A stretch of 51,823 bases of DNA from a virus, in IMG/VR virus record IMGVR_UViG_3300043409_001754, positions 1 to 51,823 of that record. The stretch is one strand, 5' to 3'. Made by a program: the position numbers and the translations under genes. Under the pieces are notes generated by a model. The model did not search any database and had not been told where the DNA came from. It saw nothing but the letters and a program-made list of their open reading frames with translations. Within the stretch, counting starts at the first letter, position 1. Every line of letters begins with the position of its first letter. Positions 1-51,823 of this stretch are shown here, piece by piece.

Positions 1-498
1 AATTCTTCATTAGTTGAAGTTAATACCATAAGAAGACAATCATTGGCAAAAGATGTATTGAAAGCAGGTGGTTTTTTGATTCCAGAAAATAAAGAGGAAT
101 TGGAAACAAAGTTACAGATGGCAGAATCTATCATTGAAAAACGTGGTTATAAATATGAGCCAGATAAAGATGGTAATTTTTACCGAGTTTCCGAAGATGG
201 TACAAAGGTTAGAGTGGCAAATAAAAATGTTACTTACGAAGATGATTTATCACCATTGTTTCAAATGTCTTTTGGAAAACCAGTTGCTGATGGAAAAGAT
301 GGTGGTATTGGTAATGGTACTGGTTCAGAAAGTGGAGGAGGACAGACACCTGAATTTGATTGGTCAAAAATTAAATCAAAAGGTTTTGAAATTCCAAAAA
401 GTAAAGAAGAAGCATATAAAGCCCTTGGCAATCCATTGATAGATATTGATGATAAAATTATTGTCAGAGAATACATGGAAGTGGCAGAAAGTAAATAG
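1..498 (+). CDS. scaffold-like head protein, C-terminal part (cut by window start)
   Basis: Reading frame 1 is open from the first base and ends at TAG 496-498. It encodes the last 165 residues of the protein that is complete at 50908-51810, so this is the same gene met again after the circle closes. It has a Gly/Ser-rich linker and an acidic C-terminal tail. Compared with the other copy, the linker lacks two residues and one Gly/Asp differs. It lies just upstream of the major capsid gene, the usual place for a scaffold. The role is inferred from position and composition. Confidence 0.8.
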   Translation, partial: NSSLVEVNTIRRQSLAKDVLKAGGFLIPENKEELETKLQMAESIIEKRGYKYEPDKDGNFYRVSEDGTKVRVANKNVTYEDDLSPLFQMSFGKPVADGKDGGIGNGTGSESGGGQTPEFDWSKIKSKGFEIPKSKEEAYKALGNPLIDIDDKIIVREYMEVAESK

Positions 499-511
499 AA
501 AACAACAACAA
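1..511. repeat. terminal overlap, left copy (matches 51307-51823)
   Basis: These 511 bases match the last 517 bases of the window apart from ten substitutions and one 6-base in-frame indel in the Gly/Ser linker. The overlap shows that the sequence is circular or circularly permuted. The differences are mostly synonymous, so the two ends look like two real alleles rather than base-calling errors. Confidence 0.95.
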
Positions 512-554
512 AAGAGGGTAATGTAATTTTCAATTAAACTTACAAAATACCCAA

Positions 555-1715
555 ATGAATAACCAAATTCTTGACGCATCTAAACTTTTAGGTTTATTAG
601 TTGATGCAAACGTTGCTTGGAGGGATGCGAGAGCAGTCCAGCAAACAAATTTAGTAGCAGTTGCCCCAACATTTAAAGGTATTTGCGATTTGTCAAACGT
701 AACAGTTCCTGACTTTTTCAGAGGAAATGACAAAAGAACCCCAGAAATGACTATTGCATGGATTGAAGCCTGTACTGGAAATCCTCAATATTTTACTGAT
801 ATGTGGGTACGTGGAATCCCTTGTGATTTTGAAGGTTGGACAGTTGGAACGGCAAATCAAAAGATGGAAATTAAGTCTTGGGTTGAAGATAGTTTTTATC
901 TTGAAAATAAGGTTTATGATAACTTGTTCACGAAAGAGCAGTTATTTCAAAAGGCTTATCAAAGATGTATAAAAGGAATAATTGAAAAGGTAAATTCCAT
1001 TTGTACTGCAAAAATGACAAGCTATGCAGGTATCAATAAGTATCAAGATACTAAGCAAATGGGTAAAAATGGAGGTGGTAGCGGTTCAACCGCTTGGAAA
1101 ATCACTGATTTACCTACCATGAATTTAACTGAAAAGGGTTTAGCCTCATACGTTGGATTAGCAAAGCGTAAAAACAAAATGGTAAATCCCTCTTTGTTTG
1201 TTGGAGGTGCTTTGGAGGTATCTGAAAATGTTGATGGTTCACTTGAAAAGTTTAAGTTTGGAGGTTTAGATGTTTACAGTGATTTTGAACATTTCCCAGA
1301 CCAAGGATTGACAAGTGATATGTTCTTAGTTTCGAGAGGTGCAATGGCATTTTTGAATACTTGGAATTATGATACAATCCCAACAGACCCAGTAGGTCCA
1401 GAATATGAAGTTTATTTCTCAACTTCATTGCCAGCAGAGTATCAAGCAAATGGTTTTCCAATTATGGTTGATATTGTCAAAAAGTTTGTTAAAAGAGAAA
1501 TTGCGGTTGGAAAATATGGACAAAAAGGGGTTTCTAATCAATGTGAATGGGTTGAAATTTACAATGTAAGATTAACCTTTGAAGTTCCATTGAATCCATT
1601 AGCTTGTAGTGAAGGACAAACAGGCATAGTTCGTTTAAGGGCAAATGATGCTTTACCAATTTACTTGTCTCCACAGCAGATAGTACAGATGGTCAATGTT
1701 GGCATACAGCCATAG
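555..1715 (+). CDS. major capsid protein (probable)
   Basis: A 386-aa protein directly follows the scaffold-like gene, in a block that runs terminase, portal, minor head protein, scaffold, then this gene. The length suits an HK97-fold major capsid protein. It has no signal peptide or membrane segment. Its C-terminal half contains a segment of the type VGGALEV...LVSRGAMAFL, followed by a beta-rich tail, as often seen in capsid and E-loop/P-domain proteins. A strong terminator follows immediately, which fits a highly expressed late gene with its own transcript end. The call rests mainly on position and length. Confidence 0.7.
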   Translation: MNNQILDASKLLGLLVDANVAWRDARAVQQTNLVAVAPTFKGICDLSNVTVPDFFRGNDKRTPEMTIAWIEACTGNPQYFTDMWVRGIPCDFEGWTVGTANQKMEIKSWVEDSFYLENKVYDNLFTKEQLFQKAYQRCIKGIIEKVNSICTAKMTSYAGINKYQDTKQMGKNGGGSGSTAWKITDLPTMNLTEKGLASYVGLAKRKNKMVNPSLFVGGALEVSENVDGSLEKFKFGGLDVYSDFEHFPDQGLTSDMFLVSRGAMAFLNTWNYDTIPTDPVGPEYEVYFSTSLPAEYQANGFPIMVDIVKKFVKREIAVGKYGQKGVSNQCEWVEIYNVRLTFEVPLNPLACSEGQTGIVRLRANDALPIYLSPQQIVQMVNVGIQP

Positions 1716-1742
1716 TTGTAAATCTATTTAGTTTTAGTATTC

Positions 1743-1775
1743 AAAAACGTAGTAATAATTTACTACGTTTTTTTT
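1743..1775 (+). terminator. intrinsic terminator after the capsid gene
   Basis: A 12-bp perfect stem (1743-1754 with 1761-1772) around an ATAATT loop is followed by a run of T. It separates the capsid transcript from the tail-completion genes. Confidence 0.85.
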
Positions 1776-1777
1776 GC

Positions 1778-1785
1778 TATATTTG
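1778..1785 (+). promoter_or_regulatory. Bacteroidota-type -7 box TATATTTG
   Basis: TATATTTG fits the TAnnTTTG -7 element of Bacteroidota housekeeping promoters exactly. It lies three bases after the capsid terminator and 21 bases before the ATG at 1807. No TTG-like -33 box is clear because the terminator T-tract occupies that position. Confidence 0.5.
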
Positions 1786-1806
1786 TATAATAAAAATCAA
1801 TACTTT

Positions 1807-2994
1807 ATGAAAACTTTTTTTGAATCTCCACAGTTTTTATGTCTTCAAAATTTGGTTGGCATTAGTCAGAAGTCTTGTGATTGTTTGCCAAATGTTCCTA
1901 CTGAAAAATCAGATTTGATTAAAAAGTCAGATACAGGATTATATATTGATGAACATGATGGAGCAGTTGGTTGTTTGTTTTTGGAAAAAGCAAGGTGTTA
2001 TGATGGTGATGTTTGGGATAGACTAATCTTAGCAAGAAAAGAAGCCATTTTACAGATGATAATGGATATATCTGTTCAACTTGATAGTAGATTTTCACCT
2101 ATACCGTCTTACAATCATCATCTTGGAGAACTTGGTTATTCGAGTATATTAAACTTACAATCGGGATTGCAAAAAGTAACTTTCAAAACATCAAATCTTA
2201 TTGGTGCTAAAATGAAATTTACTTCCGTTGGTTTAATAGCTAAATTGCTTGGAGGTATTCAACAAGAAACTGTTAGAATTACTTTCACCAACAAGACAAA
2301 TAATGAAGTTGTTTCAATGTTTGATTTTGATGTTAGAATGAGAACGAGAACATTTGGTACTGAACCAGATGCAACCATGTACGATATGCCAGTAATTACA
2401 ATTGATTGCGATGGTTCAGAATATGAAATAAGCTACAATCTTGATACAAGTAAAATGTTAGTTTATGACAACCTTTGTACTTGTAGGTGCGGAGGAGTTA
2501 GAGGAAGTTTGAGTAAGTATTTTGACATCATTCCAGATGGTAATGCAAAAGGATTGCTATTTAATGTTGAATACTTTTGCGATGAAAGTTATATCCTTTG
2601 TTCTTTGTCAGAGAATTTTCCTAACATAAGATTTATGATTGCGGAGGGTATAAGATGCTTAACAATGTATAAGTTTTTGAACAAATCAAAGGGTTATGCA
2701 GGACATGGGGCTACGATTGAAAATGTGTTAAATCTAAACGCCATTGACGAAACTATGGGGGCTTTTAGCGAAAAGTACAATCAAACGTTACTTGACATAC
2801 AAACAAAATCAATGAGTATGCCTAACTTTGGATGTTTCTCTTGTAACACGAGTAGGAATGTAAGAAAAGAAGCAATTATTGTTTCAGACTTTTACAAAAA
2901 CGCACAATCAAGTATTAATGAAATTTATCAAAGCATAATTTTTGAAAATGACAACTACCCAATACAGGATAGATTTACGGGATTTTATCAATGA
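1807..2994 (+). CDS. virion structural or head-completion protein, function unknown
   Basis: A 395-aa soluble protein of unrecognised family. The ATG at 1807 is preferred over an in-frame TTG at 1774, which would lie inside the terminator T-tract and upstream of the -7 box. Several Cys clusters are visible (CDC near residue 25, CTCRC in the middle, CFSC near the C-terminus). It sits between the capsid gene and gp10-like completion genes, so a connector or head-completion role is likely but unproven. Its 3' end overlaps the next gene by 47 bases. Confidence 0.55.
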   Translation: MKTFFESPQFLCLQNLVGISQKSCDCLPNVPTEKSDLIKKSDTGLYIDEHDGAVGCLFLEKARCYDGDVWDRLILARKEAILQMIMDISVQLDSRFSPIPSYNHHLGELGYSSILNLQSGLQKVTFKTSNLIGAKMKFTSVGLIAKLLGGIQQETVRITFTNKTNNEVVSMFDFDVRMRTRTFGTEPDATMYDMPVITIDCDGSEYEISYNLDTSKMLVYDNLCTCRCGGVRGSLSKYFDIIPDGNAKGLLFNVEYFCDESYILCSLSENFPNIRFMIAEGIRCLTMYKFLNKSKGYAGHGATIENVLNLNAIDETMGAFSEKYNQTLLDIQTKSMSMPNFGCFSCNTSRNVRKEAIIVSDFYKNAQSSINEIYQSIIFENDNYPIQDRFTGFYQ

Positions 2995-3484
2995 CTTACC
3001 TAAAATAGCTGAACAACTTTGTATTCAACAGGCACAAAGTGGATTGACTATTGTAAAAGACCGTTCTACTCGAAACGGTATATTTGTTGATTCTTTGGAT
3101 GGTGATTATGCAGAATATTCAACTAATCAAATATCCACTAAAAAATTTAAAGGCAAGGAAAGAAACTCGAAAGGAGTTCAATTTATAAAATCAAATCCAC
3201 GTGGAACATGGCACGATTTTAGAAAAGCACAAGGTTTACAGTCCGAAAAGGTCAATTTGAGTTATACAAGTAGAATGTGGAGCAGTATGGGCATTGTCAG
3301 AACTGTTAAATTTGTAGGTGGTGTTATGACAGTCATAGGTGTTGCAGACTCAAATGTAGATTTATATTTGCCAAGTTTGGTAAAAAGGTACGGTAACTTC
3401 ATTAACCCAACAGAAGATGAAAAAATTGAACTTCAAAAAGATACAACCATCGAATTATTAACAATCTTAAAAGATAGGTTATGA
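2948..3484 (+). CDS. HK97-gp10-like tail/head completion protein (tentative)
   Basis: A 178-aa protein with an N-terminal helical part (residues 8-35) and a basic middle. Size and position, two genes after the capsid and before the tail chaperones, match HK97 gp10-like tail-completion proteins. No diagnostic motif was found. ATG 2948 is chosen over the TTG two codons upstream. It overlaps the next gene by ATGA (3481-3484), which suggests translational coupling. Confidence 0.45.
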   Translation: MTTTQYRIDLRDFINDLPKIAEQLCIQQAQSGLTIVKDRSTRNGIFVDSLDGDYAEYSTNQISTKKFKGKERNSKGVQFIKSNPRGTWHDFRKAQGLQSEKVNLSYTSRMWSSMGIVRTVKFVGGVMTVIGVADSNVDLYLPSLVKRYGNFINPTEDEKIELQKDTTIELLTILKDRL

Positions 3485-4107
3485 CCAAGGATTTAGCAAA
3501 TATTTTCAAGAACAGTCTTTTAAGCCTTAAAACAGATGGTTTAATAAGTAACTTAGAGGGTTTGGTTAGGTTACACGAGTTTAAGCCATCAGGAGGAGAT
3601 AAAACATTAAAAATAGCCTATCCAGTTGATTGTGAAGAACCAGAAGATTGTGTAGAATGCAAAAGTCTTTACATTTGCGTTCCAGAAAAAACAAAAAAGT
3701 GTTTAGTTTACTTTGAAGGCTATCAGAGCCGTGCAACTTTTCCACTCCAAACATCAACTAAATATGAATCTGTTTTAAGTTTAATTTGTTGGTATAATCT
3801 TGATTTTTTTGAAACATCAGACTTACTTCAAAGCAGATTAATTTCTTTATTTTCTGAAAAGATAAAAAAAACATATAGTGAAGAAAATCCTATAAATTTT
3901 GTTAATCCAGAAATAGTTTCCGTTACAGATTCAGACGCAAGTATTTTTTCTAAGTACAGTTACAATGAATCTAATAGCGGATTTTTGGGATGCAAGTATG
4001 CCACTTTTAGAATTGATTTTAAAATAAACTTTTTATTAAATGAAGACTCGAATTGTATTAACAATATTTTGGCTAACAGCATTGTTAGCGAGTGCGTTTC
4101 TTGCTAA
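3481..4107 (+). CDS. tail-completion region protein, unknown
   Basis: A 208-aa protein with many Cys in the first third (VDCEEPEDCVECKSLYICV) and at the extreme C-terminus (SECVSC). It could be a tail-terminator protein given its place between a gp10-like gene and the tail chaperones, but no family is recognised. Start ATG 3481 is coupled to the previous stop. Its 3' end overlaps the next gene by 68 bases in another frame. Confidence 0.5.
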   Translation: MTKDLANIFKNSLLSLKTDGLISNLEGLVRLHEFKPSGGDKTLKIAYPVDCEEPEDCVECKSLYICVPEKTKKCLVYFEGYQSRATFPLQTSTKYESVLSLICWYNLDFFETSDLLQSRLISLFSEKIKKTYSEENPINFVNPEIVSVTDSDASIFSKYSYNESNSGFLGCKYATFRIDFKINFLLNEDSNCINNILANSIVSECVSC

Positions 4108-4501
4108 TGATTGGCATTTTGCAAAAGAAACAACGCTTGGAAACCTTGCAATTTTGCTTTTTGAAGGATGCAAAGTTAGCATTGTTGCTAACTTTTGGGT
4201 TTTTGTTTTAAGTCAAAATGATATGATTTTTGGATGGATTAGGCGTTTTTTTAGCAATCTTGGAGAAAAGTATTATTTACAAGAAAGCGGAATAAATCAA
4301 GAAAGACTTGCAACGTTCAATGACTTTATGAAGCCTATATTTACTTGCGAGATTTGCGTAGGTTGTAATATAGGTTTTTGGATTTACTTGGTTTTACACC
4401 AAAACGAATTTATCATTTTTGATTTATTTTATCTATTATCAGCAACAACTTTAATAACAGCAATAACAAAAGAGACATGGCAGAAATTGGCAGTAAATTA
4501 G
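4040..4501 (+). CDS. small integral membrane protein, DUF1360-like (tentative)
   Basis: A 153-aa protein with about four hydrophobic segments (near residues 5-23, 47-60, 105-120 and 125-143). The motif FTCEICVGCNIGFW resembles the F(T/S)C..C..FW signature of small phage and bacterial membrane proteins of the DUF1360 type, which recur in Bacteroidota phage tail modules. It overlaps both neighbours (68 and 25 bases). The role is unknown; it is unlikely to be a virion protein and may act at the host inner membrane. Confidence 0.5.
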   Translation: MKTRIVLTIFWLTALLASAFLANDWHFAKETTLGNLAILLFEGCKVSIVANFWVFVLSQNDMIFGWIRRFFSNLGEKYYLQESGINQERLATFNDFMKPIFTCEICVGCNIGFWIYLVLHQNEFIIFDLFYLLSATTLITAITKETWQKLAVN

Positions 4502-5067
4502 CTATTAATCCAAAGGATAATCAATTGATAATTATTCCAGAAGGTTCAGAAAGGTTCTATTCAGAAAAAAGCGGAAAGTGGTATTTTGTTGAGTATAATA
4601 TCAATGAGATTATGCTAAAAAGGTATGAGATTTTAGAAAAATTTTTGCTTGAAATGAATTTTTCTATGACAGCAGAACACCTAACAAGAAACATTTTCAA
4701 CGCAATGAAAATGATAAAGGAAGGTGAATCAAATGATGCTTATGTTATCCTGCACAATATTGCACAAGGAATAACAGACATGAGAACAAAGCACATGGTA
4801 ACAATGTGGGTTTGTTCTGTTTTTATTTATCGTGAAGGTGAGGATATTTCAGATTGGAGCAAACAGATAGCAAATGAAAAAATTGAAGACTGGAAAAGTA
4901 GTTTTAATACAGGTTTTTTTTTGCAGTTGAGAAACAGAATGTTCAAAGAATTAGAAAACACATGGAACACTATTTCCCAAATATTTTCAGAGTTTCCAAC
5001 GAATCCGATAGCGGAGGAGGAGAGGATAATGGAAATAGAAAAGAAATATGGAGAAAGTCAAAGTTAA
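4477..5067 (+). CDS. tail assembly chaperone (gpG-like)
   Basis: A 196-aa soluble helical protein two positions upstream of the tape measure gene, the fixed location of lambda gpG-type chaperones. The downstream frame (4908-5240) stays open through the second half and ends at the tape-measure start, as in the lambda G-GT arrangement. The assignment rests on synteny and the frameshift layout; no sequence motif is claimed. gpG-like proteins bind the tape measure during tail assembly and are absent from finished virions. Confidence 0.65.
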   Translation: MAEIGSKLAINPKDNQLIIIPEGSERFYSEKSGKWYFVEYNINEIMLKRYEILEKFLLEMNFSMTAEHLTRNIFNAMKMIKEGESNDAYVILHNIAQGITDMRTKHMVTMWVCSVFIYREGEDISDWSKQIANEKIEDWKSSFNTGFFLQLRNRMFKELENTWNTISQIFSEFPTNPIAEEERIMEIEKKYGESQS

Positions 5068-5240
5068 GAGTTTTGAACGAGTTAGAACAAAGATGGGCAA
5101 GTACCTATTATTTTATGAGGGAAATTGTAAGCCCTACTGATATGTTTCAAATGACTTGGATTAGATTTTTTCACCTTTACGAAACTCATTCTGAATCAGT
5201 CAGAAGTCAAGTTGAACATTTTGAACGAAATGGAAAATAG
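4908..5240 (+). CDS. gpT-like -1 frameshift extension of the tail chaperone
   Basis: This -1 frame opens right after the stop TAA at 4905-4907 and runs to TAG 5238-5240. It has no good early ATG (first at 4962) and overlaps the gpG-like gene. Slippage on the T-run at 4914-4922 would fuse the first 148 residues of the gpG-like protein to about 106 residues of this frame, giving a product near 254 aa. The tail contains helical text such as MREIVSPTDMFQMTW. The tape-measure ATG (5230) overlaps its end. A separately initiated 92-aa protein from 4962 is the alternative. Confidence 0.65.
   Translation, partial: YRFFFAVEKQNVQRIRKHMEHYFPNIFRVSNESDSGGGEDNGNRKEIWRKSKLRVLNELEQRWASTYYFMREIVSPTDMFQMTWIRFFHLYETHSESVRSQVEHFERNGK
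4914..4922 (+). promoter_or_regulatory. candidate -1 slippery site (T9)
   Basis: In the gpG frame the bases read as T TTT TTT TTG, which allows P- and A-site tRNAs to re-pair after a -1 slip. It lies seven bases downstream of the last stop in the -1 frame, the earliest place where a slip could yield a long fusion. A homopolymer can also hide a sequencing indel. Confidence 0.6.
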
Positions 5241-8200
5241 AATAGAATCAAATTACATCATCAAAATAGATGAGGTATTAAAAAACTTAAAGTTAGTAGA
5301 TGATACACTTGGTGGTGTAGAAGACACAATAAACAAGACTGGCAAAAACCAGTCTTTTAGTGTTTTAGGCAAGCAAGTTGAAAACTACAATCGTGTACTT
5401 TCTAATGGAGAATCAATTTATCGAAAGATTGAAGGAGGAGCAAGGTCTTATAAAGTTGAGGTTGAAAGATTACAAAAAGTTGAAAAAGATTTAATTAAGA
5501 CACAAGCAGAGTTTAAAAATTCAGCAGACTACGACCAAGCCGAAAAGAATCTACAAGCGGTTAGAAAAAGAATGAGCGAATTAAATTCTGAGATTGAAAA
5601 TACAGGGAAAAAACAAGGTGGTGTTTTTTCTAATCTTGGAGGTCTTATAAAAGGGGTTGGTTTAGCTATGGTTGCTTTTTTTACCGTGGACAAATTAGTT
5701 GATTTAGAAGGTCAGATAATCGAAAATACGAAAGCCTATGAAAAGTATTATGCTGTTCTTAAAAATGGTTTTCAAGACGAAAACAAAGCAAGTGAAGCAT
5801 TGGCTTTGATTTATGAGTTTGCGAGTGAGACACCTTTTGCAGTTGATGAAATAACGCAAAGTTTTATTAAATTGAATAATAGGGGCTTTACTCCTACGAA
5901 AGAAGAACTTGTAAAATTGGGAGACATTGCGGCATCACAAGGGAAAAGTTTTGACCAATTGACAGAGGGAATACTTGATGCAATGACAGGGGAATTTGAG
6001 AGATTGAAAGAGTTTGGTATTACTTCAAAAACAATAGGTGATAATGTTACTCTTAGCTTCAAAGGGCAGGAAACGACTGTAAATAAATTCAATCAAGGTG
6101 CTTTAAAAGAAGCAATTTTGGGGTTTGGAGAATTGAAGGGTGTTACAGGTTCTATGAGTGCAGTTAGTCAAACATTAGAGGGCAGAATATCTAATTTGGG
6201 TGATTCTTGGAGTCAATTATTAACCAGTTTAGGTAAATCACAAGGTTTTTTAAGTGGCATTGTTTCAATAACTACCAATTTGATAAATACGCTGAAATTG
6301 TGGGTAGATGTTCCAGTTGAAAAAAAGTTGGCTATGGAAAATGCAGAATTGAACACTTTGGGTCGTTCTTTGATATTAGCCAATAATAATGAAGCAATAA
6401 AGAGCAAACTATTAACAGAAATATCACAAAAATATCCATCATTTTTAGCATTATTGGGAAAAGAATCTGATAACACCTATGCCATAGAAAACGCTTTGAA
6501 ATTAGTAAATGAACAATATAGAATTAAAATTAGGCTTGCAGGTCAAGATGTTTTAGCAAAAAGAAATGCTGAAAAGTTAGCAGATGTTTATGAGAGCCAA
6601 GCAAGTGCTTTGGGGAAAGTTGAGAAGGTTTTGCTAAGTTCTGGAAAATCAGTTGCACAGTTTTCATCACTTACCAAATTAGAACAGTCTAAGATAATTG
6701 ATGATTTGGCTATATCTGCAAGAGACAAAGCATCAAAAAGGCAAACATTTGATTTGTCTTCTGAATTTGGAAAAATAAGAGGAAAGGCTGAGGAAAATAA
6801 GATAAGGTCTGGATTTGACCAGTATTACAAAGAGGTTGAAAAACAAAACAGATTAGAACAAAATGGAATTGATATTCAAACAAAAAAAGTAGATTTGACC
6901 AATCAGGAAGTTGTAGCAAGAAACTCTGCAATTTCAAAAATGAGACAAGAAAATATACAACTTGAAAAAAACTTAATTAGTAAAAAAGATTTTGAAAAGA
7001 TAATATCTTATGAGTATAAGACAAAACAAGAGGAAAAAAAGATTGCAAATTATTTAAAGTTTCAAGCAAACAAAGAAGAGATTGTAACATTCTCTAAGCA
7101 AGGTCAGGAATTACAAAAAGACCCCCCTAAAAACACATCTACATCAAAATCTGACAAGCCAAATTTAAAGGAAACGCAAAGCGAAATTGACAAGTTAATA
7201 GAACAAGAAAAAAAATATCTTGACACTATAAATAAGATGTCATTGGAGTCAAAAAATGTTAGACTTTCATTGTTAGACAAAAACAGTAAAGAGTATATTA
7301 ATGCAAAAAGAGAGTATGATTTAGAGTTGGTTGAACAAGAAAGAATATCGTTTGTCGAACTTTATAAAATACAAGTTGCTAATGAAATTCTTAAAGAAGA
7401 ATTAGCCAAAAGAGGTTCAAAAGTATCAGAGGAGGAAATTAAGATACTAAAAGAAAATGCAGAAAAAAGGGCAGAAATTATTGCAAACGGTAATGGTTCA
7501 AACAGTTTTGATAATTCAAAAGATACAAAATCACAAAGAGGCTTGTTGTCTTTAAAAAAATCTGTTATTGATTTTAATTACGCTAATGACGTAAAGACTT
7601 TTGAGGACAAAACTAACAAGGAACAGTTAGACAGGTTAGAACAACACAATGCTTTGATTGGTGAGGGCTTAGAGAAACAAATCATTACGATTCAAAACAA
7701 GTATAATAAGCTAATTGAGACGTATGAGAAGGACTTGGAACTTGTTAAACGTTTAGAAATTAAAAGAGCGGAGGAAATAGGTAAGGCACGATTCAATTCA
7801 AGTGATAAAGCAATAGATGACAGTAACGCTGTTTCAAAGAAAACGATTGAAGGTAGAGACGTTCCGAAAGGGGTTAGCCAAGTTGAATTTGAAGCAAAAA
7901 ATAAGCGTGATTTATTGGAGTTGGATATTGCTTTTTATGCTGAAAAGTATCGTTTACTAAAAGAGTATTTAGCCTCCTCACAATTTGAACAATCAGACAA
8001 AAATGGTCAAATAAGTAAAGAGGAAAAAGATACTTATCAAACACGGTTAGACAATTATAAAAAAGGATTGCAGGGTGCTAATTCAAGTCTTGATGTTTTT
8101 GTAAAGACAAGTACCGAAACAGGAAAGGTTTACAAGGATAATTGGGACGTTATCGGTGATGTTTTTAAAACGGTTACGGGTAAGGCGTTATCTTTTTCAG

Positions 8201-9135
8201 AAGACAAAGAAGTAGATAAGAAAATAAAGGACAGTATTGATACTACTTTGAATGCCGTTAAAGATGCCTATTCAAATATTTTACAGGCTCAAATTGACAG
8301 TTCAAATGAGCGTATTGCCCAATTGGATTCGGAAATTTCTGAAAGACAAGGCAGAGTAAATCAAGAGTTTGAGAACTACAAAGCAGGGTATGCCAATAAT
8401 TATTTAGAGGAAAAAAAGAGTTTAGACTTAAAGAAAAAAGAGCGTGCTGATGAGTTAGAAAACAAGAAAAAATTACAAAAAGAACAAGCGGTTATTGATA
8501 CATTGACAATAATTAGTACAAATGCCGTGACAGTTGCAACCTTAATAAAAGCGAGTGCAGACGCATTTAGTGCAACTGCACCGATTCCATTTGTTGGCGT
8601 GGCTTATGCTATTGCGGCAGTCGCTACAATTGTGGCAACCATGGCAACTATTTCAGCAAAAGCAAAACAGGCTACTAAATTTAGATACGGAGGTGAAATT
8701 TTTGGCAATCTACACGAAAGCGGAGGGGTTAATCTTTCAAAAACAGGAATTGAGGTTGAGGGAGGAGAGTTTGTTACTCGAAGGGAGCAGGTTAAAAAAC
8801 AACCTACTTTGTTTGAAGCGTTGAATAATGATACTTTTGGCTCAAAATCTTTCAGAGAGCAACACGAAATGTTAAAACCATTTGGCATGAAATTGGCTAA
8901 TGACCGTGAAAGAGTTTTAAAAATTGACATGGTTAATAAAGAAAAGCGAGAAAAGAATCAAGTTGATAATTCAATCATTTCAAGACAATTTACATTGATT
9001 GCAGAAGGTCTTAAATCGGTAGCAGAAAACACTTCAAATATATCTCCATACGATTATATTCAAAGTGGAAATGAAACACTAAAATTCAACAAAAAAGGCA
9101 GGATTGTTGAAATAATCAAAAAGCAAAATGAGTAA
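5230..9135 (+). CDS. tail tape measure protein
   Basis: The largest protein in the window (1301 aa from ATG 5230) directly follows the chaperone pair. It has a coiled-coil N-terminus, a hydrophobic segment around residues 137-157, and a region around 170-336 with the pattern of the phage tape-measure N-terminal domain (ASETPF...FIKLNNRGF...GDIAASQGK...ISNLGDSWSQL). Long Lys/Glu-rich coiled coils fill the middle. A strongly hydrophobic Ala/Val/Ile stretch lies near residues 1087-1147, as expected for a protein that enters the host envelope. ATG 5230 is chosen over an upstream in-frame TTG (5212). It overlaps the next gene by 8 bases. Confidence 0.9.
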   Translation: MENRIESNYIIKIDEVLKNLKLVDDTLGGVEDTINKTGKNQSFSVLGKQVENYNRVLSNGESIYRKIEGGARSYKVEVERLQKVEKDLIKTQAEFKNSADYDQAEKNLQAVRKRMSELNSEIENTGKKQGGVFSNLGGLIKGVGLAMVAFFTVDKLVDLEGQIIENTKAYEKYYAVLKNGFQDENKASEALALIYEFASETPFAVDEITQSFIKLNNRGFTPTKEELVKLGDIAASQGKSFDQLTEGILDAMTGEFERLKEFGITSKTIGDNVTLSFKGQETTVNKFNQGALKEAILGFGELKGVTGSMSAVSQTLEGRISNLGDSWSQLLTSLGKSQGFLSGIVSITTNLINTLKLWVDVPVEKKLAMENAELNTLGRSLILANNNEAIKSKLLTEISQKYPSFLALLGKESDNTYAIENALKLVNEQYRIKIRLAGQDVLAKRNAEKLADVYESQASALGKVEKVLLSSGKSVAQFSSLTKLEQSKIIDDLAISARDKASKRQTFDLSSEFGKIRGKAEENKIRSGFDQYYKEVEKQNRLEQNGIDIQTKKVDLTNQEVVARNSAISKMRQENIQLEKNLISKKDFEKIISYEYKTKQEEKKIANYLKFQANKEEIVTFSKQGQELQKDPPKNTSTSKSDKPNLKETQSEIDKLIEQEKKYLDTINKMSLESKNVRLSLLDKNSKEYINAKREYDLELVEQERISFVELYKIQVANEILKEELAKRGSKVSEEEIKILKENAEKRAEIIANGNGSNSFDNSKDTKSQRGLLSLKKSVIDFNYANDVKTFEDKTNKEQLDRLEQHNALIGEGLEKQIITIQNKYNKLIETYEKDLELVKRLEIKRAEEIGKARFNSSDKAIDDSNAVSKKTIEGRDVPKGVSQVEFEAKNKRDLLELDIAFYAEKYRLLKEYLASSQFEQSDKNGQISKEEKDTYQTRLDNYKKGLQGANSSLDVFVKTSTETGKVYKDNWDVIGDVFKTVTGKALSFSEDKEVDKKIKDSIDTTLNAVKDAYSNILQAQIDSSNERIAQLDSEISERQGRVNQEFENYKAGYANNYLEEKKSLDLKKKERADELENKKKLQKEQAVIDTLTIISTNAVTVATLIKASADAFSATAPIPFVGVAYAIAAVATIVATMATISAKAKQATKFRYGGEIFGNLHESGGVNLSKTGIEVEGGEFVTRREQVKKQPTLFEALNNDTFGSKSFREQHEMLKPFGMKLANDRERVLKIDMVNKEKREKNQVDNSIISRQFTLIAEGLKSVAENTSNISPYDYIQSGNETLKFNKKGRIVEIIKKQNE

Positions 9136-10963
9136 TTATTCCATAAAAATTCAAGATATTGTTAGCCCATTTAGTCCAGTAGGATTGAGTGGGCTAAAAT
9201 TGGTTACAGACAAAAAACAAGGAGAAATTTTTTTTAGAAAAAAAATAACGGGAAGTCTTGATTTTGTAGCAAAGGATTTTAAGAATATTTTACCCTTGGA
9301 ATCTGAATGTTGCAAAGAATTGAATCTAACAATTAATCAAGATTGCAACGGCACACAATCTTTTTATACACAACCTTTTTATAATGGCAAAATAAAGACA
9401 AATGAATTAGATTGGGACTTTGAACTATGTACTGCAAAACTTTCTGAAATAAAGCAAGAAGACGAATATGTAGGAGTTTTTAAATATTGGGAAAAAAAGA
9501 TAAATATGTGTGCCGTTCAAAAAAATCAAGCCGTTAGGTACATCAACAGGAGAGAAATTAATGATACACAAAGCAACTATACAGAAGTTACAAACAATAG
9601 AGGTGTTTACTTCGTAGATTGGCTATATTTTTGTATTAAGAAGACGTTTGAAGGTACTGAATATGAGGGTATAACACCTATAAATAGGGACAGTATGAGC
9701 AAGTTTCTATTTGAACCGTTTAACCCTTGTACAGGCAAAAGAAACTCATTAGCATTTGCGGTAATTTATCAAGTTACTGATTTTATGTTTTCGGGTTCAC
9801 AACCTGCAACAGGTCTATTAAGTACAGGATTAATTAATGAGGATTTAGCACTAAGTTTAAAAGATTTGTTTGAAGCATTATCTACTACTTTTGATTTATT
9901 TTGGTACATTGAAAATGGTAAATTAAGAATTGAACATCTTTCATTCTTTGAAAATAACTTATCTTACGTTCCTGATAATCAAGGCTTTTCATTAGATTTG
10001 TCTAACGAAAAGTTTTCTAAGTTTTTGAATGATTACAAGTACAGCTACAAGAACGTTACAGATAGCTATTACGGATTGGAGGAGCTTAAACTAACATTGA
10101 ATGAATCAATGATGAAAAGCAAAAACGCTAATCCTAATCCTGTAAATACTAATAATGGAACAGAAATTTTTGCATTAGGTTATACTTTTGGACGTTTTAC
10201 AGATTTTGAATTAGGGAACATTAAATTTACAGCAAGTTGCGTTCCAACTGATGAAAAAGGAGAAATTAAGAAGAATATTAGAAATAATGCTTTATTCATT
10301 ACAGCAACCGAGCCAGTACGATTAGCAGATGAAAGTGTTGATAAAAATAAATGGTTATTATTAGATTGCAAAAGAATTGGAGATGGTATTGAATTATGTG
10401 AAATTGTCAATGCAAGTTGTGAAAGAATTGGAAGAAAAATGCCCAACGGCAATTTTTCAGCAACTTCAATAATGAGAGATTTTTTAAGGTATGGCAAACC
10501 TTTTTCAGTTGGATTAATGAGTTACTCAGAAAAACCAAGTGGATTAATTGGAAAAGGATACAACCGTGAAATGTTTAGCTTAATTAAGTCTAAAAAACTT
10601 AAAAGAATATCTATTCCTTTTTGTTGTACCGACACACCTTTTAATCCTAATTTATTGGTAAAATTACCAAATGGAACAAAAGCAAATTGTGAAAAAGCAG
10701 AATTTCAGTTATCTGATTCGATGCTCAATTTAGATTTAATGCAAGTTTCTAATTGTGGTTATGATGTTAAATTTCCAGAATTTCAAAATGAAAACTCTTG
10801 TCCTGTTTTAGGAACTGTATTAGATACAGAGCAGATATTTGTTTATATTTACGATAATACAGCAAATGATGATAGGGGTGGTTATATTAGTGTTCCAGCG
10901 ACAAGAACAACTTATGCAGATGGTGAATGTGCCAGTTATATTGTAGATGTAATAAATGAATAA
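9128..10963 (+). CDS. distal tail or baseplate hub protein (probable)
   Basis: A 611-aa protein immediately downstream of the tape measure, where siphoviruses encode the distal-tail and hub proteins. It has no membrane segments. It contains paired Cys (SECCKEL, PFCCTDT) and a long mixed alpha/beta body. It overlaps the tape measure by 8 bases and is followed 2 bases later by the next tail gene. The family was not recognised beyond positional inference. Confidence 0.6.
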   Translation: MSNYSIKIQDIVSPFSPVGLSGLKLVTDKKQGEIFFRKKITGSLDFVAKDFKNILPLESECCKELNLTINQDCNGTQSFYTQPFYNGKIKTNELDWDFELCTAKLSEIKQEDEYVGVFKYWEKKINMCAVQKNQAVRYINRREINDTQSNYTEVTNNRGVYFVDWLYFCIKKTFEGTEYEGITPINRDSMSKFLFEPFNPCTGKRNSLAFAVIYQVTDFMFSGSQPATGLLSTGLINEDLALSLKDLFEALSTTFDLFWYIENGKLRIEHLSFFENNLSYVPDNQGFSLDLSNEKFSKFLNDYKYSYKNVTDSYYGLEELKLTLNESMMKSKNANPNPVNTNNGTEIFALGYTFGRFTDFELGNIKFTASCVPTDEKGEIKKNIRNNALFITATEPVRLADESVDKNKWLLLDCKRIGDGIELCEIVNASCERIGRKMPNGNFSATSIMRDFLRYGKPFSVGLMSYSEKPSGLIGKGYNREMFSLIKSKKLKRISIPFCCTDTPFNPNLLVKLPNGTKANCEKAEFQLSDSMLNLDLMQVSNCGYDVKFPEFQNENSCPVLGTVLDTEQIFVYIYDNTANDDRGGYISVPATRTTYADGECASYIVDVINE

Positions 10964-10965
10964 AA

Positions 10966-12012
10966 ATGAAATCAAATTACCAAATTTTACCTTTTTACAA
11001 AGACATTAAAGAAACAAGCCTGTTTAATAATCAAGGCTTGAATGTTTCTTTAAGTAGAAGTTTTAAGGTATTTACTGAATATAATAGATTGATTCCATTT
11101 GTTTGTGAAGTAAATTCAGATTGCAATTTTGAGTTAATTATAAAAGATTTTAATGGTGAACTTTGTGGAATTATAAACAAGTCTCAATTCAAACACAAGG
11201 TTTATACTTCAAATTGGAAAAGTTATCTTGTATATAACGGAGACGAAATTGGGTGTTTGGAGTTAGGTGAGTGCAACCTACCTTATACGATAAATATTGG
11301 TAATTATTATTCAGAATGGTTTTGGGTTGGAAGTGATGTATCAAAATTATTAAAAATTGAAATAGGAAACGAAATTGATTTATCTAAAATCCCTTACTCA
11401 AAAGGATTTAGACAGGTTTTTTATTTAGAGTCAAATTTGGGAATGCCCGAAGTTGATTCTTTTTCTATTTCAAATAGAGATTCAAAAGGAACTGTAACAA
11501 CTACCTATCAAAAACTAACAGAAACATTCAATTTATTTTTTAATAATGTGCCGTTTCACGTAAAACAGGTTTTTCAAAGTTTTGAGGTTTTAGATTTTGT
11601 AAATTTATCTTATGGCAATGAAAGTGTTATTTGCGATGAGAAACAAGCCAAAATAAAGAGCAAAAGAAACGAAAATGGGTTTTATTTTTACGATGTTGAA
11701 GTTTCAATACCCAACAAGGAAGTTGAGGAAATTAAAGTTTGTGAAGAATCTAAGTTTGTAAGTACAAGTTGTGAAGTTTTAACACCTTCCATTGAAAATT
11801 GTATTATTATAAATCCTATCAAAGATGTTGTTTTTGATTGCGAAATAGATAATATAGAAAGTGTGAAATTGATTGATTGTGATGCAGACAATGACATCTT
11901 AGAAACAAAAATTGATTGTACACCAGACAACGAAATAGATTTGGTTTTAATTGATTGTAACGAAAAGTGTACTGAAATTGATTTAGTATTTTATGCAACT
12001 GTAACTTATTAA
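10966..12012 (+). CDS. tail protein, unknown, with Cys-patterned C-terminus
   Basis: A 348-aa protein in the tail operon, 2 bases after its predecessor and 4 bases before its successor. The body looks beta-rich. The last 90 residues carry regularly spaced Cys within short acidic repeats (LIDCDADND, KIDCTPDNE, LIDCNEK), suggesting a small repetitive beta structure. A minor tail or tip role is inferred from position. Confidence 0.55.
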   Translation: MKSNYQILPFYKDIKETSLFNNQGLNVSLSRSFKVFTEYNRLIPFVCEVNSDCNFELIIKDFNGELCGIINKSQFKHKVYTSNWKSYLVYNGDEIGCLELGECNLPYTINIGNYYSEWFWVGSDVSKLLKIEIGNEIDLSKIPYSKGFRQVFYLESNLGMPEVDSFSISNRDSKGTVTTTYQKLTETFNLFFNNVPFHVKQVFQSFEVLDFVNLSYGNESVICDEKQAKIKSKRNENGFYFYDVEVSIPNKEVEEIKVCEESKFVSTSCEVLTPSIENCIIINPIKDVVFDCEIDNIESVKLIDCDADNDILETKIDCTPDNEIDLVLIDCNEKCTEIDLVFYATVTY

Positions 12013-12016
12013 AAAT

Positions 12017-14113
12017 ATGATAGAAATATTGATTAAATTAAAACAAAGTTTTTCACCCAAAGGGTATTTATTTGGGTGTAGTAAAACTGACAATCCGATA
12101 ACTGTTCAAAATTGGCAAGATGGTAACAATTCTCTACTTGTTAGCGAAGATGGAACTTGGTTTTGTTTTGCTAAGAAAAAGAATAGCAACAAAATAAATC
12201 GTTTTGTTGTGCAATTAAATTGCGGAAATGTTGATAATTCAAACTGTACAATTAATGGAATACCTCCATACCAATTAGTTCAACAAGGTGGTGTCATGTG
12301 CAATATTGCTGGATTAACTCCTTATCAATTAACTTCAAGTGGAGGAAATAATTGTGTAATTACTGGATTGCAACCTTATCAATTAGGTGGAAATGTGGTT
12401 GTCCCAGAAGGTATTTATGCCATACCTCCGCAAATCACAAACATTCCAGAAGAAACTGAATGGAATAGGTTTAGACCAGACATTTTACCTGCAATTTCAA
12501 TACCACAAGTTTATGATACAATTTTAAATAAGACAGTTTCCCGATTTACGTTTTCTTGGCATTCACCATTCAGAAATATGTTTGGATATGATTTAAACAA
12601 AAATGTAACAAATCGTGCAGTAAAGGCAAAAAATCAATTTGAAAGCATGAAAAGGCTTGGTTTTAGTGCTATAGTTTGGAATTTTACAGAAGATTGTGTT
12701 GAGCAAATTGGAAATACAGGATGTAACAAAGAGCCTTCACCTTGGCTTGACCCATCAATCAATTTAATTGTGGGAACACAAGTTGATTCTGTTTACGGTG
12801 AAACATCACAGCAATATGAATTAAGAGTTGTAAATGATTTTGTTAGTGGTTGTGCGAATGCAGGAATTAACCCAGATTTGAACGGGAAGTACAATGTTTT
12901 TATGTACGCTCAAAATGGTGAAAACGAATACACAGGAGGTAACAGGCAAAGGGATGTAAATGCAAAAGTGAACGCTTATAAGAAAATTGCTTCAATGTGC
13001 AATGGATATGTAACTGATTTGTATAACGCTCCAACTAACTCACTTGGGTATATTGATGATAATTTTATGAACCAATCTGAATCTTATGCAGGTTGGTATG
13101 GGTTAGCAAATGAAGGAGTTTTTTCTGGTCAAAATCAAGATAATGAGCCTAAGATTGTTTCTATTGCTGAAATGGCGACTTATTATGAGGATATGATACC
13201 AGAAGGGGAATGGATGAAAGACCAAAATGGCAACGATTGGATTAAGATATCTCATTTTGGTTCAAATTTGGGTGTTTCAAACTTAAATGAATTTGGCACA
13301 AATGGAACTGCAAACGCAAGGCACTGGGCTACGCAATACGGGGGAATAACCTATAAAAATGCAAAATTGGCACATTCAAAAGGACACAAGCACCTAATTA
13401 GTTTTAAGCCTAACAATCAAGTTGGTTCTGGGTATATGTATAACGATATTACTCAAAGTGGCAAAAGGACATTTGAATCTGGAAAGTGGGGTGCTGAAGG
13501 TGAAAGTCCTAATGAAAACCAATACCAATCAACAGGGGACACGCCTTTGCCTAATTGGATGATTGAGGGTGCTGTTATTCTTTGTATGTTTGAAAATTCA
13601 GATGGTATTCATTATTGGAATAGTGCTTGGCATAAAGATTTATTCCCAGTTCCTAAATCATCAGGAAACAGAAACAACGAAAAGAGGAACAATCCAGAAC
13701 TTGATAGGGTGCCACGTGAACACTTTACATATATGTTGAGAGGACAATCAAGACTTGGACAAAAACACACATTTGCAGATGGCACGTTATTGAGTCCCCT
13801 TGATTTATTCGCAATGAATGGAACTGAATATATGCTTGATAATACAGAATACAGTATTGATAATGGCATAAATTGGAATACTGGAGACCCTACAATATGG
13901 CAAAAAAATAAATTGCCCCCTGTTTTAGTTGTAAAGAACACTTCACAAAAAAAAGCGTTTATTTACGCTCAGGAAGCATATAATGAGTGTACAAGTAGAG
14001 GTATCAATAAGATTAAGGTTAGAATTGATGGATTTGTCTTTGATGTTTCAATTTTATCTGGGAATATAGCTAACATAGTAGGAGTTTCTTTACAAACAAT
14101 TTCACAACCATAA
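12017..14113 (+). CDS. large tail protein with possible glycoside-hydrolase-like barrel
   Basis: A 698-aa protein. Residues 77-125 hold three 18-residue repeats of the form C.I.G..PYQL. From about residue 145 a long domain begins with FTFSWHSPFRNMFGYDL and MKRLGFSAIVWNFTEDC, reading like strand-helix units of a TIM-barrel hydrolase; it includes many aromatic and acidic residues. In a tail operon this could be a receptor-binding depolymerase, but no catalytic pair can be assigned by eye. It may instead be a purely structural tip protein. It is co-transcribed with the preceding tail genes. Confidence 0.5.
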   Translation: MIEILIKLKQSFSPKGYLFGCSKTDNPITVQNWQDGNNSLLVSEDGTWFCFAKKKNSNKINRFVVQLNCGNVDNSNCTINGIPPYQLVQQGGVMCNIAGLTPYQLTSSGGNNCVITGLQPYQLGGNVVVPEGIYAIPPQITNIPEETEWNRFRPDILPAISIPQVYDTILNKTVSRFTFSWHSPFRNMFGYDLNKNVTNRAVKAKNQFESMKRLGFSAIVWNFTEDCVEQIGNTGCNKEPSPWLDPSINLIVGTQVDSVYGETSQQYELRVVNDFVSGCANAGINPDLNGKYNVFMYAQNGENEYTGGNRQRDVNAKVNAYKKIASMCNGYVTDLYNAPTNSLGYIDDNFMNQSESYAGWYGLANEGVFSGQNQDNEPKIVSIAEMATYYEDMIPEGEWMKDQNGNDWIKISHFGSNLGVSNLNEFGTNGTANARHWATQYGGITYKNAKLAHSKGHKHLISFKPNNQVGSGYMYNDITQSGKRTFESGKWGAEGESPNENQYQSTGDTPLPNWMIEGAVILCMFENSDGIHYWNSAWHKDLFPVPKSSGNRNNEKRNNPELDRVPREHFTYMLRGQSRLGQKHTFADGTLLSPLDLFAMNGTEYMLDNTEYSIDNGINWNTGDPTIWQKNKLPPVLVVKNTSQKKAFIYAQEAYNECTSRGINKIKVRIDGFVFDVSILSGNIANIVGVSLQTISQP
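12245..12391 (+). repeat. three coding repeats of 54 bases (18 aa)
   Basis: Three consecutive units start with a Cys codon at 12245, 12299 and 12353 and encode C-x-I-x-G-(I/L)-x-PYQL followed by a Gly-rich turn; the third unit is shorter. DNA identity is moderate, so the duplications are old or under protein-level selection. Confidence 0.8.
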
Positions 14114-14116
14114 ATC

Positions 14117-16987
14117 ATGAATTTTACAATACAAAATGCACAAAATGATGGAGGAGGATTAGCCCCTCACATAATTAGAATATGGGATGTAAATTCCAAT
14201 TTGATGTACGAACACGTTTGTAAAGGAGAATCATCTTTTTCAGCACCTTTTGTTAAAACATTGCCAGATGATATTTATGACATAGAAGTTGTAAACCCAA
14301 ATTTATTTGATAGTAAAGTTGTTAGAAGTTTCAAATATTGGGATTCATCTCAGGGTGGATTTGTTCAATTTGGTAGTAGTGTTGATGTGTTTTCTGGGCA
14401 ATCTGAAACTATTAGAATTGATGCAAGTCAAATTTCAAGCATAAATCTTGAAACTCTTAATTTTGGATTTGGAACAACACCAATATTGAGAATAGTTGGC
14501 GATAGCTCAATTTCTGGTATTGACTTGGATGGTAATACATTACAACCAAATGAAACTATATTTTCAGAATTAAATTTTGAAAATATAGCAACAGGTGTGC
14601 CAACAAATGTAGTCTTAAAAAACAAGAAATATTGGAATACGGCAGATGGGGTTGTTGATGTTTCTTCATATATCCCTTACTTGCCAAAGACACAGGCAGT
14701 AATTCAGATGTCTATTCCTATTATTGAAGTAATAAATCAAAACACGATTAATTGGAAAAATGTACCTCCAATTTTAGAAGAAATAGGTTATTATTTAGAA
14801 AATGATAGTGGTGTTTTACTTGCAAACACATTTATCCCAAATTCAATAAACAAGGAAATTGAAATCACAGGTCTTGGGACAGGAAATTATAAAATAAAAT
14901 GGTTTGTTTTGTCTAACTCAACACAAGAATCTGGTTACTCAAACATCCTAAATATCACTCAATCAAACCAACCAATGGAAAATCCAGTAATTTCAAAAAT
15001 AGACGAAACTTCAATTAGGTGGGACACCCCAACATTTGCAAGTTTTGTAACAAGAACTGTTACTATATTCAAAGATAATCAATTTTACAGAACTGACATT
15101 TTCAGTCAATCTGGCACTATAAATATTGGTTCTTTGCCAAATGGAACATATAAAATAAAATATGAGACAAATACAAATTCTGGTGTAGTTTCAGATTTTT
15201 CAAACGAGATTCAGTTATTACCAGAACAATCTGCAAATCCTGTAATAACAAGATTACCAGAACAATCTGCAAATCCTGTAATAACAGGTTTTGAAAATAC
15301 AATAAAATCAGATGGTTTTGCTATTGTGAATATTGCTGGAATAGTTGGTTCTGTTATTCATTTTCAAAACTCACTTGGTTTTGATTTTGTTGTTGGAACT
15401 ATAACCAATTCAAATGGTACTATTGTGCATGGTATTCAAAATGCAGGCAGTTATACTTATACCCAAATTGAAAGCGGAAAGTCTGTAAGTCAAAAAACAA
15501 ATCCAATAACCATAAACCCAAATCCTCAAATGGTATCATGTGCAAATGGGACGTTTGATATAACGTCAGCAAGTTATAGCGTTACAAATCAAGCTATAAC
15601 TTTTCAGTTTAATGCTTCTGGATTAAGTTCTGGTACATTTGTAGTAAAAGATTCATCAGGAATTTCAGTTAATAATGGAACATTTAATCCAACTTCAAAT
15701 ATTGTAAATATTTCTGTTTCTGGATTAACTAACGGAACTTACACTTTGCAAATTGATGGTACGAGTTGTATTGGAACAGCAACCAAGACATTTGTAGTTA
15801 GCGGGGTTATTGGTACTTCAATTACACCCCCTGTAATTAATCCAAATGGACTAACTCAAAATAATGGAGGAACTTACAACGTGACAGATTTACAAAGTGT
15901 TGTTTTTTCCTACACAGGAAATAAACCAGTTGGAGGAACAATACAATGGTACGAAAAGAACAATACAACTGGAAATTTATCTCCAAGAGGTAGTACCGAA
16001 ACATTTACTGTAAGTGCAACTACTGGTTATAGTTATGTTGCAAAATTTGTAGATTCAAATGGTGTATCATCATCAGAAAGTAACAATGTTGCATTTAACA
16101 TCGTTGTTATCGGTGGTTCTTCTTGTGGTGGATCAAATAATAGTTTTGCTGTCAATAGCGTGAATTACAATCCAACAGCAGGAACGATAACTTTTCAGTT
16201 TCATGCAGTTGATTTAATTTCTGGTACTTGGAAGATTTTACAAGACACTACGGTAAAGCAAAGTGGCACAGTTTTACCAACTTCAAACACCCCTGTTTTG
16301 TCTGGTATAAATTCATTGCCAAATGGAACATATAGCTTTGAATTGAATGGTGTTAGCTGTACAGGTACTGCAACAAAATCTTTCACAGTTAGCGGTCAAA
16401 CAACAATGCCAAGTTGTAACAATGGAACTTTTGATATAAATTCAATAATGCACAATCCAACATTGAATACTATTAGTTACGTTTTCAATGCCAGCAATTT
16501 AATTACAGCAACATGGAGAATATTGAATAGTAACGGGGTTTCAGTAGATAATGGAAATGTTACTCATACTTCTAACAATCCAACGGTAAACGTACAGACA
16601 ATTACAACATCTGGGACTTACACGTTTGAATTAACTGGAACAAGTTGTACAGGAGTTGCAACCAAGACTTTTGTAGTTAGCGGTGGTGGTACAGGAACTA
16701 CAAAAACCATGTTTGCGTCAGCTAAATTCCCACAGACAACACAATGTTCGAGTGCAATTGTTCAATTTGGGTATTCAAGTTCAGCAGGTTTAATTCCGAC
16801 CATTTGGAATGATTCAAACGGTACAAAAAGATTGTTAAACACGAACGGAGTAATAACCGAAGTAACAACTGGTGGAGATATTTATCAAACGAGGCAATTT
16901 GATTTAACAGCAGGAACGTATCACTTTTTTGCAAGACAAAAAGACGTTACTTCAAACACACAGTATTTAGGACAAATAACAGTTTAA
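14117..16987 (+). CDS. tail fibre/adhesin with Ig- or FN3-like repeats
   Basis: A 956-aa, Ser/Thr/Gly/Asn-rich, beta-strand-rich protein. FN3-like stretches lie around residues 200-370 (NGTYKIKYETN, GTGNYKIKWFV). Three homologous modules follow at about 475-563, 670-760 and 767-856, each opening with Cys and NGTF(D/A), holding G(T/N)(T/W)...NGTY(T/S)(L/F), and closing with GTATK(T/S)F.VSG. A 12-residue tandem duplication lies near 368-391. A terminator follows the gene. Ig-like arrays on phage tails usually act in surface or mucin binding; that role is inferred here. Confidence 0.7.
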   Translation: MNFTIQNAQNDGGGLAPHIIRIWDVNSNLMYEHVCKGESSFSAPFVKTLPDDIYDIEVVNPNLFDSKVVRSFKYWDSSQGGFVQFGSSVDVFSGQSETIRIDASQISSINLETLNFGFGTTPILRIVGDSSISGIDLDGNTLQPNETIFSELNFENIATGVPTNVVLKNKKYWNTADGVVDVSSYIPYLPKTQAVIQMSIPIIEVINQNTINWKNVPPILEEIGYYLENDSGVLLANTFIPNSINKEIEITGLGTGNYKIKWFVLSNSTQESGYSNILNITQSNQPMENPVISKIDETSIRWDTPTFASFVTRTVTIFKDNQFYRTDIFSQSGTINIGSLPNGTYKIKYETNTNSGVVSDFSNEIQLLPEQSANPVITRLPEQSANPVITGFENTIKSDGFAIVNIAGIVGSVIHFQNSLGFDFVVGTITNSNGTIVHGIQNAGSYTYTQIESGKSVSQKTNPITINPNPQMVSCANGTFDITSASYSVTNQAITFQFNASGLSSGTFVVKDSSGISVNNGTFNPTSNIVNISVSGLTNGTYTLQIDGTSCIGTATKTFVVSGVIGTSITPPVINPNGLTQNNGGTYNVTDLQSVVFSYTGNKPVGGTIQWYEKNNTTGNLSPRGSTETFTVSATTGYSYVAKFVDSNGVSSSESNNVAFNIVVIGGSSCGGSNNSFAVNSVNYNPTAGTITFQFHAVDLISGTWKILQDTTVKQSGTVLPTSNTPVLSGINSLPNGTYSFELNGVSCTGTATKSFTVSGQTTMPSCNNGTFDINSIMHNPTLNTISYVFNASNLITATWRILNSNGVSVDNGNVTHTSNNPTVNVQTITTSGTYTFELTGTSCTGVATKTFVVSGGGTGTTKTMFASAKFPQTTQCSSAIVQFGYSSSAGLIPTIWNDSNGTKRLLNTNGVITEVTTGGDIYQTRQFDLTAGTYHFFARQKDVTSNTQYLGQITV
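15218..15287 (+). repeat. recent 36-base tandem duplication in the Ig-like protein
   Basis: A 36-base unit starting at 15218 repeats at 15254 almost perfectly. It duplicates LPEQSANPVIT plus one residue in a linker between domains and keeps the frame, which suggests a recent slippage event. Confidence 0.9.
15539..16684 (+). repeat. three homologous Ig-like modules (about 90 aa each)
   Basis: Modules at about 15539-15805, 16124-16396 and 16415-16684 share the Cys-NGTF start, the NGTY/SGTY strand near the end and the closing GTATKTF.VSG. A different Ig-like unit (residues about 575-662) separates modules 1 and 2. Confidence 0.75.
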
Positions 16988-16992
16988 AATAA

Positions 16993-17020
16993 AAGAGGAG
17001 GTTATTACAACCTCCTCTTA
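16993..17020 (+). terminator. intrinsic terminator
   Basis: The 9-bp stem AAGAGGAGG (16993-17001) pairs with CCTCCTCTT (17011-17019) and is followed by a T-rich stretch. The core GAGGAGG/CCTCCTC stem is shared with the hairpin at 26113-26132. Confidence 0.8.
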
Positions 17021-17029
17021 TTTTTATTT

Positions 17030-17572
17030 ATGAGTAATTGCGGAAACATAATAATCCATTGTAATAGGTCAATTAATTTTGATTTGTACGATTTTGGCAT
17101 AAGCGAACCAAACAAAAATATACCTTACGTTTTTGGTGGAGAATACATTGTTTTATTTGGTGGTGAAAAAGTTGTAAAATTTGTTGGATTAGTTGGTGGA
17201 ACTTACAGATGGTTTGTAAAAGATAAACTTACTGGAAATACAATAAAAACAGGCGAAAGTATTGTAAATTGTAGTGAAGGTATTGGTATAAAAACTTTTT
17301 TTTTCTCAAATATCTTTCCAGATTCAGAAATTAATTATACCTTTGACATAACAACAAAGAGTATAGTTTTGAATCAATCTCACGAATTATTTGGCAGAAA
17401 TTTTGAGATACTACATTCGTCCTTTAATGGAATTGTTGTTAGAACTGTAAAAAGTTTATCACTTCCAAATTTAGCCACATTTGACGATGTAGTATTTAGT
17501 CAAAATTCCTTCAATATTTCAGAGCAGTTTATGCAAGACGAAAATCTCTTTTCGGTTACTGTAAAATTTTAA
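17030..17572 (+). CDS. small tail-module protein, unknown
   Basis: A 180-aa beta-rich protein without membrane segments. It starts 10 bases after a terminator and is followed by the fibre gene 23 bases later. It has repeated Gly-Gly turns in the first half (VFGGEYIVLFGGEKVV). No family is recognised. Position suggests a minor tail or fibre-attachment protein. Confidence 0.5.
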   Translation: MSNCGNIIIHCNRSINFDLYDFGISEPNKNIPYVFGGEYIVLFGGEKVVKFVGLVGGTYRWFVKDKLTGNTIKTGESIVNCSEGIGIKTFFFSNIFPDSEINYTFDITTKSIVLNQSHELFGRNFEILHSSFNGIVVRTVKSLSLPNLATFDDVVFSQNSFNISEQFMQDENLFSVTVKF

Positions 17573-17595
17573 CAACATTTTAACTTTTTAAAGCT

Positions 17596-18852
17596 ATGTC
17601 TTTATATTCGGGAAACGAGTTTGACCAAGAAAAAGGGTCTCATGGTAGCGTATTGAAATTTATTTGGAAGAAGATTTCAAGTAAATTTTTAGACGTTGTA
17701 CAAATTGTAAACACGGCACTTGCTAATGTTTACAATAAAACAGAAATTGATGCAAAAGTAGATACTCTTACTACTGGATTATCAAATGAAGCAACATCAA
17801 GAGCAAATGCTGATAACGCATTACAAGCTCAAATTTTAGGCTTAAAGACTATTACGGAATGGAATCCAGAAAATGCGTTTCCAACTGTTCGTTCAGATGG
17901 GCAACCCTTTCAAAAAGGTAATTATGTTCGCATAGTTGCGAATGCCACGGTTGGCGGTGTTACATACAAGGCAGGGGATATGGTTATTTGTTTTGCAGAT
18001 AATGCCACATCTATTGCAGGTTTTGCGGACATTGAAAGCAATGTAGATATTGCTACGACAACTATTTTTGGTACAGTAAAGTTGTTGGCAGATTTAGCAA
18101 GCTATCAAGGGGTTGGCAATGATTCAGTTGTAATCACAAAGGTTACATTACAGGCAATTTTATCAGACCTTTACAGCACAATTTCAAATGATATTCAAGT
18201 TGCTGGCACAGATTTGCAAGATGCAATTACAACGGCTTATCAAGGTGCAATTACAACAGCACTTGCTAATTATTATACAAAATCGGAAGTTGATGCGTTT
18301 TTGGATGATAAAATGTCAAAAGCTAAGGGAGTTGAGTTGGCAGGAATTATTCAGAATGAAGTTTATAATGTAATTCGTAGAATCTCTAATAGAATTTACA
18401 ATTACAGATTGGCTAAAATTACAGATATTGTTGTTGCTAATTTTACTAACGGAAGAGCCAAGTTGCAACAATCATTTGTAAGTCAAGTAAGTATAGATGT
18501 TTCTTATTATTCAGAACTTGGAATTTTTCTTAAAAATGGTTTCCAAAATGGAACATTCTATTTGAACAATAATCAAAACTTGCTAACTGTTCAGTTTTCT
18601 GATTTTCCACAAGCCCAAGAATTTGATTTGATAAAAATTGCCAAAGGTTCAGAGTCTTATTTGTTGTTTAATCCTGATGTTTTTACTGATTCAGAAGCAA
18701 ACAAATGTACAGTTTTGGTAGGACAATCAATTCAATTTCAAGATGGAGACTTGGCAACATTTCTTTCAAGTAACGGTGGTGATGGTTTTGGAAACGATGA
18801 TGGAACAACTGGAAACATTATTCCAGATTACATTTTAACATTGCAACAATAG
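17596..18852 (+). CDS. tail fibre protein with trimeric coiled-coil signatures
   Basis: A 418-aa protein. Two phage-fibre coiled-coil starters are visible, VYNKTEIDAKVD (about residue 45) and YYTKSEVDAFLDDK (about 223). Both are typical of trimeric tail fibres, where a Y-x-K-x-E-x-D motif nucleates a coiled coil. Between them is a beta-rich domain of about 90 residues (TEWNPENAFPTVRSDG, GNYVRIV, AGDMVICF) like those that precede fibre tips. The C-terminal 130 residues are likely the tip. A strong terminator follows. Confidence 0.75.
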   Translation: MSLYSGNEFDQEKGSHGSVLKFIWKKISSKFLDVVQIVNTALANVYNKTEIDAKVDTLTTGLSNEATSRANADNALQAQILGLKTITEWNPENAFPTVRSDGQPFQKGNYVRIVANATVGGVTYKAGDMVICFADNATSIAGFADIESNVDIATTTIFGTVKLLADLASYQGVGNDSVVITKVTLQAILSDLYSTISNDIQVAGTDLQDAITTAYQGAITTALANYYTKSEVDAFLDDKMSKAKGVELAGIIQNEVYNVIRRISNRIYNYRLAKITDIVVANFTNGRAKLQQSFVSQVSIDVSYYSELGIFLKNGFQNGTFYLNNNQNLLTVQFSDFPQAQEFDLIKIAKGSESYLLFNPDVFTDSEANKCTVLVGQSIQFQDGDLATFLSSNGGDGFGNDDGTTGNIIPDYILTLQQ

Positions 18853-18864
18853 TAAATAATTTAC

Positions 18865-18905
18865 AAGTTAGCCTAAACAAAATTTAGGCTAACTTTCACT
18901 TTTTA
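18865..18905 (+). terminator. intrinsic terminator after the fibre gene
   Basis: A 13-bp stem (18865-18877 with 18883-18895) closes a CAAAA loop and is followed by TTTCACTTTTT. It ends the main tail operon. Confidence 0.85.
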
Positions 18906-18910
18906 ATTCA

Positions 18911-19051
18911 AAACAAAATGAAATCATTATTTTTGTAGAAGGTTATGTTGCAAAAATAGTAAAGCCACTTGACCCATCTTTAAATTATATTACTGGTGCA
19001 ACATTATCAGGCAAAACTCTTGCATTTACCTTAATATACGAGACATATTAA
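18911..19051 (+). pseudogene. orphan C-terminal coding remnant
   Basis: In one frame these bases encode about 46 residues (including FVEGYVAKIVKPLDPSLN and ending LIYETY before TAA 19049) that read like the end of a real beta-rich protein. There is no in-frame ATG, GTG or TTG start downstream of the stop at 18890. The only ATG nearby (18918) is in another frame and stops after six codons. The remnant lies between the fibre terminator and the next gene, so it looks like what is left of a deleted fibre or tail gene. Nothing else is seen in 18906-19084. Confidence 0.4.
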
Positions 19052-19084
19052 TTTATTTTTTATCACGTTTAAATACCCAAAATT

Positions 19085-19651
19085 ATGGATATTAATAATT
19101 GTTATGATTTGGAAATTCCGCCAGACGTATCTTGTATAAAGTATGGCAATCACCCTATTGAGGGTATTATGTACACTAAACAAGGACACCCGTTAGTAGT
19201 AGTTCCTCCATTAGCAGGGGACACAATCACATTAGCACAAAAGACATCTACTGAAATTGCAAGAAGAATGGCTTTGTCTGATAGTGTGGATGAAAAGATT
19301 TTTATTTTTGAGGTTAAGAAAGGTCAAATGCCTTTTTCAAGCCCTGTTTACAAGACTGACCCGCACAGAAACGTAAAGATTTTGAGCGAGATAGATACTC
19401 AAATGAAATTTGAGTGGTCAGACTATCGAGATAACGATGAACTTTACGACTTCTATTCTAAGCTAAATGACGGACGTTTATATTTAGCATGGGGTAAGAC
19501 AGGTAAAAAGTTAATTGGGGGATTTGAAGGCATTTTAGGCTCATTCACGGCAAATTCTGGAAACATTGAAGGGGCTGAAATGAATAGCCAAATTAAGGCA
19601 GAATTTAACTGGGTTGGAAACTCAGTTCCGAAAAGAATATCAATCGTTTGA
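19085..19651 (+). CDS. virion protein, possible tail tube
   Basis: A 188-aa soluble, beta-rich protein. Its C-terminal half (GGFEGILGSFTANSGN, then QIKAEFNWVGNSVPKR) reads like the paired strands of tail-tube proteins. No tail-tube candidate is evident in the usual slot between the completion genes and the chaperones, so this gene may fill that role from a displaced position. It forms its own transcription unit, with terminators at 18865 and 19653. Function is inferred; another virion protein is possible. Confidence 0.4.
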   Translation: MDINNCYDLEIPPDVSCIKYGNHPIEGIMYTKQGHPLVVVPPLAGDTITLAQKTSTEIARRMALSDSVDEKIFIFEVKKGQMPFSSPVYKTDPHRNVKILSEIDTQMKFEWSDYRDNDELYDFYSKLNDGRLYLAWGKTGKKLIGGFEGILGSFTANSGNIEGAEMNSQIKAEFNWVGNSVPKRISIV

Positions 19652-19652
19652 T

Positions 19653-19687
19653 AATTGGAGAATTGATAATTTCAGTTCTCCAATTTT
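19653..19687 (+). terminator. intrinsic terminator
   Basis: AATTGGAGAA (19653-19662) pairs with TTCTCCAATT (19676-19685) around a 13-base loop and is followed by TT. It separates the late structural gene from the lysis genes. Confidence 0.75.
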
Positions 19688-19730
19688 AGCAAACTACCCA
19701 CTAAATAGTTTTGTTTACCGCTAAAACAAT

Positions 19731-19994
19731 ATGACAAATATTATGATGATTAAGCCCACATTTGCATATGTTTTTTCAAACATTCTTTTGTTTTTAAACA
19801 ATGTAAGTGATTTAGATTTATTGCTAAAACTAACCACTTTTTTTGCTTACATGATTTTTATGTTAGTTGCTATTTCTGAAAAAATTAGTGCTATCAAAAA
19901 AGGTGGATATTTAGAAAATTACAAAGGAAGTTGGAAGGTTTATTTAATTGAAACAGTCAAAGAGTTTTTAGACAACTTGAAAAATGGAAAATGA
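19731..19994 (+). CDS. small membrane protein, holin-like
   Basis: An 87-aa protein with two hydrophobic segments (about residues 10-25 and 34-50) and a charged C-terminal half rich in Lys. It is the first gene of the lysis cluster and overlaps the next small membrane protein by 11 bases. Two small membrane proteins before an endolysin suggest holin plus accessory or antiholin functions; which is which cannot be told. Confidence 0.5.
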   Translation: MTNIMMIKPTFAYVFSNILLFLNNVSDLDLLLKLTTFFAYMIFMLVAISEKISAIKKGGYLENYKGSWKVYLIETVKEFLDNLKNGK

Positions 19995-20244
19995 AAAAGA
20001 TATAAAGTGGTGGAAAAGCAAAACGCAAAACATCTTTGCAATTGCAAGTTTAGCTTTTTGCTTTTTAGTTTTGCTTTTGCTTATGTTTTTTGATGTTCCA
20101 GAGCCAAATAGAGATGTTTTTAATATCTTAGCTGGTAGTTTTTTCGGTGGTACTATTGGCTCAATTACTGGCTACCTTTATGGTAAATCAAAGCCAGAAG
20201 GAGAAATGTCTTCAACAATAATAAGTAGTTCAGAAAATGAATAA
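19984..20244 (+). CDS. holin-like protein with two membrane segments
   Basis: An 86-aa protein with a charged N-terminus, two membrane segments (about residues 17-37 and 46-66) and a short polar tail, the layout of class II holins. It directly precedes the endolysin and overlaps it by 8 bases. Holins form inner-membrane holes that release or activate the endolysin. Assignment is from topology and synteny. Confidence 0.6.
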   Translation: MENEKDIKWWKSKTQNIFAIASLAFCFLVLLLLMFFDVPEPNRDVFNILAGSFFGGTIGSITGYLYGKSKPEGEMSSTIISSSENE

Positions 20245-20812
20245 ACAATTTTATGACATTGTCAGAGTTGAAATTTTTGGTGGTTCAATTTCAAAGAATC
20301 AGTTTGAGGGAATTGAAGCAACCTTGCAGGAAGCAAAAGAAAGAAAAGTTCCTAATGAACAACTTGCTTATATTTTTGCTACTGAATACCATGAGACAGA
20401 CAAAACTATGCAACCGATTGAAGAGTACGGAAAGGGTGCTAAAAAATCTTATGGTCGAAAAGTTAAGTATAGTGGACAACCTTATTTTAAGCCAGATAAA
20501 ATTTATTTTGGCAGAGGTCATACTCAAAATACATGGTATGAGATTTACGAAAGATTAACCCAGTTAGCAAGATTTCAGGGCAAAGATTGGGACTTTCTCA
20601 ATAGTCCAGAATTACTCTTAGAAATGGAAAAAAGTATTTGGGCAACTTTTGAAGGAATGACAAAAGGTATTTATACAGGCAAGAAACTAAGCGACTATTT
20701 CAATCCAAAGATAAACGACCCTTTAAATGCCAGAAGAATCATAAATGGAACTGACAAGGCAAAATTAATCAGCGAATATTATAACGTGTTTTTAAAGGCA
20801 CTACAAACATGA
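20237..20812 (+). CDS. endolysin, GH19/chitinase-like lysozyme fold
   Basis: A 191-aa enzyme. The catalytic-site text FATEYHETDKTMQPIEEYG (about residues 48-66) holds the HET and downstream E expected for GH19-type muramidases. YFGRGHTQNTWYEIYERL resembles the substrate-groove signature (G/Y)RG..Q.T...NY. ARRIINGTD near residue 163 resembles the R..NG signature near the C-terminus. It has no signal peptide, so export would rely on the holin. It should cut the glycan strands of peptidoglycan. It is coupled to the next gene through ATGA. Confidence 0.8.
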   Translation: MNKQFYDIVRVEIFGGSISKNQFEGIEATLQEAKERKVPNEQLAYIFATEYHETDKTMQPIEEYGKGAKKSYGRKVKYSGQPYFKPDKIYFGRGHTQNTWYEIYERLTQLARFQGKDWDFLNSPELLLEMEKSIWATFEGMTKGIYTGKKLSDYFNPKINDPLNARRIINGTDKAKLISEYYNVFLKALQT

Positions 20813-21075
20813 AATTAATTATTACAACCCTTGCGTCGCTTTTTATATTATCTTGCAAAGACAACAAAAGAATCATACAGGAGGCTAAACAACAGGCATA
20901 CGCAGATAGTGCCAAAAGAGATTCCATAAAATTCATTCAACTAAAAAAAGAAGATGAAAAAATTGAAAAAGATTTATCTATTGGTAAGCATTATAGTTTG
21001 GAGCAACTTGATAGCATTGTGTCAGGTGGAGAACATAAACAAGCCCCTAAATGGGTTGGAGGTCAAACAAGGTGA
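20809..21075 (+). CDS. small lipoprotein, o-spanin candidate
   Basis: An 88-aa protein with an N-terminal hydrophobic stretch and lipobox-like FILSC (Cys 16), followed by a Lys/Glu-rich helical region. It starts at the endolysin stop (ATGA). The last 40% of the gene is overlapped in another frame by the next gene, similar to Rz1-Rz nesting. An outer-membrane lipoprotein next to an endolysin fits an o-spanin; this is inference. Confidence 0.55.
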   Translation: MKLIITTLASLFILSCKDNKRIIQEAKQQAYADSAKRDSIKFIQLKKEDEKIEKDLSIGKHYSLEQLDSIVSGGEHKQAPKWVGGQTR

Positions 21076-21466
21076 TACATTTGCAAATTTCACTTATAAA
21101 GTTTTAACTGGATATTATCCTAAACAAACTGAAAAGTTTTTGGGTTTTAAACTTAATGAACAGCCTATTGATACTTGTTATTACCAAGCCCCAAAAATCA
21201 CCTGTAAACAAGCTCAGTTCAATGCAGAGGCTATTGTTAATTATCCATTATTGCAAAAATCAAATAGTATCAAGGATGAAATGATACGAACGAAAGAAAA
21301 CGAATTGTATCACACAATAGAATCATATTCAGCAGAAAAACAAATTTTCAAGATTGATTATGAAGCACTCCAAAAAGTTTTTAAAAAACGAGAATCAATT
21401 TCTAAAAGATGGAAATATGCTACTTTTGGGTTTGCAGTCTTAGCAGGAGCTTTTTTTGTAAAATAG
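20954..21466 (+). CDS. membrane-anchored lysis-module protein, i-spanin candidate
   Basis: A 170-aa protein with an N-terminal signal-like or membrane segment (about residues 5-22), a periplasmic helical middle, and a C-terminal hydrophobic segment (about 152-169). It overlaps the lipoprotein gene by 122 bases in a different frame. Classical i-spanins have a single N-terminal anchor, so the extra C-terminal segment is unusual. A terminator follows. Confidence 0.45.
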   Translation: MKKLKKIYLLVSIIVWSNLIALCQVENINKPLNGLEVKQGDTFANFTYKVLTGYYPKQTEKFLGFKLNEQPIDTCYYQAPKITCKQAQFNAEAIVNYPLLQKSNSIKDEMIRTKENELYHTIESYSAEKQIFKIDYEALQKVFKKRESISKRWKYATFGFAVLAGAFFVK

Positions 21467-21478
21467 AAATTAAAACTT

Positions 21479-21516
21479 AAATCCCTAATAATCAAACGGT
21501 TATTAGGGATTTTTTT
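21479..21516 (+). terminator. intrinsic terminator of the lysis operon
   Basis: A 12-bp stem (21479-21490 with 21501-21512) surrounds a 10-base loop and runs into T7. Its T-tract forms the start of the promoter block that follows. Confidence 0.85.
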
Positions 21517-21589
21517 GTTCCAACGAAAATTTATTTAAAATACTTTAAATAAAATTAGGATTTAAAATATTTTAAAACTAATTTTACAT
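21510..21589 (+). promoter_or_regulatory. 80-bp promoter/operator block, copy A
   Basis: This block is identical at 77 of 80 positions to 25523-25602. It holds a near-palindrome around AAAATACTTTAAAT, a perfect 16-bp palindrome TTTAAAATATTTTAAA, and a TAATTTTAC box at 21579 that resembles TAnnTTTG. Further matching leader text lies just before both start codons. It drives the DUF932 gene at 21626. Confidence 0.7.
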
Positions 21590-21625
21590 CACAATCAAAC
21601 AATAACAATTTAAAAAAACAAAAAG

Positions 21626-22693
21626 ATGGCTCACGCAATTGACAATTCAAATGGCAAAGAAAACTTTGTAAGTTACAAGCAAAAAGCATGGCATGGTTTA
21701 GGTACTGTTTTGCAAGAAACATTAACCATTGAAGATGCTTTAAAGTATGGAGGTTTGAACTTTGATGTTCATAAATTACCCAATACTCATAATATTCCTT
21801 ATGTTACAGAAAATGGTTTAAATGCTAAAATGAAGGTAGAATCTACCAATAGCTTTTTTACTTACCGAGATGATACATTAGCTATTTTAGGAGACAAGTT
21901 AGGGAAAGATTATACTGTACTTCAAAACATTGAAGCCCTTGGTGTATTGGATATTATTTTAGAAAATAATGTAGGGATGATACTTGAAACAGCAGGAAGT
22001 CTTAAAGGTGGCTCAACAGTATTTGTTACAGCAAAAATGCCAGATAATATCATAGTTGGAAAAGATGACGAAGTTGAACAATACTTGGTTGCCAGTAATT
22101 CACACGATGGTAGTTCAGCAGTTAGAGTAATGTTTACACCTGTAAGAGTTGTTTGTCAAAACACCCTTACAATGGCAATTAGAGGTGCAAAGAAACACCA
22201 CTCAATACGACATACTTCAAATGTAAAAGAGAATTTCCAACAGGCTTTAAAGGTTCTTGGTTTAGCTACTGAAAACAAAGAAATCGCAGAGCAAGCGTTT
22301 AACCAGATGGCAAAAACACAACTAAGAAAAGACGAATTTTGGAATTATCTTGGGAATGTGTTTTTTACTGAACAGGAGTGTAAAGACATCAGAAAAGGAA
22401 CTCCAAAGGAGGACGTTTTAAGCCCTCAAAAAATAAAGTTGATAGAGAACGTAATGGAATACTCACATAGTGGCGTAGGACATCAAGATGCAAGCGAAAT
22501 GAGTTCTTGGTGGGCTTACAATGGAGTAACAGGTTACTTATCAAACGAAAAGAAATTTAAAGATGCAGAAAAAAGATTTGACAATTTGTTAGTTAGCACT
22601 TCGGTTCAAGACAAAGCCCTTGATTTAGCATTAAATCCGAGCCTTATAACTTCATTAAAGGCTATACCAAGTTTCAATCTAAACAATAACTAA
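21626..22693 (+). CDS. DUF932 / phage-plasmid-like protein
   Basis: A 355-aa protein with hallmarks of the DUF932 family (TIGR03299 type). These are WHGLG near residue 24, a central VASNSHDGSSAVRVMFT, and VVCQNTL with a following conserved helical region. DUF932 proteins are widespread in phages and plasmids, often near recombination genes, but their biochemical role is unknown. It is the first gene after promoter block A and probably strongly expressed early. Confidence 0.85.
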   Translation: MAHAIDNSNGKENFVSYKQKAWHGLGTVLQETLTIEDALKYGGLNFDVHKLPNTHNIPYVTENGLNAKMKVESTNSFFTYRDDTLAILGDKLGKDYTVLQNIEALGVLDIILENNVGMILETAGSLKGGSTVFVTAKMPDNIIVGKDDEVEQYLVASNSHDGSSAVRVMFTPVRVVCQNTLTMAIRGAKKHHSIRHTSNVKENFQQALKVLGLATENKEIAEQAFNQMAKTQLRKDEFWNYLGNVFFTEQECKDIRKGTPKEDVLSPQKIKLIENVMEYSHSGVGHQDASEMSSWWAYNGVTGYLSNEKKFKDAEKRFDNLLVSTSVQDKALDLALNPSLITSLKAIPSFNLNNN

Positions 22694-22698
22694 AAACA

Positions 22699-22723
22699 TT
22701 TAAGGGGTGAAATTCCCCTTAAA
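22699..22723 (+). promoter_or_regulatory. stem-loop between DUF932 gene and small genes
   Basis: TTTAAGGGG pairs with CCCCTTAAA around a TGAAATT loop (9-bp stem). No T-run follows, so it is more likely an mRNA processing, stability or attenuation structure than a terminator. It ends 9 bases before the ATG at 22733. Confidence 0.5.
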
Positions 22724-22732
22724 TTTCAAGAA

Positions 22733-22903
22733 ATGACATTCACAACTAAATTTAACATCGAAGATACCGTAATGGTAAAAATAGAGGGAAAAATGCAACC
22801 CAAAAAAATAACTGGCATACAGTTTAAAACTGGTTTTGTTTGCTACAAGTTGTCAGGAGAAAAAGGTTGGTATCACAATGCAGACTTAAACAACATAATA
22901 TAA
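22733..22903 (+). CDS. small protein (56 aa), unknown
   Basis: ATG 22733 to TAA 22901-22903. The protein is basic and beta-like (start MTFTTKFNIEDTVMV, end GWYHNADLNNII). Its stop and the next start share bases (TAATG), indicating coupling. The compact hydrophobic/polar alternation and tight spacing support a real gene. No function is recognised. Confidence 0.55.
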   Translation: MTFTTKFNIEDTVMVKIEGKMQPKKITGIQFKTGFVCYKLSGEKGWYHNADLNNII

Positions 22904-23292
22904 TGATTTTACTATCGAAAATACCAAAAAAATTATCAGAATATTGTTTTCCTTTTACTTGTGATTATCAGTTATTGCAATTCAAAGACCAAGAAAATTT
23001 TGCAGATATGCCAATTGAATTAATAAGCACAATTCACGAGTTTTGTTTTTTAGTCATGGATGATATTAGGTGGAGGACTTTGTTAGATTATAAGTATGTT
23101 GAAGAGGCAAGAATTTTAGTTCAAGAGTTTTTATCTGAATATCAAATTGACCTTGACGATATACCAATATTTCATTTGTCAGAACATCGTACATTTGTTT
23201 ATGATGATTTTTTCAAACCAATAGATAGAATACCAGAATTTATTGATTTTCTAAAAAAGGTAAATATTTATGGAGATACAGAACCAGTTTGA
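22903..23292 (+). CDS. hypothetical protein (129 aa)
   Basis: ATG 22903, overlapping the previous stop as TAATG, is preferred over an upstream in-frame start at 22840 inside the preceding gene. The protein is acidic in its second half and has no membrane segment or motif recognised. It overlaps the next gene by 23 bases. It belongs to the accessory operon driven from block A. Confidence 0.55.
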   Translation: MILLSKIPKKLSEYCFPFTCDYQLLQFKDQENFADMPIELISTIHEFCFLVMDDIRWRTLLDYKYVEEARILVQEFLSEYQIDLDDIPIFHLSEHRTFVYDDFFKPIDRIPEFIDFLKKVNIYGDTEPV

Positions 23293-23656
23293 AAAACTCT
23301 TGAAAGAACTAAAAACCCAAGAGTTTGAGAGCCTTTCATTTACATATTTGCCTAAGTTTGAATATGTGGAATTAGAAATAATCATAGTTAAGAAAAAATT
23401 TAGAAGACAAGGGGTAGCAAGCGAAGCAATTAGTAGATTATGTGAATTATGCGACAAAACTAAGACAAAAGCAGTCTTGTATCCATCAGATGAATTTGGA
23501 GTTTCAAAAAAAATATTGATAAATTTTTATAGGAAATTTGGCTTTAAATTTTACTTTGAAACTGATTACACCGACAGGGTTGTAAATTTTATGAAAAGAT
23601 ACCCAAGTGATTGCGAAGTTGATTTGATTGAATTTGAAAACTTAAAATTTATCTAA
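23270..23656 (+). CDS. GNAT-like acetyltransferase, paralogue 1
   Basis: A 128-aa protein with the GNAT motif A pattern VKKKFRRQGVASEAI (residues about 40-54) and the late motif ILINFYRKFGFKF, typical of the strand-helix end of GNAT folds. It resembles the protein at 41078, which has RRKGFGT and LLNFYEKFGF at equivalent places. GNAT enzymes transfer acyl groups from acyl-CoA to amines; the substrate here is unknown. It overlaps the upstream gene by 23 bases. Confidence 0.65.
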   Translation: MEIQNQFEKLLKELKTQEFESLSFTYLPKFEYVELEIIIVKKKFRRQGVASEAISRLCELCDKTKTKAVLYPSDEFGVSKKILINFYRKFGFKFYFETDYTDRVVNFMKRYPSDCEVDLIEFENLKFI

Positions 23657-23657
23657 A

Positions 23658-23819
23658 ATGTACTATTTTAAAGACAATGAGGGAAATTTGTTTAGAACAA
23701 AATTTTCTCCAAAAGAAATATCAAATTACATACTTTTTGATTGCCTCATGGAAAATGGAGACAGTAAAGTAATGGAAGAGTATAAAGTAAATTACAAATC
23801 ATTTTACTATTTAGAATAA
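23658..23819 (+). CDS. small protein (53 aa), unknown
   Basis: ATG 23658 to TAA 23817-23819, starting just after the GNAT gene and sharing TAATG with the next start. It is a Tyr/Phe-rich acidic peptide (start MYYFKDNEGN, end KSFYYLE). Tight packing in the operon supports it. No family is recognised. Confidence 0.5.
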   Translation: MYYFKDNEGNLFRTKFSPKEISNYILFDCLMENGDSKVMEEYKVNYKSFYYLE

Positions 23820-24187
23820 TGAAATCATTACTACAATATAACAAAGTATTACCAAGAGACTTGTTTAATGAATCAAAGGCTTTAAAGAATATTGGTCATT
23901 TGTATTTATTGTGCCATGACGGTTTAGCACACGGAATAAAGTGCTTTGATAGTCTTGATGGTGGAAATGACCCATTTGAACTCTATTTGACACATGACGG
24001 ATATTTGTATTGTTCAAACGTTTTTTTTAGATATAATGGTTATCCATTATTTTTAAAAAGTCTTTACAACTCTAAGAATAATTATACTTTATTTTTAGAA
24101 AGTAATTATGAAGACTTTTTGGTATTTGATGAAATTGGTAATTTAACTGAGGAGTTTTTAGAAGAAATATTAAAATTAAAAAACTAA
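23819..24187 (+). CDS. hypothetical protein (122 aa)
   Basis: A soluble protein with no recognised motif. HGIKCFDSLDGG and YLTHDGYLYCSNVFF suggest alternating beta strands. It is coupled to the preceding micro-gene through TAATG and lies 7 bases before the DUF1351-like gene. Confidence 0.5.
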   Translation: MKSLLQYNKVLPRDLFNESKALKNIGHLYLLCHDGLAHGIKCFDSLDGGNDPFELYLTHDGYLYCSNVFFRYNGYPLFLKSLYNSKNNYTLFLESNYEDFLVFDEIGNLTEEFLEEILKLKN

Positions 24188-24194
24188 CAACAAA

Positions 24195-24833
24195 ATGGCA
24201 GAAACAAAAATTTTACTAAGTGTAGATACACTTTCAAAGAAAGAGATAGATGCTCAAATATCTCAAAAAGTTACTCACCTTAAAGCAATCTTTGACATTG
24301 ATTCAGAAGAGGTAAGAGAATTTGCATACAAGACCGTGACGGATTCAAAAAAGCAGATAAAACTTGTAGAAACTGAAAGGAAAAAAGTTACAAGCATTTT
24401 GGATGCTGAAAAGAAGAAATACATGGATTTTGAAAAAGAAATTGTACTTGAAATTTCAACAGAAACAGAACGTGTAGCAAATTTGGTTATTGAATACGAC
24501 AAAGTTAAAATTCAAAAAGCAAACGAAGAGCATGAGCGTTATAGACAGCAATTAGAAGCACAACAAACTAAACAACAACCAGTATTAGACGAAAATGATT
24601 GGTTTTCAGATATTGAAGAAAAACAAGATGTTTTCGTTGAAGCCGTACAAGTTCCTCAAATTGGTTTACCCAAAGGAACAACTGGAACGAAGAGTTTTAG
24701 AATCTTAGATTTTAATTTAATCCCAGATATGTTTAAGGTTCTTGACGAAAAGAAAGTAAGAGAAGCAATGAAAAATGGAATTGAGATTGTTGGTATAGAG
24801 TATTTTTTAGAACAAAAAACCACTTTTAGATAA
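24195..24833 (+). CDS. DUF1351-like coiled-coil phage protein
   Basis: A 212-aa protein with a long Lys/Glu-rich coiled coil (about residues 45-125) and a C-terminal domain reading KSFRILDFNLIPDMFKV then NGIEIVGIEYFLEQ. This matches the C-terminal pattern of DUF1351-type phage proteins, which commonly accompany single-strand annealing recombination genes. It probably binds nucleic acid or a recombination partner. The stop overlaps the next ATG (TAATG). Confidence 0.55.
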   Translation: MAETKILLSVDTLSKKEIDAQISQKVTHLKAIFDIDSEEVREFAYKTVTDSKKQIKLVETERKKVTSILDAEKKKYMDFEKEIVLEISTETERVANLVIEYDKVKIQKANEEHERYRQQLEAQQTKQQPVLDENDWFSDIEEKQDVFVEAVQVPQIGLPKGTTGTKSFRILDFNLIPDMFKVLDEKKVREAMKNGIEIVGIEYFLEQKTTFR

Positions 24834-25483
24834 TGCAAGTAAGAATAGACAAAAACAGCTTTGGGCAAAAGTTCCCAACAAATTCAATGATTGAAATGTC
24901 TCACACAATAGGTGTGGAATTTGACAAAACTCTTGAATATTTTTATCAGTCAAAAAACGAAAGTGGTCAGCCACAACCATACGAACACATTTTTAATTAC
25001 TTTGATAAAATAGGTATAGACATATCAGTTTACAAACAGTTTGAAAATACATGGAGGTATGATATTTCTACCAGAAATAATGAAATTCTCACAACTGATA
25101 TGTTCATTGATACTCGAAAACTATGTATTTCACAGGCTTTAATTTCAGCCTTTAATGTGCGAGAAAATCAAATAAGTGAACCAATACCCCACTTGGTTAC
25201 TTTTGATGGGTTACGGTTCACCTTGGAGTATTTAGGTATTGATAATCTCTCTTTTTCAATTGAAGACTATTTGGAATCTTGCAAAACAAAAAAAGGTTAT
25301 TTCATTTGTGAGAAAGATATAAATGGTTTTGAAAATAAAATTAGGGTTATTATTACAGAAGAGTACAAACAAGTAGAAGGAAATTTTCAAGCACCAGTAC
25401 AAAAATTTTACAAGTTTTCAATGTTTTATTACGTTGAAGACTACGAAACATTTAGCTTAAATCCGTATTTTTTTAAATTGTAG
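24833..25483 (+). CDS. hypothetical protein (216 aa)
   Basis: A soluble mixed alpha/beta protein with no recognised motif. It is the last gene of the block A operon and is followed by a strong terminator. It starts at TAATG with the upstream gene, so co-expression with the DUF1351-like protein is likely. Confidence 0.5.
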   Translation: MQVRIDKNSFGQKFPTNSMIEMSHTIGVEFDKTLEYFYQSKNESGQPQPYEHIFNYFDKIGIDISVYKQFENTWRYDISTRNNEILTTDMFIDTRKLCISQALISAFNVRENQISEPIPHLVTFDGLRFTLEYLGIDNLSFSIEDYLESCKTKKGYFICEKDINGFENKIRVIITEEYKQVEGNFQAPVQKFYKFSMFYYVEDYETFSLNPYFFKL

Positions 25484-25492
25484 TATTACTTA

Positions 25493-25529
25493 AAAATAGC
25501 CTTATTATTCAAATTAAGGCTATTTTTTT
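25493..25529 (+). terminator. intrinsic terminator
   Basis: AAAATAGCCTTA (25493-25504) pairs with TAAGGCTATTTT (25515-25526) and runs into T7. As at 21479, the T-tract is also the start of the repeated promoter block. Confidence 0.85.
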
Positions 25530-25602
25530 GTTCCAACAAAAATATATTTAAAATACCTTAAATAAAATTAGGATTTAAAATATTTTAAAACTAATTTTAC
25601 AT
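25523..25602 (+). promoter_or_regulatory. 80-bp promoter/operator block, copy B
   Basis: 77 of 80 bases match copy A at 21510-21589. The 16-bp palindrome and the TAATTTTAC box (25592) are conserved, and one of the three differences lies in the TACTTT/TACCTT element. A second shared string, ATAACAATTTAAAAAAACAA, precedes both start codons. It drives the gene at 25642 and probably the replication operon. Confidence 0.7.
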
Positions 25603-25641
25603 ACAGAAAGCAATTAAATAACAATTTAAAAAAACAAGAAC

Positions 25642-26097
25642 ATGAAACTTACTATCAAAAAAAGCAAAATTGAAACATTACAAGTTGATTTTATTCAGTT
25701 TTTTACAGACAAAAATCAAAAAAATCAAATACCGATTGCTTACAATGAATCATTAACCATCAACAATATTTCCTATATTCTTGATAGAATTAGTTTGAGT
25801 GCTAATTGTATATCTATCAACTATGTTAGTAACGAACACATTTTTGATTTTTTTGACAAAATCATAGATGAAAATACGGTTAATCCATTAGTTAGAAAAT
25901 ACACGGCTTTTAAGAGTATTAAAGAAATGGTTGAAGCAGTAAGTTACACCCCAACAATTAGAAGCATTACTGGACTTTGTAATCAAGATGAAAAAGAACT
26001 TAATGCTATTGAGAAAAAAGAATTATCAAAGATTGCAACCCTTTACAATCAAATTCAAAAAGAGAGAGGTTCGACACGTAGAGCCTACGAGTGTTAA
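25642..26097 (+). CDS. hypothetical early protein (151 aa)
   Basis: The first gene after promoter block B. A soluble protein with a Lys-rich helical C-terminus. It has no recognised domain. A stem-loop follows at 26113, so it may be produced in excess over the downstream replication genes. Confidence 0.5.
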   Translation: MKLTIKKSKIETLQVDFIQFFTDKNQKNQIPIAYNESLTINNISYILDRISLSANCISINYVSNEHIFDFFDKIIDENTVNPLVRKYTAFKSIKEMVEAVSYTPTIRSITGLCNQDEKELNAIEKKELSKIATLYNQIQKERGSTRRAYEC

Positions 26098-26112
26098 TAA
26101 AATGTTAGTTTT

Positions 26113-26134
26113 GAGGAGGGTAAAACCTCCTCTT
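26113..26134 (+). terminator. stem-loop, weak terminator or attenuator
   Basis: GAGGAGG (26113-26119) pairs with CCTCCTC (26126-26132) around GTAAAA and is followed by TT and then A-rich sequence. The short U-tract suggests partial termination before the membrane/zinc-finger gene. Confidence 0.6.
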
Positions 26135-26146
26135 AAAAATAAAAAA

Positions 26147-26974
26147 ATGAAAAAGACAATTTATTTAGCATCTTGGTTGGTTCTTACTGGTACTGATGCA
26201 ATTTTAGGATATAAGACAGCCGTTTCAGATTTTGGTATTACAGACACTTCACTTGCAATAATTTGGGCATTAGGTTTTAGCTTGTTGTCAGTACCTTTGA
26301 AAGTAATCTACGATAGAACTATTGAGACAGGTTATAGGATTGGAGGAATTTATGGAAATTTAGTATTTTTAACATTTTCAGCAATTTGGATTTTTGTTTG
26401 TTTCAACGCTTATACTGGAATATCTGAATTAAGAAAAAGAGATATGCAAAGATTGCAAATAAATAATTTTGAAAGTGTTACGTTGAAAAAAGATGCAAAC
26501 ATTTCACCTAAAATAGAGAACACTTTTGATTACAAATTAGCAAGAAAAAGGCTTATTTTACAAGGAAAGCAAGATTCATTAATTTTAGCATTAATTTTGG
26601 AGCAAAAGAAGGAAGCTAATATTCAAAGAAAAAAGCTAATGGAAGAAAGCAATGGTAATGGATTTTTATATTTTAATTTGCTTTTAATTTTGTCAGCAAG
26701 TGTTTGTCTTAGTTTGGGATTAGAAGATGAAAACACAAAACTTTTAAAAATTGATTCTAAGGAGTTAAAAAACAATGAGCCTATACAATACCTAAGTAGT
26801 CCAGAAATAGTTGAAAAAACACAAGAAAAAAGGCAAAAAACAAATGATTTAATTGTTCAATTACAATACCGTTGCGATTGTTGCAACAAAACATTTATAA
26901 ACCGATGGGCTTATAACGGACACTTTAAAGGTAGCACTTGCGAAAAAGGTAAGTTTACCAAGATAGAATTATGA
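26147..26974 (+). CDS. membrane protein with C-terminal zinc finger
   Basis: A 275-aa protein from ATG 26147; an upstream in-frame extension to 25988 would overlap the previous gene and cross the stem-loop. Hydrophobic segments lie near residues 4-20, 35-55, 68-88 and about 165-185, with a basic helical part between the third and fourth. The tail ends in a C2HC-type finger (Cys-x2-Cys-x12-His-x5-Cys) within YRCDCCNKTF...NGHFKGSTCEK. A membrane anchor joined to a nucleic-acid-type finger is unusual. It may tether phage DNA or a replication complex to the membrane; that is speculation. Confidence 0.6.
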   Translation: MKKTIYLASWLVLTGTDAILGYKTAVSDFGITDTSLAIIWALGFSLLSVPLKVIYDRTIETGYRIGGIYGNLVFLTFSAIWIFVCFNAYTGISELRKRDMQRLQINNFESVTLKKDANISPKIENTFDYKLARKRLILQGKQDSLILALILEQKKEANIQRKKLMEESNGNGFLYFNLLLILSASVCLSLGLEDENTKLLKIDSKELKNNEPIQYLSSPEIVEKTQEKRQKTNDLIVQLQYRCDCCNKTFINRWAYNGHFKGSTCEKGKFTKIEL

Positions 26975-27201
26975 TGAAAGATATTTTTTACTATTCAATG
27001 ATTACTATAAATGGTATTTATTTTGGTCAATTTATGCAAAAGTTTATTAGAGTAACTAAGCAAATGAAAAACCACGTTTACATTTCCAATGTGTTTAGAG
27101 AAGTGGACAAAAAGACAAAAAAAGATTGTTTTATTTTAGGATTTATATTTTTACTAAATATTATTATTTTAATTATTTTGAAAAATGAAATTAATAATTG
27201 A
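26971..27201 (+). CDS. small membrane protein (76 aa)
   Basis: It starts with ATGATG, overlapping the previous stop by 4 bases. It has a C-terminal membrane segment (about residues 53-71) and a basic middle. No family is recognised. It overlaps the NinB-like gene by 17 bases, so it is part of the replication operon. Confidence 0.5.
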   Translation: MMKDIFYYSMITINGIYFGQFMQKFIRVTKQMKNHVYISNVFREVDKKTKKDCFILGFIFLLNIIILIILKNEINN

Positions 27202-27568
27202 CTTCAATAAAAATTCCGAAAAACAAAGACTTTTCAACCATTTAAAAGAGTTGAAAGGTACTGTTTATGTTACTCTTGAAAGAGAGACGAGAAGCAGTAA
27301 TCTAAATAAATATTATTTTGGTGTAGTTGTTAAATTAATCTCACAACATACAGGAATGACAAGTTCAGAGGTTCATTTAGAACTTAAAAAAAGATTTATA
27401 CCTGTATTTTTTCGTGATAGGTATAAAAGACAAGAGGTTATTTATGGTGGAGGTACTGCTTACCTTACTAATAAACAATTTTGGGAGTATATTGAACATT
27501 GTGTAATATTTGCTCAGGATTTTTTTGATATATATATACCACAACCAAATGAAATAATTGAACCATAA
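27185..27568 (+). CDS. NinB/Orf-like recombination protein (tentative)
   Basis: A 127-aa protein. The pattern R(S/x)..L.KYYFGVVVKLIS...G.TSSEVHLELKKRF (residues about 37-70) resembles the NinB family, in which an RS...Q/N..YYxG segment is followed by an E-x-H-x2-L-K helix. NinB (lambda Orf) helps load recombinases on single-stranded DNA. Position before the initiator and recombination genes agrees. No catalytic motif is expected. Confidence 0.55.
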   Translation: MKLIIDFNKNSEKQRLFNHLKELKGTVYVTLERETRSSNLNKYYFGVVVKLISQHTGMTSSEVHLELKKRFIPVFFRDRYKRQEVIYGGGTAYLTNKQFWEYIEHCVIFAQDFFDIYIPQPNEIIEP

Positions 27569-27579
27569 TTTTTACTAAT

Positions 27580-28176
27580 ATGTACAAAAAATGCACAATT
27601 TGCAAAAAAGAGTTTTTAAAAAACGAAGATAATTTTTTTTATAAAAAAGACAAATATAAACTTATTGATGGAACTTTTAAGAATTTTTTAAAATGTTGTT
27701 CAAGTTGCAAGCGTTGCCATTCAATAAAGAAAACTGAAATAACGAGAAAGAAAAGATGCGAAGAGTTAAATTGTTCCCTTGATGAATATAATAAAAAATG
27801 GAAGTTAGAAATTGGATTGAAAAATAGAAAATTTAAAGAAGCCTTTAATCATCCAAAATATAAAATATTATTGTATAATGTTAACAAAGGATATATTTTT
27901 TCATCTATAAGACAATTTGAAGAAGATTTAAAAAATAATTTATTTATTAGGCGTAGAATTAAGAAAATTACAAAAATTAAAATTGCAGATGATTTACTTC
28001 TTTCGGATTTACCTAAAAAAGAAAGAAGTTCTCTTGAAAAAGAATATAGAAATACAATTCTTACAGATGGACTTGTTGCAAATAGGTTAGGGTTTAAAGT
28101 TTCAGAAATTAGTAAAGACCATATCCAAACAAAAAGATTGATAATTCAAATAAATAAACTTTTAAAAAACCAATAA
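27580..28176 (+). CDS. treble-clef zinc-binding protein (198 aa)
   Basis: The N-terminus has CTICKKEF, then CCSSCKRCHS around residues 45-55, a CxxC...CxxCxxCH arrangement like treble-clef/zinc-ribbon phage proteins. The C-terminal helical part (SDLPKKERSSLEKEYRN...ILTDGLVANRLG) resembles segments found after zinc fingers in phage DNA-associated proteins. No HNH catalytic pair is visible, so an endonuclease role is not supported. It probably binds nucleic acid. Confidence 0.5.
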   Translation: MYKKCTICKKEFLKNEDNFFYKKDKYKLIDGTFKNFLKCCSSCKRCHSIKKTEITRKKRCEELNCSLDEYNKKWKLEIGLKNRKFKEAFNHPKYKILLYNVNKGYIFSSIRQFEEDLKNNLFIRRRIKKITKIKIADDLLLSDLPKKERSSLEKEYRNTILTDGLVANRLGFKVSEISKDHIQTKRLIIQINKLLKNQ

Positions 28177-28177
28177 A

Positions 28178-28396
28178 ATGGAAAATGAAAAATCAATTCA
28201 AATTAAAAATACCGTTGATTTGAATAAAATGCTAACTGGCGTACTTATGCAATTGAAAAGGGGAGAGGTTTCCCACGAATACGCAAAATCTGTTAGTTTA
28301 GTAGCTGACAAAATAAACAAAAACAACTCGAATGCTATACAGTACAAATCTGTTTGTAAGCATAAAGAAGAGGTAGACTTTTTTAAAGATTGTTAA
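28178..28396 (+). CDS. hypothetical protein (72 aa)
   Basis: A small helical, charged protein starting 1 base after the previous stop and placed directly before the initiator leader. Similar-size Lys/Glu-rich proteins are common just upstream of phage replication initiators. No function is assigned. Confidence 0.5.
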   Translation: MENEKSIQIKNTVDLNKMLTGVLMQLKRGEVSHEYAKSVSLVADKINKNNSNAIQYKSVCKHKEEVDFFKDC

Positions 28397-28460
28397 TTAA
28401 AAATTGGCAAAGGAGTATTTTGATTTATAAAAAACAAATGGGCTTTTTTAGTCAGACTTA

Positions 28461-29258
28461 ATGGAAAGAGATATTAGAAAGAACCACATAACAATACAAG
28501 GTTGGATGGTTCAAGATTTAGATTTAAAGGGTAATGATTTATTATGTTACGGGTTAATTTATGGGTTCACTCAGGATGGTCAAACTGAGTTTACAGGTAG
28601 CTTAGATTATATATGTGCTTGGTTAAATACTACTCGCCCAACTGCATCAAAAGCTATAAGTAATTTATGTGATTCAGAGCTTGTGATTAAGAGGGTTGAA
28701 ATGATAAATAACGTTACTTTTAATAGGTATAAAGTAAATTTAGACCCCATAAAGAAACTTTACCGCCCCCATAAAGAAACTTTACCCCCCCCCCATAAAG
28801 AAACTTTACCTAATAATATAATAGATAATATAAATAATAATAATTATTTTATTATTAGGAAAGATTTGAAAATTTTTCAAAAAAATATTGAAAAAAGATA
28901 TGACTACGAAAATTATAATTACATAATTTTTATTGACAATTCAGAAGTTTTTGAGGGTAAAGTTGTCATTCCAGAGCTTTTTTTAATTGATTTTATGCAA
29001 GAAATTCACGCTATAAGATTTGAAGGAATTTTGAGATTATTTGAAGGTTCAAAAGAAGCAAGGCAAAATGATTTCTTATCAGTTTCAAGAACACTGTTTA
29101 AAGAACGTTGTAGTTCAACTTTTCAAGATATTGACCATTTTTTTAATACAGTTAGGAAAATTAAATTAGATATTGAAAAATCAAAATCTCGCAAAAGTTA
29201 CCCAAAAACTGAAAAAATAACTTTTGAAGTTGGACAGGATAATGCAAGCGGTTGGTAG
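28461..29258 (+). CDS. replication initiator (lambda O-like, winged helix) carrying the origin
   Basis: A 265-aa protein. Residues 1-95 form a winged helix-turn-helix (GNDLLCYGLIYGF, DYICAWLNTTRPTASKAISN, a beta wing after it), as in phage initiators and DnaD/RepA-type N-domains. Residues about 96-125 are a low-complexity linker that repeats HKETLP because the DNA there consists of iterons. The C-terminal half is unrecognised and may contact the loader encoded next. The initiator-then-DnaC order matches lambda O-P. It likely binds the internal iterons and opens the adjacent AT-rich tract. Confidence 0.7.
   Translation: MERDIRKNHITIQGWMVQDLDLKGNDLLCYGLIYGFTQDGQTEFTGSLDYICAWLNTTRPTASKAISNLCDSELVIKRVEMINNVTFNRYKVNLDPIKKLYRPHKETLPPPHKETLPNNIIDNINNNNYFIIRKDLKIFQKNIEKRYDYENYNYIIFIDNSEVFEGKVVIPELFLIDFMQEIHAIRFEGILRLFEGSKEARQNDFLSVSRTLFKERCSSTFQDIDHFFNTVRKIKLDIEKSKSRKSYPKTEKITFEVGQDNASGW
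28746..28857 (+). other. putative replication origin: three iterons plus AT-rich tract
   Basis: Three 19-bp units CCCATAAAGAAACTTTACC start at 28746, 28768 and 28792, spaced 22 and 24 bases, about two helical turns. Each has an internal inverted repeat TAAAG-AAA-CTTTA. They are followed at 28811-28857 by an almost pure A/T tract (TAATAATATAATAGATAATA and onward) suited to unwinding. A 10-C run (28785-28794) lies between units 2 and 3. The location inside the initiator gene mirrors ori-lambda in the O gene. Confidence 0.75.
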
Positions 29259-29260
29259 CA

Positions 29261-29953
29261 ATGAACATCAAAGAAATATTCTCAAAGATTCCCAAGGTTG
29301 AACAAGAAGAATCTAAATTATTGACACAAGACCATGATTCTAAAACTGAAAATATAATCATAGCTTTTTATCAAATGTTTAATAAAGTTTATGGCAGAGA
29401 ATTTTTGCTTGACATTGACAATGAAAAACAGTTTACGGCATTGGCTTATTATTTTTCAGACAATCCAAGATTTGAGCAAGTCTTAACAAAAACAGATACT
29501 TCTTTACTTGACTATAAATTGAACAAAGGGTTGTTTTTAACAGGAGATTATGGTTGTGGAAAGTCAAGTATGATTCATGTTTTTGGAGAAGTTTTAAGGT
29601 CAGTCAGATTAGGTTTTTTAACGTACTCATTTTTAGACATAGACGATGAATTTGTTATTAATGGATATAATACATTCATTCAGCACAGAAAGCCTTTTAC
29701 AAAGTATTATGATGATTTTGGACAGGAATCTATGTTGGTTGGTAACTACTCAAATAAAGAATCAGTTGCCGTAAAAATATCTGAATTTCGTTATAGATTA
29801 TGGGTAGAACAAAAAATAAAAACTCATTATTCCAGTAATATGAATGGAGTAAATTTTAAAAATAGATATACAGATTTTATCTATTCCAGAATAAAAGAAA
29901 GTTGCAATATTATTAATTTCACGAGTGGCACAAAAAACAGAAGATTATTATGA
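29261..29953 (+). CDS. DnaC-like AAA+ helicase loader
   Basis: A 230-aa ATPase from ATG 29261 (an upstream in-frame TTG would overlap the initiator stop). Walker A GDYGCGKSS (residues 95-103), Walker B-like YYDDFG (149-154), sensor region HYSSNMNG, and RIKESCNIINFTSGTKNRR at the end. That last segment matches the C-terminal arginine-containing motif of DnaC/DnaI loaders. It should load the host replicative helicase at the origin. No phage helicase is seen in the window, so reliance on host DnaB is implied. Confidence 0.8.
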   Translation: MNIKEIFSKIPKVEQEESKLLTQDHDSKTENIIIAFYQMFNKVYGREFLLDIDNEKQFTALAYYFSDNPRFEQVLTKTDTSLLDYKLNKGLFLTGDYGCGKSSMIHVFGEVLRSVRLGFLTYSFLDIDDEFVINGYNTFIQHRKPFTKYYDDFGQESMLVGNYSNKESVAVKISEFRYRLWVEQKIKTHYSSNMNGVNFKNRYTDFIYSRIKESCNIINFTSGTKNRRLL

Positions 29954-30183
29954 AAAAGAATAAACAGGTTTTTATTTTATACAATACAGACGCTTGGCAT
30001 TCAAAAGAATCAAAACAATTATTAGGAATATTTACCAGTAAAGAAAAAGCTATAATGTTCGCAAACGGATTTTATCATTTAGATGGAGATTTTAATTATG
30101 AACTATTTCACCAAGGGCAGACACAAGGATTGGATGAAAACTTTATTATAGAAAAAGATTTTATCAATAAATGGTACAAATAA
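29950..30183 (+). CDS. hypothetical protein (77 aa)
   Basis: It starts in ATGA overlap with the helicase-loader gene and ends the replication operon. It looks like a small beta-alpha protein (VFILYNTDAWHSKESKQ, TSKEKAIMFANGFY). No function is recognised. Confidence 0.5.
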   Translation: MKKNKQVFILYNTDAWHSKESKQLLGIFTSKEKAIMFANGFYHLDGDFNYELFHQGQTQGLDENFIIEKDFINKWYK

Positions 30184-30204
30184 TAATACAAAGTAATTTA
30201 TTTT

Positions 30205-30259
30205 TTAAATAAAATACTTTAAATTACTTTTTTAATTAAAACTTTTTAATTAAATTTAC
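30205..30259 (+). promoter_or_regulatory. promoter/operator region before the XRE gene
   Basis: The AT-rich leader contains AAAATACTTTAAAT, identical to the string in promoter block A (block B has C for T at one place), and a TAAATTTAC box at 30251 just before the ATG at 30263. The shared string suggests that one regulator, perhaps the XRE protein itself, acts at all three promoters. Confidence 0.5.
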
Positions 30260-30262
30260 GAA

Positions 30263-30613
30263 ATGAAAAAATTATCAAAAAAATATCAAAAAAAACATAT
30301 TCCTTTTGACGAAAAGTTTTCGATGGAACTTTACAAAAAAGGTAAAATTCAGTTGCAGACAGTTGAAAGGTGGAAAGAACAAGGCTTTATGCCAGAACAC
30401 TACAAAGTTCCAAGTAATTGTGTTAAGATAGGAGAAAAAACACTTACCAAATTAAGAGAGGAAAAAGGTTTATCTCAACAAGACTTTACAAAGATTTTCA
30501 ACAATAAATATTCAGTAGAGGTTTCAACAGTTTCAGTATCAAATTGGGAAACAGGCAAGTTTAAGCCCTCTAAAATGTATAAAAAACTATTGGATAGTTT
30601 TTTTGATGTTTAG
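30263..30613 (+). CDS. XRE-family DNA-binding regulator
   Basis: A 116-aa protein with a basic N-terminal arm and a C-terminal helix-turn-helix domain (about residues 56-116: LTKLREEKGLSQQDF, then VSTVSVSNWETGKFKPS), which has the XRE signature (LSQ...VS.WE.G...P). It has its own promoter region sharing operator-like text with blocks A and B. It likely represses or times early transcription. With no integrase in the window, it need not be a lysogeny repressor. Confidence 0.8.
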   Translation: MKKLSKKYQKKHIPFDEKFSMELYKKGKIQLQTVERWKEQGFMPEHYKVPSNCVKIGEKTLTKLREEKGLSQQDFTKIFNNKYSVEVSTVSVSNWETGKFKPSKMYKKLLDSFFDV

Positions 30614-30639
30614 TTATTAAAAATTCAAACGCATTGGCA

Positions 30640-30945
30640 ATGTTACAAATCTCACAAGAACAATCCTTGGTGCTTAATCAAGCACTCAAAGTATTTGGCT
30701 TAAAAAGTCAAATGGTAAAAACAATCGAAGAACTTACAGAATTAAGTTTGAAACTCCAACATGGAAACGAAAGGGGTTTTGACAATTCAGACATTCAAGA
30801 AGAATGTGCTGATGTATTTGTGTGTCTGTGGTACATTATTCAGAATTTTGGAATAGATGAAATTCAGAAAAATGTAGATTTTAAAATTGATAGATTAAGG
30901 CTAAGATTATTAGACAAACTTAATATTTTAGGATTACAAAATTAG
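30640..30945 (+). CDS. MazG-like nucleotide pyrophosphohydrolase
   Basis: A 101-aa all-alpha protein. KTIEELTELSLKL and IQEECADVFVCLW supply the paired E..E and E..D metal-binding motifs of MazG/dUTPase-like NTP pyrophosphohydrolases. ATG 30640 is preferred to the TTG two codons upstream. Such enzymes adjust (d)NTP or (p)ppGpp pools during infection, and in phages with modified bases they can remove unwanted dNTPs. The substrate cannot be read from sequence. Confidence 0.7.
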   Translation: MLQISQEQSLVLNQALKVFGLKSQMVKTIEELTELSLKLQHGNERGFDNSDIQEECADVFVCLWYIIQNFGIDEIQKNVDFKIDRLRLRLLDKLNILGLQN

Positions 30946-30977
30946 AGCAATAAACAATTAAACAAACATAGAATAAA

Positions 30978-31988
30978 ATGAAACTAATAATTAAAAAACC
31001 ATCAGACTTTATACAAGTCAATCATGTCATAGTTTTGGTTTACGGACAACCTGGCACAAGAAAAACCAGCTTTGCCAGCACAGCCCCCAAAGCAATTTTA
31101 TTCGACTTTGATAATGGTGTACGAAGAGTAGATGAACAATACCGTTGCGAATATGTACCAGTAGATTATTTGAAAGATTGGGCAATGGTTGAAGAATCAA
31201 TTTCAGACCCTCTATTTGCAGAATACGAAACCTTTATCTTTGATTCAGTTACTAAGTTATTAGATTACATGACTGACTTTGTTATCAAAAAGGATGCTAA
31301 AAACAAAAAAGCAGGAGGGGGATTAACAATGGGTGGTTATGGAGCATTAGGAAACGTATTTTCTTCATTTTTAAAGAAACTTGAAATGATGGGTAAAAAT
31401 ATAATTTTTGTCGCACATGACAAAGAAGGAAAAGAAGGGGATGCAACAAGACTAAGACCAGACATCGTAGGTGGTTCTCTTGGAATGGTTACACGTAGTG
31501 CTGATTTGATAGGCTACGTTGAAATGATTAACAATGTTTCGGTAGTTCAATTTTCTCCAACTGATAGATTTTATGCAAAAAATTCTTGTGGTTTACAAAG
31601 TCAAATTGACACAAGTGAAATTTCTTTGACCAATATATTGCAAACTTACAAGACAGGAATAAATGAAAAGTCGGCAGAGCTAAAAAAATATAGAAATGCC
31701 ATGAAGGAAGGTTTGGCTTTATTAGAGCCAGTTACTGATTGTGAAACCTTAAATATTGCTTGGTCAGACTTAAAAAAGGTTGAGCAATCAATGACATCAA
31801 AAACAGAGTTATCATCTGCATTTAAAGAAGTTGCTGAGAGGGTAGAATGTTTTTTTAACAAAGAAACTATGAATTTTCAAGAGTTTGAAAAAGCAAAAAT
31901 TGATTTAGAAGAAACAGGCGAAATCACTACTGAACAACCAGAAGAACAAAAACTTAAAACAAAAAAAAATGCAAAAGATAAAGTATAA
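30978..31988 (+). CDS. Sak4-like RecA-fold ATPase (recombination)
   Basis: A 336-aa protein. P-loop YGQPGTRKTS (residues 22-31), acidic strand FIFDS (86-90), then IIFVAHDKEG, and a phage-type core like Sak4 single-strand annealing/RecA-like ATPases. The P-loop has Arg in place of the Gly that usually precedes the Lys. The C-terminal 100 residues are charged and probably flexible. The neighbours are a PD-(D/E)XK nuclease and two exonucleases, forming a recombination module. The next gene starts inside its 3' end (20-base overlap). Confidence 0.75.
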   Translation: MKLIIKKPSDFIQVNHVIVLVYGQPGTRKTSFASTAPKAILFDFDNGVRRVDEQYRCEYVPVDYLKDWAMVEESISDPLFAEYETFIFDSVTKLLDYMTDFVIKKDAKNKKAGGGLTMGGYGALGNVFSSFLKKLEMMGKNIIFVAHDKEGKEGDATRLRPDIVGGSLGMVTRSADLIGYVEMINNVSVVQFSPTDRFYAKNSCGLQSQIDTSEISLTNILQTYKTGINEKSAELKKYRNAMKEGLALLEPVTDCETLNIAWSDLKKVEQSMTSKTELSSAFKEVAERVECFFNKETMNFQEFEKAKIDLEETGEITTEQPEEQKLKTKKNAKDKV

Positions 31989-32625
31989 TTTCTCTCCATC
32001 ATTATTAAATCAATTTTCCCTCTTCTTAACAGAAGAGGGATTTGAAAGAGATGGTGAACAAATACCATTTGTTAGTTTTGAAAAACTCATGGATGCTATT
32101 AACAAAGTTCCATATCAAACAACAGAAGCACAGCAAAAAGGAATTGATTTTGAAAATGATGTTATAGAATATGCACAGGGAAATAAAGGTATTCTAAATG
32201 GAAAAGATATATTTTATTCTAATTGCATTGTGGAGATTACAGACAAGTTGCCTAATTATTTTGTTGCACAAAGGTATGTTTCAAAACAGCATAAAGATAT
32301 ACTTTTTTACGGATTTTGTGATGTTGTTGGGGGTGCAAGAATTATAGATATTAAAACATCCTCACAGGCTTACAGTTTTGGAAAATTTTTAAATAGCCAT
32401 CAAAACTTATATTTATGGGCTTTACAAGAACATGGTTTTAAGTCTATGGAATATTTATTTACAAATTTCAAAACAGTTTATCCAGAGATTTACCATGTTG
32501 AAAATTATAGTTTTGATAATCTTTTAAATCAAATGCAAGATTTTTCAGAATTTGTTGAAGACCATAGAAACTTGATTTATAATCAAAAGATATTTAATTA
32601 CAGGTATGGAGACAAAGCCAGTTAG
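31969..32625 (+). CDS. PD-(D/E)XK nuclease (RecB/Cas4-like phage exonuclease)
   Basis: A 218-aa protein with the ordered motifs of the fold: GIDFE (residues 58-62), GFCDV with D118, IIDIKT with D127 and K129, and HQNLYLW (Q145, Y148). These are the catalytic and QxxxY-type positions of RecB-family nucleases. Beside a Sak4-like ATPase, it likely resects DNA ends for annealing-type recombination. It overlaps the previous gene by 20 bases and the next by 20. Confidence 0.75.
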   Translation: MQKIKYNFSPSLLNQFSLFLTEEGFERDGEQIPFVSFEKLMDAINKVPYQTTEAQQKGIDFENDVIEYAQGNKGILNGKDIFYSNCIVEITDKLPNYFVAQRYVSKQHKDILFYGFCDVVGGARIIDIKTSSQAYSFGKFLNSHQNLYLWALQEHGFKSMEYLFTNFKTVYPEIYHVENYSFDNLLNQMQDFSEFVEDHRNLIYNQKIFNYRYGDKAS

Positions 32626-32863
32626 CGAATTACCATTAATGAAAAAGTCTTGTAAAACCTGTCCTTTTAAAGTTATGCCAGATGGTTCATTATTTGATGC
32701 ACAAACAGCAGACATTGTAATAAAAAAAACACTTTTCAGTTCACAACAAATTTGTCATTCAACAGAAGGGAAAAGACGAAAACCAAAAAACAGGTGTGTT
32801 GGAAGTTGGAACTATAATTATCAAATTTACAAAAGAATGGGTTTTGGTCATTTAATAAAATAG
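32606..32863 (+). CDS. small zinc-binding protein, DUF6283-like (tentative)
   Basis: An 85-aa basic protein with SCKTCPFK near residue 16, ICHSTEG around 50 and RCVGSW around 63, a C-x2-C-P-F...C-H...C-x-G pattern shared by small phage proteins of the DUF6283 kind. The four Cys/His sites suggest one zinc or Fe-S site. It overlaps the nuclease gene by 20 bases, so a linked role is possible. Confidence 0.5.
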   Translation: METKPVSELPLMKKSCKTCPFKVMPDGSLFDAQTADIVIKKTLFSSQQICHSTEGKRRKPKNRCVGSWNYNYQIYKRMGFGHLIK

Positions 32864-32867
32864 AATT

Positions 32868-33094
32868 ATGAAAAGGAAATTTAGAGACATAAGATTATCA
32901 AAACAAAATAAAATACGTCTTCAACAAATAAATGAAATTATTGAAGAATACAATGAGCAAGGATATACTTTGACACTAAGACAATTGTACTACCAGTTAG
33001 TTTCAAGAGATATTATGACACTTTTGAAGACATTAAAAATTCAGAAGAAAAAGATAGGGCTGTATTGAGAAAAATAATAAAAGACAATTTCTAA
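32868..33094 (+). pseudogene. truncated/frameshifted winged-helix phage protein remnant
   Basis: The first frame (ATG 32868) encodes the N-terminus of a known phage pattern, a basic arm and TLTLRQLYYQLVSRD, which normally continues into a much longer protein. Here it stops at TGA 33066-33068 after 66 aa with a low-quality tail. From about 33011 the -1 frame reads naturally (YDTFEDIKNSEEKDRAVL) to TAA 33092. This suggests an internal deletion plus frameshift of a larger gene. A functional 66-aa protein cannot be excluded. Confidence 0.5.
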
Positions 33095-33098
33095 TAAT

Positions 33099-33356
33099 AT
33101 GAAACCAATATCATTTCCAGACCAAAATTTAATTTTTGGAGAAAACCAAGAGGGAGTACAACCATTGCCAGCACACTTCAATAAAGAATTAGGTGTTGTT
33201 ACAACTCTTTGGGAGTTAGATGAGCAAGAGGTAGAATCTATCAAAACCACAAGATGTATAATGTTAGAGTGTTGGACTTTTGGAGGAAAATTACAACCTG
33301 TAAATTTATTAACAATTCACGAAAACGAAAGGAGACAAAAAGATGGAGAATCATAA
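33099..33356 (+). CDS. hypothetical phage protein (85 aa)
   Basis: An 85-aa protein with the recurring phage pattern PLPAHF...GVVTTLWELDEQEVESIKTT...LECWTFGG...PVNL, seen in small proteins of many phages and of unknown role. ATG 33099 lies 4 bases after the remnant's late stop. It overlaps the exonuclease gene by 14 bases. Confidence 0.55.
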   Translation: MKPISFPDQNLIFGENQEGVQPLPAHFNKELGVVTTLWELDEQEVESIKTTRCIMLECWTFGGKLQPVNLLTIHENERRQKDGES

Positions 33357-33927
33357 AAAATACTGTATGTTTTTAGATTTAGAAACAGGTGGTTTTAGTC
33401 CAACTAAAAACGCAATTTGTGAATTAGCTTTTTTGGTCTTTGACACAGAAACCAATGAAATTGTTTCAAGAAGTTGCCTAAAAATAAAACCCTACATTAG
33501 GGATTTTTCAACAAAAGAACTTGCCTCATATAAAGATGATGCTATGGCTATAAATGGTCACAATCTTGATGATTTAAGAAAAAATGGATTAGATGTTAAA
33601 AACGTTTTTGATATTTTTGATAAGGTTATTCAAAAATTTAATATTGTATTTTTTGGTGGGCATAATCTTGAAAGTTTTGACTTGAAATTTATAGATAACA
33701 TTTATAAAATTTATCTAAAAAAAGATTTTAAATTTAGTCAAGCTATATGTACTATGAAAATGGCAAAGAAAAGATTAAAATTGAAATCTTATAGTCTTGA
33801 ATCCTTATGCAAACACTTTAATTACACACCAGAAAGTTATCACAACGCAATGAGTGATACTCAATCAAGCTATGAAATTTTCCAACTTTTAAGAAATATT
33901 CAAATTTTACCAGAGCATACAAAATGA
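33343..33927 (+). CDS. DnaQ-like 3'-5' exonuclease, first copy
   Basis: A 194-aa DEDDh exonuclease. ExoI FLDLETGGF (D and E, residues 10-18), ExoII around GGHNLESFDLKF, and ExoIII YHNAMSDTQSSY with His and Asp. It should trim 3' ends of DNA or RNA. The phage shows no polymerase of its own in this window, so it may act in recombination, host DNA degradation or proofreading in trans. It is followed by a micro-gene in ATGA overlap and then by a second DnaQ-like gene. Confidence 0.8.
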   Translation: MENHKKYCMFLDLETGGFSPTKNAICELAFLVFDTETNEIVSRSCLKIKPYIRDFSTKELASYKDDAMAINGHNLDDLRKNGLDVKNVFDIFDKVIQKFNIVFFGGHNLESFDLKFIDNIYKIYLKKDFKFSQAICTMKMAKKRLKLKSYSLESLCKHFNYTPESYHNAMSDTQSSYEIFQLLRNIQILPEHTK

Positions 33928-34070
33928 ATAACCGAGCAAGAATCTATTTTTATCAATCAAGACAAAGAATGATAATTCAGCGTAATAAAAGAAAAGTCTT
34001 TACGCCAAATATTATTTTGTTTTTATCAGCTATTTTGCTTTTAGCATTATATGTTTACTTATCAATCTAA
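33924..34070 (+). CDS. single-pass membrane micro-protein (48 aa)
   Basis: ATG 33924 overlaps the exonuclease stop (ATGA) and the frame ends at TAA 34068-34070. The N-terminal 27 residues are very basic (Arg/Lys/Gln); one membrane helix follows (NIILFLSAILLLALYVYLSI). It is too short for most gene finders. The topology predicts a cytoplasmic basic head, and the role is unknown. Confidence 0.55.
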   Translation: MNNRARIYFYQSRQRMIIQRNKRKVFTPNIILFLSAILLLALYVYLSI

Positions 34071-34089
34071 AAATTAATTAATTTAAAAC

Positions 34090-34659
34090 ATGGAAAAAAT
34101 ATTTTATTTTGACGTAGAAACTACTTCATTAGACCCCAAAAGCGGAGGTATTCACCAAATTGGAATTATCATTGAAATTGATGGTAAAACAAAAGAACGA
34201 CTTGTTTTTAATTTAGCACCATTCCAAGGCGACATTGTTACAGATGAAGCCCTTGAAGTGGCAGGAGTTACGAGATTGCAAATAATGGCATACAAAAACC
34301 CTCTTGATATTTACGAAGAAATTGTGAGCCTACTAAACAAGTATGTTAATAAATTTGACAAACAAGACAAAATGTTTTTATGTGGTTTTAATAACCAGAA
34401 GTTTGACAATGAGTTTCTTAGAAACTTTTTTAAGAAGTGTGGTGATAATTATTTTGGTTCATACTTTTGGGCAAATAGTCTTGATATTCTTGTTTTAGCT
34501 ACACTTTCACTTATGAAAGTCAGAAAAAGAATGGATGATTTTAAACTCAAAACAGTTTGTAAGCAATTAGGTATTGAAGTAGATGAAGAAAAATTACACG
34601 ATGCTTTGTATGATATTGACTTAACAAGAGCTTGTTTATATAAGATAAGAGGAATATGA
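34090..34659 (+). CDS. DnaQ-like 3'-5' exonuclease, second copy
   Basis: A 189-aa DEDDh exonuclease: YFDVETTSLDP (residues 5-15), NNQKFDNEFL in the middle for ExoII, and KLHDALYDIDLT for ExoIII. It is clearly diverged from the copy at 33343, so it is not a recent duplication. Two adjacent exonucleases of one fold in a phage suggest different substrates. It is coupled to the next gene by ATGA. Confidence 0.8.
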   Translation: MEKIFYFDVETTSLDPKSGGIHQIGIIIEIDGKTKERLVFNLAPFQGDIVTDEALEVAGVTRLQIMAYKNPLDIYEEIVSLLNKYVNKFDKQDKMFLCGFNNQKFDNEFLRNFFKKCGDNYFGSYFWANSLDILVLATLSLMKVRKRMDDFKLKTVCKQLGIEVDEEKLHDALYDIDLTRACLYKIRGI

Positions 34660-34883
34660 TTACCAATGGAAATTCAATGAAATGGTATCTAATCATACGA
34701 GAGCATGATTATAAATTAATGGCAAAAGTAAAAGGCTACGATTTTGCTTTTCACTTATTAGATTATTACATAAAAGTTTTTCCCAGAAATAAATTTATTA
34801 TTCAAGATAAAAACCAAAACAATGCAAAAATTAGAAAAAGAAGCAAGAAGCAAAATCTTGGACACAATAAAAAAGAGTTTTAA
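34656..34883 (+). CDS. hypothetical protein (75 aa), partly overlapping
   Basis: It starts in ATGA overlap with the second exonuclease. The first 45 residues look like a compact domain (WYLIIREHDYKLMAKVKGY); the Lys-rich tail overlaps the next gene by 62 bases in another frame and may be of little importance. No family is recognised. Confidence 0.45.
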   Translation: MITNGNSMKWYLIIREHDYKLMAKVKGYDFAFHLLDYYIKVFPRNKFIIQDKNQNNAKIRKRSKKQNLGHNKKEF

Positions 34884-35316
34884 AGCAATTGAAAGACCTT
34901 TTCCTGAAAAAGTCAAGGAGCAAGATGAAATTATTGAAAATATTTTATCTTCTGTTTCCAAAATTAAAGATTTTGAATTAGATGAAAATGGAAACCTTAA
35001 AAGTGATAGGTTAAATATCTATATAGGTGAAGACGAGAGCGACCATATCATAACAATAGATATTAATGCAGGTAATTCACCATTTGTTATTCAAGACCCT
35101 AAAACAAAGAAAATTTACCAAAGCCTTGTTTATTTAGTACCACAAGATGTAACACCAACTCACGAGTTTTATATGCCAAGTAAACTTGAATATGCAAAAC
35201 TTTCAAAAGCACAAAAAGATTATCTTGGAAGTGGAAAACTTTTATTAAGAAAAATTGGTGATGTTTTTGAGCCAAAATTTTCAGATAGAATTAAAGCAAT
35301 GACAAGAAACAACTGA
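34822..35316 (+). CDS. hypothetical protein (164 aa)
   Basis: A 164-aa soluble protein with a helical Lys/Glu-rich N-terminal 45 residues and a beta-rich middle (LNIYIGEDESDHIITIDI). No motif is recognised. The stop overlaps the next start (TGATG), so it is translationally coupled. Confidence 0.5.
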   Translation: MQKLEKEARSKILDTIKKSFKAIERPFPEKVKEQDEIIENILSSVSKIKDFELDENGNLKSDRLNIYIGEDESDHIITIDINAGNSPFVIQDPKTKKIYQSLVYLVPQDVTPTHEFYMPSKLEYAKLSKAQKDYLGSGKLLLRKIGDVFEPKFSDRIKAMTRNN

Positions 35317-35519
35317 TGATTGAAATAAAGAAATTATCAACATTGAAAACTTGGAGTTTTAAAGAAAATTTCCCAGAACCTTTTAAGCCACCAATAGGTG
35401 TTGAAGTTTATAAAATTTCAGAAGAAAATTATTTTGTGGTAAACAAAAGAGATATTCACTTTTTGAATAAACTAAGAGATTTACCTCCTCACATTAAAAA
35501 GAAAATACTAAAATGTTAG
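35316..35519 (+). CDS. hypothetical protein (67 aa)
   Basis: A small basic protein with a Pro-rich middle (FPEPFKPPIGVEVYK) and a helical end. It is tightly packed between coupled genes (TGATG start, 7-base overlap with the next gene). Function unknown. Confidence 0.45.
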   Translation: MIEIKKLSTLKTWSFKENFPEPFKPPIGVEVYKISEENYFVVNKRDIHFLNKLRDLPPHIKKKILKC

Positions 35520-35752
35520 TTAAGTTAAAAACACAGCAAATACTTAATAATACCTTTGATTTACAAGTTTGTAATAATTGGTTTAAAGATGAACACATCA
35601 GTAGGTTAGCAACTGCATTGCGATATGAACAAGGGGAGTTTCACGAAAAATTAGAAGCTGAATATGTTGAAAATGGAAGGTTTATGGAAATATCATTAAT
35701 AGAATCACAAACACGTTATATTGGTGGTGAGTATGAAATTGTAAATTTATGA
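35513..35752 (+). CDS. hypothetical protein (79 aa)
   Basis: A 79-aa protein with a predicted helix (HISRLATALRYEQGEFHEKL) between two beta stretches. It overlaps neighbours on both sides by 7 and 4 bases. No family is recognised. Confidence 0.45.
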   Translation: MLVKLKTQQILNNTFDLQVCNNWFKDEHISRLATALRYEQGEFHEKLEAEYVENGRFMEISLIESQTRYIGGEYEIVNL

Positions 35753-35970
35753 ACAGATATAAGAGTTGGACAAATAAACTAAGTGGTTTATCCAAAACTA
35801 TCAAAAAATTTGGCTTTAAAGTAAGTGATTCAACTTACTATGTTGAGCAAACAATAATAAATGACTATTGTAAAATAAGGAAAATTAAAGGCTCTTTTAC
35901 TCAAAAAGTCATAATGGTTTCAAGTGAATATAATTCTTTTGTAACTTTTCTTAAACTCAAAAATAAATAA
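35749..35970 (+). CDS. hypothetical protein (73 aa)
   Basis: A basic Ser/Lys/Tyr-rich small protein starting in ATGA overlap with the previous gene. There is no motif. It is part of a run of six short genes downstream of the exonucleases that probably includes host-takeover functions. Confidence 0.45.
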   Translation: MNRYKSWTNKLSGLSKTIKKFGFKVSDSTYYVEQTIINDYCKIRKIKGSFTQKVIMVSSEYNSFVTFLKLKNK

Positions 35971-35974
35971 TAAT

Positions 35975-36208
35975 ATGTGGAAAAAAATAAACAGCTATTT
36001 AGAGGAATCAATAGAGGTTGAAAGTTGTAAAGAATATCTTTTTTACAATGAAGATTGGATAAATTCAGACACTCCAAATGGTATAAGGATTGGATTTTAT
36101 AATGATGGAGACTTTTATACATCTGTATGGAATAATGAGTTTGATTCTTATGATTCTGATGATACAAAACCAACGCATTTTATGGAAATTTTAGACTTTA
36201 ATTTATAA
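35975..36208 (+). CDS. DUF551-like small acidic protein (tentative)
   Basis: A 77-aa acidic protein. The layout of a beta strand, IGFYNDGDFYTSVW, an acidic loop, and then KPTHFMEILDF resembles DUF551 phage proteins, which end with a P-T-H-W-M-x-L-P type motif. Function in that family is unknown. It lies 2 bases upstream of the DUF5131 gene. Confidence 0.45.
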   Translation: MWKKINSYLEESIEVESCKEYLFYNEDWINSDTPNGIRIGFYNDGDFYTSVWNNEFDSYDSDDTKPTHFMEILDFNL

Positions 36209-36210
36209 AA

Positions 36211-37047
36211 ATGAAAAATACAAAAATTGAGTGGTGCGACCATACTGTTAATTTATGGATTGGCTGTACAAAAGTTCACACAGGTTGTGATAATTGTTAC
36301 GCTGAAAAGCAATCAATCAGATGGGGAAATAATGTTTGGGGCAACAATGTAGAACGCAAGCAGGTTTTAAGTGCATTCAAAACACTTGACACTTTGCAAA
36401 AACAAGCCAAATCACAAAATCAATTTCAAAGTGTATTTGTTCAATCATTGAGTGATATTTTTGAAAAATCAATGCCTGTTTTTTCGCCAAGAAAGGAAAT
36501 TTGTGAATATGAAAATACTGGACAAATTAGAAATGAATTTTTTACCAGAATAAATCAAGGTAGATACCCAAACTTGATATTCTTGTTACTTACAAAAAGA
36601 CCATCTAATATTGGAAGTTTTATTCCTCAAAATTGGTTAGAAATACCACCAAGAAATGTATGGTTTGGTTGTAGTATTTCAGACCAAAAAACAGCAAAAG
36701 ATTTAATTCCTAAATTTTCGAGATTTTTTTCAATCCCACACTTTAATATATTTTTAAGTATTGAGCCACAAGTTGAAAGAGTTGATTTACGAGAATCTTT
36801 TTCTATAAATTTTGGAGAAACTATTTTTGAGCAAAGGCTTATTGATATGGTTGATTGGGTTATTTGTGGAGGAGAAAGCGGACACCATAAAAGACCTTTT
36901 GAATTAGCTTGGGCTTATGACTTAAAAAGTCAATGTGAAAGATTTGGTATTCCATTTTTCTTTAAGCAAATTGATAAAATAAAGCCTATTCCAGAGGATA
37001 TAATGATTAGAGAGTTTCCAATAAATATACCAAGATACGCCAGTTAG
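36211..37047 (+). CDS. DUF5131 / phage Gp37-Gp68-like protein (radical-SAM-like)
   Basis: A 278-aa protein. The N-terminus reads KIEWCDHTVNLWIGC, then TGCDNCYAEKQSIRWG, which is the DUF5131 signature with Cys arranged as C-x(6)-C-x2-C, the likely 4Fe-4S/SAM site. Further family features are FLLLTKRP, WFGCSI and WVICGGESGHHKRPFEL. These proteins are common in phages and are proposed radical-SAM relatives with no proven reaction. It is the last backbone gene before the cassette array. Confidence 0.75.
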   Translation: MKNTKIEWCDHTVNLWIGCTKVHTGCDNCYAEKQSIRWGNNVWGNNVERKQVLSAFKTLDTLQKQAKSQNQFQSVFVQSLSDIFEKSMPVFSPRKEICEYENTGQIRNEFFTRINQGRYPNLIFLLLTKRPSNIGSFIPQNWLEIPPRNVWFGCSISDQKTAKDLIPKFSRFFSIPHFNIFLSIEPQVERVDLRESFSINFGETIFEQRLIDMVDWVICGGESGHHKRPFELAWAYDLKSQCERFGIPFFFKQIDKIKPIPEDIMIREFPINIPRYAS

Positions 37048-37124
37048 AATACAGCGAAAAAGAACGCTGAATGTTTATGCAGGATAGGGAATAGTATTCC
37101 GTCTGCCATATTGCAAAACCCAAT
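37048..37124. other. left junction of the cassette array, partial hairpin site
   Basis: This non-coding stretch holds CAGCG/CGCTG and a hairpin at about 37073-37107 (GCAG, GGAAT, ATTCC, CTGC, extended by TATG/CATA). It then runs GCAAAACCC to the first GTT box. Unlike the later sites there is no left arm complementary to GCAAAACCC, so it looks like half of a site left at the insertion point. Confidence 0.5.
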
Positions 37125-37168
37125 GTTATATGCTGTGCTTTTTATTTGGGTATCAAAATTTATTTAAA

Positions 37169-37636
37169 ATGGAAATTCAAGATTATTTAACAAGTTTAGT
37201 TCAGCAAGCAAGAAATAAGCGTTTTGCTGATTCCCCACAATTGTCATTAGGAGAATTAATTAATGAAATTGAAAAATGCGGTTTACAAAAAAATGACGGT
37301 GAAGATAAAGAAGTTTGTTATGACTTTGGCACTGCGATACCGACTGATTTAGATAGTTATCGTGGTTCATATAATGAACTGGCACTTGGCTATAAACTTA
37401 CTGGATATGATAACGATGCGGAGCATTTAAAAGATGTTAAAGCAAAAGACTTATTACAGCATTTAAAAGAAGCTATTGGCAAGGAATATACAGGTTGGAA
37501 AGGTGGTGAATACACAATGTCAGAAGATACGCCTGTATGGGTTGCAAATTCAGGCAATGCAGGAAGTACAGCTATTTTAGGAGTTTTAGATGATGGCTGG
37601 CGTTTAATATTATTAACAGCGTATGTTCAATTTTAG
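37169..37636 (+). CDS. cassette 1 protein (155 aa), conserved unknown
   Basis: ATG 37169 is preferred; an in-frame ATG at 37130 would use the recombination box itself. The C-terminal text DLDSYRGSYNELALGYK...LLQHLKEAIGKEYTGWKGGEYTM...DTPVWVANSGNAGSTAI matches a protein pattern that recurs in phages and plasmids, with unknown function. It has no promoter of its own visible within the unit. The stop is 9 bases before the closing inverted repeat. Confidence 0.65.
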   Translation: MEIQDYLTSLVQQARNKRFADSPQLSLGELINEIEKCGLQKNDGEDKEVCYDFGTAIPTDLDSYRGSYNELALGYKLTGYDNDAEHLKDVKAKDLLQHLKEAIGKEYTGWKGGEYTMSEDTPVWVANSGNAGSTAILGVLDDGWRLILLTAYVQF

Positions 37637-37652
37637 GGTGTCGCTGCATAGC

Positions 37653-37744
37653 ATATAACGTCAATATTTGCGAAGAACGGCAACGAAACAAACTGTGAAT
37701 TTCAAGTTAATGTCAGCCGTTTTTTGCAAATATATTGTTCTATG
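37653..37744 (+). repeat. attC-like site 1 (between cassettes 1 and 2)
   Basis: ATATAACG, then AATATTTGC, internal loop GAAG, then AACGGC. A 34-base terminal loop follows, then GCCGTT, loop TTTT, GCAAATAT, and GTTCTATG. The two-block arms with a fixed unpaired middle mirror the R/L boxes and central spacer of integron attC sites. Confidence 0.7.
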
Positions 37745-37857
37745 AATACGGATTTTTTGGAATAAAATACTAAATGGGAAAAGGGCGTTGCAGACGAAAA
37801 ACGCATTTCCTCGGTGGGTTATCAGAAGTCCAAATGATGCCCACCAATTTTTAAATT
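37745..37857. other. long structured leader in cassette 2
   Basis: This 113-base non-coding stretch before the cassette 2 gene holds a nested stem (GGAAA..GCGTT with AACGC.TTTCC, 37777-37810) and a second stem GGTGGG/CCCACC (37813-37845). It could be a regulatory leader or the remains of another site from a lost cassette. No ORF was found here. Confidence 0.45.
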
Positions 37858-38217
37858 ATGAAAATAAAACAGCGAAGGAATTTAAAAAAAGCCGAAAAAC
37901 TTGCAAAAAAAATTTGGGAGTTTAAAGATGAAGTAATAAGTGAATATTCCAATTTTGACAATATAATACTTCAATCTGTAAAGCAAAAGTGTGGATATAT
38001 AGGAGTAATTAATTTTCTAATTCAGTTTGTTTTGCCAAATGAAATATTTGGATTTGAAGGTAAAATAGTTCGATTAGTTGAATTTATTGATTCATTAACA
38101 GAAAGAGATATTTTAATTATTAAGAAAATGAAAAATGAAACTGGTTATGCTAATTTCAAACTAAATTACAATATGTGGGATGGATTTTTGAGAACTTCTC
38201 GTAAAGGCTCATTCTAA
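37858..38217 (+). CDS. cassette 2 protein (119 aa), unknown
   Basis: A basic, mostly helical protein with Lys-rich N-terminus (KIKQRRNLKKAEKLAKKIW) and no membrane segment. No family is recognised. It ends 7 bases before the closing CATAGAAC box. Its composition (very A-rich, many Lys/Ile) is similar to the backbone, so base content does not mark it as foreign. Confidence 0.55.
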   Translation: MKIKQRRNLKKAEKLAKKIWEFKDEVISEYSNFDNIILQSVKQKCGYIGVINFLIQFVLPNEIFGFEGKIVRLVEFIDSLTERDILIIKKMKNETGYANFKLNYNMWDGFLRTSRKGSF

Positions 38218-38224
38218 CCGTTTT

Positions 38225-38358
38225 CATAGAACGTTGAAGCATTGGCGAAGGCAGGGAATAGTAGCACTTCTGTTCAATTACTTACCGATGCTCAATAGGA
38301 TTGCAAAAGTTCAAAATTAGTACGTCAGCCCTGCTTTTGCCAATGCAATGTTACAGGC
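38225..38358 (+). repeat. attC-like site 2 (between cassettes 2 and 3)
   Basis: CATAGAACG, then GCATTGGC (38239), internal loop GAAG, then GCAGGG. A 72-base terminal part follows, then CCCTGC (38329), loop TTTT, GCCAATGC, and GTTACAGGC. Both arm blocks pair perfectly. The GAAG/TTTT internal loop is identical to that of site 1 although the arm sequences differ. Confidence 0.75.
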
Positions 38359-38407
38359 AGGTGTGGGTTGATTAGGAATAAATTGTCAAACTTAAAAAAC
38401 ATAAAAA

Positions 38408-39181
38408 ATGGAATTAGTCTTTTTATCAAATGGTCAAGCCTGTTACCTTAAAGAAAAAATAGGCAGTAAGTATATCGTAAACAAAATATTTGAGTACGAA
38501 GATGAAGAAAATGGTTGGCAAGAAGTACAGGATGCAAACGATATTGTAGTTGATGCTGTATTTAACAAACCACCTATTGAAAAAATAGATGTTGAAATTA
38601 AAGAATTGCAACTTAAAAAGAATCAAACACTTTCCGAAATTTCAGAACTTGAAAGCAAAAAAAGAACAGTTAAAAATGAAGTTGAGCAAATAACTAAAAC
38701 GCAAGTTTCTAATAGCAAATTTATTATTAACAGAAGTGATTTGATAAATGCAAAAACTTTGGCTTTGTTTATGAAAGACCGACCCCTTCCAAAATTGATG
38801 GATAGTAGTAATAAGTCTTTTAAAGGCTTAAAAGTTTCATTGACTGTTGAAATATCAACTGGACTTGAAAGAAGTTGGGGCTATTCTTTGTATTATGATT
38901 ACGATAGAAGTAGCGATTACTTGTGTGAAAAATATGGCATACTAATAAACCCAACACAAGAAGAAATAGATGCTATGATAGTTAAAAGACTTTCAGAGTT
39001 TAAATTTAGCGACCATTGGATGAAAAGTGTTGATGATAAATATTTGGTGGCAGAACAGTTGACACAAAAAAATGAATATTTAGAAAGTGAAAGAGTTAAA
39101 GAAAAAGAGAAATTAGAAAAACAGATACTGGAAACGCAAGAAAAACTTTCAAAGTTGCAGAGTGCTAACACTTGCCTGTAA
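38408..39181 (+). CDS. cassette 3 protein (257 aa), coiled-coil
   Basis: A 257-aa protein. The N-terminal beta-rich domain includes LSNGQACYLKEKIGSKYIVNK-type text. A coiled coil follows (residues about 62-100), then a middle domain with GLERSWGYSLYYDYDR, and a second coiled coil at the C-terminus. No enzymatic motif is recognised. The stop codon TAA (39179-39181) lies inside the closing box GCCTGTAAC, as happens in compact integron cassettes. Confidence 0.6.
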   Translation: MELVFLSNGQACYLKEKIGSKYIVNKIFEYEDEENGWQEVQDANDIVVDAVFNKPPIEKIDVEIKELQLKKNQTLSEISELESKKRTVKNEVEQITKTQVSNSKFIINRSDLINAKTLALFMKDRPLPKLMDSSNKSFKGLKVSLTVEISTGLERSWGYSLYYDYDRSSDYLCEKYGILINPTQEEIDAMIVKRLSEFKFSDHWMKSVDDKYLVAEQLTQKNEYLESERVKEKEKLEKQILETQEKLSKLQSANTCL

Positions 39182-39309
39182 CGTTTTGGGGCTTTATGAA
39201 GTTGGGGAAATCGAAGCTCAAATGTTCGTTTCAGCACAAAAGCCAAATTGAAAAACTGATGTTGAGGGTTAGCACTTCCGCCCCAATTTCTTAAAACCCT
39301 TGTTAGGCG
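39174..39309 (+). repeat. attC-like site 3 (between cassettes 3 and 4)
   Basis: GCCTGTAACG, then TTGGGGC (39186), a TTTAT bulge, GAAGT, a long terminal part, ACTTC (39274), one unpaired C, GCCCCAA, and GTTAGGCG (39302). The arms pair perfectly in two blocks with asymmetric internal loops. Its right box is the only one that fits GTTRRRY. Confidence 0.75.
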
Positions 39310-39364
39310 TTTGTGCCTTTCTCGGTAGGAAGTTAAAATTTGTAAACAATTAAAATTAAATAAT

Positions 39365-39979
39365 ATGCCAACAGGTTACACAGCAGGAATTTTAGATGGT
39401 AAGATTACCACATTTCCACAATTTGCAAAACAATGTATGAGAGCTTTCGGGGCTACAATTCATATGAGAGATGACGATATGGATGCCGAAATTACTTCAA
39501 GAACTCCAAGCGATTACTATTCAAAAGAAATTGAAAAAGCAAAGCAACTATTAAAAGATGCCGAAACTTTATCAGATGAAGTAATAGTAAAAAACCGAAA
39601 AGAAGAACTTGAAAAAAGCAAAGAATATCATTTAAAAGCTATTGCAAAAGCAAAAGTTGATATTAAAAATATGAATGATATTTTAAAAGATGTAAGAAAG
39701 TGGCAACCACCAACAGCAGACCATACTGGAATAAAAGATTTTATGATTGACCAAATTGAAAAAACAATTGACTTTGATTGTAAAACTAAAAACCACGATG
39801 AAGGACTTGCAAAAATAGAACTTGATTTATTAACCTTAAATGCTTCTGAAATTAGAAAAGATATGATTGCAAAGGCAAAAAAGGACTTTGAGTATAACAC
39901 TAAAAATTACAATGAAGATGTCGAAAGATGCGATAAGTCAAATCAATGGGTGTCGGATTTTGTAGGGTCGTTGGCATAA
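39365..39979 (+). CDS. cassette 4 protein (204 aa), conserved phage-type
   Basis: The N-terminus MPTGYTAGILDGKITTF, FAKQCMRAFGA, HMRDDD is a recognisable conserved block of a protein that occurs in phages and bacterial genomes, with unknown function. The rest is a long Lys/Glu-rich coiled coil, ending QWVSDFVGSLA. The stop directly adjoins the closing CGCCTAAC box. Confidence 0.65.
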   Translation: MPTGYTAGILDGKITTFPQFAKQCMRAFGATIHMRDDDMDAEITSRTPSDYYSKEIEKAKQLLKDAETLSDEVIVKNRKEELEKSKEYHLKAIAKAKVDIKNMNDILKDVRKWQPPTADHTGIKDFMIDQIEKTIDFDCKTKNHDEGLAKIELDLLTLNASEIRKDMIAKAKKDFEYNTKNYNEDVERCDKSNQWVSDFVGSLA

Positions 39980-40084
39980 CGCCTAACGAGTATATAGACG
40001 AAATAACACATAGTTAAAATGCCCTCATTATCAATTACTTATGCCTATATTTATTGTATATCTTTTGCCCAAAACTATGTATTT
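39980..40084 (+). repeat. attC-like site 4, degenerate right end of the array
   Basis: It starts with CGCCTAACG. A two-block stem is possible: AAAT plus ACATAGTT (40001-40015, with an AAC bulge) pairing with AACTATGT plus ATTT (40073-40084). No GTT box matching the cassette end follows, so the right half seems lost or fused to phage backbone. Confidence 0.5.
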
Positions 40085-40243
40085 ACAAAATGTGGATTGT
40101 GTGTGAATTTAAAGACGAATAGAATAATCAAAAAAGTTTACAATAACCGATGCTTAGGATATAATATAAACGGCAAATTCCACTCTTTAACAATTTTAAG
40201 AAGTAGTTTAGTGAAAGTTAAAAAATCAAATTGTCCTTTTTAA
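40019..40243 (+). CDS. small conserved phage protein (74 aa), junction-proximal
   Basis: The C-terminal half (CGLCVNLKTNRIIKKVYNN, GYNINGKFHSLTILRSSLV, then NCPF) follows a pattern seen in Bacteroidota-phage micro-proteins with a strand-turn-strand of NUMOD/HNH-N-terminal type. The first 15 residues lie in the loop of the degenerate cassette site and may be a by-product of the insertion; a later start is possible. No catalytic residues are seen. Confidence 0.5.
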   Translation: MPSLSITYAYIYCISFAQNYVFTKCGLCVNLKTNRIIKKVYNNRCLGYNINGKFHSLTILRSSLVKVKKSNCPF

Positions 40244-40249
40244 ATAGTT

Positions 40250-40420
40250 ATGGCAAAACGTTGTAAAAATTTCCCTTGGTATCAGCAAGGAAGACCATTA
40301 ATCACAGATATTTTAAAAGAATCAGCTATGAATGACAGGTTTACTTGTCATGTAGATTTAACAATTTGTGTAGGAGCAGAAAATTATAAATATTTCCAAA
40401 ATAAAAAACTATCAAAATGA
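40250..40420 (+). CDS. small Cys-containing protein (56 aa)
   Basis: ATG 40250 to TGA 40418-40420, coupled to the next gene by ATGA. Cys residues occur in CKNFPWYQ, FTCHVDLTICVGAENY, spaced like a small metal site. No family is recognised. Confidence 0.55.
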   Translation: MAKRCKNFPWYQQGRPLITDILKESAMNDRFTCHVDLTICVGAENYKYFQNKKLSK

Positions 40421-40632
40421 AAAATGATGAATTTTTAGAAATGAAATATGATAGTCAAATTATTGATAATCAAATACTTTTAGCTCAAAATGTTATTTTG
40501 AACAAACAGCAAAAAAATGATTTACACAAACTTATTATTACACAAATAATTATTAAAAAAGATATTAAAATTCATAATTTAGAATTAGAAGTTGAAAAAT
40601 TAAAATTAAAATTAAAAAAACTATCAAAATGA
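40417..40632 (+). CDS. coiled-coil micro-protein (71 aa)
   Basis: The protein is almost entirely helical, Ile/Leu/Lys-rich with heptads near the C-terminus (LELEVEKLKLKLKKL). It is in ATGA overlap on both sides. It likely forms homo-oligomers. Function unknown. Confidence 0.5.
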   Translation: MKNDEFLEMKYDSQIIDNQILLAQNVILNKQQKNDLHKLIITQIIIKKDIKIHNLELEVEKLKLKLKKLSK

Positions 40633-40889
40633 AAATTAGAACACAAACAGAAGTTGAAAGACAAGTTCAAGGATTATTAGCCGAAAAGAAAACATTACCA
40701 ATTTTTTCAGCATTTGGCGACCCAAACCATGAATCTATTGATGCCCAAATACAGGTATTACGTGGCAATGAGGACGCTGAATTGTACTCACACACAGAAG
40801 ATTATCACGAATACATTTATCAGCAAGCCATACAAGCAGAATCATGGTTAAATGGTGATAATGATGATGATTTATTTTCAGAAGAATAA
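40629..40889 (+). CDS. conserved phage protein (86 aa)
   Basis: Text of the form VERQVQGLLAEKKTLPIFSAFGDPN...IDAQIQVLRG followed by an acidic tail recurs as a small protein in many phages; the function is unknown. The very acidic C-terminus (DNDDDLFSEE) suggests a DNA mimic or a binding tail, which is speculation. A terminator follows at once. Confidence 0.55.
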   Translation: MKIRTQTEVERQVQGLLAEKKTLPIFSAFGDPNHESIDAQIQVLRGNEDAELYSHTEDYHEYIYQQAIQAESWLNGDNDDDLFSEE

Positions 40890-40895
40890 TAACAT

Positions 40896-40922
40896 AAAGC
40901 GTGGAGGTTATCCACGCTTTTC
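40896..40922 (+). terminator. intrinsic terminator
   Basis: AAAGCGTGGA (40896-40905) pairs with TCCACGCTTT (40911-40920) around GGTTA and continues in T. It ends the transcript that carries the cassette array and the small genes after it. Confidence 0.85.
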
Positions 40923-40943
40923 TAATAACATGAACGAAAAAAG

Positions 40944-40973
40944 TTGGCTCAAAGGGTATTAAAGGTATTTTAC
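40944..40973 (+). promoter_or_regulatory. promoter: TTG-N19-TATTTTAC
   Basis: TTG (40944-40946) and TATTTTAC (40966-40973) are separated by 19 bases, close to the Bacteroidota TTG-N19-21-TAnnTTTG arrangement. It lies between a terminator and the next start, in front of the GNAT gene and possibly the modification locus. Confidence 0.5.
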
Positions 40974-40976
40974 AAA

Positions 40977-41096
40977 ATGAATAACGGTTGTAGGTCAAAA
41001 GATTGGGATTTTGAAAATGGAAACGGTATAAGTTGTCAAAAAGATATTTTAGGACTCATAAAAAAATGTGAAAAAATATGCAACAAAAAAGTATAA
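40977..41096 (+). CDS. Cys-rich micro-protein (39 aa)
   Basis: ATG 40977 to TAA 41094-41096. Four Cys in a short basic peptide (GCRSKDW, ISCQKD, KKCEKICNKK). It overlaps the GNAT start by 19 bases in another frame and lies just behind the promoter. The start is only 4 bases after the -7-like box, so the real transcript start could exclude it; confidence is modest. Confidence 0.4.
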   Translation: MNNGCRSKDWDFENGNGISCQKDILGLIKKCEKICNKKV

Positions 41097-41452
41097 AACT
41101 AAATTTTGAAGACTCTTGTAAAGAGTTTGAAGAGTTATGGAATGAGATTTATTCAACAAAAGAAGTAATCGTTTTCGATGCCAGCCTATATCCATCATAT
41201 TTAGTAATTGAACTAATACAGATTAAAATTTCAGACAGGAGAAAAGGTTTTGGAACTTTGGTAATGAATAAAATTATTGAATTTGCTAAAAAACACAACA
41301 AGGATATTTTATTGTTTGCAGATGAAAGTTTTGGCACTCCCAAAGAATACCTTTTGAACTTTTATGAAAAATTTGGATTTACAGAAAATGATTGTTCTGT
41401 TTATAGTGGAGCATGGCAAGATTATTTAATTTATAAAACATTGAAAGAATAA
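41078..41452 (+). CDS. GNAT-like acetyltransferase, paralogue 2
   Basis: A 124-aa protein with motif A IKISDRRKGFGTLVMNKIIEFA and the late motif YLLNFYEKFGF. It is shorter than typical GNATs but keeps the acetyl-CoA pyrophosphate-binding R/Q-x-x-G-x-G/A pattern as RRKGFG. The relative at 23270 shares both motifs. It sits one gene before the ParB-like/methyltransferase/dioxygenase group, so a role in nucleotide or base modification is possible but unproven. Confidence 0.65.
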   Translation: MQQKSIKLNFEDSCKEFEELWNEIYSTKEVIVFDASLYPSYLVIELIQIKISDRRKGFGTLVMNKIIEFAKKHNKDILLFADESFGTPKEYLLNFYEKFGFTENDCSVYSGAWQDYLIYKTLKE

Positions 41453-41550
41453 GGGACTTTATACCAAACCAGCCAACAATTGAGCAGAAAATTCATTTTC
41501 CAATTCATGCTTTTTTAATAGAGAAAATTTTAAATAAGCAGATAAATTAT

Positions 41551-41559
41551 TAACTTTAC
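41551..41559 (+). promoter_or_regulatory. -7-like box TAACTTTAC in the 130-base gap before the ParB-like gene
   Basis: The gap 41453-41582 has no ORF. TAACTTTAC resembles the TAnnTTTAC boxes at 21579, 25592, 30251 and 49038. No clear -33 element was found. It would drive the modification and packaging genes. Confidence 0.4.
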
Positions 41560-41582
41560 ATAAACAAAAAATTAAAAGAAAA

Positions 41583-42203
41583 ATGAGTAAAAAGATAAAA
41601 GATTTCGTAAAATTCGATGATAAAAATTTTAATATTGGCACTGAATTAGGAGAGGAATTGATTAACAAGTCTATTTCTAAATTTGGCTACCGAGAAGCAA
41701 GTGTTTTAGATAAGCATGGTAACATCATAGGAGGTAATAAACGTACTCAGTCAGCATTAGATAATGGAATTACTGATATTGAAATTATCAAGGCAGAGAA
41801 AGGCAAGGTTTATGCTTTACAGTTTGATGATATTGATTTAGATTCACCAGAGGGCAGGGAGTTGGCACTTGCTTTGAATGCAACAGCCAAGGAGAATATC
41901 AACTTTGATGAATCAATGATATTTGAAACGATTGGTGATGATATTGCAATCGAATGGGGTTTTGAGGTTGAAATTGATTTACAGGGTGAAAGGAATAAGG
42001 ACGATTCAAACTTTAATAAGTCCGCAAATTCATACCTCAATAATTCAATTCGGCAAATAGTGCTTTATTATGACATCGAAACTCATACATCTGTACTTGA
42101 ATCGTTACAAAAAATAGCAACAGATTTTGATATTGAAAGTGATAATTCCGAAACTATCCAAAAATTAATAGAATTTTATGAAAGCAAAAATAATCAAGGT
42201 TAA
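41583..42203 (+). CDS. ParB-like nuclease-fold protein
   Basis: A 206-aa protein. The ParB/Srx-like core is visible: LINKSISKFGYREASVLDKHGNIIGGNKRTQSALDNG, where SI..(F)G and GN(K)R are the usual signature, then DIDLDSPEGRELALALNAT. Such phage ParB-like proteins commonly precede DNA methylases and terminases and are proposed to recognise or nick DNA or to guide modification. It overlaps the methyltransferase gene by 26 bases. Confidence 0.7.
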   Translation: MSKKIKDFVKFDDKNFNIGTELGEELINKSISKFGYREASVLDKHGNIIGGNKRTQSALDNGITDIEIIKAEKGKVYALQFDDIDLDSPEGRELALALNATAKENINFDESMIFETIGDDIAIEWGFEVEIDLQGERNKDDSNFNKSANSYLNNSIRQIVLYYDIETHTSVLESLQKIATDFDIESDNSETIQKLIEFYESKNNQG

Positions 42204-42861
42204 TGGATTAAAGTTCTATGTAAGGCAAGGCACTTCTGATGAAAAAACGGTTATTGAGGTTGTAAAAAATAATACCTACGAAAAAAGAGGTATAACCATT
42301 GAAAAAGGCGAAAATTGGGTTGATTTAGGTGGAAATATCGGAGCGTTCACAATACTTGCAATATCCAAAGGTGCTACTGTTACAACCTATGAACCAGACC
42401 CACAATCTTATCAAATGATTCTTAAAAATCTTGCTTTGAATAATTTAACATCAACTGTCATTAACAAGGCAGTTGTTTGTCATAATAAAGGGTTCGATTA
42501 TCTTAGCATATCAAAAACAAATCAGTTTTGGAGAAATTCTTTAATGAAAGATATGGGAGGAGGAACTGTAAAAATTGAAACTGTTAATTTCAAAGATTGC
42601 ATCAAGTCAGGGGATTGTATTAAAATGGATATTGAATGTTCTGAAATGCCAATTATCGAAAACTGGAATATTGAAGGCGTAAAAAAAATGGTTTATGAAT
42701 GGATTTTCGACATTGATGATAGCATATTAAGGTATAAAGATGCAATAGAAAAGATGCAACTTTATTTTAAAATAGTTGTTTTTGATAAATATTTATTCAA
42801 GCATGAAAGATGGTTGAAAACATGGTTTCCAGCGTGTAAAAATGTTATTTGCCAAAACTAA
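42178..42861 (+). CDS. FkbM-family SAM methyltransferase
   Basis: A 227-aa protein. Motif I WVDLGGNIGAFTI (around D49-G55) binds SAM; YEPDP (Y71-P75) is the ribose acidic motif; CIKMDIECSE (D151, E153, E156) is the FkbM version of motif IV. FkbM enzymes usually methylate hydroxyl groups. There is no PCQ/ENV pair of cytosine-C5 enzymes and no (D/N)PPY of amino-methylases. It lies between a ParB-like gene and a TET/JBP-like gene, so O-methylation of an oxidised base is conceivable. Confidence 0.75.
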   Translation: MKAKIIKVNGLKFYVRQGTSDEKTVIEVVKNNTYEKRGITIEKGENWVDLGGNIGAFTILAISKGATVTTYEPDPQSYQMILKNLALNNLTSTVINKAVVCHNKGFDYLSISKTNQFWRNSLMKDMGGGTVKIETVNFKDCIKSGDCIKMDIECSEMPIIENWNIEGVKKMVYEWIFDIDDSILRYKDAIEKMQLYFKIVVFDKYLFKHERWLKTWFPACKNVICQN

Positions 42862-42864
42862 ATT

Positions 42865-43713
42865 ATGAAAACAATAGAAATAACCAGAAAACCAATAGAA
42901 TTAGATAAATTCAAGAAAAGGACTGCATTAGAACAAGATTGTAGCATTTTTATTGATTATGATTGCTTGGTTACTGAAAACGGAATCCCTAAAATACTTT
43001 ATAAGAAACTTCAAAATGGTGATACCCAAACATTGAGGCAATCCGTGAAGAATATAAAGTATCAGCAAAATACGAGAACAACAGGACTTAAAACCCCAAG
43101 CAGAATATTTGGATTTTCACCAAGAAATGTTATCCGAAATGACTTTTGTAGCTCAACTTCTCTCTCACATGAATCACCAATAGAAAACAAAATAGTTTGT
43201 AATTTTGGTAATATCATATCCAAACTGTACGAACAGTATTTTCCAATGGTTTACAATAAGCACATTGAGGAGGTTAATAAAAAAGTTCTTGATGAGTGGA
43301 AAATAGAAGATACTCCATTTACTTCTGGAATCATTAATAAAAACAATCCTTTAAAATATCACTTTGACGGAGGTAACATAAAAGGAGTTCTTTCAAACAT
43401 GGTAGTATTCAAGCACAAAACAAGTGGAGGATATTTAGCTTGCCCAGAATTCGATGTTTTGTTTAAAGTTGAAGATAATACTTGCATTTTATTTGACGGT
43501 CAAGATATATTACACGGAGTAACACCAATACAAAGTTTATCGAAAGAATCTTATAGATATTCCGTTGTTTATTACACTTTGCAACAAATGTGGAATTGCT
43601 TGCCGTATAATGATGAAGTTAAAAGGGCGAGAAGCAACCATTTAAAGCGTGAAATGAACCGTTCTAATGGTAACGTATCAGAAAATGAATTACAATTCGA
43701 CAAAGTTGTTTAA
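42865..43713 (+). CDS. TET/JBP-like 2-oxoglutarate/Fe(II) dioxygenase (putative base hydroxylase)
   Basis: A 282-aa protein. The metal triad is visible as H166-x-D168 (in LKYHFDGGN) and H217 (in DILHGVTPI), with R231 (in YRYSVVYY) placed to bind 2-oxoglutarate. FTSGIINKN, SGGYLACPEFDV and ILFDGQDILHG are typical of the phage TET/JBP branch, which hydroxylates 5-methylcytosine or thymine in DNA. The gene follows the methyltransferase by 3 bases and precedes the terminase. A different 2OG oxygenase substrate cannot be excluded. Confidence 0.65.
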   Translation: MKTIEITRKPIELDKFKKRTALEQDCSIFIDYDCLVTENGIPKILYKKLQNGDTQTLRQSVKNIKYQQNTRTTGLKTPSRIFGFSPRNVIRNDFCSSTSLSHESPIENKIVCNFGNIISKLYEQYFPMVYNKHIEEVNKKVLDEWKIEDTPFTSGIINKNNPLKYHFDGGNIKGVLSNMVVFKHKTSGGYLACPEFDVLFKVEDNTCILFDGQDILHGVTPIQSLSKESYRYSVVYYTLQQMWNCLPYNDEVKRARSNHLKREMNRSNGNVSENELQFDKVV

Positions 43714-43734
43714 AACGACCAAAAAACGACCATA

Positions 43735-44133
43735 ATGGCGAGAAATGATTTAACAGGCAAAGGAGTTGAGTTTGGCAAAGGACAGCCAACAAACTTAGGA
43801 GGAAGACCTAAGAAAAATTCTGTATTAATTGAGTTGGAATCAATAGCAGAATCAGAGGGTAAAATGATTTTACAACCATCAAACTTTAAGTTACTCCCAG
43901 ATGGCACTTGTCAGATTCAGTTACCTACATATAACATGGTTGCAATGAAGTTGTTGCAACTTGTAATGAAAGGCGATGTTCGAGCAATGGATATGTTTTT
44001 TAAGCTAACAGGAGAGTATAAAGCCGTAAAGCACGATGTTGAAATTAATGATAATCCATTTAGAGGTAAAGATTTAGATAAGTTATCTGAAAAAGACAAA
44101 CAAATTTTATTAAGTTTAGGTGAAAAATTATAA
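43735..44133 (+). CDS. terminase small subunit (probable)
   Basis: A 132-aa protein. The N-terminus FGKGQPTNLGGRPKKNS matches the DUF5681-like start of many small terminases and their relatives; helical segments follow. It is placed 8 bases before the large terminase. It would recognise packaging sites and regulate the motor. Confidence 0.65.
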   Translation: MARNDLTGKGVEFGKGQPTNLGGRPKKNSVLIELESIAESEGKMILQPSNFKLLPDGTCQIQLPTYNMVAMKLLQLVMKGDVRAMDMFFKLTGEYKAVKHDVEINDNPFRGKDLDKLSEKDKQILLSLGEKL

Positions 44134-44141
44134 GACAAAAG

Positions 44142-45569
44142 ATGGATAGTATTTCTCCTTTTTCAGTTCCTTATTCAGATAAAGAAAAAGGTTTTGATTA
44201 TATAGACAATAAGTATATTACCAAAAATAGGTTCAAATCACAGGGTTTGCACCTATTTTTGTTTCCTGATAAGTTCTACAAACACTTAGAAACTGAAAAA
44301 AGATACTCACTTTGGGTAGGGGGTAACGGTTCAGCTAAATCAACCTCAAAAGCACGTTACTTTATAGCTAAGTGTTTGAAAGATAGTCATTTTCGTTTAC
44401 TTTTCGTAAGACATAACCACGTAGATATTAGAAGTTCAGTATTTTTAATGTTCAAAGGAATAATTGAAAAAGAAGGTTTAGGCGATTATTTTACAATCCT
44501 TGAAAGTACAATGATAATTGTTTGTAAGACGACAGGAAACATGATGATTAGTACGGGGCTTGATAATACAGGTAAATTGAGCGGTATAGATGATATTACA
44601 GATATTTGGTTTGAAGAGCCAATAACACGCAGTAACGGGAAGATTGAAATGATTACACACGAGCAATTTGAGGACTTGGATAGTCGTCTTCGTATGCCAA
44701 ATGTAAAGCTAACTATGCACTTAACACTAAACCCGATTAGCAAAGATTTTTTCATTTACAAAAATTTGATTAATCCTAAGAATGAGGAGGAAAGAAAGTA
44801 TAAATTAGAAGATTGGGATATTTGCAATAGCAATTATCTTGACAACCCATTTTTACCAGATGATTATATTAAATTAGTTGAGGGTTTTAAGGGACACAGA
44901 AGACAGTATGGTACAATAGGTGAATGGGTAGATGAACAAACAGGTAACGAATGGGTACATTCTTTTGATGCAGATAAGCACGTAAAACCAGTAGCGTACA
45001 TTACAGACCTACCAGTACACAAGTCTTTTGATTTTAATATGTTACCCTATCAAACTTGCTTAGATTTACAGATTTACAGGAAAAAGAACGATGTTTTACA
45101 AATTAGAGTTTTTAAAGAGTATTGTTTAAAACCTCCGCTCAACACGCCAGAAAACGCTTGTAATTTCTTTATACAAGATTATATTGAGCCTTATGGTTAC
45201 AATAATATTTTAATTTATGGTGATGCAAGTGGAAAGTTTGGATATAATAATTACCACAATCTTTTTACAATCTTAAAACCATACTTACCAGAGGGTTACG
45301 ACCAAGTATTTATTGCAAATCCTCCGCTTAGAATGGCAAGAGATTTAATAAATGAGATACTGGACGGTGAGCATCAGTTAGAAATGATTATTGACCCATG
45401 TTGTGAAAACTTAATTAAGGATTTACAAACCTTACAAACAACAGCAGACGGATTCGATAATGAAAAAAAGAAAGGAATAGAAGCAAAAGGGCATTGTTAT
45501 TCTGCTTTGGTTTATGTAGTTTGCAAAATATTTGAACATTTAATGAAGCACAAGCAAAGAGATTACTAA
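44142..45569 (+). CDS. terL: terminase large subunit
   Basis: A 475-aa packaging motor. ATPase: a terminase-type Walker A WVGGNGSAKST (around residue 60) and Walker B DIWFEEP, then the coupling segment MHLTLNPIS. Nuclease: DFNMLPYQT and IYGDASG carry the first two acidic sites. The place of the last acidic residue reads KGHCYSALVY, with Ser where an Asp is common, so the third metal ligand is uncertain. It has the normal position between small terminase and portal. Confidence 0.9.
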   Translation: MDSISPFSVPYSDKEKGFDYIDNKYITKNRFKSQGLHLFLFPDKFYKHLETEKRYSLWVGGNGSAKSTSKARYFIAKCLKDSHFRLLFVRHNHVDIRSSVFLMFKGIIEKEGLGDYFTILESTMIIVCKTTGNMMISTGLDNTGKLSGIDDITDIWFEEPITRSNGKIEMITHEQFEDLDSRLRMPNVKLTMHLTLNPISKDFFIYKNLINPKNEEERKYKLEDWDICNSNYLDNPFLPDDYIKLVEGFKGHRRQYGTIGEWVDEQTGNEWVHSFDADKHVKPVAYITDLPVHKSFDFNMLPYQTCLDLQIYRKKNDVLQIRVFKEYCLKPPLNTPENACNFFIQDYIEPYGYNNILIYGDASGKFGYNNYHNLFTILKPYLPEGYDQVFIANPPLRMARDLINEILDGEHQLEMIIDPCCENLIKDLQTLQTTADGFDNEKKKGIEAKGHCYSALVYVVCKIFEHLMKHKQRDY

Positions 45570-45644
45570 TCACAAAATAATACAACGTTTTAAAGTATAA
45601 ACATTGTGATTTTCGTTACATCACATTAGAATAATACAAAAATC

Positions 45645-47474
45645 ATGGACTTAAAAGAAGCAAAATTGAGGTCAGAAAGTAATATTTCTTTGTCTTTTCG
45701 ACACAAGGATTACAAAAAGACCCTTGAAATCAAAAAGTTAAATTTACAGGTAACGACAGGTGAAGATATGCAAACACTTATACCCATGTTTGAACTCCGT
45801 GAAGATAAAAAACTTTGGGAACAAAGAGTTAGCTTATTTGTTGAACCTGTTACTCAAATAACTTCACCAATAAACGATAAGTTTTATGGAGTTAAAAGAA
45901 TCAGAGCGAATCGTAGCATTATCACGAGCGATATAAACAAACAAGAGCTTTTGCAAAACGCTGAAAAGTATTTTTACGGCAGAATGGATTTAGATTTTTT
46001 TATGGACAATCATTTAGACCAGTTATCCATGATTGACCCCAACGCTTTTTATGTAGTTTCGTTTGACCCATTCGTTACAGGACAAAAGCCCAATATTTAC
46101 CCATTGATTTTTGGTTGTGAACAGGTACACGATTTTCTTTACAAACCAAATGGAGATTTAGACTTTTTGTTTTTATCGGTTGATGTTCAGATTAGAACTG
46201 AAAACTTTAAAACAAAAAAAGTTACTGACTACTATTGTTTATCGGAGGGGAACACAATTGTTTACAGACAAATTGACGGTGATAGGAATTTAGCCAAAAA
46301 TGAAAATCAATACGAGTTTGTTTCTGCAAATGGAAAAAAGTTTTTAGTTACAACTTTAAAAAGTGGAAGCGAGAAAGTAACCAAAAATGAAACACCAGCT
46401 AAACGCTTAGGCTATATAAATCACAAAAACAATAACAAGATTTTAGATACACCTATGCGACCAATGTTGTCAATTCTAAGAGACATTATTAGGGATAAAT
46501 CAGAGCTTGATTTGGCAAAACGATGTCATTCTTTTCCGCAAAAGATTATGTACGATGATAGTTGTGTTGGAGAGGTTCATTTATCCCCAAATAGAACTTG
46601 TGTAAATGGATATATTCAAGGAACAAAAGAAGTTTGTTCAACTTGCGGAGGTGATGGTTTTAAAGTTCACCGTTCCTCTCAGGAGGTTGTTAAACTTAAA
46701 AAGCCTAAAACAAAAGAAGAGTTTTTTCCCTTGGATGAACTGATAAAATACTTGGTTGTTGATTTAGATTCTGTAAAGTTCTTAGATGAACAAATCAAGT
46801 CTAATATTTCACTTTGTGAAAGGGCTATCTTTTCCTCCTCTACTACAAACCAGTCAGGATTAAGTAATAATACTGAACTTAAAACAGCAACCCAAGCAAT
46901 TATAAGTACGGATGAATATAACTACGTTTTAGATGGTTGGGCAAAGAATAGAGCAGAATGGTTTATGTTTACTCTTCGCATTATTGGGCAGATATTTGAT
47001 ACAGGGGTTGAGGTTTCATATTCGTACAATGGAAAGTATGTAATGGAATCGGAAGAGAACATTGTAAGCAAATTGAAACTTTTGGTTGAAGCAGGTGTTT
47101 CAGAACAAATCATTGACGAGCAAGAAAATAGATTGGCAAAAGTTATTTTTGATAACGATGAAAACGCTTTGTTAAGGTATAATTCAAAAAGAACATTTTT
47201 GCCATTTCGTGGAAGAGGAAAAGATGAAGTACAGATTCTTTTAGATAGTACAAATGTTTCTAAATATTCAAAAGTTTTATATTCTAATTTTGTTGAAATA
47301 TTTGAAGGTATTGAAATGGATTTAGGCATTGAGTTTTATCGTAAAGACAAAGTGTTTCAAAAAACAGAAATTGAAAAAAGGGTTAATGAATTAATTAAAA
47401 TTATTGAATCTGAAACCCCAAATGAGATAATGGGATTACCAAGAAACATACAGGATAACCAAAATGTAGAATAA
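45645..47474 (+). CDS. portal protein
   Basis: A 609-aa protein directly downstream of TerL, of usual size for Bacteroidota-phage portals. A small zinc-ribbon-like insertion lies around residues 318-337 (CVNGY...CSTCGGDGF), a feature of this portal group. Long helices follow (SNNTELKTATQAIISTDEYN, then VEAGVSEQIIDEQENRL) that fit the portal stem and wing. It forms the dodecameric channel for DNA. It is followed 1 base later by the minor head gene. Confidence 0.8.
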   Translation: MDLKEAKLRSESNISLSFRHKDYKKTLEIKKLNLQVTTGEDMQTLIPMFELREDKKLWEQRVSLFVEPVTQITSPINDKFYGVKRIRANRSIITSDINKQELLQNAEKYFYGRMDLDFFMDNHLDQLSMIDPNAFYVVSFDPFVTGQKPNIYPLIFGCEQVHDFLYKPNGDLDFLFLSVDVQIRTENFKTKKVTDYYCLSEGNTIVYRQIDGDRNLAKNENQYEFVSANGKKFLVTTLKSGSEKVTKNETPAKRLGYINHKNNNKILDTPMRPMLSILRDIIRDKSELDLAKRCHSFPQKIMYDDSCVGEVHLSPNRTCVNGYIQGTKEVCSTCGGDGFKVHRSSQEVVKLKKPKTKEEFFPLDELIKYLVVDLDSVKFLDEQIKSNISLCERAIFSSSTTNQSGLSNNTELKTATQAIISTDEYNYVLDGWAKNRAEWFMFTLRIIGQIFDTGVEVSYSYNGKYVMESEENIVSKLKLLVEAGVSEQIIDEQENRLAKVIFDNDENALLRYNSKRTFLPFRGRGKDEVQILLDSTNVSKYSKVLYSNFVEIFEGIEMDLGIEFYRKDKVFQKTEIEKRVNELIKIIESETPNEIMGLPRNIQDNQNVE

Positions 47475-47475
47475 T

Positions 47476-48354
47476 ATGCCATATTCAAGACAGCAAATAA
47501 AAGACAGAATAGACAGAATTTTGTCTAAGCAATCAAAACTTGAAGGTTTAGTATTAAACTTACAAGATGATTTTTTCAATGAGGTTCTTTCAAATTATGA
47601 TTTTATTATTAAGAGTGGAAAGAATTATTCTCAATTCTTTTTGCAGTTTACAAAGGATTACCATGTACCTGTTTTAAAAAAACTAATTGATGATTTAAGG
47701 TACATTATTGAAGATACAGGAGACTACTATCTAAATGAATTAGATTTGCCAAGTTTAAAAGAAAAAATAAAATCTATTGAGGAAAGCCTTTTGCTTGACA
47801 TAGGAGCAACGAAAGCGGGTTCAATAATACCAGATACCTATTTTGCAGACATCGTACAGGACACTTCAATAAAAAGAACTTTTAGGCTTGGTTTATTAAA
47901 GTTCAATTCTAAGTCTAAACTAACAAAAGAACAAAAGCAACTTTTGGAGTATTATATTAAGGGCGATTCTAAAACGATGGGATTGTTTGAATCTTTTTAC
48001 TCAAAGCCAGATAAGAATGGAGGGAATATATTTGACAATTATCAAAGGGCTGACCGTTTAGCTCAGGATAAGTTTTCAAAGGAATTGGGAATACAAGCAT
48101 GGATGTATGTAGGTGGCACAATTGATAGTTCAAGAAATTTCTGTATTGAAAGAAATGGAAAAATATTTCTTAAAAGTGAGATTGATTCATGGAAAAATAT
48201 TAATTTTGAGGGAAAGCCTAAACGGGGCTACGAGCCTTTTACTGATTTAGGTGGTTATCGTTGCAGACACACATTATCTGGACTTTCAAATGCAACAGCG
48301 TTAAGGCTTGATAACACATTGAAACTAAACAAAGGTGTTCTAAGTAGAGTTTAA
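47476..48354 (+). CDS. minor head protein, MuF / SPP1 gp7-like
   Basis: A 292-aa protein with long N-terminal helices and a C-terminal MuF-type domain: WMYVGGTIDSSRNFCIE, GKIFLKSEIDSW, then DLGGYRCRHTLS. This is the R..C...G....GG(Y)xCRH signature of phage head-morphogenesis proteins. It lies directly after the portal. It is thought to assist portal and procapsid assembly and may be ejected. Tandem stem-loops follow. Confidence 0.75.
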   Translation: MPYSRQQIKDRIDRILSKQSKLEGLVLNLQDDFFNEVLSNYDFIIKSGKNYSQFFLQFTKDYHVPVLKKLIDDLRYIIEDTGDYYLNELDLPSLKEKIKSIEESLLLDIGATKAGSIIPDTYFADIVQDTSIKRTFRLGLLKFNSKSKLTKEQKQLLEYYIKGDSKTMGLFESFYSKPDKNGGNIFDNYQRADRLAQDKFSKELGIQAWMYVGGTIDSSRNFCIERNGKIFLKSEIDSWKNINFEGKPKRGYEPFTDLGGYRCRHTLSGLSNATALRLDNTLKLNKGVLSRV

Positions 48355-48362
48355 TAAATAGC

Positions 48363-48424
48363 GACACTTGGCGGTGTCTTTAAGGTTAGTTGCAAGACAA
48401 AAGAGTTTTGAACTAACCTTTTAC
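48363..48424 (+). terminator. tandem stem-loops after the minor head gene
   Basis: A small stem GACAC/GTGTC (48363-48378) precedes a larger one in which AAGGTTAGTT (48382-48391) pairs with AACTAACCTT (48411-48420), followed by TTACCTTT. Together they probably act as a partial terminator. Confidence 0.6.
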
Positions 48425-48443
48425 CTTTAAAATTCATAAATCA

Positions 48444-48599
48444 ATGATTAAATTTCTTACTAATTTTTTCCTTACTTTGTTTTCAACAAAATGTGCCAAT
48501 TGCCAAAATGGTAGAATATTTTACCTACACGATGAAAATTGCAATAGAATTTATGCTTGTGATTCTTGCAAAATAACATTATCAACAAATATTACATGA
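48444..48599 (+). CDS. zinc-ribbon micro-protein (51 aa)
   Basis: ATG 48444 to TGA 48597-48599. A hydrophobic N-terminus (KFLTNFFLTLF) precedes two CxxC knuckles (CANC and CDSC) separated by 19 residues, a small zinc ribbon. It is coupled to the next gene through ATGA. Function unknown. Confidence 0.6.
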   Translation: MIKFLTNFFLTLFSTKCANCQNGRIFYLHDENCNRIYACDSCKITLSTNIT

Positions 48600-48715
48600 A
48601 TAAAATTCTATCAAAAGTTTTAGAGATTTATATTTTCCTATGTGCTTTTTTAGTTTCAGTTATTTTACTTTCAATAGGAATATTTGGAGGTAGTATATCC
48701 ATAAAATTCAAATGA
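48596..48715 (+). CDS. single-pass membrane micro-protein (39 aa)
   Basis: ATG 48596 to TGA 48713-48715. A central membrane helix (IYIFLCAFLVSVILLSIGIF) lies between short basic ends. It is in ATGA overlap with both neighbours, which argues that all three small genes are translated together. Confidence 0.55.
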   Translation: MNKILSKVLEIYIFLCAFLVSVILLSIGIFGGSISIKFK

Positions 48716-48909
48716 CAAAATCAAAAGTTTGTTCAAACTGCATACACGCAAATTATAGTGGCTCAATTTACGGTTACGCTGAATCAAAAAATACAACCCC
48801 ACAAAGTTTGAATATAATATTTTGTTACGAAGACAAGGTAAGAGATTTTAAAAAGAAAGGACACTTTTGTAGTAAATTTGAAGACAGAGGCAGTAAATTA
48901 TTGAATTAG
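48712..48909 (+). CDS. small Cys-rich protein (65 aa)
   Basis: Cys residues as VCSNCIHANYSG, IIFCYEDK and GHFCSKFED form a four-Cys set typical of a small zinc or Fe-S site, a pattern known from tiny phage proteins of unknown role. It is the last of three coupled micro-genes. The stretch 48910-48987 holds no recognisable gene. Confidence 0.6.
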   Translation: MTKSKVCSNCIHANYSGSIYGYAESKNTTPQSLNIIFCYEDKVRDFKKKGHFCSKFEDRGSKLLN

Positions 48910-48987
48910 TTGTTATTGCAAATTATTATTATTTATTTTGCAAAGCCACTCCAATGCCAATGCGGATGAAGCGCCTCTTTTTGTTGT

Positions 48988-49022
48988 AGTGTGTTAGATT
49001 AAATTCTAACACACTTTTTTTT
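48988..49022 (+). terminator. strong intrinsic terminator
   Basis: AGTGTGTTAGA (48988-48998) pairs with TCTAACACACT (49005-49015) around TTAAAT and is followed by a long T-run. It closes the packaging/portal transcript. Confidence 0.9.
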
Positions 49023-49037
49023 TAAATTAAAATATTT

Positions 49038-49046
49038 TATCTTTAC
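49038..49046 (+). promoter_or_regulatory. -7-like box TATCTTTAC before the head-gene operon
   Basis: It lies 15 bases after the terminator T-run and 58 bases before the ATG at 49104. It fits the TAnnTTTAC pattern found in front of several other transcription units in this window. Confidence 0.45.
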
Positions 49047-49103
49047 AATTCAAAGTAATAATTAAAATTTTAAAATCATTTTTTAACTAAACAACGAAAG
49101 AGA

Positions 49104-49913
49104 ATGAACAAATTGAGAAAAGAGGTAAAATCAATTGCCTACAAGTTCACAAAAGAAGAATTGGCAGAACTTTCAGAACGAAATGCAAAACTTAACGTTC
49201 AAATTGAAGAGAAAAAGGGTGAGGCTAAATCGGTAGCTACACAGTTCCAAAGTGAAGTAAAATCATTAGAATCACAAAGGGTAAACCTTTCTAATAAAAT
49301 TATTTCAAAAACAGAAATGAGAGAGGTTTTCTGTTACATCAGAAAGAATTTTGAAACTTCACAAATTGAATTTATTTCCGTTGAAGGTGAGCTTGTTTCA
49401 GTAGAACCATTTAAGCCATCTGATTATTCCAAACAATTAGAATTGAAAGAAGAAGTTGCAACTGAGAAATTGAAAAAAGTTAAATATTTTGGAATGAAAC
49501 ATTTATTTGACCAATTCCAAGAGGTTACTACTGATTCAATGTCAAGCAATGAGTCAGAAGTAATGCAAGCCCTCAATGATTCAAGAATAAAATTTGTATC
49601 AAGAACATTAAAGTTCTTATTTGAAGACTCTAAGCTAATCAATGCAGATGATGAAGTTGAATTTGATGTGATGTATGATATTGTAGATGGTTGGTATAAT
49701 GAATTTGCTGATAGATATTATATTGAGCCTACACAAGAGGAGTTTCCTATTCCAGAAGAAAAAGAGGAAATCAAAGATGTTGAGCAAGATATTGATACAA
49801 ATGTAAACTATGACTTACCAAGCGACCAAGAGGAAAAACCCAATGCTAAATCCAAAAAAGGAAAGAAAAAGGATGATTCTAATGAAAGTCAAGAGTGGTT
49901 TGAAGAACAATGA
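49104..49913 (+). CDS. coiled-coil protein of the head region (269 aa), unknown
   Basis: The N-terminal 70 residues form a coiled coil (ELAELSERNAKLNVQIEEKK). The C-terminal 70 residues are very acidic and then Lys-rich, likely disordered. It has its own promoter and a bidirectional terminator, so it is a monocistronic unit between portal and scaffold genes. It could be an accessory head-assembly or internal protein. No family is recognised. Confidence 0.5.
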   Translation: MNKLRKEVKSIAYKFTKEELAELSERNAKLNVQIEEKKGEAKSVATQFQSEVKSLESQRVNLSNKIISKTEMREVFCYIRKNFETSQIEFISVEGELVSVEPFKPSDYSKQLELKEEVATEKLKKVKYFGMKHLFDQFQEVTTDSMSSNESEVMQALNDSRIKFVSRTLKFLFEDSKLINADDEVEFDVMYDIVDGWYNEFADRYYIEPTQEEFPIPEEKEEIKDVEQDIDTNVNYDLPSDQEEKPNAKSKKGKKKDDSNESQEWFEEQ

Positions 49914-49914
49914 T

Positions 49915-49952
49915 AAAAAAGAGGTGCTAAAATTAATTAGCACCTCTTTTTT
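49915..49952. terminator. bidirectional terminator between convergent genes
   Basis: A 16-bp perfect stem (49915-49930 with 49937-49952) around AATTAA has A-run and T-run ends, so it works in both directions. It also overlaps the stop codon of the minus-strand RuvC-like gene. Confidence 0.9.
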
Positions 49953-50373
49953 ACCTCCGCTGAAAAACTAACATACTTGCATCTCTTGAATGTTCATTGG
50001 TTACACCCTCATACCTTGTATATGCTTTAAATTGTTTAGCATCAAGTTTTGTTTTGTTATCTTTTGGATTCACTAACTCATAGGGTATTTGATAATCTTT
50101 GCAAAAGTCTTCCCAAATTTTAGAATCACGTTTTACAGAACCAGCCCCTTGTAATTTCTCATTTGACCTACTTCCAAACCATTTCCGCAACCTTGCATCT
50201 TCTATATAAACTTTTAAATTCTTACCACTATCAAAAGCCTTTTTAACTTCAAATAAAGCCTTATGTATAGGAATAGATGCAACTTTTACAAACTTTACTT
50301 CTTTTGCTGACCAAACAGCAAAACCAGTATTTACACCACAATCAATGCCAATGCTATAATCAAAATTTTTCAT
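49951..50373 (-). CDS. RuvC-like Holliday junction resolvase / RNase H-fold nuclease
   Basis: A 140-aa protein, the only minus-strand gene. SIGIDCGVNTGFAVWS (residues 7-22) gives the first Asp; KVYIEDARLRKWFGSRSN (about residues 54-71) gives the catalytic Glu; and NEHSRDASMLVF near the end gives the last Asp, the order seen in RuvC-family phage resolvases. It would resolve branched DNA before packaging. It lies between head genes and faces an adjacent + strand operon. Confidence 0.8.
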   Translation of the reverse strand: MKNFDYSIGIDCGVNTGFAVWSAKEVKFVKVASIPIHKALFEVKKAFDSGKNLKVYIEDARLRKWFGSRSNEKLQGAGSVKRDSKIWEDFCKDYQIPYELVNPKDNKTKLDAKQFKAYTRYEGVTNEHSRDASMLVFQRR

Positions 50374-50432
50374 AATTTTTGTTGTTTGTATTTTTTTCTT
50401 ACATTTGATAAATTTTTAACAAAAATAAACAA

Positions 50433-50708
50433 ATGGAATCAATTTATAAGCATAAGCAGAGCGGTGCTACTCAAATTATGAGTGATGTTACCGTGGAGGT
50501 TCTTGGAACTGATGAATGGGAATATTTATCAGAGGTTGATTATAGTCAAGACCTTGATACTTCTGAAACACAAGAAGCATCTAAAACTGAATCTTTTTCA
50601 GAGCCAGAAAAACCACGGGTTTCAGTTGTTAATGAAGAAAAGACAACAGAAAAGGCAGAAACAAAAGTAGTTAATGCCAAAGCAGTTTCATCAAAAGACT
50701 TAGAATAA
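50433..50708 (+). CDS. small head-region protein (91 aa), acidic
   Basis: The first 35 residues look structured (IYKHKQSGATQIMSDVTVEV); the rest is Ser/Glu/Thr/Lys-rich and probably disordered. It is the first gene of the scaffold/capsid operon and shares TAATG with the next. It may be a head decoration or assembly cofactor; this is a guess from position. The 59-base gap to the RuvC-like gene should hold divergent promoters, but no clear box was found. Confidence 0.5.
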   Translation: MESIYKHKQSGATQIMSDVTVEVLGTDEWEYLSEVDYSQDLDTSETQEASKTESFSEPEKPRVSVVNEEKTTEKAETKVVNAKAVSSKDLE

Positions 50709-50884
50709 TGAAAGTTTATCAATCTAAAAGCGGAGTTGAATTAACTCTTACTGATGATGAAGCTATTTGTTATGCAAAGGTTTCAAATATTACATTTGTA
50801 AGAGATATAGAGGATTCTCCACAAGAGCAGAAAAAAAGTAGAGTAACACAGGTGTTACAAGATTCTGAAAAAGTTTCAGAGTAG
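50708..50884 (+). CDS. small head-region protein (58 aa)
   Basis: ATG 50708 overlaps the previous stop, and the frame ends at TAG 50882-50884. Its start (VYQSKSGVELTLTDDEA) loosely echoes the start of the preceding protein (Y..K.SG), so the two may be related. It is followed 23 bases later by the scaffold gene. Confidence 0.55.
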   Translation: MKVYQSKSGVELTLTDDEAICYAKVSNITFVRDIEDSPQEQKKSRVTQVLQDSEKVSE

Positions 50885-50907
50885 AACCCTTATAACAATA
50901 AATAACA

Positions 50908-51810
50908 ATGAAGGAGGAGCAAATCAAAAGGTTAAGAGATTTTTTAAAATCAGTACACGGTTTTTCAGAAAATCAAATTGACAAATTTTTATCAGCAGAC
51001 GATAGTACAGTTGAAGCCATAGATACAGCAAAAGCTAAAATATCTGAATCTTACGATGAAGGATTATTAGATGGTACTAATAAGGCAAAGAAAGAAATCG
51101 TTACCGCTTTTAAGAAAGAACTTGGCATTTCAATTACTGATAAGGATTTTCAAAAAATTGATTTAGGAATTAAAAACATTATTCCTAAATTAGAAGAGAA
51201 GTACAAGACTACCGATGTTCCAGATGAAACTGAAACTGTAAAAAACCTAAAAGTCAAGTACGACACAATGGTTGCAGAAAAAGATTCACAAATTGAACAA
51301 GCCAAAAATTCTTCATTAGTTGAAGTTAATACCATAAGAAGACAATCATTGGCAAAAGATGTATTGAAAGCAGGTGGTTTTTTGATTCCAGAAAATAAAG
51401 AGGAATTGGAAACAAAGTTACAGATGGCTGAATCTATCATTGAAAAACGTGGTTACAAATATGAACCAGATAAAGATGGTAATTTTTACCGAGTTTCCGA
51501 GGATGGCACAAAGGTTAGAGTAGCAAATAAAAATGTTACTTACGAAGATGATTTATCACCATTGTTTCAAATGTCTTTTGGAAAACCAGTTGCTGATGGA
51601 AAAGATGGTGGTATTGGTAATGATACTGGCTCTGGCTCAGAAAGTGGAGGAGGACAAACACCTGAATTTGATTGGTCAAAAATTAAATCAAAAGGGTTTG
51701 AAATTCCAAAAAGTAAAGAAGAAGCATATAAAGCCCTTGGCAATCCATTGATAGATATTGATGATAAAATTATTGTCAGAGAATACATGGAAGTGGCAGA
51801 AAGTAAATAG
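50908..51810 (+). CDS. scaffold-like head protein (complete copy, 300 aa)
   Basis: A 300-aa charged, largely helical protein: N-terminal helices with VHGFSENQIDKFLS, a coiled coil around residues 80-135, a Gly/Ser linker near 243-258, and a conserved-looking C-terminal helix-rich tail (FEIPKSKEEAYKAL). It precedes the capsid gene once the circle is closed. This is the composition and location of scaffolding proteins of the GP20 type. The last 168 residues correspond to the 165 residues encoded at the window start. Confidence 0.75.
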   Translation: MKEEQIKRLRDFLKSVHGFSENQIDKFLSADDSTVEAIDTAKAKISESYDEGLLDGTNKAKKEIVTAFKKELGISITDKDFQKIDLGIKNIIPKLEEKYKTTDVPDETETVKNLKVKYDTMVAEKDSQIEQAKNSSLVEVNTIRRQSLAKDVLKAGGFLIPENKEELETKLQMAESIIEKRGYKYEPDKDGNFYRVSEDGTKVRVANKNVTYEDDLSPLFQMSFGKPVADGKDGGIGNDTGSGSESGGGQTPEFDWSKIKSKGFEIPKSKEEAYKALGNPLIDIDDKIIVREYMEVAESK

Positions 51811-51823
51811 AAAACAACAACAA
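51307..51823. repeat. terminal overlap, right copy (matches 1-511)
   Basis: 517 bases aligned to 1-511 with ten substitutions and a 6-base insertion in the linker codons. The first roughly 120 and last roughly 115 bases are identical. The pair defines the circle junction. Confidence 0.95.

Follow-up and report, generated by a model that had tools for sequence, protein, structure and literature searches.

The phage genome analyzed here carries an array of gene cassettes that we consider likely to be a non-autonomous platform, on which recombination would be performed by an integron-like integrase of the host that lacks the I2 insert specific to classic integron integrases (IntI). This platform would comprise four cassettes, a candidate attI and three attC-like sites that are intact, and the phage itself encodes no integron-type integrase. 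The sites are those of a cassette system that is widespread in the chromosomes of Bacteroidota, and the cognate enzyme of that system appears to be a XerA-like tyrosine recombinase that has no I2 insert and is encoded beside attI. The window (the whole stretch of 51,823 nucleotides that was analyzed, a contig from an uncultivated assembly) is a Bacteroidota-type phage of about 51 kb and a near-complete genome, with genes for terminase, portal, tape measure, endolysin, replication proteins and a Holliday junction resolvase.

Four one-gene cassettes with self-matching ends

The four one-gene cassettes lie in tandem at positions 37125-39987, with all genes in the phage's direction. Each cassette opens with GTT plus seven bases and closes with a box that is the exact reverse complement (box pairs 37125/37659, 37737/38232, 38350/39182 and 39302/39987), and the boxes match within each cassette and not between neighbors.

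37125-37659, + strand: cassette 1, opening box GTTATATGCT, closing box AGCATATAAC
37169-37636, + strand: cassette 1 gene, phrog_12889 family, no assigned function
37737-38232, + strand: cassette 2, opening box GTTCTATGAA
37858-38217, + strand: cassette 2 gene, 119 aa, no family
38350-39182, + strand: cassette 3, opening box GTTACAGGCA
38408-39181, + strand: cassette 3 gene, 257 aa, coiled-coil-like stretch
39302-39987, + strand: cassette 4, opening box GTTAGGCGTT
39365-39979, + strand: cassette 4 gene, phrog_8905 family

Only seven box pairs of at least 10 bp exist in the whole window, four of which are the cassette pairs. When hairpin arms and matching boxes were searched for together, the chain attC1-attC2-attC3 was recovered, and such chains were found in none of 40 Markov-shuffled windows. 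These results bear out an earlier note on this DNA, made from the sequence alone, which had described four one-gene units with self-matching GTT.../...AAC ends. Two of its details need correction: the boxes, given there as 8-14 bases with three perfect and one mismatched, are self-matching but comprise 10 perfect bases in all four cases followed by a mismatch at base 11, and the stop codons, which do lie near the closing box, are 1-23 rather than 0-16 bases from its end.

For the cassette 1 protein a good fold was predicted (pLDDT 87), with structural matches only to uncharacterized viral proteins and no match in the PDB. Relatives of the cassette 3 protein were found in none of the collections searched, and the family of the cassette 4 protein (phrog_8905) is elsewhere an ordinary phage gene. 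The array is flanked by a DUF5131 gene (ending at 37047) on the left and by a run of small phage genes (from 40019) on the right. No IntI-type integrase is present in the phage (no TIGR02249 match), nor was a XerA-like integrase recognized among the phage ORFs, those following the candidate attI being short phage genes.

attC-like sites and covariance models

Three attC-like sites separate the four cassettes, and a probable decayed site precedes them:

37059-37131, + strand: attC0, probable decayed attC, with R'' ..AAAGAAC, spacer GCTGAA, L' GTCTGCC..AAAACCCAAT and R' GTTATAT
37653-37743, + strand: attC1, short-loop form (R3 28.7 bits, E 1.5e-6, in an unfiltered search of the 3.5 kb region; z −2.2/−3.0)
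38226-38356, + strand: attC2 (R3 71.5 bits, E 1.4e-16)
39176-39308, + strand: attC3 (R3 103.3 bits, E 6.5e-25)

The window sites have the features of attC sites in classic integrons (an AAC/GTT core, paired L arms and a variable loop). With three attC-like sites and no IntI, the array also falls within the definition of a CALIN, namely at least two attC sites within a few kb and no integron integrase nearby. The hairpins that had been proposed between the units are clear at the three inner junctions; the left junction looks decayed, and at the right one a search for an attC4 hairpin after cassette 4 (39988 onwards) did not find the second arm of an attC. attC0 is a weak assignment, placed by sequence similarity to the arms of attC2 and attC3 and detected by no covariance model. 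Both outer junctions of the array are thus imperfect and decayed-looking, so the array may now be inert. An IMG/VR search with the 22-base site consensus gave no exact match, and an Rfam search of the window returned nothing.

The plain folding energy of attC3 was not below that of shuffled sequences, and we therefore used covariation models instead. Model R1, which represents IntI arrays, was built from 35 of 38 bacterial attC sites from 20 regions, 19 of them in Bacteroidota genomes with IntI; 89% of the cells in its alignment are paired and covariation is strong. Applied to the window, R1 found only attC3 (18.4 bits) and missed attC1 and attC2, and in P12002L, a phage with published CALIN attC sites, it found one site (23.7 bits). 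The window sites thus resemble attC but differ in type from the sites of IntI arrays. Model R2 was built from the three window sites and the four sites of L072, a small viral contig whose sites are of the window's type. Its inner helix shows 95.7% pairing with 11 of 14 pairs changed on both sides, and its outer box positions pair poorly, as expected given that the two boxes of one site come from different cassettes. Only bacterial sites, 45 in number, went into model R3, in which 95.8% of inner-helix cells are paired and 16 of 17 inner pairs covary by changes on both sides. Since the R3 sites were found via R2, which contains the window sites, the R3 test is independent in sequence but not in the choice of loci.

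The AT-richness of the genome and the unremarkable folding energy of attC3 would fit inverted repeats that arose by chance, or transcription terminators, between genes that have nothing to do with each other. Such an origin is nevertheless extremely improbable, given that the chain of sites was absent from all 40 shuffles and that attC3 has an R3 E-value of 6.5e-25, and it is refuted by the R3 model together with the covariation across the 45 bacterial sites.

A more serious alternative, though still quite improbable in our judgment, is an ordinary CALIN, in which a host integron would have supplied the phage with classic attC cassettes of the IntI type. Phage CALINs have been published for Polaribacter phage P12002L, TJE1 and PH101 (Qi et al. 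2023, PMC9892861), so the presence of cassettes in a phage is not new in itself. As in the window, these are integrase-less clusters of attC cassettes, found there in virulent phages of which one is a Bacteroidota phage; they follow the same attC logic, and IntI1 recombined five of the six phage attC sites tested (PMC9892861). In contrast to the window, no integrase source or attI is proposed for them in the parts of that paper considered here. The models also set the window apart: R1 scores fall far below those of R3 (18.4 against 103.3 bits for attC3; attC2 missed against 71.5; attC1 missed), whereas P12002L is weak for both models (R1 23.7 and R3 23.3 bits, at different places).

Matching of cassette ends

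Among 124 bacterial cassettes, the two end boxes match at bases 1-9 at frequencies of 0.98-1.0, at base 10 at 0.69 and at base 11 at only 0.01, and match again at bases 12-15 (0.82-0.90) before falling to background beyond. Random pairing of ends from different cassettes, used as a control, reaches the acceptance level in 3.7% of cases. The Bacteroidota-type end rule is thus a match over about 10 bases, a mismatch at base 11 that is obligatory, and then four further matches. In IntI-adjacent arrays, by comparison, there is a match at base 11 in 71% and matching from base 12 on is close to background, which is a further point against an ordinary CALIN. Each of the four window cassettes shows the 10 matches as well as the base-11 mismatch. 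In the second matching block, cassettes 1-3 match at a further 3-4 bases, and in cassette 4 one base has to be skipped to obtain such a match; with this qualification for cassette 4, the window belongs to the group defined by R3-type sites and the box rule.

Pairing of cassette ends upon circularization is the logic of integrons. Because the ends match within cassettes but vary freely between them, selection appears to act on the pairing, which is formed only in the circular cassette. There is good support for the proposal of the earlier note that cassettes were inserted one by one into the phage by an integrase acting in trans.

Cassette arrays of Bacteroidota and the associated integrase

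R2 matches occur in 156 of 390 Bacteroidota genomes, at up to 110 bits, and the matched loci are long cassette arrays with self-matching ends. One genome has identical cassettes of 606 and 1211 bp in two distant arrays on the same contig (L148 and L149, at about 0.71 and 5.19 Mb), which fits mobility.

None of 16 site-rich genomes has an IntI above the family cut-off (TIGR02249), and all 16 have tyrosine recombinases that match parts of the IntI profile. The array-adjacent ones match both ends of the profile and skip its middle: the catalytic motifs HxLRHS...GH...Y are present, the IntI insert (about 25-35 residues) is missing and there is an N-terminal extension not found in IntI or Xer. In a small tree with long branches, these integrases form a group next to IntI and separate from Xer, with support of 86/84 for the group and 100/98 for the group plus IntI. 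Three of them score 225.5, 229.2 and 219.2 with the XerA model NF040815, for which the family cut-off is 220. In INPHARED phages, a search for integrases of the array type found nothing above 36% identity.

Across 385 genomes, 87 have both enzyme and sites, 69 sites only, 22 the enzyme only and 207 neither (odds ratio 11.9, p 3e-23), and 35 of the 37 strong enzyme matches are in site-bearing genomes. The XerA-like integrase was below the threshold used in 69 of the 156 site-positive genomes, part of which may reflect assembly gaps or divergence. IntI is present in 107 of 395 Bacteroidota genomes, which would allow for an ordinary CALIN, but it is depleted in site-positive genomes (odds ratio 0.47, p 0.0025). 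In all of 24 loci, which were chosen for having enzyme and sites on the same contig, a distance of 0.5-6.3 kb separates the enzyme from the closest site detected, and the enzyme is always on the same side. The enzyme is on the strand opposite to the site model in 22 of these 24 loci, as are 114 of 122 bacterial cassette genes, and the enzyme therefore runs in the direction of the genes.

A candidate attI

The association with the integrase extends to an attI-like site. At 18 of 20 bacterial loci, the cassette nearest the integrase has its closing box 70-127 nt (mostly 103-107) away from the integrase stop. A conserved attI-like core, AACTTGTTTATATG and variants, follows this box, with an inverted repeat. 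Since no attC4 hairpin was found, an attI was considered for the right end of the phage array:

39985-40090, + strand: candidate attI, AACGAGTATATAGACGAAAT, then inverted repeat ACATAGTT/AACTATGT

AACGAGTATATAGACGAAAT follows the closing box of cassette 4 and is close to a bacterial attI, AACTAGTATATAGGCGAAAC, at locus L221. By position-specific score the candidate ranks third of 2250 AAC-anchored places; the match is moderate and lies at the predicted place. This is suggestive rather than proof, and the window thus probably carries an attI without an integrase. Given that no XerA-like integrase was recognized about 105 nt from this site, the window would represent a sub-platform rather than a complete unit.

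Related cassettes and gene orientation

Homologs of the cassette 1 gene are found in cassettes of both phages (L008 and L072) and bacteria (L011 and L010). L072 shares only this gene with the window (60% identical); its other genes differ, including those of two neighboring complete cassettes. L011 is a gammaproteobacterial MAG whose genome has a full IntI. L010 (165-1375) is a deltaproteobacterial MAG with phage terminase genes, in which the homolog is in a cassette of its own (GTTAAAATT..AATTTTAAC) that abuts a truncated IntI lacking about the first 65 residues. The phage contig L008 (5200-8200) has the homolog in an array of several cassettes with classic attC sites. Viral contig L109 (780-2830) has about eight very short cassettes (about 200 bp) with attC-like sites that partly overlap reading frames, followed by a cassette 1 homolog and a generic tyrosine recombinase. 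The cassette 1 family also occurs in crAss-like and other phage loci, there as an ordinary gene without attC.

In the window (four of four) and in L072, the cassette genes run with the site model, opposite to most bacterial cassettes (114:8). Genes in L008, L109 and P12002L also run with the site model (R1), as do those of the bacterial L011. L115 was grouped with the window, L072, L008 and L109 as having phage cassettes along the site-model direction. It is possible that transcription in the phage comes into the array from the end opposite attI, so that only flipped genes are expressed.

Gene orientation bears on whether the array might be a relic, i.e. part of a host array that was acquired in a single event of illegitimate or homologous recombination and has since been passed on like any other phage genes. 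The imperfect outer junctions, the lack of an integron integrase in the phage and the uniform gene direction are all compatible with a relic, yet we regard it as unlikely: the boxes and three attC sites are intact, and the reversed orientation relative to the sites indicates that the window array was not simply copied from a host array of the usual kind.

Comparison with known systems

The window and the bacterial arrays resemble classic integrons in having one-gene cassettes, hairpin attC sites with conserved AAC/GTT ends and matching ends within cassettes, and the bacterial arrays also in that an attI-like site lies next to a tyrosine recombinase placed beside IntI in the tree. They differ in several respects. 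The array recombinase lacks the additional domain (I2 insert) of IntI and has an extra N-terminal stretch, its gene runs in the direction of the cassette genes with its stop facing attI, and the end rule includes the mismatch at base 11 and a second matching block. The phage, moreover, has no integron integrase in cis, i.e. no IntI with the additional (I2) domain. The array-linked enzymes are close to the XerA type (NCBIfam NF040815, 'site-specific tyrosine recombinase/integron integrase'), with the three tested about at the cut-off, but that model covers the core only, whereas these enzymes have the N-terminal extension and lie beside cassette arrays. Where the earlier note left a choice between an integron-like array and an undescribed system with the same logic, the evidence favors the latter, because the sites are those of a Bacteroidota system tied to a XerA-like integrase and not to IntI.

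For the phage platform, the agent is most likely a XerA-like enzyme supplied by the host. During infection or in a carrier state, attC sites folded as single strands would be the substrate of this integrase, which would insert or remove circular cassettes at the phage attI or between attC sites. The data themselves establish the structure and type of the sites, the matching of ends cassette by cassette, and the link of the bacterial arrays to this integrase and attI; that the XerA-like integrase performs the recombination and acts in trans on the phage is what we infer, as is the direction of exchange. An I2-less enzyme in this role is surprising, since acquisition of the I2 helix is thought to have given integron integrases the ability to recombine single-stranded attC sites (PMC7790495). 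Speculatively, the N-terminal extension could substitute for I2.

On balance we lean towards the view that Bacteroidota have a second integron-like system with a XerA-like, I2-less integrase, and that phages are integrase-dependent shuttles of its attI and cassettes, mostly with flipped genes. An earlier integron survey picked genes by the additional domain (PMC2426708) and IntegronFinder 2.0 reported very few complete integrons in Bacteroidota (PMC9024848), so arrays of this kind may have been missed or called CALINs. We found no description of this system in the openly accessible journal papers searched, and it may well be that the bacterial system in its entirety has not been described before. 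If it is as proposed, the existence of a common cassette system whose sister integrase lacks I2 would open the origin of integrons to direct tests. It would also bring to light a large network of gene exchange that has been hidden until now, for which phages with attI and cassettes would be natural vehicles.

Other features of the phage genome

Close relatives of the phage backbone were found in neither IMG/VR nor INPHARED, the only matches being to the terminase at about 24-27%. The DUF5131 gene left of the array (36211-37047) shows similarity, below the cut-off, to radical SAM mobile pair protein A, and two PADLOC candidate families match it as well. Possibly it is what is left of an earlier cassette; an opening box for such a 'cassette 0' was looked for upstream of the gene and not found. 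The contig ends (1-517 and 51307-51823) overlap by about 517 bp with several substitutions and one 6-base indel, as if two strains had been joined in a circular assembly. Two neighboring genes (33343-33927 and 34090-34659) both belong to a DNA polymerase exonuclease family (phrog_192) and are apparently an old duplication.
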